DNA of 64,000 nt, from contig NZ_BAEI01000043.1 of NCBI RefSeq assembly GCF_000241325.1, positions 1-64,000 on the forward strand, read 5' to 3'. The translations under genes and the position numbers were made by a program. Under the pieces are notes generated by a model. That model did no database searches and was not told the DNA's origin. It was given only the letters and a program-made list of their open reading frames with translations. Position 1 is the first letter of the stretch; each line of letters opens with the position of its first letter. Origin of the DNA: Gordonia polyisoprenivorans NBRC 16320 = JCM 10675 (GTDB lineage Bacteria > Actinomycetota > Actinomycetes > Mycobacteriales > Mycobacteriaceae). This document shows, piece after piece, positions 1 to 64,000 of the stretch.

Positions 1-867
1 GGCATCCAGTCCGGCGCGTAGGACTGCTTCCAACGCATCATGGTTGCGTTGCACTTGATCGCGATGATCGCGGGCCGCCGCGGCCGCCACCTGTTCGGGG
101 TCGGCGTCTTCCCGACTGCCGGTGGGGGAGTCGGGGTCGGCGGGGTTGTTCATTCCTGGGGCTGCCCACGCGGCGAGTACTGCTTCGAGGTGCGCGGTGA
201 GGGTGGGGGTCATCTGCCCGGACAGGCCGCTCATTTTTTGGGCGTCTTGGCGGCCGATGCGGATCTGCCGGCGGCGTTGCCGGTCGGTGTCGTCGGTCAG
301 TTGGCCGTCGGGGTCGAGGTGCGCCAACACCCGTGCCCCCAAAATCCGGAGATCGGAGGGGGTGTGGGTGCGGGCGTAGCGGGCCATCGTCTCCTCGGCC
401 GACATTTTCTCGTCGAACGGCACTGCCGCGGGGATGCGGTCCAGCACGTCGATCACCACCGCCGCATGCGACGAGCCGGCCGCCCCAGACGCCATCGCTT
501 CGGCCAACGCCGGATACTTGGGGGCGGCGACCTCACCGGTAAAGGTGTGGAAGGTGGCGGTCGCTTTCAGTTGTTTCCACCGCCGCCACGGTTCCGACAC
601 ACGCAACAAGCCGATCATGGCGTCGGTGATCGACCCGAACCCGTATTCGCGGGCCAAATGGCGGTCGGAGAATTCCACGATCTGCCGATCACCTTGGACG
701 GTGATGCGGGTGATCAACTGTTCGGTGGACTGGGCGACGGTGACCAGGTCGTCGTTGGACAGCCCGGTCAAATCATCGGTGGCCAGCGAATCAACCACGC
801 GGTGGGCGAGGGCGAGTTTCTGGGTGGTCGACAAACCGGACACGTCGGGTAACGCGGTGTCGACCAT
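1..867 (-). CDS. DUF222 (13E12-family) protein, 3' end cut by window edge
   Basis: The minus strand is open from an ATG at 867 to the window edge, giving 289 codons without a stop. The translation starts MVDTALPDVSGLSTTQKLAL and continues through a DUF222-type helical region (VDSLATDDLTGLSNDDLVTV, then DRQIVEFSDRHLAREYGFGS). Full-length members usually end in an HNH nuclease domain, which would lie beyond the left edge, so nuclease activity cannot be judged here. The family is multicopy in Gordonia, Rhodococcus and Mycobacterium genomes (the 13E12 repeat family). A GGGGGTGA stretch sits just upstream of the ATG. The long plus-strand frame over the same bases is a shadow. Confidence 0.85.
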   Translation of the reverse strand, partial: MVDTALPDVSGLSTTQKLALAHRVVDSLATDDLTGLSNDDLVTVAQSTEQLITRITVQGDRQIVEFSDRHLAREYGFGSITDAMIGLLRVSEPWRRWKQLKATATFHTFTGEVAAPKYPALAEAMASGAAGSSHAAVVIDVLDRIPAAVPFDEKMSAEETMARYARTHTPSDLRILGARVLAHLDPDGQLTDDTDRQRRRQIRIGRQDAQKMSGLSGQMTPTLTAHLEAVLAAWAAPGMNNPADPDSPTGSREDADPEQVAAAAARDHRDQVQRNHDALEAVLRAGLDA

Positions 868-1008
868 GATTGTCACCCCCCTGGCGATAGCGAACACGTG
901 TTTGTGTGTTGTTGTGTTCGAGTGTATGCCGGGTTTGTCGGGTTGGCGAGAGGTTGTCGAAAGTTTTTTCGGGTGAGTCTTCGTTGGGTTCCAGCGTCGG
1001 TTCGGCTC

Positions 1009-1098
1009 GGTCTCGAGGCTCGGCGCCTGGGGCGCCTCGCACCTCGACCACCGATGAACGGCTCGGCGCCTGGGGCGCCTCGCACCTCGACCACCGAT
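1009..1098. repeat. Tandem copy of dispersed GGTCTCGAGG/CACCTCGACC hairpin repeat
   Basis: A 39-bp unit at 1017-1055 is repeated exactly at 1060-1098, a 43-bp period. Each unit runs from GGCTCGGCGCC to CACCTCGACCACCGAT and contains the self-complementary core GGCGCC. The first copy is preceded by GGTCTCGAG at 1009-1017. This right-hand half unit recurs at 6288-6330, 25541-25582 and 59664-59703. The rest of the gap 868-1156 shows no gene. Confidence 0.8.
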
Positions 1099-1156
1099 CG
1101 GAAAGGGCTCGACGGGAAGGCGGAAGAGCGCCCTTACCACCGTGGGGACGGTTCAC

Positions 1157-1852
1157 TCACCTCCAGAACCCGCGCTCCTCCAGGAGTGCCACCGCACGAT
1201 GACCGCCGCGGAGGAAGTGGCCTTCGGTCAACGTGCGCGCCATACCCGGCGAGCGGCCGGCGAGTGCATCGACGATCTCGCGATGATCCCGCAAGGACGA
1301 CGCGACCGAGTCCGGGTGGGAGTCGAAGAAGCCGGATGGGATTGCCCCACTGAGGAGTTTGAGCTCGGCGATCAGGCGCCGTGAGCGGGTGCCGAGGTTG
1401 ATCAGCCGATGAAAGCGGAAGTTGAGGCGCTCGATCTCGAGGAGATCGGTCGTCTCCTCCATCTCGGTCGCCAACACACGCAGCTCGTCGAGGTCGGCGT
1501 CGGACAGAGTCGCCGACGCACGTTCGGCGGCCAGCCCGGAGATCACGCCGAGCATCCAGTAGTGATCGCGAATGTCCTCGCGGGACAGGTCGGCCACAAA
1601 GGCGCCGCGCCGCGGAATCGTCTCGATGATCCCCTCCCCGCTGAGTGAGATCAGCGCCTCACGCACCGGCAGTTTGCTCATCCCGAGAGATTCGGCGACC
1701 GCATCCTGATCGACCTTGGTTCCCGGCCGCATCTCGCCGGCGAAGACCATGCGGCGGATCTCCTGGGCCGCGATCTGCTTGAGCACCGACGATGCCGCCT
1801 CGACCGATCGACCACCCACGGGCTGTGCCACCACTGCCTCCTCGACTCGCAT
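1157..1852 (-). CDS. GntR-family (FCD) transcriptional regulator
   Basis: A 231-aa regulator with an N-terminal winged helix (ILKQ-like entry helix, then MRPGTKVDQDAVAESLGMSK and PVREAL) and a C-terminal all-helical FCD domain (ERLNFRFHRLINLGTRSRRL; DHREIVDAL) that in this family binds a small acid ligand and a metal ion. It is divergent from the acyl-CoA dehydrogenase at 1966, so it probably controls that three-gene set and itself. I chose the ATG at 1852 because a TTTGATAAT box lies about 12 nt upstream. A GTG at 1885 would add 11 residues and would place that box inside the gene. Confidence 0.85.
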   Translation of the reverse strand: MRVEEAVVAQPVGGRSVEAASSVLKQIAAQEIRRMVFAGEMRPGTKVDQDAVAESLGMSKLPVREALISLSGEGIIETIPRRGAFVADLSREDIRDHYWMLGVISGLAAERASATLSDADLDELRVLATEMEETTDLLEIERLNFRFHRLINLGTRSRRLIAELKLLSGAIPSGFFDSHPDSVASSLRDHREIVDALAGRSPGMARTLTEGHFLRGGHRAVALLEERGFWR

Positions 1853-1864
1853 CAACGCGCAGAG

Positions 1865-1956
1865 ATTATCAAACTCAACTATCACTCACCCGCTATGCAA
1901 GCCATAGCCTGGACATATAGCTCGGATGGTTGGCACAGCCTCACAGATTTGATAAT
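1865..1956. promoter_or_regulatory. Divergent promoter/operator pair, TTTGATAAT in mirror image
   Basis: TTTGATAAT occurs at 1948-1956 on plus and, inverted, at 1865-1873 on minus. On plus, GATAAT ends 9 nt before ATG 1966; on minus it ends about 12 nt before ATG 1852. This is where a -10 box would sit for a leaderless or near-leaderless mRNA, and neither ATG has a good Shine-Dalgarno. The symmetry also fits two half-sites for the adjacent GntR protein. The promoter role is inferred. Confidence 0.5.
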
Positions 1957-1965
1957 TTCGATCGT

Positions 1966-3183
1966 ATGGCTCCACCCGCACAGCAGCACACTCCCGCCGT
2001 CAGCGCGGACGACTTCGAGCAGATCCGCTCGGTGGTCCACGACTTCATCCGCACCAAGGTCGTGCCGCGCGAGAACGAGATCGCCGAGACCAACGCCATC
2101 CCCGACGACCTGCGCGCCCAAGCAGCCGAGATGGGCCTGTTCGGGTACGCGATCCCCGAGGAATGGGGTGGCCTCGGCCTCGATCTCACCCAGGACGTCG
2201 AGCTGGCGATGGAGTTCGGCTACACGACGCTCGCTCTGCGGTCGATGTTCGGCACCAACAACGGCATCGCCGGGCAGGTGTTGGTGAACTTCGGGACCGA
2301 CGAGCAGAAGAAGGAGTGGCTCGAGCGCATCGCTTCCGGCGACGTCGTCGCCTCCTTCGCTCTCACCGAGCCCGGCGCCGGCTCGAATCCCGCCGGCCTG
2401 CGCACCAAGGCGACGCTCGACGGCGACCAGTGGGTGATCGACGGGCAGAAGCGTTTCATCACCAACGCACCGATCGCCGACCTGTTCGTCGTGTTCGCCA
2501 GAACCCAGCGCCGGGAGCGAAGCGAGCGGGCTGAATCAGAACAGTCCGCAGAAGGCAAGAACACAGGTATTGCCGTATTCCTGGTTCCTGCCGACACCCC
2601 AGGGGTCGAGGTCGGAGTCAAGGACAAGAAGATGGGCCAGGAGGGGGCGTGGACCGCCGACGTCAGCTTCGACGGCGTGCGTGTGCCCACTTCGGCGCTC
2701 GTCGGCGGTGATGAGGAGACCGGATATCGCGCCGCGATGACCTCCCTGGCGCGAGGTCGGGTGCATATCGCTGCGCTCGCGGTCGGGCAGGCACAACGTG
2801 CCCTCGATGAGTCGGTTGAGTACGCGGCCAATGCCACCCAGGGCGGAAAGCCCATCGGCTCTTTCCAATTGGTGCAGGCCATGCTCGCCGACCAGCAGAC
2901 CGGGGTGATGGCCGGGCGCGCACTCGTACGTGACGCCGCGCTCAAATACGTCACCGGCGAGGACCGACGGACCGCACCATCGGTGGCCAAGCTCTACTGC
3001 ACCGAGATGGTCGGCAAGGTCGCCGATCTCGCGGTGCAGGTCCACGGCGGCACCGGTTACATGCGCGAGGTTCCGGTGGAGCGGATCTACCGCGACGTCC
3101 GCCTGCTCCGGCTTTACGAAGGCACCAGCGAGATCCAGCGACTCATCATCGGCGGCAACCTCATTCGCGCCGCGAGCAAATAG
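1966..3183 (+). CDS. Acyl-CoA dehydrogenase with a 16-residue insertion
   Basis: A 405-aa FAD acyl-CoA dehydrogenase, dehydrogenating an acyl-CoA at the alpha-beta bond with electrons going to ETF. FAD/substrate signatures are [16 protein letters not shown] and [13 protein letters not shown]. The C-terminal [14 protein letters not shown] carries the usual catalytic Glu. Between FARTQ and [12 protein letters not shown] lies an unusual charged insert, residues about 181-196 ([12 protein letters not shown]...), absent from typical relatives and encoded by repeat-like GGAGCGAAGCGAGCG DNA. I chose ATG 1966 over an upstream TTG at 1930. SDR and CoA-transferase genes follow, suggesting catabolism of a branched or aromatic-derived acid through CoA esters. 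Confidence 0.9.
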
Positions 3184-3230
3184 CTCGCCACACCCACGTC
3201 ATCCCAGCACACTCACATGACAGGATCGCC

Positions 3231-3977
3231 ATGCCCGGACCGCTCTTGAAGGACCAGACCGCCGTGATCACCGGTGCCGCACAGGGTATCGGCTTCGCCA
3301 TCGCGCAGTTGTTCGTCGATGAAGGCGCCCACGTCGTCATCGGTGACATCAATGCCGAGGCCGCGCAGAAAGCCGCCACCGAACTCGGCGGAGCCGGTAT
3401 GGCCGTCGGCGTGGCGTGCGACGTGACCCGCGGCGACGACGTGGACGCGCTACTCGCAGCTGCGGCAGAACATTTCGGACCCGTCGACGTGATGGTCAAC
3501 AACGCGGGCATCACCCGGGACGCCACCATGCGCAACATGACCGAAGAGCAATTCGACCAGGTCATCAACGTCCACCTCAAGGGCACCTGGAACGGCACCC
3601 GCAAGGCGGCGGCGATCATGCGCGAACGCAAGAGCGGCGCCATCGTCAACCTCTCGTCCCTGTCGGGCAAGGTCGGCATGGTCGGACAGACCAACTATTC
3701 GGCAGCCAAGGCCGGCATCGTCGGCATGACCAAGGCTGCCGCGAAAGAGCTTGCGCACCATGGGGTACGGGTCAACGCCATCCAGCCGGGACTCATCCGC
3801 TCGGCGATGACCGAGGCGATGCCGCAGAAGGCGTGGGATCAGAAGATGGCAGAAATCCCGATGGGACGGGCCGGTGAGGTCAGCGAGGTCGCCACGGTCG
3901 CACTGTTTCTCGCGACTCACCTGTCCTCCTACATGACCGGCACGGTCATGGAGGTCACCGGCGGACGGTTCATGTGA
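3231..3977 (+). CDS. SDR oxidoreductase, FabG-like
   Basis: A 248-aa classical short-chain dehydrogenase. TGAAQGIG (residues 14-21) is the nucleotide-binding loop, NNAG (90-93) the fold signature, and the Ser/Tyr/Lys set is in NLSSLSG (about 140-146) and YSAAK (Y156, K160). ACAGGATCGCC precedes the ATG. It lies 47 nt after the acyl-CoA dehydrogenase and before a CoA-transferase, so a 3-hydroxyacyl-CoA dehydrogenase step is more likely here than fatty-acid synthesis. The substrate cannot be read from sequence. Confidence 0.88.
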
Positions 3978-4024
3978 CATGAGCAGCAACCGGTTACGAC
4001 GCGTTTCCGTCGAGGCGGTGTGAC

Positions 4025-5176
4025 ATGCCGACCGAACATTCCCGGCCACTCGCCGGTATTCGAGTGGTCGAGGTATCGAGCTTTGTCGCCTCCCCTCTGT
4101 GTGGGCTGACCCTCTCGCAACTGGGCGCAGAGGTCATCCGGGTCGATCCGATCGGCGGCGCCGCCGACGTGAATCGTTGGCCGCTCACCGACGACGGCAC
4201 CACCTCCATCTACTGGACGGGTCTCAACAAGGGCAAGAAGTCGGTCACCGCCGATCTGCGTTCTGCCGAAGGTCAGCGGCTGGTCCAACGCCTCGTCACC
4301 GAATCCGGTCCCGGCGGCGGCATTCTCGTCACCAACTCCGGCGGCCGGGAGTGGATGAGCCACAACACCCTTGCCGGGCTCCGCCCCGACGTCATCCTCC
4401 TGGAGCTGCTCGGCGGTTCCGACGGCTCCCCCGCCGTCGACTACACCGTCAATGCGGGGCTGGGATTTCCACAGATCACCGGCCCCGTCGACCATGACGG
4501 CCCCGTCAATCACGTGCTACCCGCCTGGGATGTGGTCTGCGGCCTTTATGCGGCGCTGGCCGTCACCGCCGCGGTGCGTCGGCGCGAGCAGACCGGCCAG
4601 GGCGCGTCGATCCGCCTGCCGTTGGAGGACACCGCACTGTCGATCGCCAGCACCCTGGGCTATCTGACCGAACCGCAGGTCAACGCACACTCACGCCCGG
4701 CGACCGGCAACGACGTGTACGGCACCTACGGTACCGACGTCGTCACCGCCGACGGCGACCGCTTCATGCTCGTCGCACTGACACCGCGACATTTCCGGGA
4801 TCTGGTTCGTATCACCGGAACCGAGTCCGTCATCGCCTCGCTTGAGCAGGCGCTCGACGCGGACTTCTCCTGTGAAGCCGACCGCTACACCCATCGCAGC
4901 GTGCTGAATGCGTTGTTCGGCAAGTGGTTCGCCGAACACTCCACCGATGAGGCGGCCACCGCTCTCGACGGGTCGTCGGTGCTCTCGCAGCGCTACCGCA
5001 GCTTCGACGAGGTGGTCAGATCGGGAGCACTCACCGACAACCCGCTGTTTGCCGAACTCACTCAGGCCGGCCTCGGGACCTACCTCGCGGCCGGACATCC
5101 GGCGTCGTTCGACGGCGAACACTACTTCACCGGTCCGGCGGCGCAATTGGGAGCGGATACGCCTGCAGCGGAATAG
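4025..5176 (+). CDS. Class III CoA-transferase (CaiB/BaiF family)
   Basis: A 383-aa protein matching the family III CoA-transferases. It has the start RPLAGIRVVEVSSFVASPLC, the conserved LGAEVIRVDPIGG, the ...NKGKKSVTADLRSAEGQ segment, and a later RLPLEDTALSIASTLGYL region. The family usually holds the thioester Asp after the GYG-like glycine region; here it is not obvious to me because the central part diverges (ELLGGSDGSPAVDYTVNAGL). GAGGCGGTGTGAC precedes the ATG. It probably activates the acid handled by the two preceding genes. It is convergent with the hydrolase at 5210. Confidence 0.85.
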   Translation: MPTEHSRPLAGIRVVEVSSFVASPLCGLTLSQLGAEVIRVDPIGGAADVNRWPLTDDGTTSIYWTGLNKGKKSVTADLRSAEGQRLVQRLVTESGPGGGILVTNSGGREWMSHNTLAGLRPDVILLELLGGSDGSPAVDYTVNAGLGFPQITGPVDHDGPVNHVLPAWDVVCGLYAALAVTAAVRRREQTGQGASIRLPLEDTALSIASTLGYLTEPQVNAHSRPATGNDVYGTYGTDVVTADGDRFMLVALTPRHFRDLVRITGTESVIASLEQALDADFSCEADRYTHRSVLNALFGKWFAEHSTDEAATALDGSSVLSQRYRSFDEVVRSGALTDNPLFAELTQAGLGTYLAAGHPASFDGEHYFTGPAAQLGADTPAAE

Positions 5177-5209
5177 GATCGGCTTCCTTGATCCGGCGCG
5201 TAACCGCTC

Positions 5210-6076
5210 TCACAGAGAGTGCCGCACCAGGAACTCCTCGATCGCCCCGGCGAACACCTGATTATCGTCACCGGCGACCATATGCCCCGCCGCACTGACG
5301 TCGGCGATCTCCGCTTGCGGGACAAGGGCTTTCATGGACGCGATTCCGGAATCACTGACCACGTCCGACTTTCCGCCGCGCACGATCAGGGTGGGGATAG
5401 TAACCTGGCGTGCCGCCGCGGTGAGTCGAGCCGGATCGGTGTGCCGGCGCGGCTCGTCGTCGTCGGAGGCGATGAAAGCCGGGTCCCAGTGCCAGTACCA
5501 GCGGCCGTCCTCATGCAGCCGGACGTTCTTGCGCAGCCCGTCGAGATTCTTGGGGCGTCGACGTGTCGGGTTGTAGGCGGCGATCGCGTCGGCGACCTCC
5601 TCCAGCGACGCGAAGCCGTCGATGTGGTCGGTCATGAACGTCTTGATCCGGTCGATCCCCTCGGGTTCGACGTCGACGACCACATCCACCATCACCAGCG
5701 CCGAGGCGAGGTCGGGATGCTCGCCGGCCACGCACAGGCTCGTGATCCCGCCCAGCGACGCGCCGATCAGCACCGGCTTGGCCGGCAGGGTGGCGAGTAT
5801 CGCGACAAGATCGTCGACAAAGCCGTCGAGCGCATAGTTGCCATCGGGCGCCCACGAACTGTCACCATGCCCCCGGGAATCGAAGGTGTACACCTCGCGC
5901 CCCTGCTCGGCCAGCGCTTTCGCGCTCCGATCCCACGAATGCCTGGTCTGACCGCCACCGTGGAGCATGACGATCGGTGCCGAGTCTCCGGGCGAGCCCC
6001 ATCGGTCGCCGATGATCGTCACCGAACCCGACTCGACGGAGATCTGTACTGCTTCGGCATCATGCGCGGGAGTCAT
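5210..6076 (-). CDS. Alpha/beta hydrolase
   Basis: A 288-aa soluble alpha/beta hydrolase. MLHGGGQTRHSW is the HGG oxyanion strand, GASLGG the nucleophile elbow (Ser), and AAGHMVAGDDN the C-terminal His. DSRGHGDS follows the second strand as in haloperoxidase/epoxide-hydrolase-like members. GGAAAGGACTCGCC is a good ribosome site before ATG 6076. It faces the CoA-transferase tail to tail. Substrate unknown; an esterase or lactonase role is possible. Confidence 0.85.
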   Translation of the reverse strand: MTPAHDAEAVQISVESGSVTIIGDRWGSPGDSAPIVMLHGGGQTRHSWDRSAKALAEQGREVYTFDSRGHGDSSWAPDGNYALDGFVDDLVAILATLPAKPVLIGASLGGITSLCVAGEHPDLASALVMVDVVVDVEPEGIDRIKTFMTDHIDGFASLEEVADAIAAYNPTRRRPKNLDGLRKNVRLHEDGRWYWHWDPAFIASDDDEPRRHTDPARLTAAARQVTIPTLIVRGGKSDVVSDSGIASMKALVPQAEIADVSAAGHMVAGDDNQVFAGAIEEFLVRHSL

Positions 6077-6194
6077 GGCGAGTCCTTTCCGAGGTCACAT
6101 GGCTTGCACCTCTGACATCGACATAACCAGACTCACGGCTGGACGTGCACGTCGGCCACCGGAACGGGACTCGGGGCACCTCCGATCCCCCGAT

Positions 6195-6332
6195 GGTCGA
6201 GGTGTGAGGCGAGTGCGCCGAGTCTCGAGACCGGCTGCACCGGTGCTGTTTTCCTGCCCTACGCACCGGATACTGATCGGCACCGGAGGTCTCGAGGCCT
6301 CCTCGCTAGCGCTCGTCGGCACCTCGACCACC
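6195..6332. repeat. Dispersed hairpin repeat, paired inverted units
   Basis: The left unit 6195-6232 runs from GGTCGAGGTGTGAGG to CTCGAGACC. The right unit 6288-6330 runs from GGTCTCGAGG to CACCTCGACCA. Each folds on itself and the two are inverted relative to each other, the same layout as 25455-25582. The right unit reaches into the end of the dehydrogenase gene and supplies its last residues (HGGRGADER) and its TAG stop. The intergenic gap 6077-6305 holds nothing else I recognise. Confidence 0.8.
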
Positions 6333-7424
6333 GTGCGAGGAGCCCGCCGTGTGAATTCTTTCGATGGTCGAGGCGAAGTACGGCCGGTACTTCCGCTTGC
6401 CCTCGACGATCTCGATGGCCATCGCGAGGGCGACGCTCACACTGTCGGTATCGGTCGAGGCTGCGCGAGAAAGGATGTCGCGGGCGGTGTCGGCGATGGC
6501 GTCGACCCGGCCTTCCAGCCCTTGCTCCCGGTCGTGGATCTCGGCTTCGACGGCGAGCAGCCCGCCGGCGTTGGCGACGAAGTCGGGGACGTGGACGATG
6601 CCCCTGTCACGCAGGTCCCGTGCGAGCGCCGAATGGGCGAGCATGTTGTTGGCGGCTCCCACCAGGATCGAGGCGCGCATCCCGGCGATCACCCGCTCGT
6701 CGATCACCCCGCCACCGGCGCATGGTGCGACGACGTCGACGTCGGAGAGCAGGATCTCGTCGAGATCGACTGCGGTGATGCCGATCTCGTCCACGGCACC
6801 GCGTACACGCTGTGGATCGATGTCGGCGGCGAACACCTGGGCCCCGGCGCCGGCCAGCATGCGCGCGGCGTGCAGACCGACGTTGCCCAGGCCCTGGATG
6901 GCGACACGTGTTCCGTCGACGGACCGATCGCACGCCTCCAATGCGACCTCGATACTGCGGACCACCCCGCGGGCGGTGAAGCACGAGGGGTCGCCGCGCT
7001 GGCTGGACACCACGTCGACATGTCGTCCGATCAGCTCGAGGTCACGCACCGAGGTGCCCATGTCGACGCCGGGGATGTAACGGCCACCCAGGGCGGCAAT
7101 GTATTTCGCGTGGGCGACCAGGATCTCGTCACGGTTGGCCACGCGGGGATCGACGTTGATCACACTCTTGCCGCCACCGAGCGGCAACCCGGCCAGTGCC
7201 GCCTTGTAGGTCATCGCCTGCGCGAGGTTCATCGCGTCGGCGATCGCGTCGGCTTGTGTGGGGTAGGCGCGCATACGCACACCGCCGAGCGATGGGCCGA
7301 GGGTCGTATCATGCACGGCGATAACCGATTCAAGGCCGGCCTCGGGATCGCGGCAGAGCACGATCTGCTCGAAATCGCGGTTGGAGAAGTCGTCGAGGAT
7401 GTCTGCCGAAGATGCTGTGGTCAT
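6306..7424 (-). CDS. Leucine/valine-type amino-acid dehydrogenase
   Basis: A 372-aa Glu/Leu/Phe/Val dehydrogenase: NAD-dependent oxidative deamination of a branched-chain or similar amino acid to the 2-oxo acid. Visible are TLGPSLGGVRM, the catalytic-Lys segment AALAGLPLGGGKSVI, the Asp region GVDMGTS, and the Rossmann fingerprint IQGLGNVGLHAA followed by FAADID. ATG 7424 (MTTASSADILDDF) was chosen over a 31-residue longer frame that lacks family similarity. It is divergent from an Lrp regulator, which suggests amino-acid-responsive control. The extreme C-terminus is encoded by the dispersed repeat. Confidence 0.92.
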   Translation of the reverse strand: MTTASSADILDDFSNRDFEQIVLCRDPEAGLESVIAVHDTTLGPSLGGVRMRAYPTQADAIADAMNLAQAMTYKAALAGLPLGGGKSVINVDPRVANRDEILVAHAKYIAALGGRYIPGVDMGTSVRDLELIGRHVDVVSSQRGDPSCFTARGVVRSIEVALEACDRSVDGTRVAIQGLGNVGLHAARMLAGAGAQVFAADIDPQRVRGAVDEIGITAVDLDEILLSDVDVVAPCAGGGVIDERVIAGMRASILVGAANNMLAHSALARDLRDRGIVHVPDFVANAGGLLAVEAEIHDREQGLEGRVDAIADTARDILSRAASTDTDSVSVALAMAIEIVEGKRKYRPYFASTIERIHTAGSSHGGRGADER

Positions 7425-7517
7425 GGCGCAGGACGGTAGTGAGCCAGACAACAGGCCCACAAGGACTTGGCGTGAACTATCGCTCACAACGCAAATCTTT
7501 GTCACTAATGCCCCCAC

Positions 7518-7536
7518 TGCGATAAATTATTGCGCA
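7518..7536. promoter_or_regulatory. Putative Lrp box overlapping the lrp start
   Basis: TGCGATAAATTATTGCGCA is an imperfect palindrome (TGCG...CGCA outer arms) ending on the A of the Lrp start codon. Related sequences recur at 7970-7988 and 8000-8018 before the permease. GATAAA at 7521-7526 could be the -10 of a leaderless transcript starting at ATG 7536. The inverted GTGA/TCAC pair at 7472-7487 lies in the same gap. Confidence 0.5.
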
Positions 7537-7970
7537 TGGTCGAGCTCGACGACGTGGATCTTCAGCTGCTGGCACTGCTGTCCGACGACGGTCGCGCCAC
7601 CTTCTCCGATCTGTCGTCACGGGTGAATCTGTCGGTGGCCGCGACCAAACGTCGCGTCGACCGGCTACGTGCCCAGAACGTCATCACCGGATTCACCGCC
7701 ACCATCGATCAGGCCGCGCTGGGCCGCCCCGTGGAGGCCTTCACCGAGGTCCGTTACGTCGGGACATCGCAACCCGACGAGATGATGGCGGAGATGACGC
7801 GCATTCCGGAGGTCGAGGCCGTCTACACGATCGCGGGCGATCCAGACATGCTCGTCAAGGTGCGCGCACGCGACCACAGCCACCTCCAGCAGGTGATCAA
7901 TCACCTACGCCGCGGTGGCAAGGCCACCGGCACGAAGACCATGATCGTGCTCGGCTCGTGGCATCGGTGA
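7536..7970 (+). CDS. Lrp/AsnC-family transcriptional regulator
   Basis: A 144-aa regulator. The N-terminal winged HTH (LDDVDLQLLALLSDDGRATF; NLSVAATKRRVDRL) joins a C-terminal RAM/ACT-like ligand-binding domain (EAVYTIAGDPDMLVKVRARD), the usual size and order. It is divergent from an amino-acid dehydrogenase and precedes an amino-acid permease, a standard Lrp setting in which an amino acid or its oxo acid is the effector. ATG 7536 was chosen over TTG 7530. No Shine-Dalgarno is visible. Confidence 0.92.
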   Translation: MVELDDVDLQLLALLSDDGRATFSDLSSRVNLSVAATKRRVDRLRAQNVITGFTATIDQAALGRPVEAFTEVRYVGTSQPDEMMAEMTRIPEVEAVYTIAGDPDMLVKVRARDHSHLQQVINHLRRGGKATGTKTMIVLGSWHR

Positions 7971-8018
7971 GCGCAAAGAATATGCGCTGATCATCCGGCT
8001 GCGTTGAATCTTTTGCGT
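7970..8018. promoter_or_regulatory. Two putative Lrp boxes before the permease gene
   Basis: AGCGCAAAGAATATGCGCT (7970-7988) has 6-bp perfect arms. TGCGTTGAATCTTTTGCGT (8000-8018) resembles the box at 7518. Centres are 30 bp apart, about three helical turns, as expected for cooperative Lrp octamers. The rest of the gap to 8219 shows no gene. Confidence 0.45.
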
Positions 8019-8219
8019 TCGCGAGCGGATTCGACGAATCCTCTCGACGTGTCCCACGTCACACTGCTTGCATGAACGGCACTACCGACCTCCGACTGTC
8101 CGACGAGACCGGGCAACAGCGCACGCGGTGACCCCGCATGCCCCGCCCCGACAGCCCACCCCTGGGGTCGGTAGCCAGATGCGCTCTGCGCGTAGCGAAC
8201 CCGCTGTGAGGAGACACCC

Positions 8220-9812
8220 ATGCCCGGAACCGGGATATGGCGGACAAAATCCGTCGAGCAATCGATCGCCGAGACCGATGAACCGCGCAGCAAGTTGCGC
8301 AAGGATCTGACGACACGTGACCTGACCGCCTTCGGCGTCGCCGTGGTCATCGGCGCAGGCATCTTCACGCTCACCGCCCGCACCGCGGGCGACCTGGCCG
8401 GACCGTCGGTCTCGTTGGCCTTCGTCCTCGCGGCGGTCGCCTGCGGGCTGGCTGCCCTGTGCTACGCGGAGTTCGCGTCCACGGTGCCCGTCGCCGGCAG
8501 CGCCTACACGTTCTCCTACGCCACCTTCGGCGAGTTCATCGCATGGATCATCGGCTGGGACCTGATTCTCGAATTCGCCTTGGCCAGTTCGGTGGTGGCC
8601 AAGGGGTGGTCACTCTACCTCGCCGACTTCATCGGCACGTCGACCACCGTCGCCATCGGCGGGTTCAAGGCCGACTGGGGCGCGGTGCTGATCATCGGGG
8701 CGATCACGTTGACTCTTGCCTTCGGCGTGAAACTCTCGTCGCGTGTGTCCACCATCATCACCGCCATCAAGGTGGCTGTCGTGCTGCTGGTGATCATCGT
8801 CGGCGCGTTCTTCATCAACACCGACAACTACCATCCGTATGTGCCTGCCGCCGAACCGAACACAAGCGGGGCGTCGGGTCTGCACCAGACGTTGTTCGCC
8901 ATGCTGAGCGGATCCGACGGCAGCAACTACGGGTGGTACGGCCTGCTGGCGGCGGCGAGCCTACTGTTCTTCGCGTTCATCGGATTCGACGTCGTGGCGA
9001 CCACCGCCGAGGAGACCAAGAACCCGCAGAAGTCCATCCCGCGTGGCATTCTCGGCTCGCTGGCGATCGTCACCGTGCTGTACGTGGCGGTCACCATCGT
9101 GCTGACCGGCATGGTGAGCTACCAGCAGTTACGCACCGGCAGCCCGCTGGTCGGCGACGGAAGCGCGACCCTGGCAACGGCTTTCGAGGCACATGGGGTG
9201 ACGTGGGCCGAGACCGCCATCAACGTCGGTGCGCTCGCCGGTCTGACGACCGTCGTCATGGTGATGATGCTCGGGCAGACCCGAGTCCTGTTCGCGATGT
9301 CGCGCGACGGCCTGATCCCGCGGTCGTGGGGCACCACCAACAAATCCGGGAACCCGGTGCGTATCACCATGATCGTGGGTGTCGTCGTCGCCGTGATCGC
9401 CGCGGTGTTCCCCATCGAGACCCTGGAGCAGATGGTCAACATCGGCACCCTGTTCGCCTTCATCCTGGTGTGCGCCGGCGTCCTCGTCCTGCGCAAGACC
9501 CGCCCCGATCTCAAACGCGGATTCCGGGTGCCCGGCAGCCCGTTCGTGCCGATCGTCGCGATCGTGGCCTGCGGCTGGCTGATGATCAATCTGTCCGTCG
9601 AGACCTGGATTCGTTTCGTGGTGTGGATGCTCGTCGGGATCGTCGTCTACGCCCTCTACGGTCGTCGACACTCGGTGTTGGGGTTGCGCGCACGCGCGGC
9701 GCGTGACGCTGAGGCCGGCTCGTCGGAATTCGCCATCGTGCAAACCGAGATCGTGCAAACCGAGGCAGTGATCGATGAAGCGGCCGAGGACCGGGTCCCA
9801 GCCCGCGACTGA
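8220..9812 (+). CDS. APC-family amino-acid permease (cationic amino-acid transporter type)
   Basis: A 530-aa integral membrane protein with about 12 predicted helices. The first helix carries the APC signature VAVVIGAGIFTLTARTAG and helix 6 carries FFAFIGFDVVATTAEETKNP, as in the CAT/YfnA branch. The soluble C-tail has a short repeat, IVQTEIVQTEAV. GTGAGGAGACACCC gives a strong ribosome site for ATG 8220. Two Lrp-like boxes lie upstream. It likely imports an amino acid that feeds the dehydrogenase at 6306; specificity is not visible. Confidence 0.9.
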   Translation: MPGTGIWRTKSVEQSIAETDEPRSKLRKDLTTRDLTAFGVAVVIGAGIFTLTARTAGDLAGPSVSLAFVLAAVACGLAALCYAEFASTVPVAGSAYTFSYATFGEFIAWIIGWDLILEFALASSVVAKGWSLYLADFIGTSTTVAIGGFKADWGAVLIIGAITLTLAFGVKLSSRVSTIITAIKVAVVLLVIIVGAFFINTDNYHPYVPAAEPNTSGASGLHQTLFAMLSGSDGSNYGWYGLLAAASLLFFAFIGFDVVATTAEETKNPQKSIPRGILGSLAIVTVLYVAVTIVLTGMVSYQQLRTGSPLVGDGSATLATAFEAHGVTWAETAINVGALAGLTTVVMVMMLGQTRVLFAMSRDGLIPRSWGTTNKSGNPVRITMIVGVVVAVIAAVFPIETLEQMVNIGTLFAFILVCAGVLVLRKTRPDLKRGFRVPGSPFVPIVAIVACGWLMINLSVETWIRFVVWMLVGIVVYALYGRRHSVLGLRARAARDAEAGSSEFAIVQTEIVQTEAVIDEAAEDRVPARD

Positions 9813-9823
9813 GTGTCCGAAAC

Positions 9824-9919
9824 CCGCCGACAGCGCCCGTCACAACGCCGACAGCGCCCAACTGGGCGTCGAGAGCGCTCTGACGGGCGCTGTCGGCGGT
9901 CTACAGAGCGCTGTCGGCG
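9824..9919. repeat. Nested inverted repeats, probable transcription terminator
   Basis: A perfect 19-bp inverted repeat joins 9824-9842 (CCGCCGACAGCGCCCGTCA) to 9881-9899. Inside and beside it are a second direct copy (CGCCGACAGCGCCC, 9846-9859) and a second inverted copy (GCGCTGTCGGCG, 9908-9919), so several alternative stems are possible. It sits right after the permease stop and before the oppositely oriented ABM gene, so it could end transcription from both sides. There is no U-tract. Confidence 0.7.
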
Positions 9920-9957
9920 AAAAGCCGGGCGCCGTCGGGGCGGTCAGCGGAACCTGA

Positions 9958-10275
9958 TCAGAGAGCGCCCTTGTCCGCATCACCCGCGGGCACTGCGGTG
10001 AAGGTTTTGACGTCCAGCGGGCCGGCCAGCAATCCGCCGATCGCGGCTCCGAGTTCGGTCAATGCGGGGGCGCCGCCGTGGACCTTGAGCGCGTCGGCGG
10101 ATTCCCACTTCTCGATCATCACGAACTCGTTGCCGGTCGCCGACTGGTGCAGTGCGTACAGCTCGCAGCCCGGTTCCTGGTGCACCTTGTCGATGGCGGT
10201 GAGGATGGCCGCACGGACCTCCTCTTCCTTACCGGGTTGCGGGGAAATCGTTGCCACCACGATCACTGCGGACAT
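9958..10275 (-). CDS. ABM-domain putative quinol monooxygenase
   Basis: A 105-aa single-domain dimeric alpha-beta barrel protein of the antibiotic biosynthesis monooxygenase family (IVVATISPQPGKEEEVRAAI; EPGCELYALHQS; FVMIEKWESADALKVH). Members oxidise quinols or catechol-like rings without a cofactor. It is last in the minus-strand aromatic cluster. ATG 10275 was chosen because GAAGGTGAG lies about 8 nt upstream; a GTG at 10284 would overlap that site. Confidence 0.88.
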   Translation of the reverse strand: MSAVIVVATISPQPGKEEEVRAAILTAIDKVHQEPGCELYALHQSATGNEFVMIEKWESADALKVHGGAPALTELGAAIGGLLAGPLDVKTFTAVPAGDADKGAL

Positions 10276-10342
10276 CGTCGTCACTCACCTTCGTCTCGTC
10301 GAACACAATCTCGGATGACGCTACGCCGGATCGCGGCGCAGG

Positions 10343-10372
10343 GGAACAGACTGCTGCGGAACAGACTGCTGC
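10343..10372. repeat. 15-bp tandem duplication
   Basis: GGAACAGACTGCTGC occurs twice head to tail (10343-10357, 10358-10372), with a degenerate start of a third unit after it. It fills part of the gap between the TauE gene and the ABM gene. No function is apparent. Confidence 0.75.
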
Positions 10373-10381
10373 AGAACGGGC

Positions 10382-11176
10382 TCAGGCCAACAGTCGCCAC
10401 AGCCCGATCAGCCCGACCACGACGATGAGGATCCGCAACGCCGTCGGCGGGAGCCGGCGCCCGTATCGGGCGCCGAGGACCCCACCGACCAGCGACCCGA
10501 CGGCGATCAACCCGGCCGCGGTCCAGTCGATGCGATCGAAGGCCACGATCGTGTAGGTCACCGCCGCAACCACATTCACGATCAGCGAGAGCAGGTTCTT
10601 GGCGGCGTTGAGGCGCTGGAGGTCGTCGGGGGCGATCACGCCGAGCGCCCCGATCAGCAAGATGCCCTGCGCGGCAGTGAAGTACCCGCCGTAGATGCCG
10701 ACAAGGAAGGTCGCCGTGGTCATCGCGGCGATCCTGGTGGGGCTCAGCGGAAACGCCTCGGTCACGGCTCCGGTATGGCCGAGGATCCCGGATCGGCTCA
10801 GCGACCATCGCTGGATGCGTGGTCCGGCGACGACCAGGATCAGCGCCCCGACCAACAGGACCGGCACGACCTTCTCGAACACCGTCTCCGGCAGATGCAG
10901 GAGCAGGAAGCACCCCAGCAGTGCGCCGAGGAAGGAGCCGGGCATCTGCCAGCGCAGCCGTGGCCACTGTCCCTGCAGTTCGCGGCGGTAGCCCCAGGTT
11001 CCCGACACGCCGCCGGCGACCAGACCGATCGCGTTGGAGATCGTGGCCGTCACCGGCGGCACCCCGAACGACACGAGGGTGGGGAAGGTGATCAGCGTGC
11101 CGCTGCCGACGAGTGCGTTGATGGCGCCCGCCCCCACTCCAGCAACGAGGACGGCGACGAGCTCCCAGGTGGACAT
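10382..11176 (-). CDS. TauE/SafE-family anion/organic acid exporter
   Basis: A 264-aa membrane protein with about 8 helices and the two family half-repeats. The first begins MSTWELVAVLVAGVGAGAIN with LVGSGTLITFPTLV; the second contains TTATFLVGIYGGYFTAAQG. Relatives move sulfite, sulfoacetate or other organic anions. ATG 11176 follows CTGGAGGGC; the upstream extension of the frame is not TauE-like. Co-orientation with the aromatic genes suggests it transports a substrate or intermediate of that pathway. Confidence 0.88.
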   Translation of the reverse strand: MSTWELVAVLVAGVGAGAINALVGSGTLITFPTLVSFGVPPVTATISNAIGLVAGGVSGTWGYRRELQGQWPRLRWQMPGSFLGALLGCFLLLHLPETVFEKVVPVLLVGALILVVAGPRIQRWSLSRSGILGHTGAVTEAFPLSPTRIAAMTTATFLVGIYGGYFTAAQGILLIGALGVIAPDDLQRLNAAKNLLSLIVNVVAAVTYTIVAFDRIDWTAAGLIAVGSLVGGVLGARYGRRLPPTALRILIVVVGLIGLWRLLA

Positions 11177-11231
11177 GCCCTCCAGGGTGCCGGGTGGTCC
11201 GGGCGGGTTGGTCAGGTGGGTGGGGTCGGTG

Positions 11232-12428
11232 TCAGCCGAGAGCGACCGCGGCCACCGGCGCGCTCCGATCGACGGCCATCTCGCCGAATCGGTCCGCCAC
11301 CCAATCGGCGACGAAGCTGCTGACGTGACCGAGATCGTCGAGGCCGATGTGTTCGGCTCCGCCCTCCTCGGGGGTGAAGATGCGCAGATCGCGACGCGGG
11401 CTGTTGACGGCCTGATCGTAGGACCGTTGCGCGAGTTCCACCGGGATCTGGCGGTCGTTGGCACCGTGGGCGATCAGGAACGGCACCGTGATCTTCTCGA
11501 CGACTCCGTCGAGGTGGATGTTGTCGGCCATGGTCAGGAAGTCCTCGAGGTCGGTCTCACCCCACACCCACATCACGTGATCCCAATAGTGGGGTACCGG
11601 ACGCTCGCCCTCACGGTCGACGCGACGACGCTGCACCTGGCCCCAGTTGTGGTTCGCTCCCCACGCAACACACAGTGCAAGTCTCTTCTCGAACGCGGCC
11701 GCCCGCGGCGCGTAGTAACCGCCGAGCGACCACCCGACGACACCGATACGGGCACTGTCGATGTCGGGGTCGGCCTCCAGGAAGTCGATGCAGGCCGCCG
11801 CCCACTCTTCGGTGTTGCTCTGCGCGGTGAGTCCCTGCTTGCGCAACGCTTCACCCGACCCGGGACAGTCGACCATCAGCGTCGCGATGCCGCGAGCGGC
11901 CAGTTCATGATTGTGGCCGGAAAGGTATTGGTGCTCTTTGGTGGAGTCCAGGCCGTTCCACATGATCATCACCGGCATCGGCCCGTCGACGTCCACGGGC
12001 TTGGTGTAGTAGGCCGGCAGCGTGGTGTCGCCGAACGGGATGGTCACCCGCCGGGTCAGCGGGTCATTGAGCTCGAAGGAACGTTCCATGAGGTCGAGGC
12101 AGCGTTGGTAGGTTGCCTCACGTTCCGGTGTGCCCGCCTGCTGCATCCGCTCCGCGGTGATCAGATAGTTGGCTGCCCGGGCGTACGCCTGCCCAGCTGT
12201 CCTGGTGTGTCCTTGTGCCGCATCCTCATCGGCCTCGACGACGAGTCGATCGACCATCGCGGTCCACGAATTCAGAAAATCGACGGTACCGAGGTCCTCG
12301 TTGGTCGACGCGACGTCGCGAAGGGGTCGGCAGGCGCGGTCGACCTCGTCGATCCGGCCGCCACTGTTGAGTGCGCCGACGACGGCGAAGTTCCAGACAT
12401 AATTGTGTCCGGTGAAGTATTCGAACAT
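11232..12428 (-). CDS. Alpha/beta hydrolase, DHPON-hydrolase/FrsA-like C-C hydrolase
   Basis: A 398-aa protein with a long helical N-terminal part (to about residue 145) before the hydrolase fold, as in 2,6-dihydroxypseudooxynicotine hydrolase. GWSLGG carries the nucleophile, HGANDRQIP the acid and GGAEHIGLDD the His. Such enzymes cut carbon-carbon bonds of ring-cleavage or side-chain ketone products. Position after the dioxygenase, FAH, SDR and cyclase genes fits a late C-C cleavage step. GAAAGGTAACCGAT precedes ATG 12428. Confidence 0.85.
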   Translation of the reverse strand: MFEYFTGHNYVWNFAVVGALNSGGRIDEVDRACRPLRDVASTNEDLGTVDFLNSWTAMVDRLVVEADEDAAQGHTRTAGQAYARAANYLITAERMQQAGTPEREATYQRCLDLMERSFELNDPLTRRVTIPFGDTTLPAYYTKPVDVDGPMPVMIMWNGLDSTKEHQYLSGHNHELAARGIATLMVDCPGSGEALRKQGLTAQSNTEEWAAACIDFLEADPDIDSARIGVVGWSLGGYYAPRAAAFEKRLALCVAWGANHNWGQVQRRRVDREGERPVPHYWDHVMWVWGETDLEDFLTMADNIHLDGVVEKITVPFLIAHGANDRQIPVELAQRSYDQAVNSPRRDLRIFTPEEGGAEHIGLDDLGHVSSFVADWVADRFGEMAVDRSAPVAAVALG

Positions 12429-12456
12429 ATCGGTTACCTTTCGTGGGTGGTTCGGG

Positions 12457-13242
12457 TCAGCCGGGCAGGACGGCGGACCATCCGCCGTCGACCATCAGGT
12501 TGGTTCCGGTGATGTAGCCGGATTCGTCGGAGGCGAGGAACACCGCGTAGTTCACCACGTCGGCCGGTGTACCCAAGCGTCCCAGTGGTATTGACGATTC
12601 GATGGTGCGCATCGGATGGTCGTCGTCGAGCAGGGTCGCTTCGGATTGCGGGGTGCGGATCATGCCCGGGCTGATACAGTTCGCGCGGACCTGATGGTGG
12701 GAACCCTCGGCGGCGAGCTGTTTGGTCATCGCCACCACGGCTCCCTTCGACGCCGTGTGTGCGAGTCGGGAATTGGTGAGAGACCCGGTGACCCCGGCGG
12801 TCGAACCGACCAGGATGATCGAGGCATTCCCCGACGCGCACAAGTACTTCCATGCCGCGCGAACAGGCAAGAAGACGAGGTCGATCTCGTGTCGCATCAC
12901 GAAATGCCATTCGCTCAAGGCGATCTCCGACACCGGGGCGAACGTCGTCATCCCGGCGTTGGTGTACAGCACATCGATTCGGCCATGGCACGCGCCGATG
13001 GTGTCGATCCAGGTGGCCACGGCGTCCTCGTCGGTGAGATCGACGGGGTGCGCACTGATCATCCGGCCACCGGCCGCAGTGACCATGTCGACAGTCTGCT
13101 GCGCGGAATGCGGCTCGATGTCACACCCGTACACCAGTGCCCCCTCGTCCGCGAAACGCAGTGCGGCCTCCCGCCCCTGGCCACTTGCCGTTCCGGTGAT
13201 GACGGCGACCTTGCCGACGAGGCGACCTTCGACCCCGGTCAC
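12457..13242 (-). CDS. SDR-family protein with His in place of the catalytic Tyr
   Basis: A 261-aa SDR. TGTASGQG (16-23) is the nucleotide loop, TNAG stands for NNAG (94-97), Ser is in GSTAG (S147), and the C-terminal SGYITGTNLMVDGGW is standard. The active-site motif reads HTASK instead of YxxxK: codon CAC at residue 162, Lys at 166. Either chemistry is altered or the protein is not a normal oxidoreductase. GTG 13242 overlaps the cyclase stop by GTGA, giving tight coupling; the longer upstream frame is cyclase DNA read in another frame. Confidence 0.85.
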   Translation of the reverse strand: MTGVEGRLVGKVAVITGTASGQGREAALRFADEGALVYGCDIEPHSAQQTVDMVTAAGGRMISAHPVDLTDEDAVATWIDTIGACHGRIDVLYTNAGMTTFAPVSEIALSEWHFVMRHEIDLVFLPVRAAWKYLCASGNASIILVGSTAGVTGSLTNSRLAHTASKGAVVAMTKQLAAEGSHHQVRANCISPGMIRTPQSEATLLDDDHPMRTIESSIPLGRLGTPADVVNYAVFLASDESGYITGTNLMVDGGWSAVLPG

Positions 13243-14237
13243 TTGACCGCGATCGGATTGACCGGTGCGCCCACGGCACCGGTGACCGGCAACGGTGCGG
13301 CGACGAGAAAGAACTCGTAGATGCCGTCGCGCGCGCAGTCCGCGGCGAGTTCGTCGAGGTCCCACATCTCGCCGAGGAACAGCCCCATGTTGGGGATGGC
13401 CACCTGGTGCAGCGGCTGGAAGGCTTCGTCGAATTCATTGGGGCGCACCTCGAATCCCCAGGTGTCGGTGGCGATCGCGGCGATCTCGGTGCGATGCAGC
13501 CAGTCCGCGGTGGTGAACGACAGCCCCGGCGCCGCGCCCCCGGCGTAGTCATTCCACCCCGCCCGCTTGGCACGTGCGAGTTGTCCGGTGCGTACCAGCA
13601 CGATGTCGCCGGTGCCCACCCGACCGGCCAACCCGTGTGCCTGCATGGTCTGTTCGAGGTGGTCCACCGTGACGGCAAAGCCGTCGGCGAGTTCGCCGTC
13701 GGTGCCGATGACACGTCCGACGTCGAGCAAGATCCCGCGGCTGATGATCTCAGCCGCAACGGTTTCGATGCCGGTGACCTGATCGCCGAGCGCGGTGACG
13801 ACCTGGCCGGCGGGCCGTCCGTTCCAGGCCCGACCGTGATCGAAGATGTGCCCCAACCCATCCCATTGGGTCGAGCACTGCAACGGCATGGTGACGACGT
13901 CGTCGGCGCCGCCGAGACCGTGGGGAAAGCCTTGGATGCCGGCTTCGGCGTCGGTGCCCGTGTCGAGCATGGTGTGGATCGGGTTGGTCCTCCGCCGCCA
14001 GCCCTTCTGCGGTCCGTCCATGTTGAATTGCAGTGAGAGACTGAAGGCTTTGCCCCGTCGGACCAGACCGGCAGCCTGGGCGCGTTTGGCGTCATCGATG
14101 TGATTGAGGGTGCCGAGGACGTCGTGTTCACCCCACCGGCCCCAGTTGGAGCAGCGGGCGGCAGCGGCTGCGATGCTGCCCTCGGGGTCGTCCCGTTCGA
14201 TGAGCGTGCGGGCCGGGTGGGTGTCGTCGAGGGTCAT
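13239..14237 (-). CDS. Cyclase-family (kynurenine formamidase-like) hydrolase
   Basis: A 332-aa member of the metal-dependent cyclase family. The metal/active-site region is MPLQCSTQWDGLGHIFDHG, followed by GRGILLDVGRV-like strands and GDIVLVRTGQL. Family members hydrolyse N-formyl or lactone bonds. ATG 14237 follows ACAGGAACACC and overlaps the preceding SDR stop as ATGA; its own stop overlaps the next SDR start. It is one of four translationally coupled genes in this operon. Confidence 0.85.
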   Translation of the reverse strand: MTLDDTHPARTLIERDDPEGSIAAAAARCSNWGRWGEHDVLGTLNHIDDAKRAQAAGLVRRGKAFSLSLQFNMDGPQKGWRRRTNPIHTMLDTGTDAEAGIQGFPHGLGGADDVVTMPLQCSTQWDGLGHIFDHGRAWNGRPAGQVVTALGDQVTGIETVAAEIISRGILLDVGRVIGTDGELADGFAVTVDHLEQTMQAHGLAGRVGTGDIVLVRTGQLARAKRAGWNDYAGGAAPGLSFTTADWLHRTEIAAIATDTWGFEVRPNEFDEAFQPLHQVAIPNMGLFLGEMWDLDELAADCARDGIYEFFLVAAPLPVTGAVGAPVNPIAVK

Positions 14238-14989
14238 GGTGTTCCTGTGCTGACGGGAGTGGATGATGATGCGGCGAGTGCGTCGGAGATCGACTTGACG
14301 CCGCCATGGGAGGTGGCGCCGCCGTCGACGGGTATCTCGGCGCCATTGATGTAGGCTGCGGCGTCGTCGAGCAGGAATTCGATCACGGCGGCGACCTCGT
14401 TGGGTTTTCCGGTGCGCCCCAACGGCGTTTCGGCGACCGAGGCTTCTCGGAACGCGACCGGTGCCGATGCCGTCATCGGGGTATCGATGAACCCCGGGTT
14501 CACCATGTTCACACGAATACCGCTGGGACCCAATTCGAGAGCCGCGGTGTGGGTCAGTCCGCGCAGCGCCCATTTGCTGGTGGTGTAGGCCACCGGATAG
14601 TGCGCGGTTGTGGCGGCGATCGATCCGACGTTGACCACCGACGCCTGATCGGCGAACACCGGGCGCAACTCCTGCAGTGCGAGCAAGGGGCCGAGAACGT
14701 TGACCTGATACACGTCGATCATGTCCGCGGAGTCGGCGTCCAGAAGGCGGGCACGGCGTGTGATTCCGGCGCAGTTCGCCAGACCGCGGACGGTGTCTCC
14801 GCGGACTGCCAGATCTGCGGCGAGGGCTCGCCATCGCTCTCGGTCGGTGACGTCGAATTCGAGCACGTCTCGGGTCGTGTCGACAGTGGCGTCCAGCGCG
14901 ATCACCTGCACCCCGCTGCGTCTCAGTGCATCGGTGACGGCGGCACCGATGCCGCCTGCGGCACCGGTGACGATCACGAGAGCCGTCAC
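14234..14989 (-). CDS. SDR oxidoreductase
   Basis: A 251-aa classical SDR. VTGAAGGIGAA is the nucleotide-binding loop, NCAG replaces NNAG, VGSIAAT carries the Ser, and YTTSK the Tyr/Lys pair. The C-terminus has NPGFIDTPM and INGAEIPVDGG. The GTG at 14989 overlaps the FAH gene stop (GTGA) and the stop overlaps the cyclase ATG. Probably reduces or oxidises a ring-cleavage-derived alcohol; substrate unknown. Confidence 0.88.
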   Translation of the reverse strand: MTALVIVTGAAGGIGAAVTDALRRSGVQVIALDATVDTTRDVLEFDVTDRERWRALAADLAVRGDTVRGLANCAGITRRARLLDADSADMIDVYQVNVLGPLLALQELRPVFADQASVVNVGSIAATTAHYPVAYTTSKWALRGLTHTAALELGPSGIRVNMVNPGFIDTPMTASAPVAFREASVAETPLGRTGKPNEVAAVIEFLLDDAAAYINGAEIPVDGGATSHGGVKSISDALAASSSTPVSTGTP

Positions 14990-15993
14990 GATCGGACTCC
15001 CGGTGCATCGCTGGTGACGCAGTACTTTTCGCGGAGTGCACCGCGGTCGGCCCTTCTCCTCGCCGCCGGAACCACGGGGACCGACGCCTTCTGCTCGCCG
15101 ACGGTGTTGGTCAGCGACCCGATACCCTCGACGCTCAGTGTCACGGTGTCGCCGGGACGCAGCGGGGCCGGGTCCTGTTGCCCGCGTCGTCCCCATCGTT
15201 CGGCCAGGCAACCTCCGTTGCCGACGGTCCCCGAACCGAGCAGGTCGCCGGGCTCGATGCGCGAGTCGCGAGAGGCGTAGGCGATCATTGCGGGAAAGGT
15301 CCAGCCCATGTTGGACAACACATCTCGCCCGACCTGCACCCCGTTGACCGCAACCGTACATTCCAGGGCCAGAAATCCCTCGTCATCGATGCGGTCGGCG
15401 AGTTCGTCGGCGGTGACCAGAACGGGCCCGAGAGTGTTGGCGAAGTCCTTGCCCTTGGCCGGGCCGAGACCCACCTCCATCTCCCGACGCTGCAGATCGC
15501 GTGCCGACCAGTCGTTGAGAATGGTGTATCCGAAGAGGTGGTCGCCGGCGGCCTCGACGGTGAGATCCGAACCGGCGAGGCCGATGACTGCTGCCACCTC
15601 GAGCTCGAAATCCAATGCACGACAACCATGCGGTACCGGTATCGACGCCCCGGGCCCGCTGATGGTGTGCGGATTGGTGAAATAGAAGTGCGGTGCCTCA
15701 TACCAGGCGTCGGGTACCCCGGACTCTCCCTGCACGGAGGTGCGCACGCCCTCGACGTGCTCCTCAAAAGTGACGAAGTCCCGGATCGTCGGCGGACGCA
15801 GTGGCGCCTGCAACTCATACGTTGCGGCCGGCGCACTGTGCGCGATCGCGTCCGCACCGATCGCCAGCGCGTCGGGCAGTCCCCGGCGAATCAGCTCGAG
15901 GACGGTGAAACCCGTTATCGGATGGACGTTCTCGCCGTCCAGTACGGCTGCACTCGGACGGCCGTCGGGTAGCCGGATGGTGGCAAATCGCAT
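14986..15993 (-). CDS. Fumarylacetoacetate hydrolase-family protein
   Basis: A 335-aa FAH-fold protein. LDFELEVAAVIG provides the conserved metal-binding acidic residues, and GYTILNDWSARDLQRREM and GLGPAKGKDFANTLGPVLVT are strongly conserved family segments. FAH members hydrolyse acylpyruvates, decarboxylate or hydrate 2-oxo acids from ring cleavage. It directly follows the VOC dioxygenase gene, consistent with processing its product. GAAAGAGGCGTCATC lies before ATG 15993. C-terminal residues beyond about 300 are variable. Confidence 0.9.
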   Translation of the reverse strand: MRFATIRLPDGRPSAAVLDGENVHPITGFTVLELIRRGLPDALAIGADAIAHSAPAATYELQAPLRPPTIRDFVTFEEHVEGVRTSVQGESGVPDAWYEAPHFYFTNPHTISGPGASIPVPHGCRALDFELEVAAVIGLAGSDLTVEAAGDHLFGYTILNDWSARDLQRREMEVGLGPAKGKDFANTLGPVLVTADELADRIDDEGFLALECTVAVNGVQVGRDVLSNMGWTFPAMIAYASRDSRIEPGDLLGSGTVGNGGCLAERWGRRGQQDPAPLRPGDTVTLSVEGIGSLTNTVGEQKASVPVVPAARRRADRGALREKYCVTSDAPGVRS

Positions 15994-16020
15994 GATGACG
16001 CCTCTTTCGGATCGTCGAGG

Positions 16021-16959
16021 TCAGACGGGCGGGGCAACGTACATGCCCTTGTCCGGATCGTTGAACGACTTGGCGGCGACGAACTCGTTCATCGCATTCG
16101 CTGTTCCCCACTGGTCGGTGACGGCCGGGTCGGAGAAGTCGTAGATGTGCGGATGCCACGTATCTTCCTCGAGGACTTCGAGTTCTGTGGTGTATTCCAT
16201 CGTGTTGCCGTTGGGATCGAGGAAGTACGAGAAGGTGTTGTTGCCGGCCATATGTCGACCGGGACCCCAGATCTTCTCGATACCCGCGCGCAGCATGCGG
16301 CCGGTACCGCGCATGTACTCGTCGAGGCCTCGGAGTTCGAAGGAAGCGTGGTGCAGCGCAGGGTGTGGTCCGCGAGCGACCGCCATCGAGTGATGCCAGT
16401 TGTTGGTACGCAGGAACCACATCATCTGTCCCATGCGCGGATGCATCAGGACGTCGGACACCTTGAACCCGAAGTGCTTTTCGTAGAAGGCGACGGTCGC
16501 CTCCGGGTCGGCGCTGTTCACGACGACGTGGGAGAGCTTGACCGGGACGGACTCGCCCTCCTCGATCTTGCGGTGCTCCCGGGGAGCGACGTCGGCGGAC
16601 ACCTCGATGGTGCGGCCCTCGTTGTCGAAGAACCGGAATCCGTAACCGCCGCCGGGTGTTTGCATGTCGGTGGGTTCGTGGACGAGGTGGACACCGGTGG
16701 CGGCGAGCCTGCCGGCGAGCGCGTCGACCGCCGCTGAATCGGCCGCCCCATAGGAGATCAGATCGAGGCGTTTGTCGGAGTCCTTGCGGATTCGGACAAC
16801 GTAGGGTTCTGGGGACCCTTCGGCGGCGAGATAGGTGAGGTCACCGTCGGTACCCGCGACGGATAGGCCCCACTGGTCGGTGTAGAACGCGAGTTGCTTG
16901 TCGTAGTCGGGTACCGCCAGGGCGACGTGCCGGAGGTGTGTGAAGGCGTAGTCGGTCAT
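16021..16959 (-). CDS. VOC-superfamily extradiol dioxygenase-like protein
   Basis: A 312-aa two-domain vicinal-oxygen-chelate protein. The C-terminal domain has the three type I extradiol metal ligands in expected places: His in LSHVVVNS, His in LHHASFEL, Glu in GNTMEYTTE. The N-terminal domain (HLRHVALAVPDYDKQLAFYT) lacks them. This predicts Fe(II)/Mn(II)-dependent meta cleavage of a catechol-type ring made by the hydroxylase encoded just upstream. GGAAAGAACACG precedes ATG 16959. Confidence 0.88.
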   Translation of the reverse strand: MTDYAFTHLRHVALAVPDYDKQLAFYTDQWGLSVAGTDGDLTYLAAEGSPEPYVVRIRKDSDKRLDLISYGAADSAAVDALAGRLAATGVHLVHEPTDMQTPGGGYGFRFFDNEGRTIEVSADVAPREHRKIEEGESVPVKLSHVVVNSADPEATVAFYEKHFGFKVSDVLMHPRMGQMMWFLRTNNWHHSMAVARGPHPALHHASFELRGLDEYMRGTGRMLRAGIEKIWGPGRHMAGNNTFSYFLDPNGNTMEYTTELEVLEEDTWHPHIYDFSDPAVTDQWGTANAMNEFVAAKSFNDPDKGMYVAPPV

Positions 16960-16988
16960 CGTGTTCTTTCCTTGTGTACAGATCTGAT

Positions 16989-18140
16989 TCAGGCAGGAGT
17001 GCTGACCAGGTCAGCGATCCGGCCCATGAGTGCCGGGACATCGGGTTCTGGTTCGTGGTCGAGCATCCATCGGCCGAGTTGGAGCGAGGCGGCGACGACT
17101 GCGGCCGCCCGGCCGGCCCGCCGCTCGTGAAAGGCGGCCCACAGATCGTCGCCGACAGGCTCGGAGGTGAGGAGTTCGGCGAGGACTGCGGCGTCCTCGA
17201 GGGCTTGGGCACCGCCTTGAGCGAGGGTGGGCGGGCAGACGTGGGCGGCGTCGCCGATGAGAACGACTCGTCCGACGTTCCACGGACCGTCGAGTAGATG
17301 CGATTCGAACCAGGTGTAGTTGATGCGGGTCGGATCGTCGATGAGTTCACGGATGTCGTCCCACGGTCCGTGATAATGCTCGGCCAGCGATCGCATCACC
17401 TGCAACCTTTGGTCGTCGGTGAGGCCACTGCGATCCTGCGCGTCTTCGACGATGTAGGCATACATCGAGTCCGGGCCGGTCGGGCAGTAGCCGGCGATGT
17501 ACCCGACGCCGCCGTAGAAGAGGTCGGTGTGGGTGATCGACGTGGGGCGCGAGCAGAGCACGCGCCAGATGCCCATGCCGGTCGGCGTGGTCTCCAACTC
17601 GATACCGAGAGCCTCACGCGTTGACGACCGGACGCCGTCTGCGCCGATCATCACGTCGTAGCGGCTGCGGGAGCCGTCGGAGAAGTCGACGTCGACTCCG
17701 GTGGCGTCCTGGGTGAATGCGGTGACGGTGGTCGCGAATCTGGATTTCACCCCGGCCAGGTCGGCCGCGTCCCGCAGGATCTGAGCGAGTACCGGACGTT
17801 CCATGCCCATCGTCGCGGGCAAGTCAGGTCCGCCGGTCTTGGCATCATCCATCTGGGCAAGGAGCGTGCCGTGCGCGTCGGCGGCACGGATACCGAGGGC
17901 GTCGAAACCCCAGCCGTGCTTCTCGATCTCCGGCCATACCCCGAGTTGCCTGAGTACTCGTAGTGCGTTGCCCTGCAAAGTGATTCCTGATCCGGTTGCA
18001 TGGTCGCGGCTTCGCGCCTCGACCAGATCGACCGCAACACCCGAACGTGCGAGCAAGATGGCGACGGCCGTTCCGGCGATCCCGGAACCGGTGACGAGAA
18101 CCGAGCTCGCGGGTCGGCCGGTCGCTGAGTGGTGAACCAT
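16989..18140 (-). CDS. FAD-dependent aromatic monooxygenase (PHBH family)
   Basis: A 383-aa group A flavin hydroxylase. GSGIAGTAVAILLARSG binds ADP, GADGVRSSTRE is the DG motif, and VVLIGDAAHVCPPTLAQGGAQALEDA is the GD motif. It uses NAD(P)H and O2 to hydroxylate an activated ring. It is first in the minus-strand catabolic operon and divergent from LysR across the T-N11-A box. ATG 18140 has CAGGAGAAGC upstream; the longer frame covers the promoter and was rejected. Confidence 0.9.
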   Translation of the reverse strand: MVHHSATGRPASSVLVTGSGIAGTAVAILLARSGVAVDLVEARSRDHATGSGITLQGNALRVLRQLGVWPEIEKHGWGFDALGIRAADAHGTLLAQMDDAKTGGPDLPATMGMERPVLAQILRDAADLAGVKSRFATTVTAFTQDATGVDVDFSDGSRSRYDVMIGADGVRSSTREALGIELETTPTGMGIWRVLCSRPTSITHTDLFYGGVGYIAGYCPTGPDSMYAYIVEDAQDRSGLTDDQRLQVMRSLAEHYHGPWDDIRELIDDPTRINYTWFESHLLDGPWNVGRVVLIGDAAHVCPPTLAQGGAQALEDAAVLAELLTSEPVGDDLWAAFHERRAGRAAAVVAASLQLGRWMLDHEPEPDVPALMGRIADLVSTPA

Positions 18141-18244
18141 GGGTGCTTCTCCTGAGGATCGCGGGGCTGGTGACGGGAACTGCCCTGACTCCAAGGGTGC
18201 GGTCTGGCTCACAATAAGAGAAGATGACGTTGGTGATAGTCGAC

Positions 18245-18259
18245 ATAAGCAGTGTTTAT
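18245..18259. promoter_or_regulatory. LysR-type T-N11-A operator
   Basis: ATAAGCAGTGTTTAT is a 15-bp interrupted palindrome (12 of 14 arm positions paired) with the T-N11-A spacing of LysR boxes. It lies 39 nt before the LysR start and about 105 nt before the hydroxylase start, so one site can serve both directions. Confidence 0.65.
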
Positions 18260-18297
18260 GATTGACTGACCCCGACACCTACGTGAAAGAAGTCGCG

Positions 18298-19242
18298 ATG
18301 ACCACGCCACCCCCGACGGTCACACCACCTCGTGCACTGGCCAACCTGGACCTCAACCTCTTGGTCACGCTCGACGCGGTGTTGCAACATCGGAGCGTGA
18401 CGCGAGCCGCCGATCAGCTCGGCGTCACACAACCTGCCGTATCGGCGAATCTGCGCAAGCTTCGACGACACTTCGCCGATGAACTCCTTTATCGCAGCGG
18501 CGCACACTATCGGTTGACTCCACTGGCCGCCGATCTGCGGCCACGTACGCGACTGGCCCTCGAGGGGGTCGAACGCGTCTTCAACAGTCGTGCGGGTTTC
18601 GACGTGTCGGACACCATCCGCGAATTCACGATCCTGACAAGCGATTACACAACCGAACTACTCGGAGAGGCCCTTGTCGCCCGACTACTCGACCGCGCAC
18701 CGCACGCCCGGGTGCGCATCCTGCCCACAACTCCCGATCAGGTGGTGCGGGCAGAGCAGGTACTGACCGAACGCGACGTGATGCTGATGCCGCACGGGTT
18801 CGTCTCAGACCTCCCCAACAAGGAACTCTATCGAGACGAGTGGGTGATCTTGATGGATGCCGAGCACCCGCTGTCCGATGCAGATCTCACCGTCGAGCAT
18901 CTGAAAACTCTTCCGTGGGTGCTCATCTACCACGACAGTTCTGCATCGACCCCGGCCGCGCGACAGCTGCGCATGCTCGGTATCGAACCGCAGGCGCAAG
19001 TGGTCACCGAGGCATTCCTGACCGTCCCCTCGTTACTCGTGGGCAGCGACCGGATCGCCTTGGCACCGTCCCTGATGCGCAGTGGCACAACACATCCTCG
19101 TTTGATCAGACGAGCGTCGCCGATTCCGTTGGAACCACTCGTGCAGGCCATGTGGTGGCATCCCATTCACGATCACGAGCCCGAGCATCAGTTCTTGCGG
19201 GAGATCATCGTTGCGGCGGTCGACGAGGTGTGCGGCGGATGA
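18298..19242 (+). CDS. LysR-family regulator of the aromatic operon
   Basis: A 314-aa LysR-type regulator. The N-terminal HTH is LDLNLLVTLDAVLQHRSVTR with QLGVTQPAVSANLRKLR; the rest is a type 2 periplasmic-binding-protein effector domain (FTILTSDYTTELLGEALVARL), as in NodD/LinR-like members. It is divergent from the FAD hydroxylase operon and probably activates it on binding an aromatic inducer. ATG 18298 was chosen over TTG 18262 because GAAAGAAG precedes it and the operator would otherwise overlap coding sequence closely. Confidence 0.9.
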   Translation: MTTPPPTVTPPRALANLDLNLLVTLDAVLQHRSVTRAADQLGVTQPAVSANLRKLRRHFADELLYRSGAHYRLTPLAADLRPRTRLALEGVERVFNSRAGFDVSDTIREFTILTSDYTTELLGEALVARLLDRAPHARVRILPTTPDQVVRAEQVLTERDVMLMPHGFVSDLPNKELYRDEWVILMDAEHPLSDADLTVEHLKTLPWVLIYHDSSASTPAARQLRMLGIEPQAQVVTEAFLTVPSLLVGSDRIALAPSLMRSGTTHPRLIRRASPIPLEPLVQAMWWHPIHDHEPEHQFLREIIVAAVDEVCGG

Positions 19243-19252
19243 CGGACCGCCG

Positions 19253-20494
19253 TCAGACTCCGATGGCTTCGACGAAGGCCTTTTCGGCAGCGTCGATCTC
19301 GTCGATCTGCGCAACGATCTCCTTGGGCGACTGCTCGCCGATCACTTTCTGGAGCAGGGGGGTTCGGTTGAATGCCGCATCACGTACCGGCTGCAGGGGC
19401 GTCGGGGTGTGGTGGAACACCTTACCGAGCGCCCACGCAAGTTGGACCTGACGGGCGGTGTGTCGCTTGCGTGGGGCCTCGAATGCTGTCAACGCTTCAC
19501 CGAGCGCAATCGGATCGGCCAGATCGATGCCTGCCAAGCGCCGACCGAGGAAGTACCCGTCCTCCGTCGCCATACCCGCGCCGTACGCGGCATAGGGTGA
19601 CGTCGCGTGCGCTGCGTCGCCGACGAGTGTGGCTCTGCCCTTCGACCACTGAGGAATGGGCTTGCGGTCCCGAAGGATCCACCGTTGCATCGCTTCCGGT
19701 GCAGTAGCCGCCACGAGTTCCGGTAGTGGCGCAGCGAATTCACTCGCCAGTTCAGCTGCGTGTTCGGCCAGGCTCCGACCGAGTTCATCGCCGTTGTCCT
19801 CGTGCGCTTCGAGGACCCACCACTGATAGCCGTCGCGACCCTCGTGGCGGATCGACGTCCAACTCCCCTGCACACGTCGGCTGTGACTCATCACGCAGAG
19901 CCCGCGGACTGCACTCGCCGGATGATCAAAGGTGTAGCCGCCGATGATGTGTAGGTTGTGCTTTCGCTTCGGTGTCAAACCCCATAGTGTCTGGCGAACC
20001 ATGGAATCGATCCCGTCAGCGCCCACCACCAGATCAGCCTCGACGGCCTCGCCGTCCGCCATGTGCAGGAGCACTCCATCGGCGTCCTGGTCGAAGCTCT
20101 CGACTTGGCGATCGACTTGCAGCACACCGGACGGCAGAGTGGCCACCAACCTGCGATACAACTCGGGCCGAAGCAGCCCGATGAAGCCACCGCCGTACTG
20201 ATCGATCACGCTCTGGGGCAGTCGGACCGACGCCCGAAGGTGGCCGCCCGCCGAACGGACTTCGGTGCGACACGGCGCCCCGAGATCGTGCGTGTCGACG
20301 CCCATCAAGCCGAGAGCCTTGATCGGCGCCGGCCACAGGTTCAGGATGTTGCCGGCGGGCCTCGCTTCGCGATATCGCTCGAACAAGACGACCTCGTGGC
20401 CGGCCTGATGAACCGACAGCGCGGTGGCCATTCCGGCCGGACCGGCACCTATCACCGCGACACGGCCCCGTGCTCGGGAATGCGATGTACTCAT
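19253..20494 (-). CDS. FAD-dependent monooxygenase, second copy type
   Basis: A 413-aa flavin hydroxylase distinct in sequence from the one at 16989. It has GAGPAGMATALSVHQAGHE, GADGIDSMVRQ and ATLVGDAAHATSPYAAYGAGMA. It converges on LysR with a 10-nt gap and is followed upstream by an ABM-family gene under a TetR operator. ATG 20494 has CAGGAGAAGAGAC upstream; the longer frame runs through the ABM gene and is rejected. It likely hydroxylates a phenolic or N-heteroaromatic substrate. Confidence 0.9.
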   Translation of the reverse strand: MSTSHSRARGRVAVIGAGPAGMATALSVHQAGHEVVLFERYREARPAGNILNLWPAPIKALGLMGVDTHDLGAPCRTEVRSAGGHLRASVRLPQSVIDQYGGGFIGLLRPELYRRLVATLPSGVLQVDRQVESFDQDADGVLLHMADGEAVEADLVVGADGIDSMVRQTLWGLTPKRKHNLHIIGGYTFDHPASAVRGLCVMSHSRRVQGSWTSIRHEGRDGYQWWVLEAHEDNGDELGRSLAEHAAELASEFAAPLPELVAATAPEAMQRWILRDRKPIPQWSKGRATLVGDAAHATSPYAAYGAGMATEDGYFLGRRLAGIDLADPIALGEALTAFEAPRKRHTARQVQLAWALGKVFHHTPTPLQPVRDAAFNRTPLLQKVIGEQSPKEIVAQIDEIDAAEKAFVEAIGV

Positions 20495-20552
20495 GTCTCT
20501 TCTCCTGATGCGTGAACAGCCCTTGCCAGCCATGGTCAACTGGCCAGGACCA

Positions 20553-20849
20553 TTACTGTTGGTTGAGTGTTGCTGTATAACAATGCATTTCGATATCGCC
20601 GATATGCGAGTCGGCAATACTGTCCAGGAATCTCGCGGTGTGCGGATGACCCATGTGGGCGTCCAAGGCGGCGTCGTCGTCCCAGATCTCCACGCAGACA
20701 ATCCATCGCGGGTCCTCGATGTCGGCACAGAATGCGTACTGTCTGCAGCCTTGATCATCTCGGGTCGCCATCGCCATCTCTTGTGCCGCTGCCACGAAAT
20801 CGTCACGCCGCTCACTGCGAATCAACCCTCGGGATATCACGACCAACAT
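20553..20849 (-). CDS. ABM-domain monooxygenase-like protein
   Basis: A 98-aa single-domain protein of the ABM fold (MLVVISRGLIRSERRDDFVA; GCRQYAFCADIEDP; IVCVEIWDDDAALDAHMGHP). It lies 58 nt upstream of the FAD monooxygenase in the same direction, so it is probably first in a two-gene operon. The AGGAGGCGGTGAG ribosome site begins inside the TetR palindrome at 20860-20887, so repressor binding would block the start region. It may oxidise the quinol made by its partner. Confidence 0.87.
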   Translation of the reverse strand: MLVVISRGLIRSERRDDFVAAAQEMAMATRDDQGCRQYAFCADIEDPRWIVCVEIWDDDAALDAHMGHPHTARFLDSIADSHIGDIEMHCYTATLNQQ

Positions 20850-20859
20850 CTCACCGCCT

Positions 20860-20887
20860 CCTAACCGTAGCGTGCGCTACGGTTAGG
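20860..20887. promoter_or_regulatory. Perfect TetR-type operator between ABM and TetR genes
   Basis: Two 12-bp arms, CCTAACCGTAGC and GCTACGGTTAGG, flank a GTGC centre with no mismatch. It lies between the divergent ABM (start 20849) and TetR (20984) genes and overlaps the ABM ribosome site. Classic autoregulated TetR layout. Confidence 0.8.
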
Positions 20888-20983
20888 AGTATGTGTCCGG
20901 TGTCACGCTCGTGTCAAGACTTGACCCAGCCCATGTCGCGAGTGCTGTCGCCGGCGGCTTCGACAATCGGCGAGAATGCCATC

Positions 20984-21625
20984 ATGAGCACGTCCGACAC
21001 CTCCACCGACGAGAGCGATCCACTGGCCGTCCGGCCTCCCGTCCAACGACGAAGCCGCGAATCGTGGACGCGCGCACTGGACGCGGGTGTGGCGATCCTC
21101 GAGGAAGGTGGTTACGACGCGTTCACCATCGCCGCGGTGTGCGAACGTGCTTCGATTCCACCGCGCGCGATCTACGCCCGCGTCGATACCAAAGATGCGT
21201 TGTTCTTGGCGGTGTACGAGCACGGGCTCGCACGCGCTCGCGCCGCGCAGGACGCCTACTCCGACGACCGATGGACCCAACTGAATCCAGCGGAGAGGAT
21301 CACCGAGGCGGTCAATACACTCGCCGGAATCTTCCGAGAGTTCGACCGCTTCCTCGGCGCAATCGTGCTTGTGTCCGGCGCACACTCGGAGGTCAATCGA
21401 CGGGGTGCACGCTACGTCGGCGAGCTGGCCGACCTCTTCGTCGTTGCGATCTGCGGGGCGTCACCCAGTGTGTCTGCGGAATCCCGGACGCGAACCTACT
21501 TTCACAGTCTGTTCTCCACATTGGCCATACGGGTGGCTTACGGACCGGAATTCCTGGCTCCGATCGGCGACGAGCAGTTGGTGGACCAGCTCATCGACAT
21601 GGGTCGGTGTTACCTGATCGATTGA
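20984..21625 (+). CDS. TetR-family regulator
   Basis: A 213-aa TetR regulator. The HTH is RSRESWTRALDAGVAILEEG with FTIAAVCERASIPPRAIYARV and DALFLAVYEHGL; the C-terminal domain is helical with no recognised ligand family. The start is uncertain: ATG 20984 (GGCGAGAA upstream) gives normal TetR length, but in-frame ATGs at 20933 and 20891 exist, the latter directly after the operator. It likely represses the divergent ABM/FAD-monooxygenase pair and itself. Confidence 0.85.
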   Translation: MSTSDTSTDESDPLAVRPPVQRRSRESWTRALDAGVAILEEGGYDAFTIAAVCERASIPPRAIYARVDTKDALFLAVYEHGLARARAAQDAYSDDRWTQLNPAERITEAVNTLAGIFREFDRFLGAIVLVSGAHSEVNRRGARYVGELADLFVVAICGASPSVSAESRTRTYFHSLFSTLAIRVAYGPEFLAPIGDEQLVDQLIDMGRCYLID

Positions 21626-21628
21626 GCC

Positions 21629-22855
21629 TCAACAAAGGAACGACAGCGGCAACGATCCCCACGCGCGCAGCGTGTTGTTGTGGTGTCGACGCGGCGTGGC
21701 GGTGAGTTCGATGCGTCGGAAACGGCGCGCAAGGGCGGTCAGGACGGCCTCGGCTTCCAGGCGCGCGACGTGCTGCCCGACGCACTGGTGAATGCCCATC
21801 CCGAATCCGACGTGACCGGACGGGTTGCGGGTGATGTCGAAGGCGTCGGGGTTGTCCCAGTGACGCGGATCGCGATTGGCCGATCCGAGGAACATCAGGA
21901 TCTTCTTGCCCTCGGGGATCAGAACGTCGCCGACCAGGATGTCGCGGGTGGCGGTACGGAAGAAGGTCTGCACCGGGGCCTCGACACGCACGGCCTCGTC
22001 GAATGCGATACGGGCGAGAGAGGGATTGGCGCGCAACAGGTCCCACTGGTCCGGGTTGGTCGCGAAGGCGTGCAAGACCGCGGCCAACCCGTGCACGGTG
22101 GTGTCGACGCCGGCCGAGAGGAGCGACCGCACGATCGTCGGCGCCTGATCGGTGGTGATGTCACCGCGATCGGCCGCAGCCCAGATCTGCGCACCAAAGG
22201 TGCCGTGGCCATCGCGGCCGACCGGCGTCAACCGGTCTCGCCCGCATTGCTCGTTGACCCAGCCGGACACCGCGGCAATCCGGGGCTCACCGGCGACGAC
22301 GAGGTCGTTGTGCGGGCCGAAGGAGTTGAACAAGTGATCGCCGTAGGGCAACAGGTTCTCCCGGCCGTCCGCCCCGATCCCGACCGCGTCGGGGAACACG
22401 CGCAGCGGGAACGCCTCGGCGATCTCCGGGACTGCGTCGATCGGCGTGTTCGCCGGGAGTGCGGCCACCAACTCGTCGGCATCGGCGCACCAGAGATCGC
22501 GTAAGCGTCGCAGGGCCCGCACACTCAGGATCTCAGAGAGGACGGCGCGGGGCGCATCGTGGTGCGGCGGATCGGTTTCGAGCAACAGGCTCGGTGGTCG
22601 CCAGGGCTTCTCGAGCCGGAAGTTGCTCAGTCCGACGCCGGCGCCGGATTCGAAGTCCTGCCAATCGGTCAGCGCCGCATGCACTTCGGCGTAGCGCCCC
22701 ATGGCATACAGGTCGTAACGGTTCAGATACACCACAGGACCGGAGTCGCGCAGCATGGCGTGGAAGGCGTCGGGCGACTCGAGGATGTCGTGGCCGAAGG
22801 GGTCGGCGTCGCTGAGTGGGGCGTGTGTCCGGGTGGTGTCGGTGGCGGTGGTCAT
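21629..22855 (-). CDS. Cytochrome P450
   Basis: A 408-aa soluble bacterial P450. The heme loop FGMGIHQCVGQHVARLEAE carries the Cys ligand, the I-helix reads LLSAGVDTTVHG with the acid-alcohol pair, and the K-helix is FDEAVRVEAPVQTFFRTA. The overall pattern resembles CYP199-type enzymes that oxidise para-substituted benzoates, but that is an impression only. It ends 11 nt after the reductase gene, so the two are a redox pair. It converges on TetR with a 3-nt gap. Confidence 0.93.
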   Translation of the reverse strand: MTTATDTTRTHAPLSDADPFGHDILESPDAFHAMLRDSGPVVYLNRYDLYAMGRYAEVHAALTDWQDFESGAGVGLSNFRLEKPWRPPSLLLETDPPHHDAPRAVLSEILSVRALRRLRDLWCADADELVAALPANTPIDAVPEIAEAFPLRVFPDAVGIGADGRENLLPYGDHLFNSFGPHNDLVVAGEPRIAAVSGWVNEQCGRDRLTPVGRDGHGTFGAQIWAAADRGDITTDQAPTIVRSLLSAGVDTTVHGLAAVLHAFATNPDQWDLLRANPSLARIAFDEAVRVEAPVQTFFRTATRDILVGDVLIPEGKKILMFLGSANRDPRHWDNPDAFDITRNPSGHVGFGMGIHQCVGQHVARLEAEAVLTALARRFRRIELTATPRRHHNNTLRAWGSLPLSFLC

Positions 22856-22865
22856 GGTCTTCTCT

Positions 22866-23861
22866 TCAGAGGTCGAGGACGAGTGTGTCGGTGCAGGAAC
22901 GGGATACGCAGATGAACATGCAGTCGTTCTGTTCTCGTTCGGAATCGGTCAACAATGAATCGCGGTGATCGGGACGGCCGTCGAGCACGCCGGTGTCGCA
23001 GGTGCCGCACGTGCCCTGGCGACACGACGACAGGACCGCAACCCCGGCGTCGGAGACGGCCTCGAGGATCGACCGGTCCGGGGGCACGGTGACGGTTTGT
23101 CCCGACCGACGCAACTCCACCTCGAACGGCCGGCTCCGCACGGGTGCCGAGAGTTCTTTGGGAACAAAGTGTTCGACACGTACAGCGCCAACCGGCAGGG
23201 CCGCACCGGAATCGACGACGGCCGCGGTGAGTTCGACGGGCCCGCAGCAGTAGATCGTGGTTCCGGCGCCGACGGCGTCCAATTCGGCGGCGAGGTCGGG
23301 ACGTGGCCCCTCGTCGGTGGCATGGACCCGCACCCGCGGATCGTCGGCGAGGTCGTCCAGGTAAGCCATGGTGCGTCGCGACCGCCCGACATAGATCAAC
23401 GTCCAGTCGATGCCCAGCAGGTCTGCCTGTCGGCACATCGGCAGGATCGGGGTGATGCCGATCCCACCCGCGACGAAGAGATACCGCTCGGCGGGCACCA
23501 GCGCGAAGTTGTTGCGCGGCCCGCCGATCGGCAGCGCGTCTCCTACCGCCAGCTGGTCATGAATGTATCGAGAACCGCCACGTGACAAGGGTTCTCGCAG
23601 AACCGCAATCCGGTAGTGGAACGGGTCCCAACGATCTCCGCACAGCGAGTATTGCCGGATGATGTCGCCGGGTAGGACGACGTCGATGTGTGAACCGGGC
23701 GACCAGTCGGGAAGTCGGTGTCCGTGCGCCTCGGCCAGGGTGAGTTCGACGACGCCGTCGGCGACGGGCGTGCCGGCGACGACGGTCATCACCAGGCCGT
23801 CGGCGGCGGCTGCGGCCACCAGACGGACCGGCGTGGACGACGCGTGCGGTGATGTGGTCAT
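22866..23861 (-). CDS. Phthalate-dioxygenase-reductase-type ferredoxin reductase
   Basis: A 331-aa electron-transfer protein with three domains: FMN/FAD binding (PGSHIDVVLPGDIIRQYSLCG), NAD binding (YLFVAGGIGITPILPM; IYCCGPVEL), and a C-terminal plant-type [2Fe-2S] ferredoxin with Cys in SSCRQGTCGTCDTG and a fourth in CMFICVS. It passes NADH electrons directly to the P450 encoded next. ATG 23861 was chosen; the longer frame overlaps the IclR gene and its operator. Such reductases often serve class I-like two-component P450s. Confidence 0.92.
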   Translation of the reverse strand: MTTSPHASSTPVRLVAAAAADGLVMTVVAGTPVADGVVELTLAEAHGHRLPDWSPGSHIDVVLPGDIIRQYSLCGDRWDPFHYRIAVLREPLSRGGSRYIHDQLAVGDALPIGGPRNNFALVPAERYLFVAGGIGITPILPMCRQADLLGIDWTLIYVGRSRRTMAYLDDLADDPRVRVHATDEGPRPDLAAELDAVGAGTTIYCCGPVELTAAVVDSGAALPVGAVRVEHFVPKELSAPVRSRPFEVELRRSGQTVTVPPDRSILEAVSDAGVAVLSSCRQGTCGTCDTGVLDGRPDHRDSLLTDSEREQNDCMFICVSRSCTDTLVLDL

Positions 23862-23904
23862 GGTCACAAGGGTTGGATATCGCCGACACCGCCCACAAGA
23901 CGAT

Positions 23905-23919
23905 TCCCATTGAATGGGA
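23905..23919. promoter_or_regulatory. IclR-type operator before reductase/P450 genes
   Basis: TCCCATTGAATGGGA is a perfect 15-bp palindrome around one central base. Length and symmetry match the IclR-family operator layout (E. coli IclR recognises a 15-bp site of the same design). It lies between the IclR gene stop and the reductase start. Confidence 0.6.
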
Positions 23920-23934
23920 GTGCTACCACCGCCG

Positions 23935-24696
23935 TCAGCGCCGGTCGATCGGGCGACGCAGTTCGCGACCGATCCCTCGAGCCGCCGCCTGGAGTACCGC
24001 GACGTGGCTGGTCGGCCGGTCGTCGCGGGGAACCACCACCGAGATGGCCGCGACCACGAGGTCTTTGGAATCGCGGATCGGCACCGCGATCCCCGTCGCA
24101 TCCTCGTGGATGAAACCGGGGCACACCGCGACGCCGGAGCGTCGAACCTCGGCCAAGAACGCCCGCAGGTGACGTGGATCGACGATGGTCTGCGCCGTGT
24201 ACCGCGGTAGCGTCCGGCTCAGCACGCGTTCCTGGAATCCGGCGGGCGCGTGGGCAAGGAGCACCAGGCCCGCCGAGGACGCGTGCAGCGAGAGCCGCCC
24301 GGCCACGCGTGTCACGTTGATGACCGCGCCGGGACTCGACAGGCGCTCGACGAACAAGACCTCGGCGCCATCGAGCACACCGAGTTGCACGTGGTGTCCG
24401 ACGATGGCGTGCACGTCCTCCAGAAACGGCATCGCCGCCTCCCGCAACCCGAGCGTCGGGGATGCCCGAGACGCCAACTCCCACAGCCGTACCCCGATCC
24501 GGACCCGACGACCCTCGTCGCGCCGGAGCAAGCCGAGACCGACGAGGTCGTCGACGAGGCGCGACGCCGTCGACAACGGAAGTCCGGCGCGTTCGGCGAT
24601 GTCGGTGATGGTGACGGTGATGTGGTCGGCGTCGAAGACCTCGAGGATCCGTACGGCGCGCTCGAGTACCGACTCCCCCGACGTCGACCGGGCCAT
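23935..24696 (-). CDS. IclR-family regulator
   Basis: A 253-aa IclR protein. The N-terminal winged HTH ([39 protein letters not shown]) precedes a GAF-like effector domain ending [23 protein letters not shown] 24696 has CAGGAGAAGTG upstream, better than the frame start at 24744. It is co-directional with the reductase/P450 pair 73 nt downstream and probably controls that pair through the palindrome at 23905. Confidence 0.9.
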
Positions 24697-24781
24697 CACT
24701 TCTCCTGTCGCGTGCCGGACGCGCGACGTCCGGCGCTTGGGCACTCAGCGTAGACGCAGTGATGCTACAGATGGTGGGGTG

Positions 24782-25420
24782 ATGCGCATCGTTCCGAACA
24801 CAGCTGCGCCCCGGGTCCTGGTATCGGTGCTGTGCGGCGCCGCCCTCGGGGTCGGGGTCGGCCTGCTCGCCCGGGATGCCGGGCATGGCGTCCTCGCCGG
24901 AATCGCGACGACCGCCGGGGTTTTCGTCCTTCTCGGCTGGGTGGCGTTGTGGCCCATGAGCGCCGCCGACACCCGAGCGCACGTGGGCCGGGAGGACTTC
25001 CGTCCCATCGTCGACGAGGTGATCGTGGTGGTCGCGGCGCTCTCGGCGCTCGGCGGGATCATCGGACTACTCATCGACGGCGGATCGCACGCCCACTGGA
25101 TACCCGCGGCGATCGCCCTTCTGGGCGTATTCCTGTCCTGGGCGAGTCTGCACCTGATGTACGCAACCCGATACGCATTTCTCTACTACGCCAAGGGAAA
25201 AGCCGGCGGGATCGACTTCAACTCCGACGACCCGCCGGCCTTTCGCGACTTCTTCTACTTCAGCTACAACCTCGGTATGACCTATCAGGTGTCGGATACC
25301 TCGGTCTCCGACCGCGAGATCCGGTCGGTGGCCCTACGACACTGCTTGCTGTCCTACGTCTTCGGAGCAGTCATCCTGGCGACGACGATCAACCTCGTCG
25401 CGGGGATCGTGGTGGGTTAG
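24782..25420 (+). CDS. DUF1345 membrane protein
   Basis: A 212-aa integral membrane protein with about five hydrophobic segments. It has the DUF1345 signature: [38 protein letters not shown] and the acidic segment [20 protein letters not shown]. The C-terminal helix is [20 protein letters not shown]. Biochemical role is not known for the family. It is divergent from IclR with an 85-nt gap and followed by the dispersed repeat, so it appears monocistronic. Confidence 0.85.
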
Positions 25421-25454
25421 GTCCACGATCGAGCCGGGCGGACTTTAGTCCGAT

Positions 25455-25582
25455 GGTCGAGGTGTGACGAGCCCCCTGGGGCGAGGAACCTCGAGACCAC
25501 CGACAGCCGACGCTGGTCCGAAACCAGCACCGGCGCACGAGGTCTCGAGGCCCGGCGCCTGGGGCGCCGGGCACCTCGACCA
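25455..25582. repeat. Dispersed hairpin repeat, paired inverted units
   Basis: The left unit 25455-25498 runs from GGTCGAGGTGTGACG to ACCTCGAGACC. The right unit 25541-25582 runs from GGTCTCGAGG through GGCGCCTGGGGCGCC to CACCTCGACCA. It sits between convergent DUF1345 and acyl-CoA dehydrogenase genes, where it could act as a bidirectional terminator. Nothing else is visible in 25421-25635. Confidence 0.8.
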
Positions 25583-25635
25583 TCGGGCGGCAAGGCACCG
25601 CCGGATGGAGGGCACCGCCGACGGCGAGACCCCTA

Positions 25636-26787
25636 CTACAGGCCCATATCCCGCCCGATGAGGTCTTTCATGATCTCGGTGGTGCCACCGAAGATCGTCT
25701 GGATGCGCGAGTCGGTGTAGGCGCGAGAGACCTTGTACTCGTTCATGTATCCGTAGCCACCGTGCAGCTGCACGCAGCGGTCGATGACCTTCTTGGCGAG
25801 TTCGGTGCACCACCACTTGTTCTTGGCGGCGTCGACGGCGGTCAGGTCACCGTCGAGGACGGCGCGCAGGCAGCGGTCGATGTACTGCTCGGCGATGTCG
25901 AGTTCGGTCGACATCTCGGCGAGGTAGAACCGATTCGCCTGGAACGCACCGATGGGTTGCCCGAAAGCCTTGCGGTCCTTGGCGTATTGCAGGGTCTCCT
26001 CGAAGACGGCGCGAGCGCCGGCGATGGCTCCGATACCGATCGACAGCCGCTCCGACGGCAGGTTCTGCATGAGGTGGTAGAAGCCCTTGTTCTCCTCGCC
26101 GAGGAGGTTTTCCCGGGGCACCCGGACGTCGGTGAAGTGCAGTTCGGCGGTGTCGGCCGCCTTGAGGCCCATCTTGTCGAGCTTGCGGCCCCGCTCGAAG
26201 CCCTCCATGTCGCGTTCGACGACGAGCAGCGAGAACGCCTTGTGCCCGGCGCCCGGGTCGGCATTGGTGCGGCACACGACCACCACCAGATCGGAGTTGA
26301 TGCCGGCCGAGATGAAGGTCTTGGAGCCGTTGAGGATGTAGTGGTCACCGTCGAGGCGGGCCGAGGTCTTGATCCCGGCGAGGTCGCTACCGGCGCCGGG
26401 CTCGGTCATCGCAACCGCGAGAATCGTTTCGCCCGTGGCCATCCCGGGCATCCACCGAGCACGCTGTTCCTCGTTGGCCAGATGCAGGAAGTAGGGGACG
26501 AGAACGTCGTTCTGCAAACTCAGACCGGGTGCCGCGCTGCCGAAGCGGGCGAATTCCTCGACGATGACGGCGTTGAAGCGAAAGTCGTCGGTGACCCCGC
26601 CGCCGCCGTACTCCTCGGGGATGTTGAAGCCGAGAAGTCCGGCGTCGCCGGCCTTCTTGTAGGCCTCGCGATCGACCTGGCCTGCGGCCTCCCACTTCTC
26701 GACGTTGGGTGCGCATTCGCGGGCGAGGAATTCGCGGGCGGATGCGCGCAGCTGCTCGTGTTCGGCCTCGAAGACGGTACGTTTCAT
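25636..26787 (-). CDS. Acyl-CoA dehydrogenase, long-chain/isovaleryl-like
   Basis: A 383-aa acyl-CoA dehydrogenase. AVAMTEPGAGSDLAGIKTSA and GSKTFISAGINSDLVVV are FAD/substrate signatures. The usual C-terminal catalytic Glu segment reads TIFGGTTEIMKDLIG, with Gly in place of Glu, as in LCAD/IVD-like members that carry the base on another helix. ATG 26787 lies 4 nt after the thiolase stop, so the two are co-translated; a beta-oxidation pair is inferred. Confidence 0.92.
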   Translation of the reverse strand: MKRTVFEAEHEQLRASAREFLARECAPNVEKWEAAGQVDREAYKKAGDAGLLGFNIPEEYGGGGVTDDFRFNAVIVEEFARFGSAAPGLSLQNDVLVPYFLHLANEEQRARWMPGMATGETILAVAMTEPGAGSDLAGIKTSARLDGDHYILNGSKTFISAGINSDLVVVVCRTNADPGAGHKAFSLLVVERDMEGFERGRKLDKMGLKAADTAELHFTDVRVPRENLLGEENKGFYHLMQNLPSERLSIGIGAIAGARAVFEETLQYAKDRKAFGQPIGAFQANRFYLAEMSTELDIAEQYIDRCLRAVLDGDLTAVDAAKNKWWCTELAKKVIDRCVQLHGGYGYMNEYKVSRAYTDSRIQTIFGGTTEIMKDLIGRDMGL

Positions 26788-26791
26788 GGAT

Positions 26792-27985
26792 TCAGATCCG
26801 TTCGATGATGGTGGCGTTGGCCATTCCGGCGCCTTCACACATGGTCTGCAGACCATAGCGTCCGCCGGTGGCCTCGAGGTGATTGACGAGCGTCGAGAGC
26901 AGTCGGGTTCCCGAGGACCCGAGTGCATGGCCGAGGGCGATTGCCCCGCCGCGCGGGTTGAGCTTGGCGGGGTCGGCGCCGAATTCGTGCGCCCACGCCA
27001 TCGGCACCGGAGCGAAAGCCTCGTTGACCTCGTAGGCGTCGATGTCGCCGATCGACAACCCCGAGCGCTTGAGCACCTTGTGGGTTGCCGGGATCGGCGC
27101 GGTCAGCATGAAGATCGGATCGTCGCCGGCGAGGGAGAACGCGTGGAAGCGGGCACGCGGCGTCAGGCCGAGCTTGGCGGCCATGGTGTCGCTCATGATC
27201 AACGCCCCGGAGGCACCGTCGGTCAACGGCGAGGAGTTGCCGGGAGTGATGTGCCAGTTGATCTCGGGGAAGCGCTCGGCGTATTCGGGACTGTAGAACG
27301 ACGACTTCAGTCCGGACAGACCTTCCTGAGTGGTCTGCGCGCGCACCGTCTCGTCGACGGCGTGGGTGACCCGGTTGCCGTCGCTGTCGGCGACCTCGAT
27401 CGGCAGGATCTCCTTGGCGAAGAAGCCATCTGCGGCAGCCTGAGCGGCACGACGATGCGACTCCGCGGCGAAGGCATCCACCGCATCCCTGTCGAACTTC
27501 CACTTCGCCGCAACGAGTTCCGCCGAGATGCCCTGGCCGACAAGGCCTTCGGGGTAACGAGCGGCGATGCTCGGTCCGTACGGACTCTGCCCGACGGTGG
27601 TGAAGCCCATCGGTACCCGGCTCATGGACTCGACGCCCGCGGCGATCACGATGTCGTACGCGCCCGCGATGACGCCCTGTGCGGCGAAGTGTGCGGCCTG
27701 CTGACTCGACCCACACTGCCGATCGACGGTGGTCGCGGGCACCGACTCGGGGAATCCGGCCGACAACAGCGCGGTGCGCGAGATGTTGAGCGCCTGTTCC
27801 CCGGCCTGGCCGACGCAGCCACCGATGACGTCGTCGACGAGCGCCGGGTCGAGGTCGTTGCGCTCGACGAGGGCGCGCAGCACGTGCGCGAGTAGTTCGA
27901 CGGGTTTGGTCTGCGAGAGCGCGCCGCCGGGCTTGCCCTTGCCGGAGGCAAGGCGGACGACGTCGACGATGACGGCTTCGGGCAT
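26792..27985 (-). CDS. Acetyl-CoA acyltransferase (thiolase)
   Basis: A 397-aa thiolase with all active-site elements: nucleophile C91 in TVDRQCGSSQQAAHF, NEAFAPVPMAW, GGAIALGHALGSSG (GHPxG-type His) and the second Cys in MCEGAGMANA. It cleaves 3-oxoacyl-CoA or condenses acyl-CoAs. ATG 27985 has CCGGAGGTTCTCCCC upstream. It is first of a two-gene operon with an acyl-CoA dehydrogenase and divergent from TetR at 28219. Confidence 0.93.
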   Translation of the reverse strand: MPEAVIVDVVRLASGKGKPGGALSQTKPVELLAHVLRALVERNDLDPALVDDVIGGCVGQAGEQALNISRTALLSAGFPESVPATTVDRQCGSSQQAAHFAAQGVIAGAYDIVIAAGVESMSRVPMGFTTVGQSPYGPSIAARYPEGLVGQGISAELVAAKWKFDRDAVDAFAAESHRRAAQAAADGFFAKEILPIEVADSDGNRVTHAVDETVRAQTTQEGLSGLKSSFYSPEYAERFPEINWHITPGNSSPLTDGASGALIMSDTMAAKLGLTPRARFHAFSLAGDDPIFMLTAPIPATHKVLKRSGLSIGDIDAYEVNEAFAPVPMAWAHEFGADPAKLNPRGGAIALGHALGSSGTRLLSTLVNHLEATGGRYGLQTMCEGAGMANATIIERI

Positions 27986-28061
27986 GGGGAGAACCTCCGG
28001 AGGATTCACGGCGCCCGGGTCGCGGCGGGACGTACGTCGCCCACGCAAGAACCCGAACCAC

Positions 28062-28075
28062 CGACTGATCGTTCG
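28062..28075. promoter_or_regulatory. Possible TetR operator
   Basis: CGACTGATCGTTCG is a 14-bp imperfect palindrome (10 of 14 positions symmetric, GATC centre) between the divergent thiolase and TetR genes. TetR repressors of fatty-acid genes often use such sites. Weak evidence by eye. Confidence 0.3.
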
Positions 28076-28218
28076 CTAAGTTTGTAACACGGCGGTGTGA
28101 TGCAGATCAACAAGATCGCAGGCTCGGACGCCCCGCGAGTTGGCCGACGCCGCCGTCCACGACCTGCGTCCGCACGTTCTGACGGCGTACATGATCGGCG
28201 CTACTAGGATCGGACCCT

Positions 28219-28818
28219 ATGGCCCGCGAGAGGAGATCGACACCGTCGCGATACGCGCGCGTGCGGTTCCTCGAGGCAGGTCTCACCGTCCTCGCCGAGG
28301 ACGGATTCGGTGCGCTCAAACTCGCGGCGGTCTGCGCCCGCGCCGACGCCACCACCGGCAGCTTCTATCACGCCTTCGACAACTGGGCCGAGTTCACCTC
28401 GGCGCTGATCGCCTACTGGCGCGAGGAGAAGAGCCAGCGGCCGATCGCCGAAGCGCGCAAGGTCACCGATCCGGTCGAGCGCCTCACGGCACTGATGGAC
28501 GTCGGCCTGACCCTGCCCCACGATTCCGAGCGGGCCATCCGTGTCTGGGCCGCCCAGGATCCGGAGGTCCGCAAGCATCAGGAAGAAGTCGACCTCGAAC
28601 GGCGCGACTTCATCGCCGAGACCTACCGTGAGGCCCTCGGCGACGACTTCGCCGCCGAGGAGTACGCCACCATCTCGATGTATCTGCTCGTCGGATACGA
28701 AAGCGGGACGCTGCGCTCCTACGAGGCCCTCGATCTGGGATTTCGAATGTTCCTCCAGAGCGCGATCGGCCCGCTCGGCGACGGGGCCACGACCCCGCCC
28801 ACGACCCCCGACCACTGA
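28219..28818 (+). CDS. TetR-family regulator
   Basis: A 199-aa TetR protein. The HTH is RYARVRFLEAGLTVLAEDGF with LKLAAVCARADATTGSFYHAF and NWAEFTSALIAYW; the rest is helical and acidic. It is divergent from the thiolase/acyl-CoA dehydrogenase operon, its likely target. The start at ATG 28219 gives normal length. An acyl-CoA ligand is plausible from context only. Confidence 0.87.
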   Translation: MARERRSTPSRYARVRFLEAGLTVLAEDGFGALKLAAVCARADATTGSFYHAFDNWAEFTSALIAYWREEKSQRPIAEARKVTDPVERLTALMDVGLTLPHDSERAIRVWAAQDPEVRKHQEEVDLERRDFIAETYREALGDDFAAEEYATISMYLLVGYESGTLRSYEALDLGFRMFLQSAIGPLGDGATTPPTTPDH

Positions 28819-28879
28819 CGTCCGCCCGGGCTTTTCGGATCCACCCGGCTGAGCCACACCTCTTGCCGAGTGTGACCCC

Positions 28880-28908
28880 TTGCACAAAAGTGTAAGTCAT
28901 CTTATAGT
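28880..28908 (+). promoter_or_regulatory. Sigma-A-type promoter with overlapping palindrome
   Basis: TTGCAC (28880-28885) and TATAGT (28903-28908) are separated by exactly 17 nt, a near-consensus promoter for the MpaB-like gene. The -35 region is part of TTGCACaaaaGTGTAA, an inverted repeat that could be a repressor site. Confidence 0.65.
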
Positions 28909-28934
28909 CGATGCCACAACGCAAGGAGGCAGCC

Positions 28935-29816
28935 ATGCTCAGGATCGACCGCAACCACGGCCTCGACCCCGACTTCGGCGAGATCTACCGCAATCTCGTC
29001 ACCTACGAGTTCCCCTGGGACATGAACCAGGCACTGAGCTTCGCCCTCTTCCGCACCTACGCAGTGCCGAGCATCGGACGACTGCTCGACGAGACCGGCG
29101 AGTTCACCGAACGCGTGCAGAAGCGTTACGACGACACCGGCTTACTCCTGGAAGTACCTCTACTGGAGGGGATTTCGAGTCCACAGGGCAAGGCGGCCAT
29201 TCGCCGCATCAACCAGATGCACAAGATGTACGACATCACCAACGACGACATGCGTTACGTCCTGGCCACATTCGTCGTCGTCCCCAAACGGTGGATCGAC
29301 GATTACGGGTGGCGTCGGATGACCTACGAGGAAGTGCGCGCGTCGGTGCTCTACTACCGCTCGCTCGGAAAGCACATGGGGATCACCGACATCCCGGAGA
29401 CCCACGAGGACTTCACACGCCTGCTCGACGAGTACGAGGCAGCGCACTTCGCCTTCGACGCCGGGGCCCGCCGCGTCGCGGACTCGACCATGCACCTGAT
29501 GACGACTTTCTACCCGAAACCGGCGGCTCCCCTGATCGACATCTTCAGCCGCTCGGTGATGGACGACCCTTTGTTGCAGGCGTTTCACTATCGCAAGCCG
29601 AATGCGTTGGCGCGCAAGCTCTCCGTTGCAGGACTCCGGGCACGCGCCCGGGTCGTCGCAGTGCTCCCCTCTCGGCGCACACCCCGCCTGGTCCGGGACA
29701 TGCCTCGAATCCGCAGCTACCCCAACGGCTTCGAGGTCGACAAGCTCGGCACCTTCGCCCCCGGATGCCCGGTCCACCGGACGACGGACGTGGTCGAGCA
29801 GGTGTCGACAGGCTGA
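28935..29816 (+). CDS. MpaB/Lcp-like oxygenase (DUF2236)
   Basis: A 293-aa soluble alpha-helical protein of the DUF2236 family, which includes the fungal oxygenase MpaB and rubber-cleaving Lcp; those bind heme through a His. Visible family-like segments are NQALSFALFRTYAVPSIGRL, MYDITNDDMRYVLATFVV and RRMTYEEVRASVLYYRSLGK. ATG 28935 follows AAGGAGGCAGCC and a good promoter. It is convergent with TetR at 29831. Function beyond probable heme or oxygen chemistry is unknown. Confidence 0.75.
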   Translation: MLRIDRNHGLDPDFGEIYRNLVTYEFPWDMNQALSFALFRTYAVPSIGRLLDETGEFTERVQKRYDDTGLLLEVPLLEGISSPQGKAAIRRINQMHKMYDITNDDMRYVLATFVVVPKRWIDDYGWRRMTYEEVRASVLYYRSLGKHMGITDIPETHEDFTRLLDEYEAAHFAFDAGARRVADSTMHLMTTFYPKPAAPLIDIFSRSVMDDPLLQAFHYRKPNALARKLSVAGLRARARVVAVLPSRRTPRLVRDMPRIRSYPNGFEVDKLGTFAPGCPVHRTTDVVEQVSTG

Positions 29817-29830
29817 CCGGACCCCCGATT

Positions 29831-30499
29831 TCAGCTGTCGTCGGCGGCGCCGAACTCTACTGCGGCGAACTCCACTGCGGCGAGCGCGATCCGCACGTAC
29901 TCCGCCGCCGTCTCCGCGGGCGTCTTGGGCCCGTCGGGGTGATACCAGCTCGCGATGCCCTGGCACATGGACAAGATCGCCCGTCGCGCGGAGTCGGGAA
30001 CCGATGTCGCGAAAACCCCAGCGCGGCAACCGTCTTCGATGGCGTCACGCAGCTGTCCGTCGATGGTGTCGCGATGCTCGCGATACCATCGGCCGTTCTC
30101 GGCAGTCAGTGAGCGGCGCTCGGAGTCCAAGAAGGCCAGGTCCCGGTGGTTGGCCATGTACAACGCGGTCGCCTCGACCAGCGCCGAGAGCCGACGCACC
30201 GGATCGTCGCCGGCCTCGGTGAGCGCGGCGTCGATGTGGGCGCTGACCGTGCTCATCGCGTGGTCGAACAGCGCGACGAGGATCGCCTGCTTGTTCTCGT
30301 AGTGGTAGTACAGCGCCGGAACCGTCACGCCGACCTCGGCGGCGATGGTGCGCACACTGGTGGCGTCATAGCCGTGCTCGACGATCTGCGTGAGGGCGAC
30401 GTCGAGGATCTTCGGCAGAGCCAGCGGCGGATAGTGCCGCCAGTCGTCGACGGGAACGTCCACAGCCGAACGGGCGTGCACCGGTGTGGCCTGGCCCAT
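29831..30499 (-). CDS. TetR-family regulator
   Basis: A 222-aa TetR regulator. The HTH is PKILDVALTQIVEHGYDATS with IAAEVGVTVPALYYHYENKQ; the C-terminal half resembles TetR_C_11-type domains (YMANHRDLAFLDSERRSL). ATG 30499 was chosen because GGGAG lies 5 nt upstream; in-frame ATGs at 30511 and 30514 would add 4-5 residues. Target unknown; the adjacent MpaB-like gene converges on it. Confidence 0.87.
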   Translation of the reverse strand: MGQATPVHARSAVDVPVDDWRHYPPLALPKILDVALTQIVEHGYDATSVRTIAAEVGVTVPALYYHYENKQAILVALFDHAMSTVSAHIDAALTEAGDDPVRRLSALVEATALYMANHRDLAFLDSERRSLTAENGRWYREHRDTIDGQLRDAIEDGCRAGVFATSVPDSARRAILSMCQGIASWYHPDGPKTPAETAAEYVRIALAAVEFAAVEFGAADDS

Positions 30500-30660
30500 C
30501 GCCGCTCCCATCATTGACAAGTATGTTCGGTCTACAAGTGTTCGTGATCGGCGTCAATGCTAGACGGCCGGCTGTGTTTCGCGATGCTCACGCCCGCCGC
30601 AACCACGTACTACCCTGACCTCGTCCGGGCACTGGGCCCGAGCACTCCCGACCGAGGGGA

Positions 30661-31110
30661 ATGTCGCCGATCATGAGCGCGGACCCGATCACCGAGCTGG
30701 AAGCCGAACTCGCCGACACCTGGCGGCGCGGCCGCAATCGGACGCGCTCGCGCGCACATGCGATCGATCCGCGACTCGACCCGTCGGCCTATCCGGTCAT
30801 CACCATCCTCGCCGGCCACGAGTCGTTGCCGATGTCGCGACTCGTGCATGAGCTCGGCCTGGACAAGTCCACGGTCACGCGACAAGTCGACGCGGTGGTG
30901 CGCCTCGGGTTGGTCGAGCGCTCCCCCGACCCACATGACGCGCGGGCGCGGGTCGTCCGCCTCACCGACGCCGGACGCAGTCGATACGACGAGGTTGTCG
31001 CCTCGTCGGTGGTCGAGTGGCGTAAGCGCTTGGCCGAGTGGGATCCCGAGGACATCAGGACACTCACCGACCTGCTCCACCGACTGAGCGACGACACCGA
31101 CGACGCCTGA
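30661..31110 (+). CDS. MarR-family regulator
   Basis: A 149-aa MarR protein with a central winged helix: SRLVHELGLDKSTVTRQVDA, VRLGLVERSPDPHDARARVV (wing) and LTDAGRSRYDEV. It is followed by a DHA2 multidrug exporter, and a 19-bp palindrome lies between them, so it likely represses the exporter and is relieved by a toxic ligand. The start at ATG 30661 has GAGGGGA only 1-2 nt away; ATG 30673 is an alternative. Confidence 0.88.
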   Translation: MSPIMSADPITELEAELADTWRRGRNRTRSRAHAIDPRLDPSAYPVITILAGHESLPMSRLVHELGLDKSTVTRQVDAVVRLGLVERSPDPHDARARVVRLTDAGRSRYDEVVASSVVEWRKRLAEWDPEDIRTLTDLLHRLSDDTDDA

Positions 31111-31117
31111 GGCGTCG
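31101..31117 (+). terminator. Hairpin enclosing the MarR stop codon
   Basis: CGACGCC and GGCGTCG form a perfect 7-bp stem with the TGA stop as the 3-nt loop. There is no T-run. It may end the MarR transcript or limit read-through into the exporter. Confidence 0.5.
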
Positions 31118-31179
31118 AGCGGGTGGAGGCAACCGCTGAGGTACCGATCACATCCGAATCGGACAGGAATATCTCCCGA

Positions 31180-31198
31180 TAGTTGCATGTTGCATCTA
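31180..31198. promoter_or_regulatory. MarR-type operator
   Basis: TAGTTGCATGTTGCATCTA is a 19-bp palindrome with 16 of 18 arm positions paired. It lies 152 nt before the exporter start. A further half-similar TAGTCAACTA lies at about 31217. Length and symmetry suit a MarR dimer. Confidence 0.6.
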
Positions 31199-31349
31199 TT
31201 ACGCTTATGGTTGCGCTAGTCAACTAATTGCTGCGCGTCGGCTCCGCGCATATCTCGACCGGGCGGACCACTGGTCCCCTCGTCGTGACACCCGACTTGT
31301 TCTCCGCGTTCCGCGGACGGATTCGACCTGATCTTTGGGAGGTTTTCGC

Positions 31350-33029
31350 ATGAGTACGACCGTTTCGAAGCGCGCACCCGCTTCGTCGACGGGCGCGCCG
31401 ATGACTCACCGGCAGCGCATCGAAGCACTCGTCGGGCTGCTGCTCGGCATGTTCGTCGCATTTTTGTCCTCGACCATCGTGTCCAACGCATTGCCGGTGA
31501 TCATCACCGACCTGCACGGCACCCAGGACCAATACACCTGGGTTGTCACCGCCACCTTGCTGGCCTCGACGGCCACCACCCCGTTATGGGGCAAGCTCTC
31601 CGACCTCATCAGCAAGAAACTGCTGGTTCAGATCGCTCTGACGGTGTTCACACTCGGCTCGATCCTGGCCGGATTGTCCCAATCGGTGGGCATGCTGATC
31701 GGCTTCCGCGTCATCCAGGGCCTGGGACTGGGCGGCCTGCAGGCGCTCGTCGTGATCGTCATCGCCTCGATGTTCAGCCCGCGCGAACGTGGCCGCTACC
31801 AGGGGCCGATCGCCGCGGTCATGTCGCTGGCCACCGTCGCCGGCCCGCTGATCGGCGGCGTCATCGTCGACACCAGCTGGCTCGGCTGGCGCTGGACGTT
31901 CTACGTCTGCGTCCCGCTGGCGGTGATTGCGCTGCTCGTCATCCAGCGCACCCTGAACCTTCCGGTGATCCGCAAGGAGGTCCGCATCGATTACACCGGC
32001 GCCGTGTTGATCGCCTCCGGGGTCAGCACCCTGCTCATCTGGGTCACTTTGGCGGGCAAGAACTTCGACTGGATCTCGGTGTGGTCGATCGGTCTGGTCG
32101 TGCTCGGCCTGGCATTGATCGCGGCGGCGTTGTTCGTCGAGTCGCGGGCCAAGGACCCGATCATCCCGCTGCGCCTGTTCCGGGACCGGACGATCGCCCT
32201 GGCCACCGTCGCCAGCGTCGCGGTGGGCGTCGCGCTGTTCGGCAGTGCGGTCTTCCTCGGCCAGTACTTCCAGATCGCACGCGGCTACTCCCCGACCTCC
32301 GCAGGTCTGCTGATGCTGCCGATGATCATCGGTTCGATGCTCTCGGCGACGGTCTCCGGACAGCTGATCACCCGATTCGGCCGGTGGAAGGGCTTCATCG
32401 TCGCCGGCGCGGCGCTGATGACCGCAGGATTCGCCCTGCTGTCGACGATCGGCGCGCACACCAACATGGTGCTGCTCGGCGGATACCTGTTCGTCCTGGG
32501 CGTCGGCATGGGCATGAGCATGCAGAATCTCGTGCTGGCAGTACAGAACAACGTGTCCCCGGCCAACCTCGGGTCGGCGACCTCGACGATCACGTTCTTC
32601 CGTTCACTCGGTGGCGCGGCCGGCGTGTCGGTGCTGGGAGCGGTGTTGTCCAATCACGTCGCGGATCTGATTGCCAAGGGGCTCAGCGCACTCGGCGTCG
32701 ACACCTCGACGACGGGCTCGGCGGGATTGGCCAATCTCAACGATCTGCCCGCGCCGCTCGCCGACCTGGTCCGCGGCTCCTACGGCGACGGCACCGCCCG
32801 GATCTTCCTGGTGGCCGGCGTGATGGCGGCGATCAGCCTGATCGCGGTGCTGTTCATCAAGGAGGTCGCGCTCAAGACGCACAGCGCGCTCGACGAGCAC
32901 CTCGAGAACGTCGAGGTCATGGCCGACGACGAGCAGAAATCGTTGCCGGACAACGTCATCGACGCGGAGCTGATCGACACCGATGACAGCCGGGCGCGGG
33001 CCGACGGCGCCCGGGTACCGGCCACCTGA
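31350..33029 (+). CDS. DHA2-family (14-helix) MFS multidrug exporter
   Basis: A 559-aa major facilitator protein with about 14 membrane helices. Motif A is seen in LWGKLSDLISKK, the motif C-like antiporter region in ATVAGPLIGGVIVDTSWLGW, and motif D1-type AFLSSTIVSNALPVI in helix 1. The acidic C-tail (EHLENVEVMADDEQKSLPDN) is cytoplasmic. DHA2 members exchange protons for drugs or dyes. ATG 31350 has TTTGGGAGGTTTTCGC upstream. Likely regulated by the preceding MarR; transcription ends at 33053-33085. Confidence 0.93.
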   Translation: MSTTVSKRAPASSTGAPMTHRQRIEALVGLLLGMFVAFLSSTIVSNALPVIITDLHGTQDQYTWVVTATLLASTATTPLWGKLSDLISKKLLVQIALTVFTLGSILAGLSQSVGMLIGFRVIQGLGLGGLQALVVIVIASMFSPRERGRYQGPIAAVMSLATVAGPLIGGVIVDTSWLGWRWTFYVCVPLAVIALLVIQRTLNLPVIRKEVRIDYTGAVLIASGVSTLLIWVTLAGKNFDWISVWSIGLVVLGLALIAAALFVESRAKDPIIPLRLFRDRTIALATVASVAVGVALFGSAVFLGQYFQIARGYSPTSAGLLMLPMIIGSMLSATVSGQLITRFGRWKGFIVAGAALMTAGFALLSTIGAHTNMVLLGGYLFVLGVGMGMSMQNLVLAVQNNVSPANLGSATSTITFFRSLGGAAGVSVLGAVLSNHVADLIAKGLSALGVDTSTTGSAGLANLNDLPAPLADLVRGSYGDGTARIFLVAGVMAAISLIAVLFIKEVALKTHSALDEHLENVEVMADDEQKSLPDNVIDAELIDTDDSRARADGARVPAT

Positions 33030-33052
33030 TCGTCCCCCATCGTCCAATACTG

Positions 33053-33085
33053 CAGCGGCTCACGGTGATCCACCGTGAGCCGCTG
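33053..33085 (+). terminator. Strong intrinsic hairpin after MFS gene
   Basis: CAGCGGCTCACGGTG (33053-33067) pairs perfectly with CACCGTGAGCCGCTG (33071-33085) around a 3-nt loop. A 15-bp GC-rich stem 24 nt after the MFS stop; no T-tract, as is common in actinobacteria. Confidence 0.85.
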
Positions 33086-33361
33086 GTCGTCACGGGAGCC
33101 TTTCGAGCATCGGCGTGGCGCGGCGAACATGCGCCCCTCACCGTCCTCACCACCTCGGTCGCGACCACCGCCGCAGCCGCCATCGGCTCGCTCACCACCG
33201 GCAGGTCGGTGACCACCTGCAGTAACGGTCGTGACGCCGAGGCCCGGGCGCTGGTCGGCGCGCTCGGGGTGAACCTGGTACTCAACGCGGGGTGGAGCGT
33301 GGTGTTCTTCGGGGCGCACCGGCTCGGACCCGACACCGGCGGGTTCGGCATTCGCGGATAG
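33065..33361 (+). pseudogene. tspO: Decayed tspO (TspO/MBR) fragment
   Basis: The frame encodes LTTSVATTAAAAIGSLTT, like TspO helix 1, then jumps to GRDAEARALVGALGVNLVLN and AGWSVVFFGAHRLG, the conserved TspO fourth-helix region. About 40 residues between (the W-x-P loop and helices 2-3) are missing in frame. The end after HRLG is a short unrelated tail and a stop. No in-frame ATG or ribosome site is visible. I read this as an internally deleted, C-terminally truncated tspO, from about 33135 to 33330. Membrane tetrapyrrole/sterol-binding function is surely lost. Confidence 0.6.
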
Positions 33362-33431
33362 AATTCTCATCGGACGCGGGGGGTCTGAGCCAGTAGCTGT
33401 ATTCGTGCGCTGCACACGGAGGGATGCGCAC

Positions 33432-34718
33432 TTGTCCCCAGAGGCCGACGACCGACGTGACATCCCATCGGGTACCCACACGAGGACCTTCGCCGCGGCG
33501 ACCGACGCTCCGCCACTGAGGCACAGTTGGAGCACGGCAGGTCGTGCGGTCGAGGACGCCGGCGGCAGGGAAATACTGCTCCAGCGTGGAATCGCGATCC
33601 TGACAGTGCTTTTCGGCATCCTGGGATTCATCGCCGCCACGACTCCCGCAGGAACCCAGGGGTCTGCGGTGCGGACGACGATCCTTCTTCTCGTGGTCGC
33701 GTCGACGATCCCGGTCGCCTTCTCTGTGTCCAAGATCAGCTTCGGCAACGTGTGGTGGTCACGCCCTCGGTCGATGCGAGCACACAACCATCTGTTCGTC
33801 GCCTACGCCGACATCGGTGTGGCCGCCGCACTGTGCACCTTTGCGAGTCCACTCCTTGCCCTGCACGGCGCCACCACGTTCGCGGTCGTCGGTGCCTATG
33901 TCGCGCACTTCGTCAGGTTCCGCGTCGTCATCGCTCACTTGGTGTTCAGCAGTACGGTGATCGTCGCGCTCGCGGCACGCGCCGTGTACGACGGTCACCC
34001 GATCGGCATGGTGCTCTACTTCGCGTTGGTGTCCCTGGTCGCCTCGAACGGCATCGTGCTCCTGTTGAGCGCGTACTCGACGGCGTTCAAGAGCACCATG
34101 CAGACGCAGCTGGACTGGGCCAACACCGAGGCCCTGACCGGCGTGCTCAACCGTCGCGGGTTCTCCGTCGCAGCCGACAGCATCGTCGCCGCTACCCCAC
34201 CCGTCGCCGTGATCATGCTCGACGTCGACCGGTTCAAGCAGATCAACGACGCGTACGGGCATTCGGTGGGAGACGCGATCCTGAGCCGGCTCGCGGCGCG
34301 CGTGCAGGAGTTGGCAGGCCCCGATGCCGTCGTCGGACGTCTCGGTGGTGACGAGTTCGCCGTCGCGCTGCGTTCGTCGCCGCAAGCGGTCCGCATTCTC
34401 ATTCACGCGATCCAGCAGACCCCGCTCGACGTACTCCGCGGCTCCCCGGTGACGGTGAGCATCGGGGCCGCGATCTACCGGGAGGGGCCGACGCTCTCAG
34501 ACGAGTACCGCGACCTACTCGAGCAGGCCACCGCGCTGGCCGATGAAGCCTTGCTCATGGCCAAGAACGCCGGACGCAACACCCACACCATCATCGATCA
34601 CGATCACGTGGCCGAGCGAACACAGGAACAGCGCATCGCTCCGATCGACTCGCTCCGGTCACGCCGACGGCGTCTCATCCATTCGCCGAATACTCACGGA
34701 CCCGGTCGGCACAGTTAA
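33432..34718 (+). CDS. Membrane-anchored GGDEF diguanylate cyclase, copy 1
   Basis: A 428-aa protein. About six membrane helices (residues about 50-230) precede a full GGDEF domain: DPLTG-like EALTGVLNRRGF, LDVDRFKQINDAYGHSVGD and GRLGGDEFAVAL. It should condense two GTP to c-di-GMP. The R of the inhibitory RxxD site before GGDEF is not seen. TTG 33432 was chosen because GGAGGG lies 8 nt upstream; a GTG at 33405 has none. It is paralogous along its whole length to the gene at 35079, including GTQGSAVRTT/GTRGSVVRTA and the QLDWANT linker. Confidence 0.85.
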   Translation: MSPEADDRRDIPSGTHTRTFAAATDAPPLRHSWSTAGRAVEDAGGREILLQRGIAILTVLFGILGFIAATTPAGTQGSAVRTTILLLVVASTIPVAFSVSKISFGNVWWSRPRSMRAHNHLFVAYADIGVAAALCTFASPLLALHGATTFAVVGAYVAHFVRFRVVIAHLVFSSTVIVALAARAVYDGHPIGMVLYFALVSLVASNGIVLLLSAYSTAFKSTMQTQLDWANTEALTGVLNRRGFSVAADSIVAATPPVAVIMLDVDRFKQINDAYGHSVGDAILSRLAARVQELAGPDAVVGRLGGDEFAVALRSSPQAVRILIHAIQQTPLDVLRGSPVTVSIGAAIYREGPTLSDEYRDLLEQATALADEALLMAKNAGRNTHTIIDHDHVAERTQEQRIAPIDSLRSRRRRLIHSPNTHGPGRHS

Positions 34719-34883
34719 GTGGGCCTAAACGAGGTCTCCACCCAGTCCGGGACGGTTCAGTATCTGCCCGCTGGCGGTCATGAAAACTGCCCATAGCCCG
34801 GTCACGAGGGGGCGCCCGGTGGCGGACACGGTTTTGCCCACTGGGGTCGGCCACCGGCGGCGGGATTAGGTCTCAGTTAAGTG
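34712..34883. mobile_element. Possible relic of an IS21-type element end
   Basis: The gap between the two GGDEF genes is bounded by the 10-bp direct repeats CAGTTAAGTG at 34712-34721 and 34874-34883. Inside are two similar 21-22 bp units 48 bp apart: 34772-34793 (TGGCGGTCAtgaaaacTGCCCA) and 34820-34840 (TGGCGGACAcggttttGCCCA), plus a degenerate third before 34770. Repeated GGGCA...TGACCGCCA units are, from memory, characteristic of IS21-family termini in actinobacteria. No transposase remains. The rest of 34719-35078 holds a palindrome at 34933 and no gene. Confidence 0.4.
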
Positions 34884-34932
34884 ACACTTTGCGTTCTTAA
34901 CAAACCGCGATCGTCTTGAGCATTTGAGCATC

Positions 34933-34953
34933 TTGACAATCCGCAGTTGTCAA
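34933..34953. promoter_or_regulatory. Palindrome TTGACAA-N7-TTGTCAA
   Basis: Perfect 7-bp arms 34933-34939 and 34947-34953, 126 nt before the second GGDEF gene. TTGACA could double as a -35 box but no matching -10 is clear. Candidate regulator site. Confidence 0.45.
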
Positions 34954-35078
34954 ACGTCTGAAAGTCACTGTCGCTGTGGGCGCGCAACACCGGCACGAGC
35001 GTGGATAACATACAACAGATCACATCGGGGGAAGGTCGGCGAACATCTGAGTGCTACCAACAAAGAGAGGTCAATTCT

Positions 35079-36398
35079 GTGTCATCCTCTCTTTCGGGGC
35101 AGCATCGCCGCGCCGTGCGTCGCCGCGGCAACGAGGACGACGGCGCCGGGAACCTCCGCGAACAACAGGTCTCCACATCGGCCAGGTCGGCACTGTTCCT
35201 CGCGGGCGGTCGTGATCGAGTCGCGCAGTGGGGAATTGCGGCGTTGACGTTGTGCTTCGGCATCGTCGCAGCCCTCGGCACGACAACTCCCGACGGCACC
35301 CGCGGATCGGTGGTGCGCACCGCCGTGGTACTCGCATTGGCCGCCTCGACCATCCCGGTGGCCATCGTGATGACGAGGATGCGTATCTACACCTCGTGGT
35401 GGTCGCGGGCGGTGGGCACGAACTCGCTGACCTCGTTGAACAACATCTTCGTTCTCTACGCCGACCTCGGACTTCTCATCGGACTTCTCTCCGCCCGAGA
35501 TCCGCTGCTCGCGGTGCAGGGCAGTGTCCTTTTCGCGGTGATCGGGGGATTTGTCGCGCATTTCGTCCGGCTCGGAGTGATGTACGCGCACATGGCTTTC
35601 AGCAGCCTGGTGATCGTCGGCCTCTCGGTCTGGGCCGGGATCGAAGGCGCAGCGGTGGGGACCGTCGCGTATTGCGTTTTCGTCGCCTTCGTGGCATCCA
35701 ACGGAATCGTGTTACTCCTGCGCTCGTACTCTGCCGCGTTCAAGCGGGCACTGCGCACCCAATTGGATTGGGCGAACACCGATCCGCTGACCGGTGTGCT
35801 GAATCGCCGTGGATTCAACTCCGCGGCATCGGAGTTCCTCGAGTCGGGTCGACCCGTCACGCTGATCATGATCGACGTCGATAGGTTCAAACAGATCAAC
35901 GACGTCCACGGCCATTCGCTTGGGGATGCGATCCTCAGTCGCCTGGCCACTCGGATCGCTGAGGTCGCCGGGCCCAACGCCGCGACCGGGCGACTCGGTG
36001 GTGACGAATTCGCGGTCGTCGTGCGGGCATCCGGCGACGCGGCCGTCGCGCTGATCGAACAGATCCGTGAAGCTCCGTCCGGTACACAGGGTGATTTCCC
36101 GGCCACGGTGAGCATCGGCGCGGTCGTCTACCGCGATGCGGATCACTCCACGAATCCCGAGCGCGTGAGGCCATCGCTGGCAGAAGCGATGTCGATCGCC
36201 GACGCGGCACTTCTCGCCGCGAAAGATGCGGGGCGCAATACTCATATCGTCGTCGACGCCGACATGTACGACGTCTCGGGCAAACCGGAACCGTCGAAGA
36301 GCGCCGGGTGTACTTCGCGGCCGACCATGCGCGCGCGTGTGCGCCCCCGGCCCGCCGAGCGCATCGCCGCCAACGGCGACGTCGAAACCCTGGTGTGA
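35079..36398 (+). CDS. Membrane-anchored GGDEF diguanylate cyclase, copy 2
   Basis: A 439-aa paralogue of the protein at 33432. Six predicted helices are followed by DPLTGVLNRRGF, IDVDRFKQINDVHGHSLGD and GRLGGDEFAVVV. The GGDEF catalytic motif is intact and the RxxD inhibitory site is not seen. GTG 35079 was chosen because GAGAGG lies 8 nt upstream; a frame start at 35001 lacks one. The C-tail is basic (TMRARVRPRPAERIA). The tandem arrangement indicates local duplication followed by divergence, with different N-termini. Confidence 0.88.
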   Translation: MSSSLSGQHRRAVRRRGNEDDGAGNLREQQVSTSARSALFLAGGRDRVAQWGIAALTLCFGIVAALGTTTPDGTRGSVVRTAVVLALAASTIPVAIVMTRMRIYTSWWSRAVGTNSLTSLNNIFVLYADLGLLIGLLSARDPLLAVQGSVLFAVIGGFVAHFVRLGVMYAHMAFSSLVIVGLSVWAGIEGAAVGTVAYCVFVAFVASNGIVLLLRSYSAAFKRALRTQLDWANTDPLTGVLNRRGFNSAASEFLESGRPVTLIMIDVDRFKQINDVHGHSLGDAILSRLATRIAEVAGPNAATGRLGGDEFAVVVRASGDAAVALIEQIREAPSGTQGDFPATVSIGAVVYRDADHSTNPERVRPSLAEAMSIADAALLAAKDAGRNTHIVVDADMYDVSGKPEPSKSAGCTSRPTMRARVRPRPAERIAANGDVETLV

Positions 36399-36411
36399 TA
36401 ACTCGATTTCG

Positions 36412-37305
36412 CTACTGCGACTGCGCGTCACTCCCCGGCTCCACCGGGCTCGCCACCGCGCGCGACGCCGCCCACGCCGAGAGCAACCGCAACGCATCCG
36501 CCGACGCCGACCCGGGCATGGCGTTGTAGATGGTCAATGCGTGTCCGGGATCGCTGGGCAGATCCATCGTGTGATACGACAGTTCGATCTCACCGACGGC
36601 AGGGTGGGTGAAGTACTTGGTGCCCGCGAAGTGCAGGCGAACTTCGTGTTCGGCCCACATCGTCCGGAATTCGTCACTGCGCGTGGCAAGTTCACCGACC
36701 AATGACGACAGTGCCCGAGCATTCGGATGCTTACCCGCCGCCAGGCGCAATTGCGCGGCCGCCACCCGGGCCGCGCCGTCCCAGTTCGGATACAACTCGC
36801 GCGACGCGGGATCGAGAAAGGCGAACCGCGCGAAATTCGCCCGCCCCTGAGAATTGTTGTCGAGCATTGGTGAATACAGTGCGCGGGCAAGATGATTCAT
36901 GGCCACGACGTCGAGGAACGGACCGGCGACGAGTGCGGCCGCATCTGTCATCGCGTCGACCATCCATTGCAGGTTCGGGCGGGGCGCCGGGCCACCCGGC
37001 CGGTGCCGCGGTACGCCGCCACGGCTGTTCATCGCGGCGATCAGGTCGAGAAGGTGCGTGTGCTCGGCGTCGTCGAGTTCGAGCACACGCGAGATCGCCT
37101 CGAGCACCGACTCCGACGGGTTGGCGACCTTGCCCTTCTCCAAGCGCGTGTAGTAGTCGGTGGAGACCCCCGCAAGCATCGCGACCTCCTCACGGCGCAG
37201 CCCGGGGACCCGACGCGCTCCGATCGCGGAGATCCCGGCGTGCTCCGGGGTGATGCGGGCACGGCGGGTCTTCAGCAGATCTCGGAGCTCGTCACGCGGT
37301 TCCAC
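36412..37305 (-). CDS. XRE-MmyB transcriptional regulator, copy 1
   Basis: A 297-aa regulator. The N-terminal XRE HTH is LRREEVAMLAGVSTDYYTRL; the C-terminal MmyB-like ligand domain has the signatures VVAMNHLARALYSPML, ANFARFAFLDPASRELYPNW and the end HALTIYNAMPGSAS. Such proteins usually regulate a neighbouring oxidoreductase gene; here the cupin and aldo-keto reductase are divergent. GTG 37305 gives the family start EPRDELRDLLKTRRARITPE; GTG 37314 is also possible. It has exactly the same length as the copy at 41191. Confidence 0.9.
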   Translation of the reverse strand: MEPRDELRDLLKTRRARITPEHAGISAIGARRVPGLRREEVAMLAGVSTDYYTRLEKGKVANPSESVLEAISRVLELDDAEHTHLLDLIAAMNSRGGVPRHRPGGPAPRPNLQWMVDAMTDAAALVAGPFLDVVAMNHLARALYSPMLDNNSQGRANFARFAFLDPASRELYPNWDGAARVAAAQLRLAAGKHPNARALSSLVGELATRSDEFRTMWAEHEVRLHFAGTKYFTHPAVGEIELSYHTMDLPSDPGHALTIYNAMPGSASADALRLLSAWAASRAVASPVEPGSDAQSQ

Positions 37306-37340
37306 ACCGACCACGGTACGACCTACACCGCATGCGTGGG

Positions 37341-37393
37341 AGGGGGTCTGTCGCACCCCCGGCTGCCGATAGGGGGTACAGACAGGACCCCCT
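37341..37393. promoter_or_regulatory. Two tandem operators AGGGGGT...ACCCCC
   Basis: AGGGGGT-N7-ACCCCC (37341-37360) is followed by AGGGGGT-N9-ACCCCCT (37371-37393). The outer sequences GGGAGGGGGTCTGTC and GACAGGACCCCCTCCC also pair, so a large nested hairpin can form. It lies between the divergent XRE-MmyB and cupin genes. The N7 site has the same geometry as the palindrome before the second XRE-MmyB gene. Confidence 0.6.
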
Positions 37394-37548
37394 CCCGCGC
37401 TGGCGCGGCACGACCACGACGGGGCACCATCGGGGGGTGTCCGCAATCGACATCGAGTCCCGCGTGGTCTGCCACTCCGAGGCTCACGCCCCACGTCCGC
37501 CCAACTGACGGACCAGCCACCTGACAACCCGAAAGGACCTTGATCCCA

Positions 37549-37953
37549 ATGGAAATCACCCGAAGCTCGATCAGCACCGCCAAGGGCCCGGCGGACTGGT
37601 TCACCGGCGACGTCTACATCGACGCGGTTGCTGCCGCGCCCGCTCCGTCGCGGATCTCGGCGAACCTCGTGCACTTCATGCCCGGCGCGCGTACCTTCTG
37701 GCACCGACATCCGTTGAGCCAGACGGTGTTCGTCACCGAGGGCGTCGGCCTGTGCCAGCGCCGCGGCGGGCCCGTCGAGGTGATCCGGCCCGGCGACCGC
37801 GTCCTGTTCGAAGCCGACGAAGAGCACTGGCACGGCGCGGCACCGGATCGATTGATGGTGCACCTGGCGATCAACGAGGCCGACGACGATCACGCGGCGG
37901 TGCACTGGCTGGAGCCGGTGAGCGACGAAGAGTACCGGGTGACGCCGCAGTGA
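37549..37953 (+). CDS. Cupin-domain protein
   Basis: A 134-aa single-cupin protein. Motif 1 is PGARTFWHRHPLSQTVFVTEGVG (two His and a later Glu as metal ligands) and motif 2 is PGDRVLFEADEEHWHGAAP (His). It resembles small cupins fused or linked to carboxymuconolactone-decarboxylase-like proteins. ATG 37549 was chosen over TTG 37540. It shares direction with the aldo-keto reductase 70 nt downstream and is likely controlled by the divergent XRE-MmyB protein. Confidence 0.88.
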   Translation: MEITRSSISTAKGPADWFTGDVYIDAVAAAPAPSRISANLVHFMPGARTFWHRHPLSQTVFVTEGVGLCQRRGGPVEVIRPGDRVLFEADEEHWHGAAPDRLMVHLAINEADDDHAAVHWLEPVSDEEYRVTPQ

Positions 37954-38023
37954 CAGCACACCGCGATCACGTGACGACCATGAGTGACAAGACATTCGAG
38001 CTCTCTACGAACGGAGTACACAC

Positions 38024-38881
38024 ATGACCATCCTCGACGAGACCTACACCCTGTCCAACGGAGTGACCATCCCGAAGCTCGGCCTGGGAACCTGGTTCAT
38101 CGACGACGACAAAGCCGCCGAGGCCGTCCGTGCCGCAATCGAGATCGGCTACCGCAACATCGACACCGCGCAGGCATACGGCAACGAACGCGGCGTCGGT
38201 GAGGGAGTCCGGACCGCCGGCGTCGCTCGGGAGGACCTGTTCGTGTCCACCAAGCTCGCCGCCGAGATCAAGGACCACGACAAGGCCGTGGCCGCGATCG
38301 ACGGATCACTGGAGAAGCTCGGCCTGGAGTACATCGACCTGATGCTCATCCACAGCCCGCAACCTTGGGACGACTTCCGCGGGGGTGACTACGCCGACGG
38401 AAACCGCCAGGCGTGGCAGGCGCTCGAAGAGGCCCACGGCGCGGGCAAGATCCGCTCGATCGGGGTCTCGAACTTCCTTGAGCCCGACCTGGAGAACATC
38501 TTGGAACACGGCAGCGTCACGCCGCACGTGAACCAGATCCTCGTGCACGCCGGCAACACCCCGACCGAACTGATCGCCTACTGCCAGGCCAAGAACATCG
38601 TCGTCGAAGCCTATTCCCCCATCGCCCACGGCGAGATCCTCACCAACCGCGCCGTGGGAGCGATCGCCGAGAAGTACTCGGTGAGCGTGCCGCAGTTGTG
38701 CATCCGCTACACACTCCAACTCGGCACCGTGTCGCTGCCCAAGACCGCCAATCCCGACCACATGCGCGCCAACGCCGAAGTGGACTTCACGATCTCCGAC
38801 CACGACATGGAGACGCTGCGGGACCTGACCGAGAAGGACTACGGCGACAGCGCGGTGTTCCCGGTCTACAGCGGGAAGTAG
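38024..38881 (+). CDS. Aldo-keto reductase (AKR5-like)
   Basis: A 285-aa NADPH-dependent aldo-keto reductase. The catalytic tetrad is in place: D47 and Y52 (NIDTAQAYGNE), K77 (VSTKLA), H110 (MLIHSPQP). IRSIGVSNF and the C-terminal coenzyme region SLPKTANPDH are standard. It reduces aldehydes or ketones, perhaps dicarbonyls or quinones. GAACGGAGTACACAC precedes the ATG. First of three AKR genes within 7 kb, each near an XRE-MmyB regulator. Confidence 0.92.
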   Translation: MTILDETYTLSNGVTIPKLGLGTWFIDDDKAAEAVRAAIEIGYRNIDTAQAYGNERGVGEGVRTAGVAREDLFVSTKLAAEIKDHDKAVAAIDGSLEKLGLEYIDLMLIHSPQPWDDFRGGDYADGNRQAWQALEEAHGAGKIRSIGVSNFLEPDLENILEHGSVTPHVNQILVHAGNTPTELIAYCQAKNIVVEAYSPIAHGEILTNRAVGAIAEKYSVSVPQLCIRYTLQLGTVSLPKTANPDHMRANAEVDFTISDHDMETLRDLTEKDYGDSAVFPVYSGK

Positions 38882-38928
38882 CGACGCGGATGAGGACGGG
38901 CGTCCGGATCAATGCGAAGACCGGCCGG

Positions 38929-39324
38929 TCACGCCAGCACCCCGTCCACGAACTGCGCGACCCCGTCTCCAAAGGACCAGTCCTCGCGCGTGTTCGCCGC
39001 CACCGAGATCACCAGATCGGCACGGCGCAAACCGGTTTCGGTGTGCAAGCGGTCGGCCAGTGCGCCGAAGGCAGCGCGCTTCTGGTCGAGGCTGCGGCCC
39101 TGCTGGAAGATCTGGATGACCACCGCGTCGTCGGTGCGCTCGAAGCCGAGTCCGGTGTCCTCGAGGATGATTCGTCCAGGTTTGTGCTCGGTGATGATCT
39201 GGTAGCGATCGCGCGCCGGAGCGGCGAAGTGATCGAGCATGACCTCCTGCACCACGTCGGCGAAACGTCGTAGCTCGGCATCTGTTCGACGGCCCTCGGT
39301 CACATGGATGTGCACCAGCGGCAT
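38929..39324 (-). CDS. Tautomerase-superfamily protein
   Basis: A 131-aa tautomerase. MPLVHIHVTEGRRTDAELRR provides the catalytic N-terminal Pro after Met removal; a two-unit beta-alpha-beta layout fits the length (VVIQIFQQGRSLDQKRAAFG is the second unit). AAGGAGGACCCAC is an excellent ribosome site for ATG 39324. Twin palindromes sit just upstream at 39339-39381, so it is tightly regulated. It converges on the aldo-keto reductase. Confidence 0.87.
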   Translation of the reverse strand: MPLVHIHVTEGRRTDAELRRFADVVQEVMLDHFAAPARDRYQIITEHKPGRIILEDTGLGFERTDDAVVIQIFQQGRSLDQKRAAFGALADRLHTETGLRRADLVISVAANTREDWSFGDGVAQFVDGVLA

Positions 39325-39338
39325 GTGGGTCCTCCTTA

Positions 39339-39381
39339 TTTGTCCTGACAAAGTGTTAGGGTTCCAGTATGTCCTGACATA
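39339..39381. promoter_or_regulatory. Twin operators with core TGTCCTGACA
   Basis: TTTGTCCTGACAAA (39339-39352) and TATGTCCTGACATA (39368-39381) each have perfect 6-bp arms around CT, with centres 29 bp apart. The first lies immediately upstream of the tautomerase ribosome site. No MarR/HxlR/TetR gene is adjacent, so the regulator is encoded elsewhere. Confidence 0.7.
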
Positions 39382-39603
39382 TCAGTGTTGGCAATCCCTG
39401 CCGACGCCTTCGGCCGGCCCACTTCGGCGCGACTGCGCGCCACAGACCCGCTTGTCGCGTTCGGGAACTATGCGGTGCACTCATCGAATGACGTCGGTTC
39501 GACTTCTCCCACAACGGATTCAGCATCTCGACGATGTCGGTTATGGTCGTGCGTCAAGCGTCGGTGCCAGTCGGCGCACACAACCGGGGCGGGAGAAGAA
39601 CAC

Positions 39604-40023
39604 ATGATCATGGGCGGTCCGCAATTCGCGACGAATCCGACATCGGTGACCTGGCAGCAGGTCAAGCCCGGCATGATGACGATCATCGGGATCTGGGCGG
39701 TGGTGACGGTGATCGAAGTCGCCTCTCTCGCCATCTCCATCGTGGCCGGCTCCGGTCTCGCCGTCGCGGCGACCGGCATCTCTCTGGTCATCTCCGTCAT
39801 CGCGCTGGCGTCGACGGCATTCGTGACCCGCGGCAAACTCTGGGCGTGGTGGGTCCTCTATGTCCTCGGACTCATGTCGGGCGTGGCCGTGTTCCAGTCG
39901 TTCACCAATCACCTGTGGATGTCGGTCGCGATCAACGTGCTCGCCTTCCTCACGGTGATGCCTCTGAGTACCGATCCGATCAAGCTCTATTGCGGACGCA
40001 AGATCACCCGACGCCGTCGGTGA
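39604..40023 (+). CDS. Small membrane protein, unknown function
   Basis: A 139-aa protein with about four hydrophobic helices (TIIGIWAVVTVIEVASLAIS; ATGISLVISVIALASTAFV; AWWVLYVLGLMSGVAVFQSF; MSVAINVLAFLTVMPLS) and a basic end KITRRRR. I do not recognise a family. GGGAGAAGAACAC lies before ATG 39604. The upstream part of the frame (39385-39603) reads like non-coding sequence. Not obviously in an operon with MgtC, 66 nt downstream. Confidence 0.75.
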   Translation: MIMGGPQFATNPTSVTWQQVKPGMMTIIGIWAVVTVIEVASLAISIVAGSGLAVAATGISLVISVIALASTAFVTRGKLWAWWVLYVLGLMSGVAVFQSFTNHLWMSVAINVLAFLTVMPLSTDPIKLYCGRKITRRRR

Positions 40024-40089
40024 TGCGGTGACCCGTGTTCGACGCGGATCGCGGCCCCCACCACAGGAACCCCGCGCGATAATCGGTGG

Positions 40090-40827
40090 ATGACCCACCT
40101 GTCTGTAGCGATCGACGCAGCCCACGGCCAGGAGTGGCGACAGTTCGGCGAACTCCTGCTGGCATTTGTACTGTCGTCGGTGATCGGACTGGAACGCCAA
40201 TTCCGGGGCAAGAGCGCCGGATTGCGCACCCAGACGATCGTCGGCACGGCGTCCGCCCTCATCGTGCTGGTCAGCAAATACGGATTCGGCGACGTCCTGG
40301 AGAACGGGCAGGTCGTCCTCGACCCCTCACGCGTGGCCGCTCAGATCGTCTCGGGGATCGGATTCCTCGGAGCTGGACTGATCATCACGCGGCGTGGCGC
40401 CATCCGGGGGCTGACCACCGCGGCATCGGTGTGGGAGACCGCGGCGATCGGTATGGCCGCGGGCGCCGGGCTGCCACTGTTGGCGTTACTGGTCACCGGC
40501 CTGCATTTCGTCATCGTCTTCGCCTACACACCGCTCGGACGGTTCGTGAGCGCACGTGGCCTGGCGGAGCGCTCGTACACCATCACCTACGAGGACGGTC
40601 GCGGCGTGTTGCGCGACCTGCTCGCGACATGCACCGCCCAGTCATGGACGGTGGACTCCCTCACCATCGCCGATCGACATCGCCCCCGAGCCGCCGACGG
40701 GAACGAGATCCCGCTCGTCATGATCACCCTGCGCTTCCACGGCCGCGGAGCCGATGCTGCCACCGGCACGCTGGCGGCGATCGATGGGGTGGTCCGGGTC
40801 GATCACGGGGACGAGGACGACGAGTGA
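40090..40827 (+). CDS. MgtC/SapB-family membrane protein
   Basis: A 245-aa protein. The MgtC core is clear: FVLSSVIGLERQFRGKSAGL, RTQTIVGTASALIVLVS, IVSGIGFLGAGLIITRRGAI and RGLTTAASVWETAAIGMAAG, four to five helices. A soluble ACT-like C-terminal part follows. MgtC proteins affect Mg2+ adaptation and ATP synthase or stress responses in host or low-Mg2+ settings. GATAAT (40078-40083) ends 6 nt before the ATG and there is no clear Shine-Dalgarno, so a leaderless mRNA is likely. Confidence 0.9.
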   Translation: MTHLSVAIDAAHGQEWRQFGELLLAFVLSSVIGLERQFRGKSAGLRTQTIVGTASALIVLVSKYGFGDVLENGQVVLDPSRVAAQIVSGIGFLGAGLIITRRGAIRGLTTAASVWETAAIGMAAGAGLPLLALLVTGLHFVIVFAYTPLGRFVSARGLAERSYTITYEDGRGVLRDLLATCTAQSWTVDSLTIADRHRPRAADGNEIPLVMITLRFHGRGADAATGTLAAIDGVVRVDHGDEDDE

Positions 40828-40854
40828 GCGGAGCGTTGCGACAGTGTCACATCG

Positions 40855-40901
40855 AAAAACGCAGCCGCCCGGCCAGCCGTACCGAGTACGACGTGCCGGG
40901 C
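40855..40901 (-). terminator. Terminator for the 20-residue peptide gene
   Basis: On the minus strand GCCCGGC (40895-40901) pairs with GCCGGGC (40867-40873), followed after a few bases by TTTTT (40855-40859). Well placed about 20 nt after the small ORF stop; it also lies after the convergent MgtC gene. Confidence 0.6.
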
Positions 40902-40921
40902 GTGTGCGTTGATGCGTCGGG

Positions 40922-40984
40922 TCAGATGAAGCTGACGACCAGGTTCCAGACCGAGGCGAAAACGTTCCAGATGGCGATGATCAT
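40922..40984 (-). CDS. Unannotated 20-residue hydrophobic peptide
   Basis: ATG 40984 opens a 20-codon frame, MIIAIWNVFASVWNLVVSFI, ending in TGA. AAAAGGAATCAAC gives a Shine-Dalgarno at ideal spacing. The gene has a terminator downstream and its own 363-nt gap (40828-41190) with no other gene. The peptide is a single amphipathic or transmembrane helix with a W-N-x-x-A-x-x-W-N-L repeat-like spacing (WNVFAS/WNLVVS). It could be a type I toxin-like, membrane-active or mycomembrane-associated peptide; none is shown. No matching antitoxin RNA could be identified. Confidence 0.55.
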   Translation of the reverse strand: MIIAIWNVFASVWNLVVSFI

Positions 40985-41190
40985 GTTGATTCCTTTTCTG
41001 TGGCAGCAGATTTCGTTGAGTCGCTGCGTTTCTTGCTGACATGATCAGTCTGCAATCGCCGCTTGCGGATCGACAATGGGGAGAACTCCCCGTCGACCCT
41101 CGCAAGCGCGTGAACTGCGGGAATTCAATCCACGATCATTCGAATGATTGATGGTTACGGGCATGACCGGTTGCCCGAGCGGGCACTCGC

Positions 41191-42084
41191 TCATCCGAGC
41201 GCGTGATGCTCGGTGTTCATCTGCTCCTGCCCTGCCGCCCAGGAAGCAAGCAATGCCAGGCCGTCGGCTGCGGGGGTGTCGGCCGCGGCGGTGTAGATGT
41301 TCAGTTGCAGGCCCGGTTCCGAGGACAATTCCATGCTTTCGAAGTCGAGGTCGAGTCGCCCGACGACGGGATGGTGGATGCGCTTGTGTCCGCTGCGGTG
41401 GAAGCGCACATCCTGCGACGCCCACCGCTGTCGGAAACGTTCACTGCACGTGGATAATTCACCGACGAGTTGGATCAGTGCCTTGTCGTGCGGATTGCGG
41501 CCGGCCTCGAGTCGGAGCATGGCGGCTGCGTCGGCGGCGATCTGCTCGTAGTCGACGAAGAACTTCTCGGCTTCGTCCGGCCGAAGGTAGACGAATCGAG
41601 AGGTGTTGGCGGGGCGTCGAGGATCTGCGAGAACCGGTGAATACAGTGCGCGGGCAAGCTGATTCATCGCTACGATGTCGTGCCGACCGTTGCGTACCCA
41701 GGCCGGGGCGTTGGTGACGGCGTCGAGTACCTGCTGGATGACGGGCCGCACCGTCGTCGCCGGCGTGCGGGGACGTCGGGTGCCGGCACCGGTCTGCGAC
41801 GCGCGGGCGAGCGCGAACAGGTGGTCGCGTTCGGCCTCGTCGAGTTGCAGGGCCTCGGCAAGCGCGGCGAGCACGCCGTCCGACGCACCGGCGAGATTGC
41901 CGCGTTCCATGCGGACGTAATAGTCGACCGAGACCCCGGCGAGCATGGCGACCTCCTCCCGACGCAGCCCCTTGACGCGACGATTGCCGCCGTAGGCGGG
42001 CAGACCCGCCTGTTCCGGGGTGATTCGTGCACGCCGCGAACCGAGGAAGTCGCGGATTTGGGTGCGTAGGTCGGTGGTGCCCAT
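41191..42084 (-). CDS. XRE-MmyB transcriptional regulator, copy 2
   Basis: A 297-aa paralogue of the regulator at 36412. XRE HTH LRREEVAMLAGVSVDYYVRM; ligand domain with IVAMNQLARALYSPVL, NTSRFVYLRPDEAEKFFVDY and GLQLNIYTAAADTPA. It is divergent from an AKR gene with a CAGGTA-N7-TACCTG palindrome between. ATG 42084 (MGTTDLRTQIRDFLGSRRAR) was chosen; the longer frame enters the AKR gene in antisense. It probably represses the AKR/DUF2255/AKR set and itself. Confidence 0.9.
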   Translation of the reverse strand: MGTTDLRTQIRDFLGSRRARITPEQAGLPAYGGNRRVKGLRREEVAMLAGVSVDYYVRMERGNLAGASDGVLAALAEALQLDEAERDHLFALARASQTGAGTRRPRTPATTVRPVIQQVLDAVTNAPAWVRNGRHDIVAMNQLARALYSPVLADPRRPANTSRFVYLRPDEAEKFFVDYEQIAADAAAMLRLEAGRNPHDKALIQLVGELSTCSERFRQRWASQDVRFHRSGHKRIHHPVVGRLDLDFESMELSSEPGLQLNIYTAAADTPAADGLALLASWAAGQEQMNTEHHALG

Positions 42085-42118
42085 GTTCTTCAGGGTAGGT
42101 ACGACGCCGCCGACCTGA

Positions 42119-42137
42119 CAGGTAATGCCAGTACCTG
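42119..42137. promoter_or_regulatory. Operator CAGGTA-N7-TACCTG
   Basis: CAGGTAATGCCAGTACCTG: perfect 6-bp arms, 7-nt spacer, between divergent XRE-MmyB copy 2 and AKR. CCAGTACCTGG (42128-42138) is a second overlapping palindrome. Same arm and spacer lengths as the first operator before copy 1. Confidence 0.6.
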
Positions 42138-42186
42138 GTTCGACGAGACCTCCCTCGCCGGTCCCGCCGCGCGTAGCGTCGGACCC

Positions 42187-43071
42187 ATGGCGATTCCCAC
42201 CTTTGAACTCAATAACAACGTCCTCATCCCGGCCGTCGGGTTCGGCGTGTTCCAGACTCCGCCGGAGGAGACGACGGCGGCGGTGACCACGGCACTGGAA
42301 TCCGGCTATCGCCACATCGACACCGCCGCAGCCTATCTCAACGAGAAGGGCGTCGGCGAGGCCATCCGGCGCTCTGGGCTCGACCGTGATGAGCTGTTCA
42401 TCGAGACCAAGGTGTGGATCAGCGATTACGGCTACGACGCTACCCTGCACGCCTTCGACAAGGCCACGGGCAAACTCGGCGTCGAACAGATCGACCTGCT
42501 GATCCTGCACCAAGCGCTGCCCGGGGAATTCGAGCTCACCATCGACGCCTACAAGGCCCTCGAGACCCTACTGGCCGACGGCAAGGTGCGGTCCATCGGC
42601 GTCAGCAACTTCATGCCTGAGCATCTGACCCGACTGTTCGACGCGACCTCGGTGATCCCGGCGGTCAACCAGATCGAGGTGCACCCCTACTTCCGGCAAT
42701 CCGCTCTGCTCGAGGCAAACGCCGAGCACGGCATCCTCTCGCAGGCGTGGTCGCCGATCGGCGGTATCACCTTCTACCGCGACGGCTCGCACGGCTCCAC
42801 CCTGCAGGACCCGACCATCGGGACAATCGCTGACACACATGGGAAAACGCCCGCCCAGGTGATGCTGCGCTGGCACCTCCAGCAAGGACGGCAGGTCATC
42901 CCCAAGTCCGTGACACCGTCGCGGATCGTGGAGAACTTCGACATCTTCGATTTCGATCTCACCGCCGACGAGCTCGCCGCGATCGATGCACTCGACACCG
43001 GCGTGCGCGGCGGTCCCGAACCCGACGTCATCACCCGCGAGAACTTCGGTCGCGACATCCCGGAAGCGTGA
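42187..43071 (+). CDS. Aldo-keto reductase (AKR5-like)
   Basis: A 294-aa aldo-keto reductase with D45 and Y50 (HIDTAAAYLNE), K75 (IETKVW), H108 (LILHQALPG), IRSIG-type RSIGVSNF and IPKSVTPSRI for NADPH binding. It is divergent from the XRE-MmyB regulator and first of three co-directional genes (DUF2255 11 nt on, then a third AKR). It differs from the AKR at 38024, so it is not a recent duplicate. Confidence 0.92.
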   Translation: MAIPTFELNNNVLIPAVGFGVFQTPPEETTAAVTTALESGYRHIDTAAAYLNEKGVGEAIRRSGLDRDELFIETKVWISDYGYDATLHAFDKATGKLGVEQIDLLILHQALPGEFELTIDAYKALETLLADGKVRSIGVSNFMPEHLTRLFDATSVIPAVNQIEVHPYFRQSALLEANAEHGILSQAWSPIGGITFYRDGSHGSTLQDPTIGTIADTHGKTPAQVMLRWHLQQGRQVIPKSVTPSRIVENFDIFDFDLTADELAAIDALDTGVRGGPEPDVITRENFGRDIPEA

Positions 43072-43082
43072 GGACACCACCC

Positions 43083-43457
43083 ATGAGCACTTGGCCGGCT
43101 GATGCCGTACATACCCTGACCGCGCCCCAAGAGGTGCATCTCGCGACCCGCCGACACGACGGCAGCCTACGCAATCCGCGGATCATCTGGATCGTCAGCG
43201 TGGGCGACCGGATCTTCATCCGCTCCACCAACGGACGCAACGCATCCTGGTTCACCTGGGCCATCGCCACCGGCAACGGACAGATCACCGCACGTAGCAA
43301 CAGCTTTGACGTCACCTTCACCGAAGTCGACAGCGAGGACGACCTCGCCGCCGTCGACCGCGCCTACCGCGACAAGTACGGCAGCTACGCATCCATCGTC
43401 GACCACCTCGAAGAACCCGGCCCGCGCGCCGCGACCCTCGAACTCACACCCGCCTGA
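43083..43457 (+). CDS. DUF2255-family protein
   Basis: A 124-aa protein resembling split-barrel flavin/F420-type folds in the DUF2255 group: EVHLATRRHDGSLRNPRIIW, VSVGDRIFIRSTNGRNASWF and YRDKYGSYASIVDHL. It lies 11 nt after the AKR gene and 25 nt before another AKR, so it is part of that operon. Function unknown; a cofactor-binding partner of the reductases is possible. Confidence 0.8.
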   Translation: MSTWPADAVHTLTAPQEVHLATRRHDGSLRNPRIIWIVSVGDRIFIRSTNGRNASWFTWAIATGNGQITARSNSFDVTFTEVDSEDDLAAVDRAYRDKYGSYASIVDHLEEPGPRAATLELTPA

Positions 43458-43482
43458 CACACACGACCAAGGAGACACGCAC

Positions 43483-44499
43483 ATGCAGACACGCCCGTTG
43501 GGACGCACCGGAGTTCAGGTCAGTCCACTGTGCCTGGGAGCAATGATGTTCGGCCCCTGGGGCAACGACGATCGCGCCGACTCGATCCGCATCATCCACG
43601 CCGCGCTCGACGCCGGCATCAACTTCGTCGACTCCGCCGATGTCTACTCCGGCGGCGAATCGGAAGAGATTGTCGGAGAAGCACTCCGCGGGCGCCGCGA
43701 CGACGTGGTGCTGGCCACGAAATTCTTCATGCCGATGGGCAAGGACCCCAACCACCGCGGCGGAAGCCGTCGCTGGATCATCCGCGAGGTCGAAAACTCG
43801 TTGCGCCGGTTGGGTACCGACCACATCGACCTCTACCAGGTCCACCGGCCCGGTCCCGATACCGACGTCGAAGAAACCCTCGGCGCGCTCACCGACCTCG
43901 TCCGGGCCGGCAAGGTCCGCTACATCGGATCGTCGTCGTACTCCGGTTCACAGATCGTCGAAGCCCAGTGGGCGGCCAAGGACAACCACTTCGCCCGCTT
44001 CGTCACCGAACAGCCGCCGTACTCGATCCTGGTGCGCGGCATCGAAGAAGACGTCCTGGCGACCACCCGGCGTCACGGCATGGGCACGCTCACCTACAGC
44101 CCACTGGCCGGTGGGTGGCTGTCCGGCCGGTGGCGCAAGGACGCCGCCTCCACGCCGACCTCCGCCGCTCGCCCCGGCGCCCGATTCGACATGAGCATCC
44201 CCGCGAACCAGCGCAAGCTCGACATCGTCGAAGACCTCGCGCAGCTCGCCGAGCAGGCCGGCATGCCGCTGATCGAACTCGCCATCGCGTTCGTCATCAA
44301 CCACCCCGGTGTCACCGCCGCGATCGTCGGCCCCCGCACCATGGAGCAGCTGCTGTCCTACCTACCCGCCGCCGAGACCACGCTGTCCGCAGACATTCTC
44401 GACCGCATCGACGAAATCGTCGCACCCGGCGTCACCATCAATCCGGATGACAACAGCTACGGCACACACGAATTGACCATCGGCGCTCGACGGCGTTGA
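43483..44499 (+). CDS. Aldo-keto reductase (AKR11/12-like, YdhF/Tas type)
   Basis: A 338-aa aldo-keto reductase of the longer class: D50 and Y55 (FVDSADVYSGGES), K80 (LATKFF), H121 (YQVHRPGPD), and VRYIGSSSYSGSQIVEAQW. The C-terminal coenzyme segment is TAAIVGPRTMEQL. AAGGAGACACGCAC precedes ATG 43483. It closes the operon started at 42187; paired hairpins follow in the gap to 44664. Confidence 0.92.
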   Translation: MQTRPLGRTGVQVSPLCLGAMMFGPWGNDDRADSIRIIHAALDAGINFVDSADVYSGGESEEIVGEALRGRRDDVVLATKFFMPMGKDPNHRGGSRRWIIREVENSLRRLGTDHIDLYQVHRPGPDTDVEETLGALTDLVRAGKVRYIGSSSYSGSQIVEAQWAAKDNHFARFVTEQPPYSILVRGIEEDVLATTRRHGMGTLTYSPLAGGWLSGRWRKDAASTPTSAARPGARFDMSIPANQRKLDIVEDLAQLAEQAGMPLIELAIAFVINHPGVTAAIVGPRTMEQLLSYLPAAETTLSADILDRIDEIVAPGVTINPDDNSYGTHELTIGARRR

Positions 44500-44540
44500 T
44501 CGAAGACGGTCACCAGGCGGCTGCTCGCCGTCAAGCGACC

Positions 44541-44588
44541 TTGCGCCGTACTGTTGTGTCGCTCCTCCGTGGCGCAAAAGTACGGCGC
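44541..44588. repeat. Two mutually exclusive hairpins
   Basis: GCGCCGTACT (44543-44552) pairs perfectly with AGTACGGCGC (44579-44588). Alternatively TTGCGCC (44541-44547) pairs with GGCGCAA (44571-44577). The stems share bases and cannot coexist. Located between convergent AKR and permease genes. Confidence 0.65.
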
Positions 44589-44612
44589 CGAGGTGTTGAC
44601 TCACCCAAAGCG

Positions 44613-44646
44613 GAAGTGGGACCGCATAGGAGTGCGATCCCACTTC
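44613..44646. terminator. Bidirectional terminator hairpin
   Basis: GAAGTGGGA (44613-44621) pairs with TCCCACTTC (44638-44646), extended inside by CGCA/TGCG after one mismatch. It serves the convergent AKR (plus) and NCS1 permease (minus) genes. Confidence 0.75.
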
Positions 44647-44664
44647 TCGTACTTCACCCTGAAA

Positions 44665-46119
44665 TCAGATCACGGCGTCGGCCTCACCGTGCTGATCGGC
44701 GAAGACGGGCTTCTTCCGATGCCACAGTGGTGGCAGTCGATGCAAGAAGATGAATGCCACACCGCCGACTATGAAGCCCACGAAGTAGGAGAGGTCGCCC
44801 AATTCGGGGAAGCTCTTGGCCATCGGCCCGACAAAGAAGGACAGATTCCAGAATGGCATCGAAGCGACCGTACCGATCAGCCATGCGACGAATCCCCACT
44901 CGAGTATGCGACGTGAATCGTAGAGCTCGGCGATCCGACGCCGGTCGTGGCGGTGGCCGAGTACGTAATCCAGCAAAAGCACGGCACCGTAGGGCGCGAT
45001 CAGGTAGGCGCCCATGAAGAGGAACGTCTTGAACTTGGCCTCGAAACCCTCGTCGGCCCACAGACCGACCACATACGCCGCCGCGCAGATGAGGATGACT
45101 GCAGTTCGCCGGCTGACCGGGATACGAAGTGTCTGAACCGAGATCGCTCCTCCGTAGACGTTGAGGAAGTTCTGCGAGAACGACGAGATCAGCACGATCA
45201 ACAGGGCAACCACGTGGAAGGGACCGGTGAGGCGTTCCAGGGCTTCGATCGGGCTCTCGCCGCTGGCGGCAGAACTCCCCAGCAATGCCCCTGCGATGCC
45301 CAACCACGACAGCGATATGAAGTTGCCGGCGAATGTCCAGACACCGGTGGCGCGATTGATCTTGTCGTCATCGGGAAGGTAACGAGAGTAGTCGGAGGCG
45401 AACGGCCACCAGGCGATCAGGAATGACAGGAAGTAACCGGAGAACGTGATCCACCCTCCCCAGCCACCGATCCATCCCGAGGCGTGCGGGTTTGTACCAA
45501 ACCCTCCTTGCCATCCCCGGCTCACCGACACGATGGTGATCATGGCGAAGCCGAAGAACAACACAACGGCGAGGATGCGCTCGAGGTAGTGGATCATGTT
45601 GTAGCCGAACACTGCAACGATGAGCTGCAACACCACCAGGACGAGGGTACCCAGCCAGTACGGTATCGCCGGCACGAGTGCCTTCAATGCTTGGCCGCCG
45701 AGGATGACGGTGACCGCAGCCCAACCGATTCCGGCGAAGATGTTCACATAGGCGACGGGGATGAAGTTTCCGAAGAAACCCAGGGGCCCTCGAGCCTGGA
45801 TCTGTTGTGCCACACCGAGCCGGCCGCCCATCCGGGAGAGCACACCCATCACGATTGCTCCGACCCCGGAGCCGATGACGATCGCGGAGATCGCCGCCGG
45901 CAGCGATAGTCCAAAGCTGACCGCGACGAAGCCGAGCACCATGATCGGGAAGTTCATCCCTGCGGCGAACCAGATGAAGAACTGCGAGACAGGCTTTCCG
46001 TGTCGCTCGGAGTCGGGGATGGCGTCAACCCCGTAGGGCTCGACTTTCGCGATCTTGTTGCGGTAGTGGTAGTCGGGCGTGACTTCACCCGTGGACGCGA
46101 CGGAGACGTCTTGACTCAT
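44665..46119 (-). CDS. NCS1-family nucleobase/heterocycle permease
   Basis: A 484-aa membrane protein with about 12 helices. NCS1 features: N-terminal cytoplasmic DYHYRNKIAKVEPYGVDAIP, helix 1 FFIWFAAGMNFPIMVLGFVA, helix 3 QARGPLGFFGNFIPVAYVNI and helix 6 WWPFASDYSRYLP (conserved DYSRY). Family substrates are purines, pyrimidines, hydantoins, thiamine and similar N-heterocycles. It is last in the seven-gene catabolic arm, giving the best hint to the substrate class. GAAAGGTGACCGCG precedes ATG 46119. Confidence 0.92.
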   Translation of the reverse strand: MSQDVSVASTGEVTPDYHYRNKIAKVEPYGVDAIPDSERHGKPVSQFFIWFAAGMNFPIMVLGFVAVSFGLSLPAAISAIVIGSGVGAIVMGVLSRMGGRLGVAQQIQARGPLGFFGNFIPVAYVNIFAGIGWAAVTVILGGQALKALVPAIPYWLGTLVLVVLQLIVAVFGYNMIHYLERILAVVLFFGFAMITIVSVSRGWQGGFGTNPHASGWIGGWGGWITFSGYFLSFLIAWWPFASDYSRYLPDDDKINRATGVWTFAGNFISLSWLGIAGALLGSSAASGESPIEALERLTGPFHVVALLIVLISSFSQNFLNVYGGAISVQTLRIPVSRRTAVILICAAAYVVGLWADEGFEAKFKTFLFMGAYLIAPYGAVLLLDYVLGHRHDRRRIAELYDSRRILEWGFVAWLIGTVASMPFWNLSFFVGPMAKSFPELGDLSYFVGFIVGGVAFIFLHRLPPLWHRKKPVFADQHGEADAVI

Positions 46120-46153
46120 CGCGGTCACCTTTCGTTGAGGGAGCAGGTTCGAG

Positions 46154-47197
46154 TTACGAGAACTCGGGTACGACGTGTTTGATGAACATCTCGAGCGAGT
46201 CGCGCTTGCGCTCGTGGGAGAGACTGTTGTCGATCCAGAAGCTGAATTCGTCGACGCCGAGAGCTTGATACTCGTTGAGGCGCTTGATGACTTCATCCGG
46301 CGTGCCGATCATTGCCGTGCGGTGCAGCGAGTCCAGCTCGAACTCGGGCCGGGACTCGAACTTCGATTCCGGACTCGGCTCGAGGAAGCCGTCGACCGGT
46401 GTGGTCTTGTTTCCGAACCAGGCGTCGAAAGTGCGGTAGTACTTCGAGACGCCCTCGGCGGCGACGCGCCATCCGTCGGGATCATCGGGCGAATGCACGT
46501 GGGTGTGGCGCAGCACCATGATCTCGGGCCGCGGTACCTCCGGGTGGTTGGCCACGGCAGTATTGAATTTCCGCGTCAGGTCGACGACTTCTTCGTCGCC
46601 TTTCATCAGCGGCGTCACCATGACGTTGCAGCCCTCGCGAACGGCGAAGTCATGAGAATCGGGGTCGCGCGCAGCCACCCACATCGGCGGCGTGGGTTGC
46701 TGGATCGGCTTGGGCACACTGGTCGAGGTGGGGAACTGCCATATCTCGCCGTCGTGGGCATAGTCGCCCTGCCACAGCTTGCGGACCGCAGGCACCAGCT
46801 CACGCAGGTGCTTACCACCGTCGGTGGCGGCCAGACCCGGGGTCATCCGGTCGAACTCGAATTGGTATGCACCACGCGCCAATCCGACCTCAGCGCGGCC
46901 GTTCGAAATGACGTCGAGCAGAGCGGTCTCGCCGGCGGCGCGGATCGGGTTCCAGAACGGTGCGACGATGGTTCCCGCTCCGAGGCGGATGGTGGAGGTC
47001 TGGCCGGCGAGGTAGGCAAGCAGCGGCATCGGGCTGGGCGCGATGACGTACTCCATCGAATGGTGCTCGCCGATCCAGACAGTGCTGAAGCCGCCGGCTT
47101 CGGCCATCTGCGTGAGTTCGGTCAGGTTGCCGAAGAGTTCTCGGTGGCTGACGCTGTCGTCCCAGCGTTCCATGTGTACGAACAGTGAAAATCGCAT
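46154..47197 (-). CDS. LLM-class flavin-dependent monooxygenase
   Basis: A 347-aa bacterial-luciferase-like protein. AGGFSTVWIGEHHSMEYVIA is the conserved entry, followed by IRLGAGTIVAPFWNPIRAA, GRAEVGLARGAYQFEFDRM and a late MIGTPDEVIKRLNEY. Such enzymes use FMNH2 from a separate reductase, here probably the one at 51587, and can open pyrimidine (RutA) or pyridine rings. CAAGGAGACCACC is a strong ribosome site. It lies 34 nt before the NCS1 permease gene and 14 nt after the tautomerase. Confidence 0.92.
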   Translation of the reverse strand: MRFSLFVHMERWDDSVSHRELFGNLTELTQMAEAGGFSTVWIGEHHSMEYVIAPSPMPLLAYLAGQTSTIRLGAGTIVAPFWNPIRAAGETALLDVISNGRAEVGLARGAYQFEFDRMTPGLAATDGGKHLRELVPAVRKLWQGDYAHDGEIWQFPTSTSVPKPIQQPTPPMWVAARDPDSHDFAVREGCNVMVTPLMKGDEEVVDLTRKFNTAVANHPEVPRPEIMVLRHTHVHSPDDPDGWRVAAEGVSKYYRTFDAWFGNKTTPVDGFLEPSPESKFESRPEFELDSLHRTAMIGTPDEVIKRLNEYQALGVDEFSFWIDNSLSHERKRDSLEMFIKHVVPEFS

Positions 47198-47211
47198 GGT
47201 GGTCTCCTTGT

Positions 47212-47433
47212 CTACTGTTCTGTCGGTGCTGTTGTTGGGTCCGCGGAGTCGCGCTCGGCGATGCTCACGTCGTTGGACGCCCACAGGTCGCGCGGGACCT
47301 GTCGGACGATGATGTGAACGTTGCGCGGGAGCGCGTCGACGGTGCGCACCGCGGCCGCGTGCAATTCATGCATCAATGCTCTGAGCTGATCCGGCGTGCG
47401 GCCCTCGGCGATGCTGACCTCGATCAACGGCAT
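47212..47433 (-). CDS. 4-oxalocrotonate tautomerase-like protein
   Basis: A 73-aa 4-OT homologue. MPLIEVSIAEGRTPDQLRAL gives catalytic Pro1 after Met removal; VHIIVRQVPRDLWAS is the second strand region. It would interconvert enol and keto forms of an unsaturated oxo acid from ring opening. Its start nearly abuts the aldehyde dehydrogenase stop (47435), so the two are translationally linked. Confidence 0.9.
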   Translation of the reverse strand: MPLIEVSIAEGRTPDQLRALMHELHAAAVRTVDALPRNVHIIVRQVPRDLWASNDVSIAERDSADPTTAPTEQ

Positions 47434-47434
47434 G

Positions 47435-48937
47435 TCAGCTCCGCATCACGAAGGGATCGGCGACGGGCTCCTCGGCGGTGTTGATCCAGATGCTCTTGAG
47501 CCGCGTGTATTCCTTGATGGTCTCGGTACCGTGCTCGACGCCCACACCGCTGGTCTTGAATCCCTGCCGCGGCGACATCGGCGACATTGCGCGGTAGGTG
47601 TTGACCCAGATGGTGCCGGCTTCGAGACGGCCCGCCATCCGGTGTGCGCGTGAGAGATTCGTCGTCCATACCCCGGCTGCGAGTCCGTAGTCGGTGTCGT
47701 TGGCGAGGCCGACGACCTCGTCCTCGGTGTCGAACGGCATGATCGCGGCGACCGGGCCGAAGATCTCCTCCCGGACCACCCTCATGTCGTTGTGGACGTC
47801 CACCAGCACGGTCGGTTCGTAGTAGTAGCCGCCGAGTCCGCCGTCGCTGGTGCGTCCGCCGGTCAGGACGCGCGCACCCTCGCCGCGACCGAGGTCGACG
47901 TACGAGGCGACCTTGTCACGCTGAGCTTCGAAGGCGAGCGGGCCGAGTTCGGTGGCGTCATCGAGCGGATCGCCGATCTTGATCCGGCGCGCCCGGTCGG
48001 TCACCCGCTCGAGTAACTCGTCGTAGACGCCGCGCTGGGCGAAGATCCGGCTGCCGGCGATGCACGTCTGTCCGGCGGCGGCAAAGATACCGGCCACCAC
48101 GCCCATGGCTGCGTTGGCGACGTTGGCGTCGTCGAAGACGATGTTCGGCGATTTCCCGCCGAGTTCCAGCGTCGATCCGATGAAACGGGAGGCTGTGGCC
48201 GCGGCGATCCGCGAACCGGTGGCGGTACTGCCGGTGAACGAGATCTTGGCCAGTCCGGGGTGGTCGACCAGCGCTTGACCTGCTTCGGCACCGAAGCCGG
48301 TGACGACGTTGACCGCGCCGGGCGGGAAACCGGCCTCCAGGGCCAGTTCGGCCAGGCGCAGAATGGTCGCCGAGGTGTACTCGGACGGTTTGATGACCAC
48401 GGTGTTGCCGACGCACAGTGCGGGCGCCAGCTTGCTGGTCGTGAGGGTCAGTGGCGAATTCCACGGGGTGATCGCACCGACGACGCCGAGCGGTTCGCGG
48501 TTGGTGTAGTTGATCACCGCGCGATCCGATGTGGGGATGACATCGCCTTGGATCTTGTCGGCAAGGCCGGCGTAATAGTAGTAGTACTCCGGTAGCGTCG
48601 CGAGCTGGCCTCGCATCTCGCGCAACAGTTTTCCGTTGTCCTGACTCTCCGAACGGGCCAGATCCTCGGCGTTCTCGGCGATGAGGTCACCGAGCCGACG
48701 CAACAGATGTCCACGGCGGGTCTGACTCAGGTCCCGCCATCGGGGATCGTCGAAGGCGTTACGTGCCGCGATCATCGCCGCGTCGATGTCGGCGGCGTTG
48801 CCACGAGCCACCTCGTAGAGCAGTGCGCCGGTGGCGGGGTTGGTGCTCTGGAAGTAGTCGCCGGATTTCGGGGCAACGTGTTCTCCGCCGATGAAGTGGT
48901 CGCGTCTGGTGCGGTCGGCCACGGTGTGCTCAGACAT
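47435..48937 (-). CDS. Aldehyde dehydrogenase
   Basis: A 500-aa NAD(P)-dependent aldehyde dehydrogenase. GVVGAITPWNSPL is the Asn/Trp region, FTGSTATGSRIA binds the coenzyme, LELGGKSPNIVF holds the general-base Glu, and FAAAGQTCIAGSRI the nucleophilic Cys. EEIFGPVAAIMPF is conserved. It likely oxidises a semialdehyde made by ring cleavage. Its start overlaps the hydrolase stop by 8 nt. Confidence 0.93.
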   Translation of the reverse strand: MSEHTVADRTRRDHFIGGEHVAPKSGDYFQSTNPATGALLYEVARGNAADIDAAMIAARNAFDDPRWRDLSQTRRGHLLRRLGDLIAENAEDLARSESQDNGKLLREMRGQLATLPEYYYYYAGLADKIQGDVIPTSDRAVINYTNREPLGVVGAITPWNSPLTLTTSKLAPALCVGNTVVIKPSEYTSATILRLAELALEAGFPPGAVNVVTGFGAEAGQALVDHPGLAKISFTGSTATGSRIAAATASRFIGSTLELGGKSPNIVFDDANVANAAMGVVAGIFAAAGQTCIAGSRIFAQRGVYDELLERVTDRARRIKIGDPLDDATELGPLAFEAQRDKVASYVDLGRGEGARVLTGGRTSDGGLGGYYYEPTVLVDVHNDMRVVREEIFGPVAAIMPFDTEDEVVGLANDTDYGLAAGVWTTNLSRAHRMAGRLEAGTIWVNTYRAMSPMSPRQGFKTSGVGVEHGTETIKEYTRLKSIWINTAEEPVADPFVMRS

Positions 48938-49661
48938 GGGCGTACTCTCCGATGAAGGTGATCAGGTGATTCGCTAGTTCGGCGGGACACTGCACCGGCA
49001 GCATGTGCCGGCCACCGGCGACGATGGCTTCTCGGCATCCCGGAATCGATTGGGCCAGACGATGGGTCATCTCCGGAGTGGATCCGGGATCGAGCTCACC
49101 GGTGACCGCGAACGACGGGACATCGATATGGTCGAGCTCGGGCCCGATCTCGGCGTCTCCGGTGGCGAAAACCCGATAGCAATTGAGGAAACTGTCGCGA
49201 TCGGTGGCGCGCAGCACCTTCCCGGTCTCCTCGACGGTCTCCGACGGCACCTCGGTGCCGTCGTACCAGCGACGCAGCGACGCCGCTGCACTCGCGCTGA
49301 AGTCCTTCTCGGCGACGTGCAACCGACCCAGGACCGCCTCACGCTCAGCAGGGGTGCGCTTGCACACCGAGCTGACCGACGTGAGCGAAGCGATCGAGTC
49401 GGGCCGGAAACGCGCAATATGCTGTGCCACAAGAGCACCCAGCGAGAATCCGACCAGATGAGACCTCGCCGGGATCTGCGAGGCCACACCATCGGCGAGG
49501 TCGCGCAGCGTGATACCCAGCGGTGCCGGCGGATTGACGCCATGACCGGGCAGATCGGGACTGATCACGGTCATACGGTCGCCGAGGCGGTTGATCAATG
49601 GCGCCCACATCTGGTGATCGAGCCCCACTCCGTGGAGAAGGACTATCGTCGGTCCGGTCAT
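48930..49661 (-). CDS. Alpha/beta hydrolase (enol-lactonase/RutD-like)
   Basis: A 243-aa hydrolase: VLLHGVGLDHQMWAPLINRL, DLPGHGVN, nucleophile elbow LVGFSLGALVAQH, acid in TGELDPGSTP and His in GGRHMLPVQCP. Size and motifs match 3-oxoadipate enol-lactonases and RutD. It probably hydrolyses an amide, carbamate or lactone intermediate. It lies between the AA_synth pair and the aldehyde dehydrogenase, overlapping the latter. Confidence 0.9.
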   Translation of the reverse strand: MTGPTIVLLHGVGLDHQMWAPLINRLGDRMTVISPDLPGHGVNPPAPLGITLRDLADGVASQIPARSHLVGFSLGALVAQHIARFRPDSIASLTSVSSVCKRTPAEREAVLGRLHVAEKDFSASAAASLRRWYDGTEVPSETVEETGKVLRATDRDSFLNCYRVFATGDAEIGPELDHIDVPSFAVTGELDPGSTPEMTHRLAQSIPGCREAIVAGGRHMLPVQCPAELANHLITFIGEYAHV

Positions 49662-49714
49662 GGCGTTGTGCTCCTCAGGTTTCGATCAGGGGCGTGTCGT
49701 CAGAGCGTGCTGGA

Positions 49715-50269
49715 TCAGCGCTCGGTCGACAGATCGGCGAGGCGTTGCTGCGGCCGCCCCTGTGCGGCGGCAGCGAGTGCGATGACGATCTCGTCGGGGT
49801 GCGGCGCATCTGCGATGCGCACCTCGACAGTCTGATGATGTGACCGGATCGTCGCGTCGGTGATGTGCTTGAGCGGGATATCGAAAATCACCCCGGCCGG
49901 CCCACGCTTCTCGACGGCAGGAAGCAGAGTGGTGGCATCGGCGGCCTTGCGGAAGTGATCACCGAACTTGAGGGTGTGGATCAGACCGGACCCGTGCTCG
50001 ATCTCGCCGTTGAGACCGACGATCGCCGCCTTGCCGTAGGCCTGCGCCGGATCGCCGAGCGCCTCGAGGACCGACGGCGCCAGCAGCGCACCCAGGTCGG
50101 AGGCGTTGGCATCGATGCCGGGCGCCAGATCATCCACGAACCCTTGTCCAGACCAAGGATTTTCGATCACGGCGGCGACGATAGCCACACGCGCGGCGGG
50201 AGTCACGGCACGGCCGCCCTCGGTCCGGATTTCTTCAACGATGGTCACGATCTTGCGGATGTTCAGCAT
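49715..50269 (-). CDS. AA_synth-family protein B
   Basis: A 184-aa member of the 'amino acid synthesis' family (PF06684, old DUF1185). IRKIVTIVEEIRTEGGRAVT, ARVAIVAAVIENPWSGQGFV, GKAAIVGLNGEIEHGSGLIH and a C-terminal IADAPHPDEIVIALA. It is a diverged paralogue of the gene just upstream, whose end it overlaps by 7 nt. The family is named from an auxotrophy complementation and has no firm enzyme activity. Recurrent linkage to LLM oxygenases suggests catabolism of an N-compound. Confidence 0.87.
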   Translation of the reverse strand: MLNIRKIVTIVEEIRTEGGRAVTPAARVAIVAAVIENPWSGQGFVDDLAPGIDANASDLGALLAPSVLEALGDPAQAYGKAAIVGLNGEIEHGSGLIHTLKFGDHFRKAADATTLLPAVEKRGPAGVIFDIPLKHITDATIRSHHQTVEVRIADAPHPDEIVIALAAAAQGRPQQRLADLSTER

Positions 50270-50883
50270 GGGACACCTTCCAGGGTTGTGATGGAGACTG
50301 CAGGGTCGGTCTTACGGTCGCCGATGCGCGGATGCGGCCGGGGACCGGTGGAGCCGGCGGCGACGATGACCAGTTCGTCGGCGCGTGGCGCGTCAGAGAC
50401 GCGGGCGGACACGGTCTGATAGTGACTGCGGGTGGCGGCGGATGTCTTGTGCCAGAGCGGTACGACAAGTGTCTCGCCGGCGTCGGCACGGGTGTCGGCG
50501 AAGCAGATGATCGACTCGCCCTCGAGGAACTCACGCATCAAGTTGCCGAAGTACGGGGTGTGTATGAGGGCGCCGCCGTGCTCGATCTCACCGGCGGACC
50601 CGACGATTGCCGCCTTTCCGAATGCCTCGATGGCCTCCACGCCACCAAGCGCGTCGATCAACTTCTCGGTGACCAGGCGTGCCAGGCCCGGCGCAACAGC
50701 TTCGACCTCGCGGGAGAGATCGCGTGTGGGGCCGGTGCCGACCCACGGGTTGTGTACCACCACGGCGACGCTGGCCTGAGCGATCGGCCGGACGGGCTCG
50801 GCCTGCGCCTCGGTGACGATCTGTTCGCGGTACACCACGACTTTGCGTATTTCAGCGTGAGTACCCGGTTCGTTCTCTTGCAT
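50263..50883 (-). CDS. AA_synth-family protein A
   Basis: A 206-aa paralogue of protein B: IRKVVVYREQIVTEAQAEPV, ASVAVVVHNPWVGTGPTRDL, GKAAIVGSAGEIEHGGALIH and VSDAPRADELVIVAAGST. The motif GKAAIVG...GEIEHG is common to both. ATG 50883 was chosen because a promoter (TTGACC-17-TAGCGT) would start transcription next to it, giving a leaderless mRNA; a GTG at 50913 is an alternative. First gene of the seven-gene minus arm. The pair may form a heteromer. Confidence 0.87.
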   Translation of the reverse strand: MQENEPGTHAEIRKVVVYREQIVTEAQAEPVRPIAQASVAVVVHNPWVGTGPTRDLSREVEAVAPGLARLVTEKLIDALGGVEAIEAFGKAAIVGSAGEIEHGGALIHTPYFGNLMREFLEGESIICFADTRADAGETLVVPLWHKTSAATRSHYQTVSARVSDAPRADELVIVAAGSTGPRPHPRIGDRKTDPAVSITTLEGVPC

Positions 50884-50891
50884 GCCACAGC

Positions 50892-50920
50892 ACGCTATGC
50901 GATGCAGTGACACAGGTCAA
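50892..50920 (-). promoter_or_regulatory. Promoter of the seven-gene minus arm
   Basis: On the minus strand TTGACC (50915-50920), 17-nt spacer, TAGCGT (50892-50897), then 8 nt to ATG 50883. Predicts a leaderless or nearly leaderless operon mRNA. Confidence 0.5.
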
Positions 50921-51084
50921 GAGAATGGCAGAAATTCCCTGCCACAATGGCCCAAACGATGATCGGAAGCGATGAAAGTCCTGTTAGAAGCATGTTAAAT
51001 CACCTGGTGGGCACGCTTGGCGCCAATGAGACCGAGAGGCGATCTGGCGCACTCGTTGACACCGCTCGTGATGCGGCTTACATT

Positions 51085-51132
51085 CTGTTGTATGCAACAG
51101 GGTCTCAGGTATGAGATCGGCTTGTATACCAG
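51085..51132. promoter_or_regulatory. GntR-type operator sites in the divergent gap
   Basis: CTGTTGTATGCAACAG (51085-51100) has perfect 6-bp arms. CTTGTATACCAG (51121-51132) shares the TTGTAT core. TTGTAT-A/G-C-type palindromes are typical of FCD-class GntR proteins, one of which is encoded at 52161. The remaining part of 50914-51155 shows no gene. Confidence 0.5.
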
Positions 51133-51155
51133 CCACATCAAGAGAGGACGAGAAG

Positions 51156-51584
51156 ATGTCCACATCTGCACTTCGGGCCGGTCGAATCCGCGAAGTTTGG
51201 GATGCAGCATGGGATCGCGGCGACGTCGATGCCTTCGACGATCTACTGGGACCCGACTACCGCAGGATCGGCAGTTCTGGTGACGCCCAGGGCCGCGCAG
51301 CATTCAAGGACTCGATCGTGGCCACGCGAGCGGCATTTCCGTCGTTGGTGACCACGATCGACGACATCGTCGAAGATGGCGACCGGGTTGCGATCCGGTG
51401 GCACAGCACCGGGGTACACCAGAACTCCTTCCTCGGCGTTCCGGCGACCCGGCGCGAGGTGACGGTCAGCGGCGCCACCTTCGCCCGATTCGCCGACGAC
51501 GTCATCGTCGAGGAACACGTGACCTGGGATCCGCGGGCCCTTCTCGCGGCGCTCGGCATCATCAGCATCGGACAGGACCAGTGA
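51156..51584 (+). CDS. SnoaL-like/ester cyclase-fold protein
   Basis: A 142-aa NTF2-like protein: RIREVWDAAWDRGDVDAFDD, LLGPDYRRIG, GRAAFKDSIVATRAAFPSLV and VAIRWHSTGVHQNSFLGVPA, the usual SnoaL/ester-cyclase pattern. ATG 51156 has AGAGAGGACGAGAAG upstream. First gene of the plus arm, 2 nt before the flavin reductase. It may cyclise, hydrate or bind an unstable intermediate; activity unknown. Confidence 0.85.
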   Translation: MSTSALRAGRIREVWDAAWDRGDVDAFDDLLGPDYRRIGSSGDAQGRAAFKDSIVATRAAFPSLVTTIDDIVEDGDRVAIRWHSTGVHQNSFLGVPATRREVTVSGATFARFADDVIVEEHVTWDPRALLAALGIISIGQDQ

Positions 51585-51586
51585 CC

Positions 51587-52102
51587 ATGAGTACAGCCGA
51601 CCATCACACGCGCATGCACCCGGATATCAACGTGATGAAGCAGGTCAACCGCCAGTTCGTCACCGGGGTGACGGTGGTGACCGCGATGGACGCCGACAAA
51701 CCCCGCGGACTCGCCGTCAATGCCTTCTCCAGTGTGACGCTGGAGCCGCCGACGGTGATGGTCGCCGTGCAGCGAACGTCGTCGACGCACGAATGTCTTT
51801 ATCGCGCAGAGCATCTGGCTATCAACATTCTCTCGGTCGATCAGCTCGACGTTGTCGGGGTGTTCGCGACCAAGTCGGACGACAAGTTCGCCGCCCTGGA
51901 CTGGACACCCGGCCCGTTCGGCAGTCCGCTGATCGATCGCAGTAGCGCGCAGATGGAAGTCGAGATCCGCGAGCGGCTGCAAGCCAGCACGCACACACTG
52001 TTCGTCTGCCGGGTCCTACACGCGACGGCGAGCGACCGCGCTCCCATGGTGTACGGCGCGGGTAAGTTCTTCGACGGTGGCGCACTGACACCGATCAGCT
52101 GA
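51587..52102 (+). CDS. Flavin reductase (HpaC/RutF-like)
   Basis: A 171-aa split-barrel FMN reductase. FVTGVTVVTAMDADKPRGLA, VNAFSSVTLEPPTVMVAVQR, TSSTHECLYRAEHLAINILS and the C-terminal PMVYGAGKFFDGG are family hallmarks. It would supply FMNH2 to the LLM monooxygenase encoded in the opposite arm (46154), completing a two-component oxygenase. It begins 2 nt after the SnoaL-like stop. Confidence 0.92.
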   Translation: MSTADHHTRMHPDINVMKQVNRQFVTGVTVVTAMDADKPRGLAVNAFSSVTLEPPTVMVAVQRTSSTHECLYRAEHLAINILSVDQLDVVGVFATKSDDKFAALDWTPGPFGSPLIDRSSAQMEVEIRERLQASTHTLFVCRVLHATASDRAPMVYGAGKFFDGGALTPIS

Positions 52103-52160
52103 CGCCGATGTGCGAGGCGGATGCCGTGACGACGGAGTCGTTGGGATGAAGGAGAATGCG

Positions 52161-52847
52161 ATGGTCATCAATGGGACAGGCAACGGATCGATCCAGGCAC
52201 GTCTGGTCACCGAGATCCGTCGTCGTATCATCGCCGGCGAGATCCTACCCGAGGTCAACATCTCCGAATTGGCTCTCGCCGAAGAGTTCGGTGTCAGCCG
52301 AACACCGGTCCGCGAGGCATTCAAACAACTGCAGACCGAGGGGCTCATCGAGATACGGCCTCGCGTAGGTACTTTCGTCACCACGCCCTCGCGCCGCGAG
52401 ATCACCGAACTCTTCGAGATGAAGGAACTACTCGAGGGCGCAGCGGCGCGCTTACTCGCCCAACGCGGACGCGTCCCTGAACTCGACCTCCTCGAAGAGA
52501 ACCTCCGCCAAGCCGATGAGGCAGTGGCCCGCGACGACCGCGACCGCTACGCCGAACTCGTCGAGGAGTTCCACAACCTGCTCATCGTCGGTGCCGACAA
52601 CAAGAAACTCGAAGCGCACTACCGGACTCTGATGAACCAACTCGCCTATGCCCGCCTGGTCCATACCTCACTCGGTCAGCCCGGTCGCGCACTGCAATCC
52701 GACCGAGAGCACCACCACGTCGTCGATCTGATCACCGCCAAGGATGGCGACAGCGCCGAACGCGTGATGCGCGAACATGTGCGCGCCAGCCGGCAGGCGT
52801 TACTCATCGGACTCGACTCCACCCCCAAGGGAGGGCCAACCTCATGA
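52161..52847 (+). CDS. GntR-family (FCD) regulator of the divergon
   Basis: A 228-aa GntR protein: winged helix IRRRIIAGEILPEVNISELA, EEFGVSRTPVREAFKQLQTE and GLIEIRPRVGTFV; FCD effector domain with YAELVEEFHNLLIVGADNKK and DREHHHVVDLI (metal-binding His set). ATG 52161 has AAGGAG six nt upstream; an ATG at 52146 lacks a good site. It overlaps the RibB-like gene by ATGA, so the two are made together. Confidence 0.9.
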   Translation: MVINGTGNGSIQARLVTEIRRRIIAGEILPEVNISELALAEEFGVSRTPVREAFKQLQTEGLIEIRPRVGTFVTTPSRREITELFEMKELLEGAAARLLAQRGRVPELDLLEENLRQADEAVARDDRDRYAELVEEFHNLLIVGADNKKLEAHYRTLMNQLAYARLVHTSLGQPGRALQSDREHHHVVDLITAKDGDSAERVMREHVRASRQALLIGLDSTPKGGPTS

Positions 52848-53461
52848 CTGCCACCCTCGACCGTCCAGCTCACACAGCAGACGAGCCCACGCCATCGCCG
52901 AAGGCGCAGAACGCCCGCCGGTGTTCTTCCGAGACAATCCTTCTCGATGAATCAGGCGCCCTACTGGTGTTCGCCGCAGATGTCGCCACGACAGCACAAC
53001 TGGCTTTCGCCATCAGGCATTCGTCCGGACTGGTACACGCCGCCATGCCCTCGTTTCTCCTCGACAAGCTCCGCATTCCCGATCAGCCCGTGTTTGCTTC
53101 CGAGGACTCGCGGCTGTCGTTCACCGTCGCAGTTGATGCTGCTAACGGAATCGGCACCGGCATCTCCGCGCACGATCGGGCGCGCACCCTGCGCGTACTG
53201 GCGGACGGTTCGAGTGTTCCGGACGACCTGGTCCGGCCCGGTCACGTAATGCCGGTCCGGTGTGATGACGGCGGCTACCGGAGTCGTCGGCGCTGCTGGG
53301 AACTCGCCGTCGAGCAGGTAACCGCACAAGGCCATGCACCTGTGGCCGTGGCCGTGCGGCTGGTCGACGAATCCGGCGACATCCTCGACCCGGCAGCGGC
53401 CTTCTCGTTCGGAGTGACTCACGGAATCTCGGTCTCCGATGTGCGCGAGTCCTCCTACTAG
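52844..53461 (+). CDS. RibB-fold protein lacking the DHBP-synthase active site
   Basis: A 205-aa homologue of 3,4-dihydroxy-2-butanone 4-phosphate synthase. Core matches: LAFAIRHSSGLVHAAMP, FTVAVDAANGIGTGISAHDR and DDLVRPGHVMPVRCDDGG. Compared from memory with E. coli RibB, the metal/substrate loop DRENEGD is absent (LLDESGALLVFAAD), the conserved GGHTEA is RRCWEL (His lost), and the late catalytic Glu region reads VAVRLVDESG. A normal synthase activity is therefore unlikely. Coupled to GntR by ATGA; perhaps a ligand-binding or accessory protein for the flavin system. Confidence 0.8.
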   Translation: MTATLDRPAHTADEPTPSPKAQNARRCSSETILLDESGALLVFAADVATTAQLAFAIRHSSGLVHAAMPSFLLDKLRIPDQPVFASEDSRLSFTVAVDAANGIGTGISAHDRARTLRVLADGSSVPDDLVRPGHVMPVRCDDGGYRSRRRCWELAVEQVTAQGHAPVAVAVRLVDESGDILDPAAAFSFGVTHGISVSDVRESSY

Positions 53462-53581
53462 ACCCTGACACCTCATGGCGTGTGGCGGCGGTCGGTCGCC
53501 GACGCCTGCCCCCCTGCCTGCCCCCTTGCGCACCCCACCCCTCCCAATTATTGTTTTCCATACAAACACTAGGGAGTCACC

Positions 53582-54226
53582 GTGACCACTGCACGTCGCG
53601 CCAGCCGCGAGGCCGGCAAGGCCACCCGCAGCGCACTGCTGCGTGCGGCCGGTGAAGTGTTCGCCGAGGTCGGGGAGACCGCGTCGGTGGCGCAAATCTG
53701 CGCCCGGGCCGACGCCTTTCCCAATCAGGTCACCTACTACTTCGGGTCCAAGGAACAGTTGTTCGTCGAGGTGGCGTGTGCGGCGGTGCTGCGCGCCGGT
53801 CGGCATGCCGAGCAGGCCGCGGCGTCGGCGACAACGGTCCGTGACTACACCCGCACCCTCGTCGAGACCCTCCTCGGCCCGCAGTCGCGCAACGTCGAAC
53901 TGTTCACCACCGCCATGCTGCTGGTGTCACGTCGCACCGATCTACGCCCCCACATCACCGAAACGCTGTCCACCCTGCACGACCGCGGCGAGGCCGCGCT
54001 CCTCGACACCCTGGTCCGCACCGGATGGCAGCTGCGGGCCGAGATCGGCGTCGAGGCCCGGGCCTTCTGGTCGGCGATTTTCGGTTTGACCGTCCAAAAT
54101 GCAGCCACCGGAGACGAATTGGGGACATCCGTCGCCGAGGCCGTCACCGTTCTGTTCACCAACATGGGCATCCCCGACAGCGTGCTCGACCAGCCGCTGA
54201 CCCCCACCGGAAAGGCATCGCCGTGA
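53582..54226 (+). CDS. TetR-family regulator
   Basis: A 214-aa TetR protein. HTH: TRSALLRAAGEVFAEVGETA, VAQICARADAFPNQVTYYFG and KEQLFVEVACAAVL. The C-terminal half fits TetR_C with dimer helices (AEIGVEARAFWSAIFGLTVQ). GTG 53582 has GGGAG 6 nt upstream, and TGTTT/AAACA inverted arms lie before it. It overlaps the AidB-like gene start by GTGA, so the regulator and enzyme are co-expressed, suggesting autoregulation. Confidence 0.87.
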   Translation: MTTARRASREAGKATRSALLRAAGEVFAEVGETASVAQICARADAFPNQVTYYFGSKEQLFVEVACAAVLRAGRHAEQAAASATTVRDYTRTLVETLLGPQSRNVELFTTAMLLVSRRTDLRPHITETLSTLHDRGEAALLDTLVRTGWQLRAEIGVEARAFWSAIFGLTVQNAATGDELGTSVAEAVTVLFTNMGIPDSVLDQPLTPTGKASP

Positions 54227-55935
54227 CCTGGACCGACCCGACCACCACCAACCCGAGCACCACCGCCGAAACGGCCCACCCGCAGCCGCATCTGACCCAC
54301 ACGGTCTTCAATCAGTCCGGACCGCGCGTCGACGTCAACGAGTACGAGCTGAATATCGTTCTGCAAGAAGCTGTTGCGCGTCACGACGCGGGATGGGCCG
54401 AGGCAGAGCTGCGTGAGGTCGGCGCGCTGGTCGGCAGCGCGGAGTTCCAGCGCGACGCGCACTTGGCCAACACCATCACCCCTGAACTGCACACCTTCGA
54501 CCGGTGGGGCCACCGCATCGACGAGGTCGAGTACCACCCGTCGTATCACCGCATCATCTCCGCATCGATTTCCCATGGCGCCCATACCCGTTGCTGGGCC
54601 GACCCGCAGCCGGGCTCACATGTCGCCCGGGCCGCGGTGTTCATGCTCTTCGGTCAGATCGAGCCGGGCCATGCCTGCCCGGTGTCGATGACCCATGCGG
54701 TGATCCCGTCACTGGAACTGCAACCCGACGTCGCCGCCGCCTGGGTACCGAAAGCACTGTCCCGCAGCTACTCTCCCGAACTGTCCGCCGACAAGGCATC
54801 GGCGATCTTCGGGATGTCGATGACCGAGAAGCAGGGCGGGTCGGATGTCCGCGCCAACACCACCGTCGCCCGACCGGTCGGCGCGGGCGGCCCGGGCGCG
54901 GAGTACCTGCTGACCGGGCACAAGTGGTTCTGCTCGGCGCCGATGTCGGATGCGTTCCTGGTGCTCGCACAGGCGCAGGGCCCCGGCGGTGAGGGACTGT
55001 CGTGCTTCCTGCTCCCCCGCGTGCTACCCGACGGAACCCGCAACGTCTTCCGCATCCAGCGGCTGAAGAACAAGCTGGGCAACAAGTCCAACGCGTCCAG
55101 TGAGATCGAACTCGACGGCACCGTCGCGCTGATGGTCGGCGAGCCGGGCCGCGGAGTGCGCACCATCATCGAGATGGTCGCCCAGACCCGACTGGACTGC
55201 GTGCTGGGCAGTGCCGCCGGGATGCGGCAATCCGTCGCCGAAGCGGTGTGGCATGCCCGCCATCGCGCGGCATTCGGTGCGACGCTGGCCGACCAGCCGG
55301 CCATGACCGCCGTATTGGCCGATCTCGCACTGGAATCCGAGGCGGCCACGGTCACCGCGATGCGCCTGGCCCGCGCCCACGACGAGGATGCCTCGGACAC
55401 CGAACGTGCCTTCCGTCGCCTGGCGACCGCGGTGGCCAAGTACTGGATCTGCAAACGCGGCCCGCATCACGCCTACGAGTCCCTGGAATGCCTGGGCGGC
55501 AACGGATACACCGAGGACTTCCCGCTCGCCATGCGCTACCGCGAACAACCGGTGATGGCCGTGTGGGAGGGTTCGGGCAACGTCATCGCCCTCGACGTGT
55601 TGCGCGCCATGACCCGTGAACCGGAATCGGTCGGCGCCTTCGACGCCGAAGTGAACCTGGCACGCGGTGCGCACGCCGACCTCGACGCCCACCTCGACCG
55701 GTTGCGCAACCAACTCGGCGAACTCGCCGGACTCGATGCCGCAGCCGCTCAGCGCAACGCGCGACGGGTCGTCGAATCGATGGCGCTGGCGCTGGAAGCG
55801 TCTCTGCTCGTACGGTTCTCACCGACCGAGGTCGCCGAGGCATTCATCGCCGCGCGACTCGGCACCGACCGCGGATTCGAGTACGGCACCCTACCCACCG
55901 GCACCGACCTGGAGCTCATTCTGTCTCGTCAGTGA
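54223..55935 (+). CDS. AidB-like acyl-CoA dehydrogenase
   Basis: A 570-aa long-form acyl-CoA dehydrogenase of the AidB/isovaleryl-like group. FGMSMTEKQGGSDVRANTTV, GHKWFCSAPMSDAFLVLAQA, KNKLGNKSNASSEIELDG and VMAVWEGSGNVIALDVLRAM match it closely. E. coli AidB binds DNA and flavin in the alkylation response; whether this one acts on acyl-CoA is unknown. The C-terminal tail after about residue 470 is long and helical. GTG 54223 overlaps the TetR stop. Its end overlaps the convergent LysR gene by 20 nt. Confidence 0.9.
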   Translation: MTWTDPTTTNPSTTAETAHPQPHLTHTVFNQSGPRVDVNEYELNIVLQEAVARHDAGWAEAELREVGALVGSAEFQRDAHLANTITPELHTFDRWGHRIDEVEYHPSYHRIISASISHGAHTRCWADPQPGSHVARAAVFMLFGQIEPGHACPVSMTHAVIPSLELQPDVAAAWVPKALSRSYSPELSADKASAIFGMSMTEKQGGSDVRANTTVARPVGAGGPGAEYLLTGHKWFCSAPMSDAFLVLAQAQGPGGEGLSCFLLPRVLPDGTRNVFRIQRLKNKLGNKSNASSEIELDGTVALMVGEPGRGVRTIIEMVAQTRLDCVLGSAAGMRQSVAEAVWHARHRAAFGATLADQPAMTAVLADLALESEAATVTAMRLARAHDEDASDTERAFRRLATAVAKYWICKRGPHHAYESLECLGGNGYTEDFPLAMRYREQPVMAVWEGSGNVIALDVLRAMTREPESVGAFDAEVNLARGAHADLDAHLDRLRNQLGELAGLDAAAAQRNARRVVESMALALEASLLVRFSPTEVAEAFIAARLGTDRGFEYGTLPTGTDLELILSRQ

Positions 55936-56806
55936 TCCCGACCGCGTCGAGGATGGCGTTACGGATCCTCGACGCGGTGTTGGGCAGCCACATGGCCATC
56001 ACCGGGGTCATCGGCGGATCGTCGAACGAGACGACGCGAATCTGGTTCTGGTACAACCATCCCGGCTGATTGGTGACGAACGCACACGCATCCGGATGGG
56101 TGATCACCGACATGTGCGGTGGAGTGCCACGCAGATTCGACACGACGATCTCCGGCTCGAAACCCGCTCGGCGACAGTACGACACGATCATGTTCTTGTA
56201 GTCGTCCTCGAGTTCGGACACCACGATCGGATGATCGGCGAGATCGCGCATCGCACACGTCGGATTCTCCGACAGCGGATTGTCGGCGTTGACCGCCAGC
56301 CGCAGCTCGTGTCGAGTGGCGATGGCGCCGGCGAGATCGGTCGGCGCGGTGTGCGAGCGGGCGAGCACCATGTCGACGTCGCCGGACATGATGGCATCGC
56401 GGATGTCACCCGGCCAGAGCGGCTTGACCGTGATCAGCAACGACGGATCGGCCAACACCGCACCCTCGATGACCTGGAACACCTCCGACGGCGCCAACCC
56501 CGGCGTGTGCCCGATGGAGAACGGGTCGGGCTTGTTGTCGTCGATCATCTTGACCTCGGCCGCGAGATTCGACCCGCCCGCCAACAACGGGATCGCCCCC
56601 TCGTAGAGCGCAACCCCGGCCGGCGTGGGCGTCAGGGTTCGTCGCGACCGAGAGAACAACTCGACGTCGAGTTGCCGCTCGAGTTCGCGAATCGCGACAG
56701 AAAGCGCCTGCTGGGAGATGTAGAGCCGCTCGGCCGCCACCCGCAACGACGGGGCATCGACCACCGCCATGAACATCCGCAGCCGTCGAAGATCGAGATC
56801 GCGCAT
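55916..56806 (-). CDS. LysR-family regulator
   Basis: A 296-aa LysR protein: HTH LDLRRLRMFMAVVDAPSLRV, AERLYISQQALSVAIRELE and LFSRSRRTLTPTPAGVALYE, then an effector domain (DPFSIGHTPGLAPSEVFQVI). It overlaps the AidB-like gene tail to tail. Palindromes at 56863-56909 upstream may be its autoregulatory site. Target uncertain: the divergent fusion gene at 57217 is 410 nt away. Confidence 0.9.
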   Translation of the reverse strand: MRDLDLRRLRMFMAVVDAPSLRVAAERLYISQQALSVAIRELERQLDVELFSRSRRTLTPTPAGVALYEGAIPLLAGGSNLAAEVKMIDDNKPDPFSIGHTPGLAPSEVFQVIEGAVLADPSLLITVKPLWPGDIRDAIMSGDVDMVLARSHTAPTDLAGAIATRHELRLAVNADNPLSENPTCAMRDLADHPIVVSELEDDYKNMIVSYCRRAGFEPEIVVSNLRGTPPHMSVITHPDACAFVTNQPGWLYQNQIRVVSFDDPPMTPVMAMWLPNTASRIRNAILDAVGITDETE

Positions 56807-56862
56807 TACCGGCCTACCGCCTTTCTCGCCCCACCCTCAAGGTCGCCTTGTTGGAAGACAAC

Positions 56863-56909
56863 ATATCCGATATCGATGAGCGTCGTTTGTCATTCTATTG
56901 TTGTCAATA
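56863..56909. promoter_or_regulatory. Palindromes upstream of LysR
   Basis: ATATCcGATAT (56863-56873) and TATTG-TTGT-CAATA (56896-56909) are perfect-arm palindromes 57-104 nt upstream of the LysR start. The 410-nt gap 56807-57216 otherwise holds only the repeats at 57164-57203; a plus-strand frame at 56848-57201 looks spurious. Confidence 0.4.
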
Positions 56910-57163
56910 CCCCCAGTGGTTGACCGCGTCCGGGTGGACAATGAGTCAGAGCCCATTTCCCGCACGCGATCGGCGTGGCATCGGGGGTGCCATGTCGTCG
57001 ACCGGCAGCCGACAAACAGCCGCACGCTGGCGCTTTACCGCGGGGCGATCCACATCACGGCCCCGCACGCCGCGGCACAGAGGGGTTGCCGCGGCGTACG
57101 GTCACGTCCTTTCCCGCGGCCCGTCGATCGTGCATTCTCACAGGCGCATCGGTAGCGCCGCCT

Positions 57164-57203
57164 GGTCACATGGAACGATGGTGAGCACATGTCTCATGTG
57201 ACC
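57164..57203. promoter_or_regulatory. Inverted GGTCACATG/CATGTGACC with inner palindrome
   Basis: Perfect 9-bp arms 57164-57172 and 57195-57203 are 22 bp apart; the right arm is also half of CACATG-TCT-CATGTG (57186-57200). The site abuts the GGGAGGA ribosome site of the fusion gene, so a bound regulator would block expression. Confidence 0.55.
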
Positions 57204-57216
57204 GGGAGGACACCGC

Positions 57217-59613
57217 ATGACCCACGAGGCCCAGTTGCACGACCTCGATCCGCGCACCCCCGTCATCGTCGGCGTCGGGCAGGCGTCCGAGCGCATCACC
57301 GACGCCGACTACCGGGGTCTGGGTGAGGCCGATCTGGCCGCCCGCGCGCTCGATGCGGCACTGACCGACACCGGCGTCGCACCCACCGAGGTGGCACGGG
57401 CCGTCGACACCGTCGTGGCGGTGCGATCCTTCGAGGTGTCGAGTCCGCTCTCGTCGTCGCCGCTGGGCCGTCCGGACAACATGCCGCGCGCGGTCGCCGG
57501 CCGGATCGGGGTCACGCCGCGGCGCGCGGTCACCGAGGTGGTCGGCGGACAGAGCCCGCAGAAACTGGTCGACGAGTTCGCGCAGTCCATCGCCGACGGC
57601 AATGCGGACGCTGTGCTGATCTTCGGCTCAGAGGTGATGTCGACGGTTCGGCACGCGCTCAAGTCTCCGCCCGCCGAAGCGCGCCCCGACTTCTCCGAGA
57701 CGGTGCCCGGCGATCACGAGGACCGCGGATTCGGGCTCAAGGGCCTCACCTCGGTGCAGGAGGCGCGACATGGACTCCTCGAGCCGATCACCCAGTACGC
57801 ACTGCTGGAGAACGCCCGGCGGCACCGTCGGGGACTGTCCCGCGCCGACTACGCGCGGTCGATGGCCGAACTGTTCGCCCCGATGTCGGTGATCGCGGCC
57901 ACCAATCCGCATGCGGCGTCACCGGAAGCGCGATCGGTCGAGGAAGTCGCGACGGTGTCGGACTCCAATCGCGAACTGGCCGAACCCTATACGCGCCTGT
58001 TGGTCGCGCGCGATCAGGTGAACCAGGCCGCGGGGGTCGTCGTGATGTCGGTGGCCAAGGCCACCGAACTCGGAATCGATCCCACGCGTTGGGTATTCGT
58101 GCACGGACACAGCGATCTGCGGGAGCGGCCGTTGATGGAACGCGACGACCTGTCGACGAGTCCCGCGTCGATCGCCGCGATGAACACCGCCCTCGACATG
58201 GCCGGCCTCACCCTCGACGACATCGCCTTCCTCGATTTCTACAGCTGTTTCCCGATCGCGGTGTTCAACATCTGCGATGCCTTCGGCCTGCGCGCCGACG
58301 ATCCGCGTGGGTTGACCGTCACCGGCGGACTGCCGTACTTCGGCGGGCCCGGCAACAACTATTCGATGCACGCGATCGCCGAGGTCGTCGATCGAGTGCG
58401 TTCGCGCCCTGGCACTTTCGGTCTCGTTGCCGCCAACGGCGGGCTGATGAGCAAGTACTCGGTGGGCATCTACGCCACCACACCGACCCCGTGGCAGGCC
58501 GGCGACGATGCCCGCATCCAGCGAGAACTCGACAGCCGACCGTCCGTCGACGAGCGACGCAATGCCGACGGCGCCGCGACCATCGAGAGTTTCACCGTGT
58601 TGCCCGCCGACAAGAATGGGCGCCGTAAGTCCATCGTCGTCGGCCGGCTCGGCGACGGCGCGCGCTTCGTCGCCAACGGCGCCGAGGGCGATGATGAACT
58701 CCTCGAATTGCTGACCGGGAGTGACGATCCCATCGGCTCACCGATCTACGTCCGGTCCTTCGCCCGCGGCAATCGCGTGACCGTTTCCGATGAGCGGATG
58801 TCCGAGTTGTTCCCGGTCGGACCGCACGGCTTTCGGGCAGAGTACGAGAACGTCGTCGTCCGTCGGGACGGCCGTGTCCTCGAGGTGACGATCAACCGGC
58901 CCGCGGCGCGTAATGCACTCGACCCGGCGGCCAACGCCGAACTCGACGAGATCTTCGACGCCTACTTCGCCGACCCCGACCTCTGGGTGGCGATCCTCAC
59001 CGGAGCGGGCGACAAGGCGTTCTCCGCCGGAAACGACCTGGCGCACATGGCCGGAGACGCGATGCTCGCGGTCCCGAAGAACGGCTTCGGCGGGCTCACC
59101 TCACGCCGGGAACTACCCAAGCCGGTGATCGCCGCCGTCAACGGCGTGGCCCTCGGTGGTGGTCTCGAGATCGCTCTGGCGTGCCACATCATCGTCGCCG
59201 ACGAGAAGGCGAGTTTCGGTCTGCCCGAGGTGAAGGTGGGCCTGGCCGCTGCCGCGGGCGGACTCGTTCGGCTACCGCGCGCGATCGGCCCGGCACTGGC
59301 CCGCGACATGATCCTCACCGGCCGCCGCATCGACACCGCCGAGGCCTACCGCATCGGTCTGGTCAGCCGCATCGCCGACCACGGCCAGGTACTCGTCGCC
59401 GCACGTCAAGTGGCACAGGAGATCCTGGCCGGCTCGCCGACGTCGGTCCGGGCATCGTTGCAGGCAATGGCCGACGCCGAGGCCATCGACGATCCGGTCG
59501 AGGCGATCGAGGCGACCTCCTCGGTCCTCGACTCGCTGCTGATCAGTCAGGACACCATCGAGGGGATCAGTGCGTTCGTCAGCAAGCGTCCGCCGCGGTG
59601 GACGGGGCGGTAG
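57217..59613 (+). CDS. Thiolase-like (TLP1) / enoyl-CoA hydratase fusion
   Basis: A 798-aa two-part protein. Residues about 1-540 form an SCP2-thiolase-like unit (TPVIVGVGQASERI; FLDFYSCFPIAVFN; GGPGNNYSMHAIAEVV; NGGLMSKYSVGIYAT) with the TLP1 C-terminal add-on (SPIYVRSFARGNRVTVS). The thiolase nucleophile position reads VVGGQSPQKLV, no Cys, as in mycobacterial TLP1. Residues about 542-798 are a complete crotonase: TINRPAARNALDP, AFSAGNDL, ALGGGLEIALACHI and FGLPEVKVGL, with both catalytic Glu positions present. The hydratase is likely active; the thiolase half may only bind CoA. GGGAGGACACCGC precedes the ATG. Confidence 0.88.
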   Translation: MTHEAQLHDLDPRTPVIVGVGQASERITDADYRGLGEADLAARALDAALTDTGVAPTEVARAVDTVVAVRSFEVSSPLSSSPLGRPDNMPRAVAGRIGVTPRRAVTEVVGGQSPQKLVDEFAQSIADGNADAVLIFGSEVMSTVRHALKSPPAEARPDFSETVPGDHEDRGFGLKGLTSVQEARHGLLEPITQYALLENARRHRRGLSRADYARSMAELFAPMSVIAATNPHAASPEARSVEEVATVSDSNRELAEPYTRLLVARDQVNQAAGVVVMSVAKATELGIDPTRWVFVHGHSDLRERPLMERDDLSTSPASIAAMNTALDMAGLTLDDIAFLDFYSCFPIAVFNICDAFGLRADDPRGLTVTGGLPYFGGPGNNYSMHAIAEVVDRVRSRPGTFGLVAANGGLMSKYSVGIYATTPTPWQAGDDARIQRELDSRPSVDERRNADGAATIESFTVLPADKNGRRKSIVVGRLGDGARFVANGAEGDDELLELLTGSDDPIGSPIYVRSFARGNRVTVSDERMSELFPVGPHGFRAEYENVVVRRDGRVLEVTINRPAARNALDPAANAELDEIFDAYFADPDLWVAILTGAGDKAFSAGNDLAHMAGDAMLAVPKNGFGGLTSRRELPKPVIAAVNGVALGGGLEIALACHIIVADEKASFGLPEVKVGLAAAAGGLVRLPRAIGPALARDMILTGRRIDTAEAYRIGLVSRIADHGQVLVAARQVAQEILAGSPTSVRASLQAMADAEAIDDPVEAIEATSSVLDSLLISQDTIEGISAFVSKRPPRWTGR

Positions 59614-59663
59614 CGATTGGCGCCGGTGCACCGTTGTGGTGCGGAAGATGTGGTGTCTCACCG

Positions 59664-59703
59664 GGGCTCGAGGCTCGTCGCTAACGCTCCTCACACCTCG
59701 ACC
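59664..59703. repeat. Dispersed hairpin repeat, single unit
   Basis: GGGCTCGAGG (59664-59673) to CACCTCGACC (59694-59703) with the inner GCTCGTCGC...GCTCCTC. Fourth locus of the family, lying 51 nt after the fusion gene between convergent genes. Confidence 0.75.
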
Positions 59704-59705
59704 AC

Positions 59706-59807
59706 CGGGAGAAGCGTCGCCGGCGGGTATTAGCACCTCAGCGGGAGAAGCGGTCGCCGGCGGGTGGCGGCCACCAGCAGGAGAAGGGTCGCCACCGGGT
59801 GGGCGAG
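59706..59807. repeat. 36-bp imperfect tandem repeat, three units
   Basis: Units begin at 59706, 59742 and 59778, each CRGGAGAAGSGTCGCC-like followed by a GGCGGGT/ACCGGGT block; the exact 36-bp spacing is kept while 59770s sequence drifts. The last unit reaches the oxidase stop. A small VNTR-like locus, not CRISPR (no unique spacers). Confidence 0.7.
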
Positions 59808-61202
59808 TCAGAGGATCACACCGGGATTCAGCAGGCCGTCGGGATCGAGGGTGGCCTTGATGGCGGCGGTCAGCTCCATGACGTCTGGGCCGACCTGATC
59901 GGGGAGCCAGCCCTTCTTCAGTCGGCCGACGCCGTGCTCACCGGTGATCGTGCCGCCCAACGAGATCGCCAGGTCCATCACCTGGCCGAACGCCGTCTGG
60001 GCGCGGTCGTGCTCGTCGGCGTCGTCGGGATCGAACACGATGAGCGGATGGGTATTGCCATCACCGGCGTGGGCGATCACCGAGATCATCACCGCGTTGT
60101 CGCTCGCGATCCTGCCGACCCCGTCGATCAGTGCGGGCAGGGCCGGTAGCGGCACCCCGACGTCTTCGAGCAGCAGCGAACCGAGTTTCTCCACCGCGGG
60201 GATCGCCGCGCGACGGGCAGCGGTGAACGCCTCCCCCTCGGCGGCGTCGGTGGTGTCGAAAACCTCGGCCGCGCCGCAGGATTCGAAGGCCTCGCGGATG
60301 ATCTCGACCTCGGCCACACCGGCCGGGCCGGGCGCATCGGACTGCGCCACGAGCAGTGCTCCCGCATCCCGGTCGAGTCCCATCCGGAGCATGTCCTCGA
60401 CGGCGTTGATCGAGACCTTGTCCATGAACTCCAGCATCGCCGGCCGAATCCTGGCGGTGATCGCGAGAACCGCCTCGCTCGCCGAATGCACCGACGAGAA
60501 GGTACCGACCACCGTGCACGCCGACGCCTGCGGTGGCAGCAGCCGCAAGGTGACCTCGGTGATGATCCCGAGCAGGCCTTCGCTGCCGACGAACAGTTTG
60601 GTCAGCGACAGCCCGGCCGAATCCTTGAGTTGCTTGCCGCCGAGGCGGATCGCGCGGCCGTCGGCCAGCACCACCTGCATACCGAGCACGTAGTCGGTGG
60701 TGACGCCGTACTTGACGCAGCACAGCCCGCCTGCGTTGGTGGCCACGTTGCCGCCGATCGAGCAGATCTCGAATGACGACGGGTCCGGCGGGTACCAGAG
60801 ATCGTGTGCCGCGGCAGCGGCCTTCACCTCGGCGTTGAACAGCCCCGGCTGCACCACCGCGGTTCGGGTGGCGGTGTCGATGCTCATCTCGCGCATCTTC
60901 TCCGTCGAGAGCATCACGGCGCCGTCGACGGCCGTCGAACCGCCCGAGAGGCTGGTGCCCGCGCCTCGGGTGATGATCGGGACGCGATGAGCGGCACACC
61001 AGCGGACCACCGTCTGAACGTGCTCGGTGGTCGTTGGGCGGATGAGCGCGAGCGGTGTACCGGCCGTCGGGTCGAAGGCTCTGTCCTGCCGATACCCGGC
61101 AAGGATGTCGGGGTCGGTGACGATCATCTGGTCGGGGAGGTCGGCGCGCAGATCGGCGAGGTCCACGCTGCCGGTCTCGGTACTCGTGTGCACACTGCTC
61201 AT
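59808..61202 (-). CDS. FAD-linked oxidase (GlcD / D-lactate dehydrogenase type)
   Basis: A 464-aa flavoprotein of the glycolate oxidase GlcD / D-2-hydroxy-acid dehydrogenase family. PCMH FAD domain: VPIITRGAGTSLSGGSTAVD, GLFNAEVKAAAAAHDLWYPP, CSIGGNVATNAGGLCCVKYG and LFVGSEGLLGIITEV. C-terminal domain with VIAHAGDGNTHPLI and GGTITGEHGVGRLKKGWL (metal/substrate His). It oxidises a 2-hydroxy acid to the 2-oxo acid. ATG 61202 was chosen over a 31-residue extension lacking a ribosome site. Confidence 0.93.
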   Translation of the reverse strand: MSSVHTSTETGSVDLADLRADLPDQMIVTDPDILAGYRQDRAFDPTAGTPLALIRPTTTEHVQTVVRWCAAHRVPIITRGAGTSLSGGSTAVDGAVMLSTEKMREMSIDTATRTAVVQPGLFNAEVKAAAAAHDLWYPPDPSSFEICSIGGNVATNAGGLCCVKYGVTTDYVLGMQVVLADGRAIRLGGKQLKDSAGLSLTKLFVGSEGLLGIITEVTLRLLPPQASACTVVGTFSSVHSASEAVLAITARIRPAMLEFMDKVSINAVEDMLRMGLDRDAGALLVAQSDAPGPAGVAEVEIIREAFESCGAAEVFDTTDAAEGEAFTAARRAAIPAVEKLGSLLLEDVGVPLPALPALIDGVGRIASDNAVMISVIAHAGDGNTHPLIVFDPDDADEHDRAQTAFGQVMDLAISLGGTITGEHGVGRLKKGWLPDQVGPDVMELTAAIKATLDPDGLLNPGVIL

Positions 61203-61327
61203 GGGTTCAGCGTAGGCGTGGCCGCCGGGTGCCCGTGTCCCTTCCTGAGACCCGCACCGGCACGCCCCTGCGGTGAACGTTTGGCCAACGTCCACACTCC
61301 ACCGGCGCCCTCACGCACTATGGAGTG

Positions 61328-61756
61328 ATGACCGACTTCAACAAGACCATCATCGACGAGTTCCACGCCAACGACGGCACCGTCACCACCATGGGCTTCG
61401 GCCGTAACCTCGTCCTCGTTCACTCGATCGGCGCCAAATCGGGGGCGCAGCGGGTGACGCCGCTGATGTCGCTGCCCGACGGCGCCGGAGGCCGCTTCAT
61501 CGTCGGCAGCGCGGCCGGCTCTCCGAAGGATCCGGCGTGGGTACACAATCTGCGCAAGAATCCGGAGATCACCATCGAATACGCCGGCGAGAAATCCGGG
61601 ATCGAAAAGCATCCGGCGACCGCCACCGAACTCGATCCGGCGCAGCGTGAACAAGCGTGGCAGGGTTTCGTCTCGGCGTCCGAGCAATTCCTGAAATACA
61701 CCGAAACCGCCGAAGGCCGCGTCTTCCCGATCTTTCGCCTGACGCCCAAGAAGTGA
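61328..61756 (+). CDS. DDN-like deazaflavin(F420)-dependent nitroreductase family protein
   Basis: A 142-aa split-barrel protein: NLVLVHSIGAKSGAQRVTPL, GGRFIVGSAAGSPKDPAWVH and NLRKNPEITIEYAGEKSGIE are the DDN family core; the C-terminus FLKYTETAEGRVFPIFRLTP is typical. Relatives use F420H2 to reduce quinones or nitroaromatics. ATG 61328 was chosen over GTG 61325. It is divergent from the GlcD-type oxidase and 28 nt upstream of the kinase gene. Confidence 0.88.
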   Translation: MTDFNKTIIDEFHANDGTVTTMGFGRNLVLVHSIGAKSGAQRVTPLMSLPDGAGGRFIVGSAAGSPKDPAWVHNLRKNPEITIEYAGEKSGIEKHPATATELDPAQREQAWQGFVSASEQFLKYTETAEGRVFPIFRLTPKK

Positions 61757-61784
61757 TTTCGGCGCAAGCCGATATCCTGACGAG

Positions 61785-62699
61785 ATGTTCGGGGTTGGCG
61801 AGACGGTCGCGGGTTTCGAGATCGACGCCGTCGTGGGTCACGGCAGCAGTGCCGACGTCTACCGGGTGCACCGCACCGGCGAGTCGACGCCGCTCGCGCT
61901 GAAGGTTCTGCACGCCGACGACGGCGACACCGGCCGGGCGCGAGAACGCTTCGAGCGAGAGTTCGGGATTGCGTCGCTCCTCGACCATCCGCACATCGTG
62001 GCCATGGTCTCGCGCGGTGAGGTACTCGTCGATTCGTCTCCGCCGCGGACGCAGCTGTGGCTGGCGATGCAGTACGTGGCCGGTCCGTCGGCGATGTCGC
62101 TGATCCCGCGTGAGGATCAACAGCCGCGGGTGCCCGCGGTACTGCGCGTGGCAGCGCAGATCGGCGACGCCCTGGACTACGCACACTCCCGCGAGATCCT
62201 GCATCGGGACGTCAAACCCGCGAACATCCTGCTGACGTCCACCTCCGACGACACCGACGCCGTGCTCAGCGACTTCGGTATCGCGCGACTCCTCGACGAC
62301 ACCCGGCCCCTCGCCCGCAACGGGCGGGTCCAGGGGTCCATCGCCTACGCTGCCCCCGAATTACTTCAGGCACAACAACTCTCCCCGGCCACCGACGTGT
62401 ATTCGTTCGCGTGCTCGCTGGTGGAGTTGTTCACCGGGCTGCCGCCGTTCCCACGGTCCACGCCGTTCGCCATCACCTACGCCCACCTGCGTGACGAGCC
62501 GCCGAAGCTCACCCGGCGCCGCGATTGGCTTCCGTCGGCGCTGAATTCGGTGTTCGCCAAGGCGCTCGCCAAGAAGCCCGAGGAGCGCTACCAGACGTGC
62601 ACCGAGTTCGTCGACATCATCACCCGCGCTCTGCGTGACGTGCCGGTACCGGCACACAATCCGCGACGGCGGCGCCGCGTGCGCGGATATCCGGGCTGA
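61785..62699 (+). CDS. Soluble Ser/Thr protein kinase
   Basis: A 304-aa eukaryotic-like kinase. [12 protein letters not shown] replaces the usual glycine loop, LALKVL holds the ATP-binding Lys, [11 protein letters not shown] is the catalytic loop, SDFGIARLL is DFG, and [11 protein letters not shown] and [15 protein letters not shown] follow. The domain fills the protein, ending in a basic tail [11 protein letters not shown]. No transmembrane segment or extracellular sensor is present, unlike most mycobacterial Pkn proteins, so a partner must supply the signal. Possibly co-transcribed with the DDN-like gene. Confidence 0.93.
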
Positions 62700-62976
62700 T
62701 CGGCGACACACAGCCGGCGTGACGCCGACCACACCCGGCCGTCATGTTAAATCGGACATCCGGCCCACATCCCGTTTCGGGGCAGGTCTTTTCGTGCCCA
62801 GTGGTCCGATATCCGGGTCGGCGAATCGCGAATCTGTTTACATGGATCTCCCATTCATGTCACAACCACTCCCTAACTTGGGTTCCCGTCCATCACACAT
62901 GTGCCGCAGCGCAACCCGCTCGCGGCCGACGACGCCGGTCGACCCACCACTTGTCGACCCACACCAAGGGGAACCA

Positions 62977-64000
62977 TTGACGGCCGAATCATCGACCTCG
63001 TACGACAATTCCGCTCTCACCCATGAGGACGAGGGTTACCACAAGAGTCTGAAGCCGCGGCAGATCCAGATGATCGCCATCGGCGGCGCGATCGGCACCG
63101 GCCTGTTCATGGGCGCCGGCAGCCGACTCCACGATGCAGGCCCGGGCCTGTTCATCACCTACGCCGTCTGCGGCGTGTTCGTGTTCTTCATCCTGCGCGC
63201 CCTCGGCGAGCTGGTGCTCCATCGCCCGTCATCCGGGTCGTTCGTCTCCTACGCGCGTGAGTTCTTCGGTGAGAAAACAGCTTTCGTCACCGGTTGGCTC
63301 TACTTCTTCAACTGGGCGGCCACCGCCATCGTCGACGTCACCGCGATCGCGCTCTACGTCCACTACTGGGGCATGTTCGAAGCGATCCCCCAGTGGCTGA
63401 TCGCATTGGTCGCCCTGTGCATCGTGATGGCGATGAACATCATCTCGGTGAAACTGTTCGGCGAGATGGAGTTCTGGGCGTCGATCATCAAGGTCGCCGC
63501 ACTGGTCACCTTCCTCGTCGTCGGCATCATCTTCCTCGGCGGACGCTTCGACATCGACGGCGCCGCCACCGGATTCAGCGTGATCTCCGACAACGGTGGC
63601 ATGTTCCCGACCGGCATGTTCTCACTGGTGATCGTCACCTCCGGCGTCATCTTTGCTTACGCCGCAGTCGAATTGGTGGGTACCGCCGCCGGCGAGACCG
63701 CCGAACCGGCCAAGGTCATGCCGCGCGCCATCAACTCGGTCATCGTGCGCATCGCCGTGTTCTACGTGGGATCGCTGGTGGTGCTGGCACTGCTGCTGCC
63801 CTACACCACCTACAAGGCCGGCGAGAGTCCGTTCGTCACGTTCTTCTCCAAGATCGGCGTCCCCGCCGCCGGCGGCATCATGAACCTCGTCGTGCTCACC
63901 GCGGCACTGTCGAGCCTCAACGCCGGTCTCTACTCCACCGGCCGCACCCTGCGGTCGATGGCGATGAACGGCAGCGGCCCGGCGTTCACGGCCAAGATGA
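62977..64000 (+). CDS. ansP: AnsP/AroP-like amino-acid permease, 3' end cut
   Basis: Open from TTG 62977 (AAGGGGAACCA upstream) to the right edge, 341 codons. [20 protein letters not shown] is the cytoplasmic start; helix 1 is [20 protein letters not shown], then [20 protein letters not shown], and later [17 protein letters not shown], all hallmarks of the AAT branch of APC permeases; the pattern is closest to L-asparagine permease AnsP. About a quarter of the protein lies beyond the window. The 277-nt gap before it (62700-62976) shows no gene and no riboswitch I recognise. Confidence 0.85.

Follow-up and report, generated by a model that had tools for sequence, protein, structure and literature searches.

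What would a riboflavin-synthesis enzyme that has lost its catalytic residues be doing in a catabolic gene cluster? The window, by which we mean the whole stretch of 64,000 nucleotides of Gordonia polyisoprenivorans DNA analysed here, raises this question with a 205-aa non-catalytic paralogue of RibB (DHBP synthase fold), encoded on the + strand at 52844..53461 (stop codon 53459-53461). Its ATG overlaps the stop codon of a GntR regulator gene as ATGA. The same 6.28-Mb genome encodes an intact RibBA (G000:C58), which carries both catalytic motifs as judged from its residues.

A RibB fold with an altered active site

The 205-aa protein has the RibB fold. It matches Pfam DHBP_synthase with an E-value of 2.2e-36 (125.6 bits, cut-off 26.4), and the structure prediction agrees: of the Foldseek matches to its AlphaFold2 model (pLDDT 83.7), the 47 with E-values up to 0.001 all belong to DHBP synthases. 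It differs from the DHBP synthases in scoring under the NCBIfam ribB cut-off (TIGR00506, 96 bits against 177). All 7 NCBIfam riboflavin models listed score under their own cut-offs, and TIGR00506 is the fairest of them; the other 6 were built for longer, bifunctional proteins. Compared with DHBP synthase structures (PDB 1tks, 3mio and 1g57), it is without loop 1, R37, E40, D42, H153, T154 and E174.

To read these residues, we aligned the protein with E. coli RibB and with the intact RibBA of this genome; they are given in E. coli numbering unless stated. Loop 1, DRENEGD in RibB, survives as a remnant about 4 residues shorter (residues 33-42; 52940..52969, + strand), in which R37 falls in a gap, E40 is replaced by Gly and D42 by Leu. 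The former RxGHTE metal/phosphate site now reads RRRCWELA (residues 148-155; 53285..53308, + strand), His153 having become Cys and Thr154 Trp. The former Glu174 is now Arg172 (53357..53359, + strand), and C67 is replaced by His. Glu36 of the window protein aligns with E38, an ambiguous match, with Glu at that column in 22% of 45 members. Kept, on the other hand, are E155 (the Glu of GHTE) and the segments GISAHDR and RPGHVMPVR. The loop-4 segment with the residues directly after it (residues 100-115, ANGIGTGISAHDRART; 53141..53188, + strand) and the loop-5 segment LVRPGHVMP (residues 129-137; 53228..53254, + strand) are both retained; in RibB, these are the loops lent to the partner subunit. 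Scored on the cis residues R37, E38, E40, D42, H153, T154 and E174, the window protein keeps 1/7 and 13 relatives scored alongside keep 0-1/7; on the loaned residues T107, G108, S110, D113, R114, R133, G135 and H136, it keeps 8/8. Catalytic acids and a His at shifted positions were looked for in both alignments, and none were found. The original prediction of a RibB paralogue in which the DRENEGD loop, the GGHTEA His and the late Glu are replaced, but with GISAHDR and RPGHVMPVR kept, is thus borne out. Its sequence marks the protein as a pseudoenzyme with the RibB (DHBP synthase) fold, in which the catalytic set (loop 1, His153/Thr154/Glu174) is absent.

The altered positions are themselves conserved. 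In alignment A1 (45 proteins, window included), 24 columns are invariant, and the replacements recur: Cys67 to His in 91%, Thr154 to Trp in 93%, Glu174 to Arg in 84% and Ala142 to Cys in 100%. At positions 67/142/154/174, 12 of the 14 members scored have His-Cys-Trp-Arg, the others having His-Cys-Tyr-Arg and His-Cys-Trp-His; L014, matched over residues 26-141 only and standing outside the 14, has Pro at 154 and Thr at 174. In window numbering, C140 is invariant, H65 and W152 occur in at least 90% of the 45, and T105, G106, S108, D111, R112 and T115 of the loop-4 segment and R131, P132, G133, H134 and P137 of the loop-5 segment are invariant in A1. Because the lost residues are replaced alike across members, the family has been remodelled under constraint and is not decaying. 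We considered a pseudogene and rejected it: the ORF is intact, and both the 24 invariant columns and the conserved replacements speak against it.

A pattern search found both catalytic motifs missing in 90 of 120 relatives among the matches listed (779 found); these 90, of which 4 are fragments, are P0001-P0090 except P0087, plus P0118 from another lineage. The family is sporadic. It occurs in 8 of 401 genomes of the taxonomic family and in 2 of 397 genomes of the order sample (the window's genome included in both counts; the order list was read by eye, with scores falling from 6e-84 to 1.8e-55), and in 5 of 80 genomes of a second genus.

Loaned and own loops in dead RibB proteins

In the accessible part of a study of V. 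cholerae RibB (PMC5228156), the active site is described as composed of loops 1 (34-41), 2 (82-98) and 3 (175-185) from one monomer and loops 4' (103-111) and 5' (132-138) from the other; we took E. coli numbers as one lower than these. The same text reports that Thr108' of loop 4 stabilises the partner's Glu39 and, with Asp114', admits the metal, that Ser mutants of the Thr108 and Asp114 counterparts in M. jannaschii have lowered or abolished activity, and that neither residue contacts Ru5P directly. Most of the dead proteins described below themselves lack the Glu that these two residues serve; here "dead" means keeping at most 2/7 of the cis residues.

By this definition, 143 rows of 281 aligned homologues are dead, a count that takes in the window protein, its near-copies and some fragments. 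The loaned residues are 8/8 in 140 of the 143 and 7/8 in the other 3. The dead rows span lineages about 37-44% identical to the window protein (L028, L037, L040, L045, L063 and plasmid genes). L028 is a second dead RibB lineage in the window's own genome (G000:C85), and the plasmid genes come from Rhodococcus ruber MSA14, R. jostii RHA1 pRHL3 and R. qingshengii CS98. These lineages differ in their cis-pocket letters yet share the loaned loops, which are likewise kept in two-domain fusion proteins whose RibB domain is dead (P0147, P0152, P0158, P0162).

Among 33 non-redundant dead proteins (<50% identity, mean 36%), the 6 invariants of loops 4-5 are kept in 97-100%, whereas 6 invariants of the cis loops, taken without the 7 defining positions, are kept in 6-55%; the 22 invariants outside the loops average 62%, compared with 98% for loops 4-5. 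Each comparison with loops 4-5 gives a Mann-Whitney p of 0.002 with the 7 defining positions left out, which with so few positions is indicative; the version counting positions that define "dead" gives 6e-4, and the pattern stands without them. The 22 invariant polar residues divide in the same way. For T107, S110, D113, R114, T117 and H136, retention is 94-100%, and for the other 16, 9 of them outside the definition of "dead," it is 0-55%, with none in between; D113, R114 and T117 sit directly after loop 4. Taking this together, dead RibB proteins, as far as aligned residues can tell, selectively keep the half-site that RibB lends to its partner. Two features of the sampling bear on this pattern: the 7 cis positions used in the definition show low retention by construction, and homology detection of dead relatives favours the conserved middle part of the protein.

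We also surveyed the genus, picking 39 further RibB-like loci from the matches, weaker and shorter first, as a subset of all matches. Of these, 23 are dead, 21 of them keeping 8/8 loaned residues and one 7/8; the other 16 keep at least 6/7 cis residues. One locus, L143, has lost both halves (0/7 cis and 3/8 loaned), so loss of both halves is detectable but rare in this survey. In all, we count a dead copy in at least 23 of the genus's 59 genomes. A tree of 82 rows needs 5 live/dead changes, of which well-supported (starred) branches force 2; its resolution is poor, with 35 of its 79 inner branches drawn open and 6 starred, and it gives no firm loss count.

The open-licence papers searched yielded no account of actinobacterial RibB proteins without catalytic function, which is weak evidence of absence; the available texts of PMC12442393, PMC13101512 and PMC6710988 contain neither "butanone" nor "ribB." Measured against the part of the literature open to us, RibB proteins keeping only the loaned half-site appear to be new, while the RibB fold and pseudoenzymes as a kind are already known.

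The catabolic cluster and its flavin reductase

The cluster around the RibB-like gene is divergent. On the + strand lie genes for a SnoaL-like protein (51156..51584; Pfam 6.6e-29), a flavin reductase (PF01613) of the two-component monooxygenase type (51587..52102; Pfam 4.7e-37), the GntR/FCD transcriptional regulator (52161..52847) and the RibB-like protein. The rest is on the - strand: two overlapping PF06684 ("amino acid synthesis," DUF1185) genes (protein 1, 50263..50913, Pfam 6.9e-54; protein 2, 49715..50269, Pfam 1.8e-59), an alpha/beta hydrolase (48930..49661; NCBIfam sub-cutoff to PcaD/BioH/RutD), an aldehyde dehydrogenase (47435..48937; NCBIfam, under named-subfamily cut-offs), a luciferase-like (LLM) flavin-dependent monooxygenase (46154..47194; NCBIfam sub-cutoff, with luciferase-like PDB matches) and an NCS1-family nucleobase-type transporter (44665..46119; TIGR00800 sub-cutoff). 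This arrangement is syntenic in six relatives (L001, L098, L108, L109, L111, L112), which supports the flavin-dependent divergent cluster originally predicted as the setting. The SnoaL, flavin reductase and hydrolase genes are syntenic as well, and identities in the syntenic loci are 84-89% for the aldehyde dehydrogenase, 80-90% for the LLM monooxygenase, 78-89% for the GntR protein and 53-68% for the RibB-like protein. An NCS1 gene about 80% identical is found in 5 of the 6 relatives and was not seen in L001 over the 20.5 kb compared. As for the pathway substrate, no matching cluster was found in the papers searched, and the PDB matches of the monooxygenase and of the PF06684 protein name no usable one; protein 1 has two sequence matches, 2qtp and 3byq, both uncharacterised. 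The downstream TetR (53582) and AidB-like acyl-CoA dehydrogenase (54223) genes were left out of the cluster, as no match to them was found in the 14 loci compared (E 1e-6).

Elsewhere in the family, the neighbours are of other kinds. They include aldehyde dehydrogenase, amidohydrolase, EthD and luciferase-like genes in L096; cupin, amidohydrolase, flavin reductase, FAA hydrolase and DHDPS-type genes in L097; AMP-binding, flavin reductase, DHDPS-type and ornithine cyclodeaminase-type genes in L100; an acyl-CoA dehydrogenase-like protein and a LysR regulator in L110; and a glutamine synthetase-type gene and a dehydrogenase in L003.

Among 24 dead loci, of which 7 represent one syntenic cluster, 13 have a flavin reductase gene no more than 1.3 kb away, in every case on the same strand, and 17 have one within 5 kb. 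Near canonical loci (mostly housekeeping copies, 1.5-kb flanks), the count is 4 of 50, a comparison that misleads if taken singly and whose queries include reductases from four plasmid loci. The window's genome has 10 flavin reductase genes in its 6.28 Mb. In the genus survey, a flavin reductase stands within 1.3 kb of 15 of the 16 intact accessory copies and of 6 of the 23 dead ones; therefore, the association belongs to accessory RibB genes in general, and we dropped it as a mark of dead copies. Accessory RibB copies seem to have been recruited to flavin-dependent clusters, some then losing their chemistry. The accessory RibB(A) genes beside flavin reductases in Rhodococcus sp. DMU1 (L122) and Pseudonocardia (L124) occupy a like genomic place, next to such a reductase or a flavin-dependent oxygenase, but differ from the window gene in keeping catalytic residues, at least 6/7 in the genus survey, with L122 and L124 judged by alignment.

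A comparable gene is described in the accessible part of a report on the ipp cluster of Rhodococcus sp. D-6 (PMC12442392): a 214-aa RibB-like ORF, orf2560, between ippA1 and ippA2, the oxygenase and reductase genes of a characterised two-component monooxygenase. Its log2 induction of 4.46 equals the oxygenase gene's value. Like the window gene, it is RibB-like and lies in a two-component monooxygenase cluster, with which it is co-induced; we compare it by its description there. Purified IppA1 and IppA2 together hydroxylate the substrate in that report; therefore, if orf2560 is comparable, the RibB-like protein would be dispensable for the hydroxylation as such. In the text of PMC12442392, the name orf2560 appears a single time, in Table 1.

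Possible roles and known dead paralogues

Based on these findings, we tentatively propose that the window protein is a non-catalytic RibB partner that would dimerise with the housekeeping RibBA and tune the flavin supply for flavin-using catabolism. The 205-aa protein would be made together with the flavin reductase and the flavin-dependent monooxygenase and would pair with the cell's working RibBA as a heterodimer. In such a mixed dimer, RibBA could give loops 1-3 and the pseudoenzyme loops 4-5, so that one site would be complete and the other dead. The partner might thereby change the activity, regulation or location of RibBA, possibly by activation, release from inhibition or relocation, and flavin supply would be matched to a flavin-hungry catabolic pathway. 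The dimer-partner reading is absent from the original prediction, which had suggested a flavin or metabolite sensor or a chaperone for FMN supply; nothing we found points there, and the residue pattern points to a partner in a RibB dimer instead.

Since the loaned loops are kept and the own loops lost across lineages with differing cis letters, pairing with a live RibB subunit would be the simplest explanation. The presence of an intact RibBA in the same genome, the flavin reductases near 13 of 24 dead loci and the co-induction reported for orf2560 in the available text are all consistent with it, as is the precedent of activating dead paralogues (the AdoMetDC prozyme, in the part of PMC5201418 open to us). 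Against it, the loaned loops are part of the dimer contact as well and may be kept for folding or homodimerisation, and Thr108 and Asp114, according to the text cited above (PMC5228156), do not touch Ru5P directly. L143 is without the loaned residues too, flavin reductases flank intact accessory copies more often than dead ones, and the cis pocket has been rebuilt with conserved His, Cys, Trp and Arg, which pure donation does not need. In its broader form, the proposal would be that half-site donor RibB pseudoenzymes are widespread in Actinobacteria and complete RibBA in trans, switched on with flavin-dependent catabolic clusters; we put this forward guardedly, as a possibility short of probable.

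The rebuilt pocket leads to the main rival explanation, which is possible although we consider it doubtful: a homodimer in which cis His65, Cys140, Trp152 and Arg172 and trans T105, S108, D111 and H134 form a new site that binds or converts another small molecule, for example a pathway intermediate. The specific, conserved replacements, with His-Cys-Trp-Arg in 12 of 14 members, speak for such a site, and the kept polar residues would line that same pocket. Other dead lineages, however, share the trans residues despite unrelated cis letters; therefore, the trans residues appear to be constrained whatever the cis pocket holds. The family's catabolic neighbours also vary, which makes a single pathway ligand unlikely.

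Structural constraint alone could also be considered. In this account, which we consider unlikely, the loaned loops would have no function of their own: accessory RibB copies, recruited to increase the flavin supply, would have lost activity, perhaps more than once, and the GTGIS..DR and RPGH segments would persist only for the fold or a homodimer. The intact accessory copies in like places (15 of 16 near a flavin reductase) would be a source of such genes, the tree needs its 5 live/dead changes (2 of them forced by well-supported branches), and the loops also survive in the fusion proteins whose RibB domain is dead. On the other hand, the kept set includes polar active-site residues whose mutation reportedly costs activity (PMC5228156, in its accessible part), invariants outside the loops are kept in 62% on average (22 positions) against 98% for loops 4-5, and the replaced sites are themselves conserved, which argues against drift.

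The last candidate partner is the neighbouring regulator, whose gene (Pfam GntR 4.1e-19, FCD 1.9e-24; ATG at 52161, with alternative in-frame starts at 52110 and 52146; AGGAG at 52150-52154) encodes both a GntR winged helix and an FCD domain. Its TGA at 52845-52847 overlaps the RibB-like ATG at 52844, as originally described. This overlap is not a general feature: ATGA occurs in 2 of 7 syntenic loci, the remaining five having 10-19-bp gaps, and it does not imply the equal dose of both proteins that had been read from it. The predicted GntR-RibB-like pairing holds in 7 of 15 family loci, where an orthologous GntR gene adjoins, but is no property of the protein family: no GntR orthologue adjoins in L003, L014, L096, L097, L099, L100, L101 or L110. 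Other GntR/FCD genes lie two genes off in L003 (30% identical) and about 8 kb off in L101 (28% identical). In other dead lineages, no GntR gene adjoins the dead RibB gene of L123 or L119; L119 has an FCD protein about 6 kb away and L116 a GntR gene 2.2 kb away. FCD-type GntR proteins normally bind an effector themselves. A role for the RibB-like protein as a sensor of flavin or a metabolite that works through the adjoining regulator is therefore quite improbable, even with adjoining co-directional genes in 7 loci from two families of Actinobacteria and ATGA in two, given the 8 of 15 family loci in which the orthologue is not adjacent, the dead RibB genes of L123, L119 and L116 and the effector binding that is normal for FCD-type GntR proteins. 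We also rejected the GntR protein as a dedicated, family-wide partner. With an orthologue adjoining in 7 of 15 loci and ATGA in 2 of 7, the pairing is better read as local, that of a regulator of one cluster, and the most plausible role for the GntR protein is that of transcription factor for its own cluster, its place in one operon with the RibB-like gene being incidental. The divergent promoter region contains a 16-bp inverted repeat, CTGTTGTATGCAACAG, at 51085-51100. A scan for palindromes and TTGTAT/ATACAA found no like repeat in the AAs1-side gaps of L001, L098, L108, L109, L111 and L112 (SnoaL-side gaps being taken only in L098 and L108) and a single ATACAA, in L108, and we do not claim the repeat as a conserved GntR operator.

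Returning to the heterodimer with RibBA, several dead RibB genes carry a DHBP synthase annotation in public records and would be counted as riboflavin enzymes. If the pairing is true, it would couple the induction of catabolic genes directly to cofactor supply, and a class of half-site donors would tie vitamin B2 synthesis to cofactor demand. Riboflavin paralogues with lost function, as here, are described in the available parts of reports on plant RIBA3 (PMC3509567) and mycobacterial Rv1940/RibA1 (PMC12855090, PMC10491194); those, however, are bipartite or GTP cyclohydrolase II proteins, and catabolic clusters are unmentioned in those parts. A further likeness is in the trypanosomatids. There, in the text accessible to us, the AdoMetDC prozyme is a dead paralogue that heterodimerises with and activates its live partner (PMC5201418), and deoxyhypusine synthase also has a dead paralogue (PMC3663545). 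Like these, the window protein is a dead paralogue of a multi-subunit enzyme; it differs in being known from sequence alone, whereas for them the available text reports partner activation. As in a prozyme system, a dead paralogue and a live RibBA, so assigned from their residues, occur together in one genome, and if they do pair, they would constitute a bacterial prozyme system.

Dead RibB paralogues and fused forms

Besides the window's RibB-like protein, the source genome encodes an additional dead RibB paralogue on contig C85 (locus L028, match at 1501-2085, listed together with L114), which is only distantly related to it: the two proteins share about 40% identity across 167 residues. Residue scoring of the C85 paralogue found 0 of the 7 catalytic cis residues and 8 of the 8 loaned residues, those that RibB lends to its partner subunit. 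The loaned loops are likewise kept in four fusions of a dead RibB domain with a GTP cyclohydrolase II domain (PF00925; P0147, from Mycobacterium florentinum, P0152, P0158 and P0162). The sole exception to the pattern in our genus survey is the RibB-like ORF of genome G041 (L143, 4998-5592), which has lost the cis residues (0/7) together with most of the loaned ones (3/8 remaining).

On plasmid pRHL3 of Rhodococcus jostii RHA1, WP_011600579.1 (L123, 7920-8561) has none of the seven cis residues despite its annotation as DHBP synthase. Its gene is the last of a cluster encoding an acyl-CoA dehydrogenase-like protein, a flavin reductase, a dioxygenase and a maleylacetate reductase.

Divergent promoter region and PF06684 pair

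The window's divergent promoter region contains a 16-bp inverted repeat, CTGTTGTATGCAACAG (51085-51100), with another TTGTAT 34 bp downstream; a simple scan with partial coverage of the relatives found no counterpart of the repeat. A pair of overlapping PF06684 (DUF1185) genes (49715-50913, minus strand) is conserved within the syntenic cluster, and the first protein of the pair matches PDB sequences 2qtp and 3byq, both uncharacterised.

Accessory RibB(A) copies with intact residues

Accessory copies of RibB(A) whose catalytic residues are intact occur in Rhodococcus sp. DMU1 (L122, 8001-9841), in Pseudonocardia (L124, 7170-9146) and at L146, L150-L154 and L156-L165. The genus survey covered 16 loci of this kind, and in 15 of them a flavin reductase gene lies within 1.3 kb of the copy. 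This arrangement is apparently a general means of raising flavin supply in catabolic clusters.
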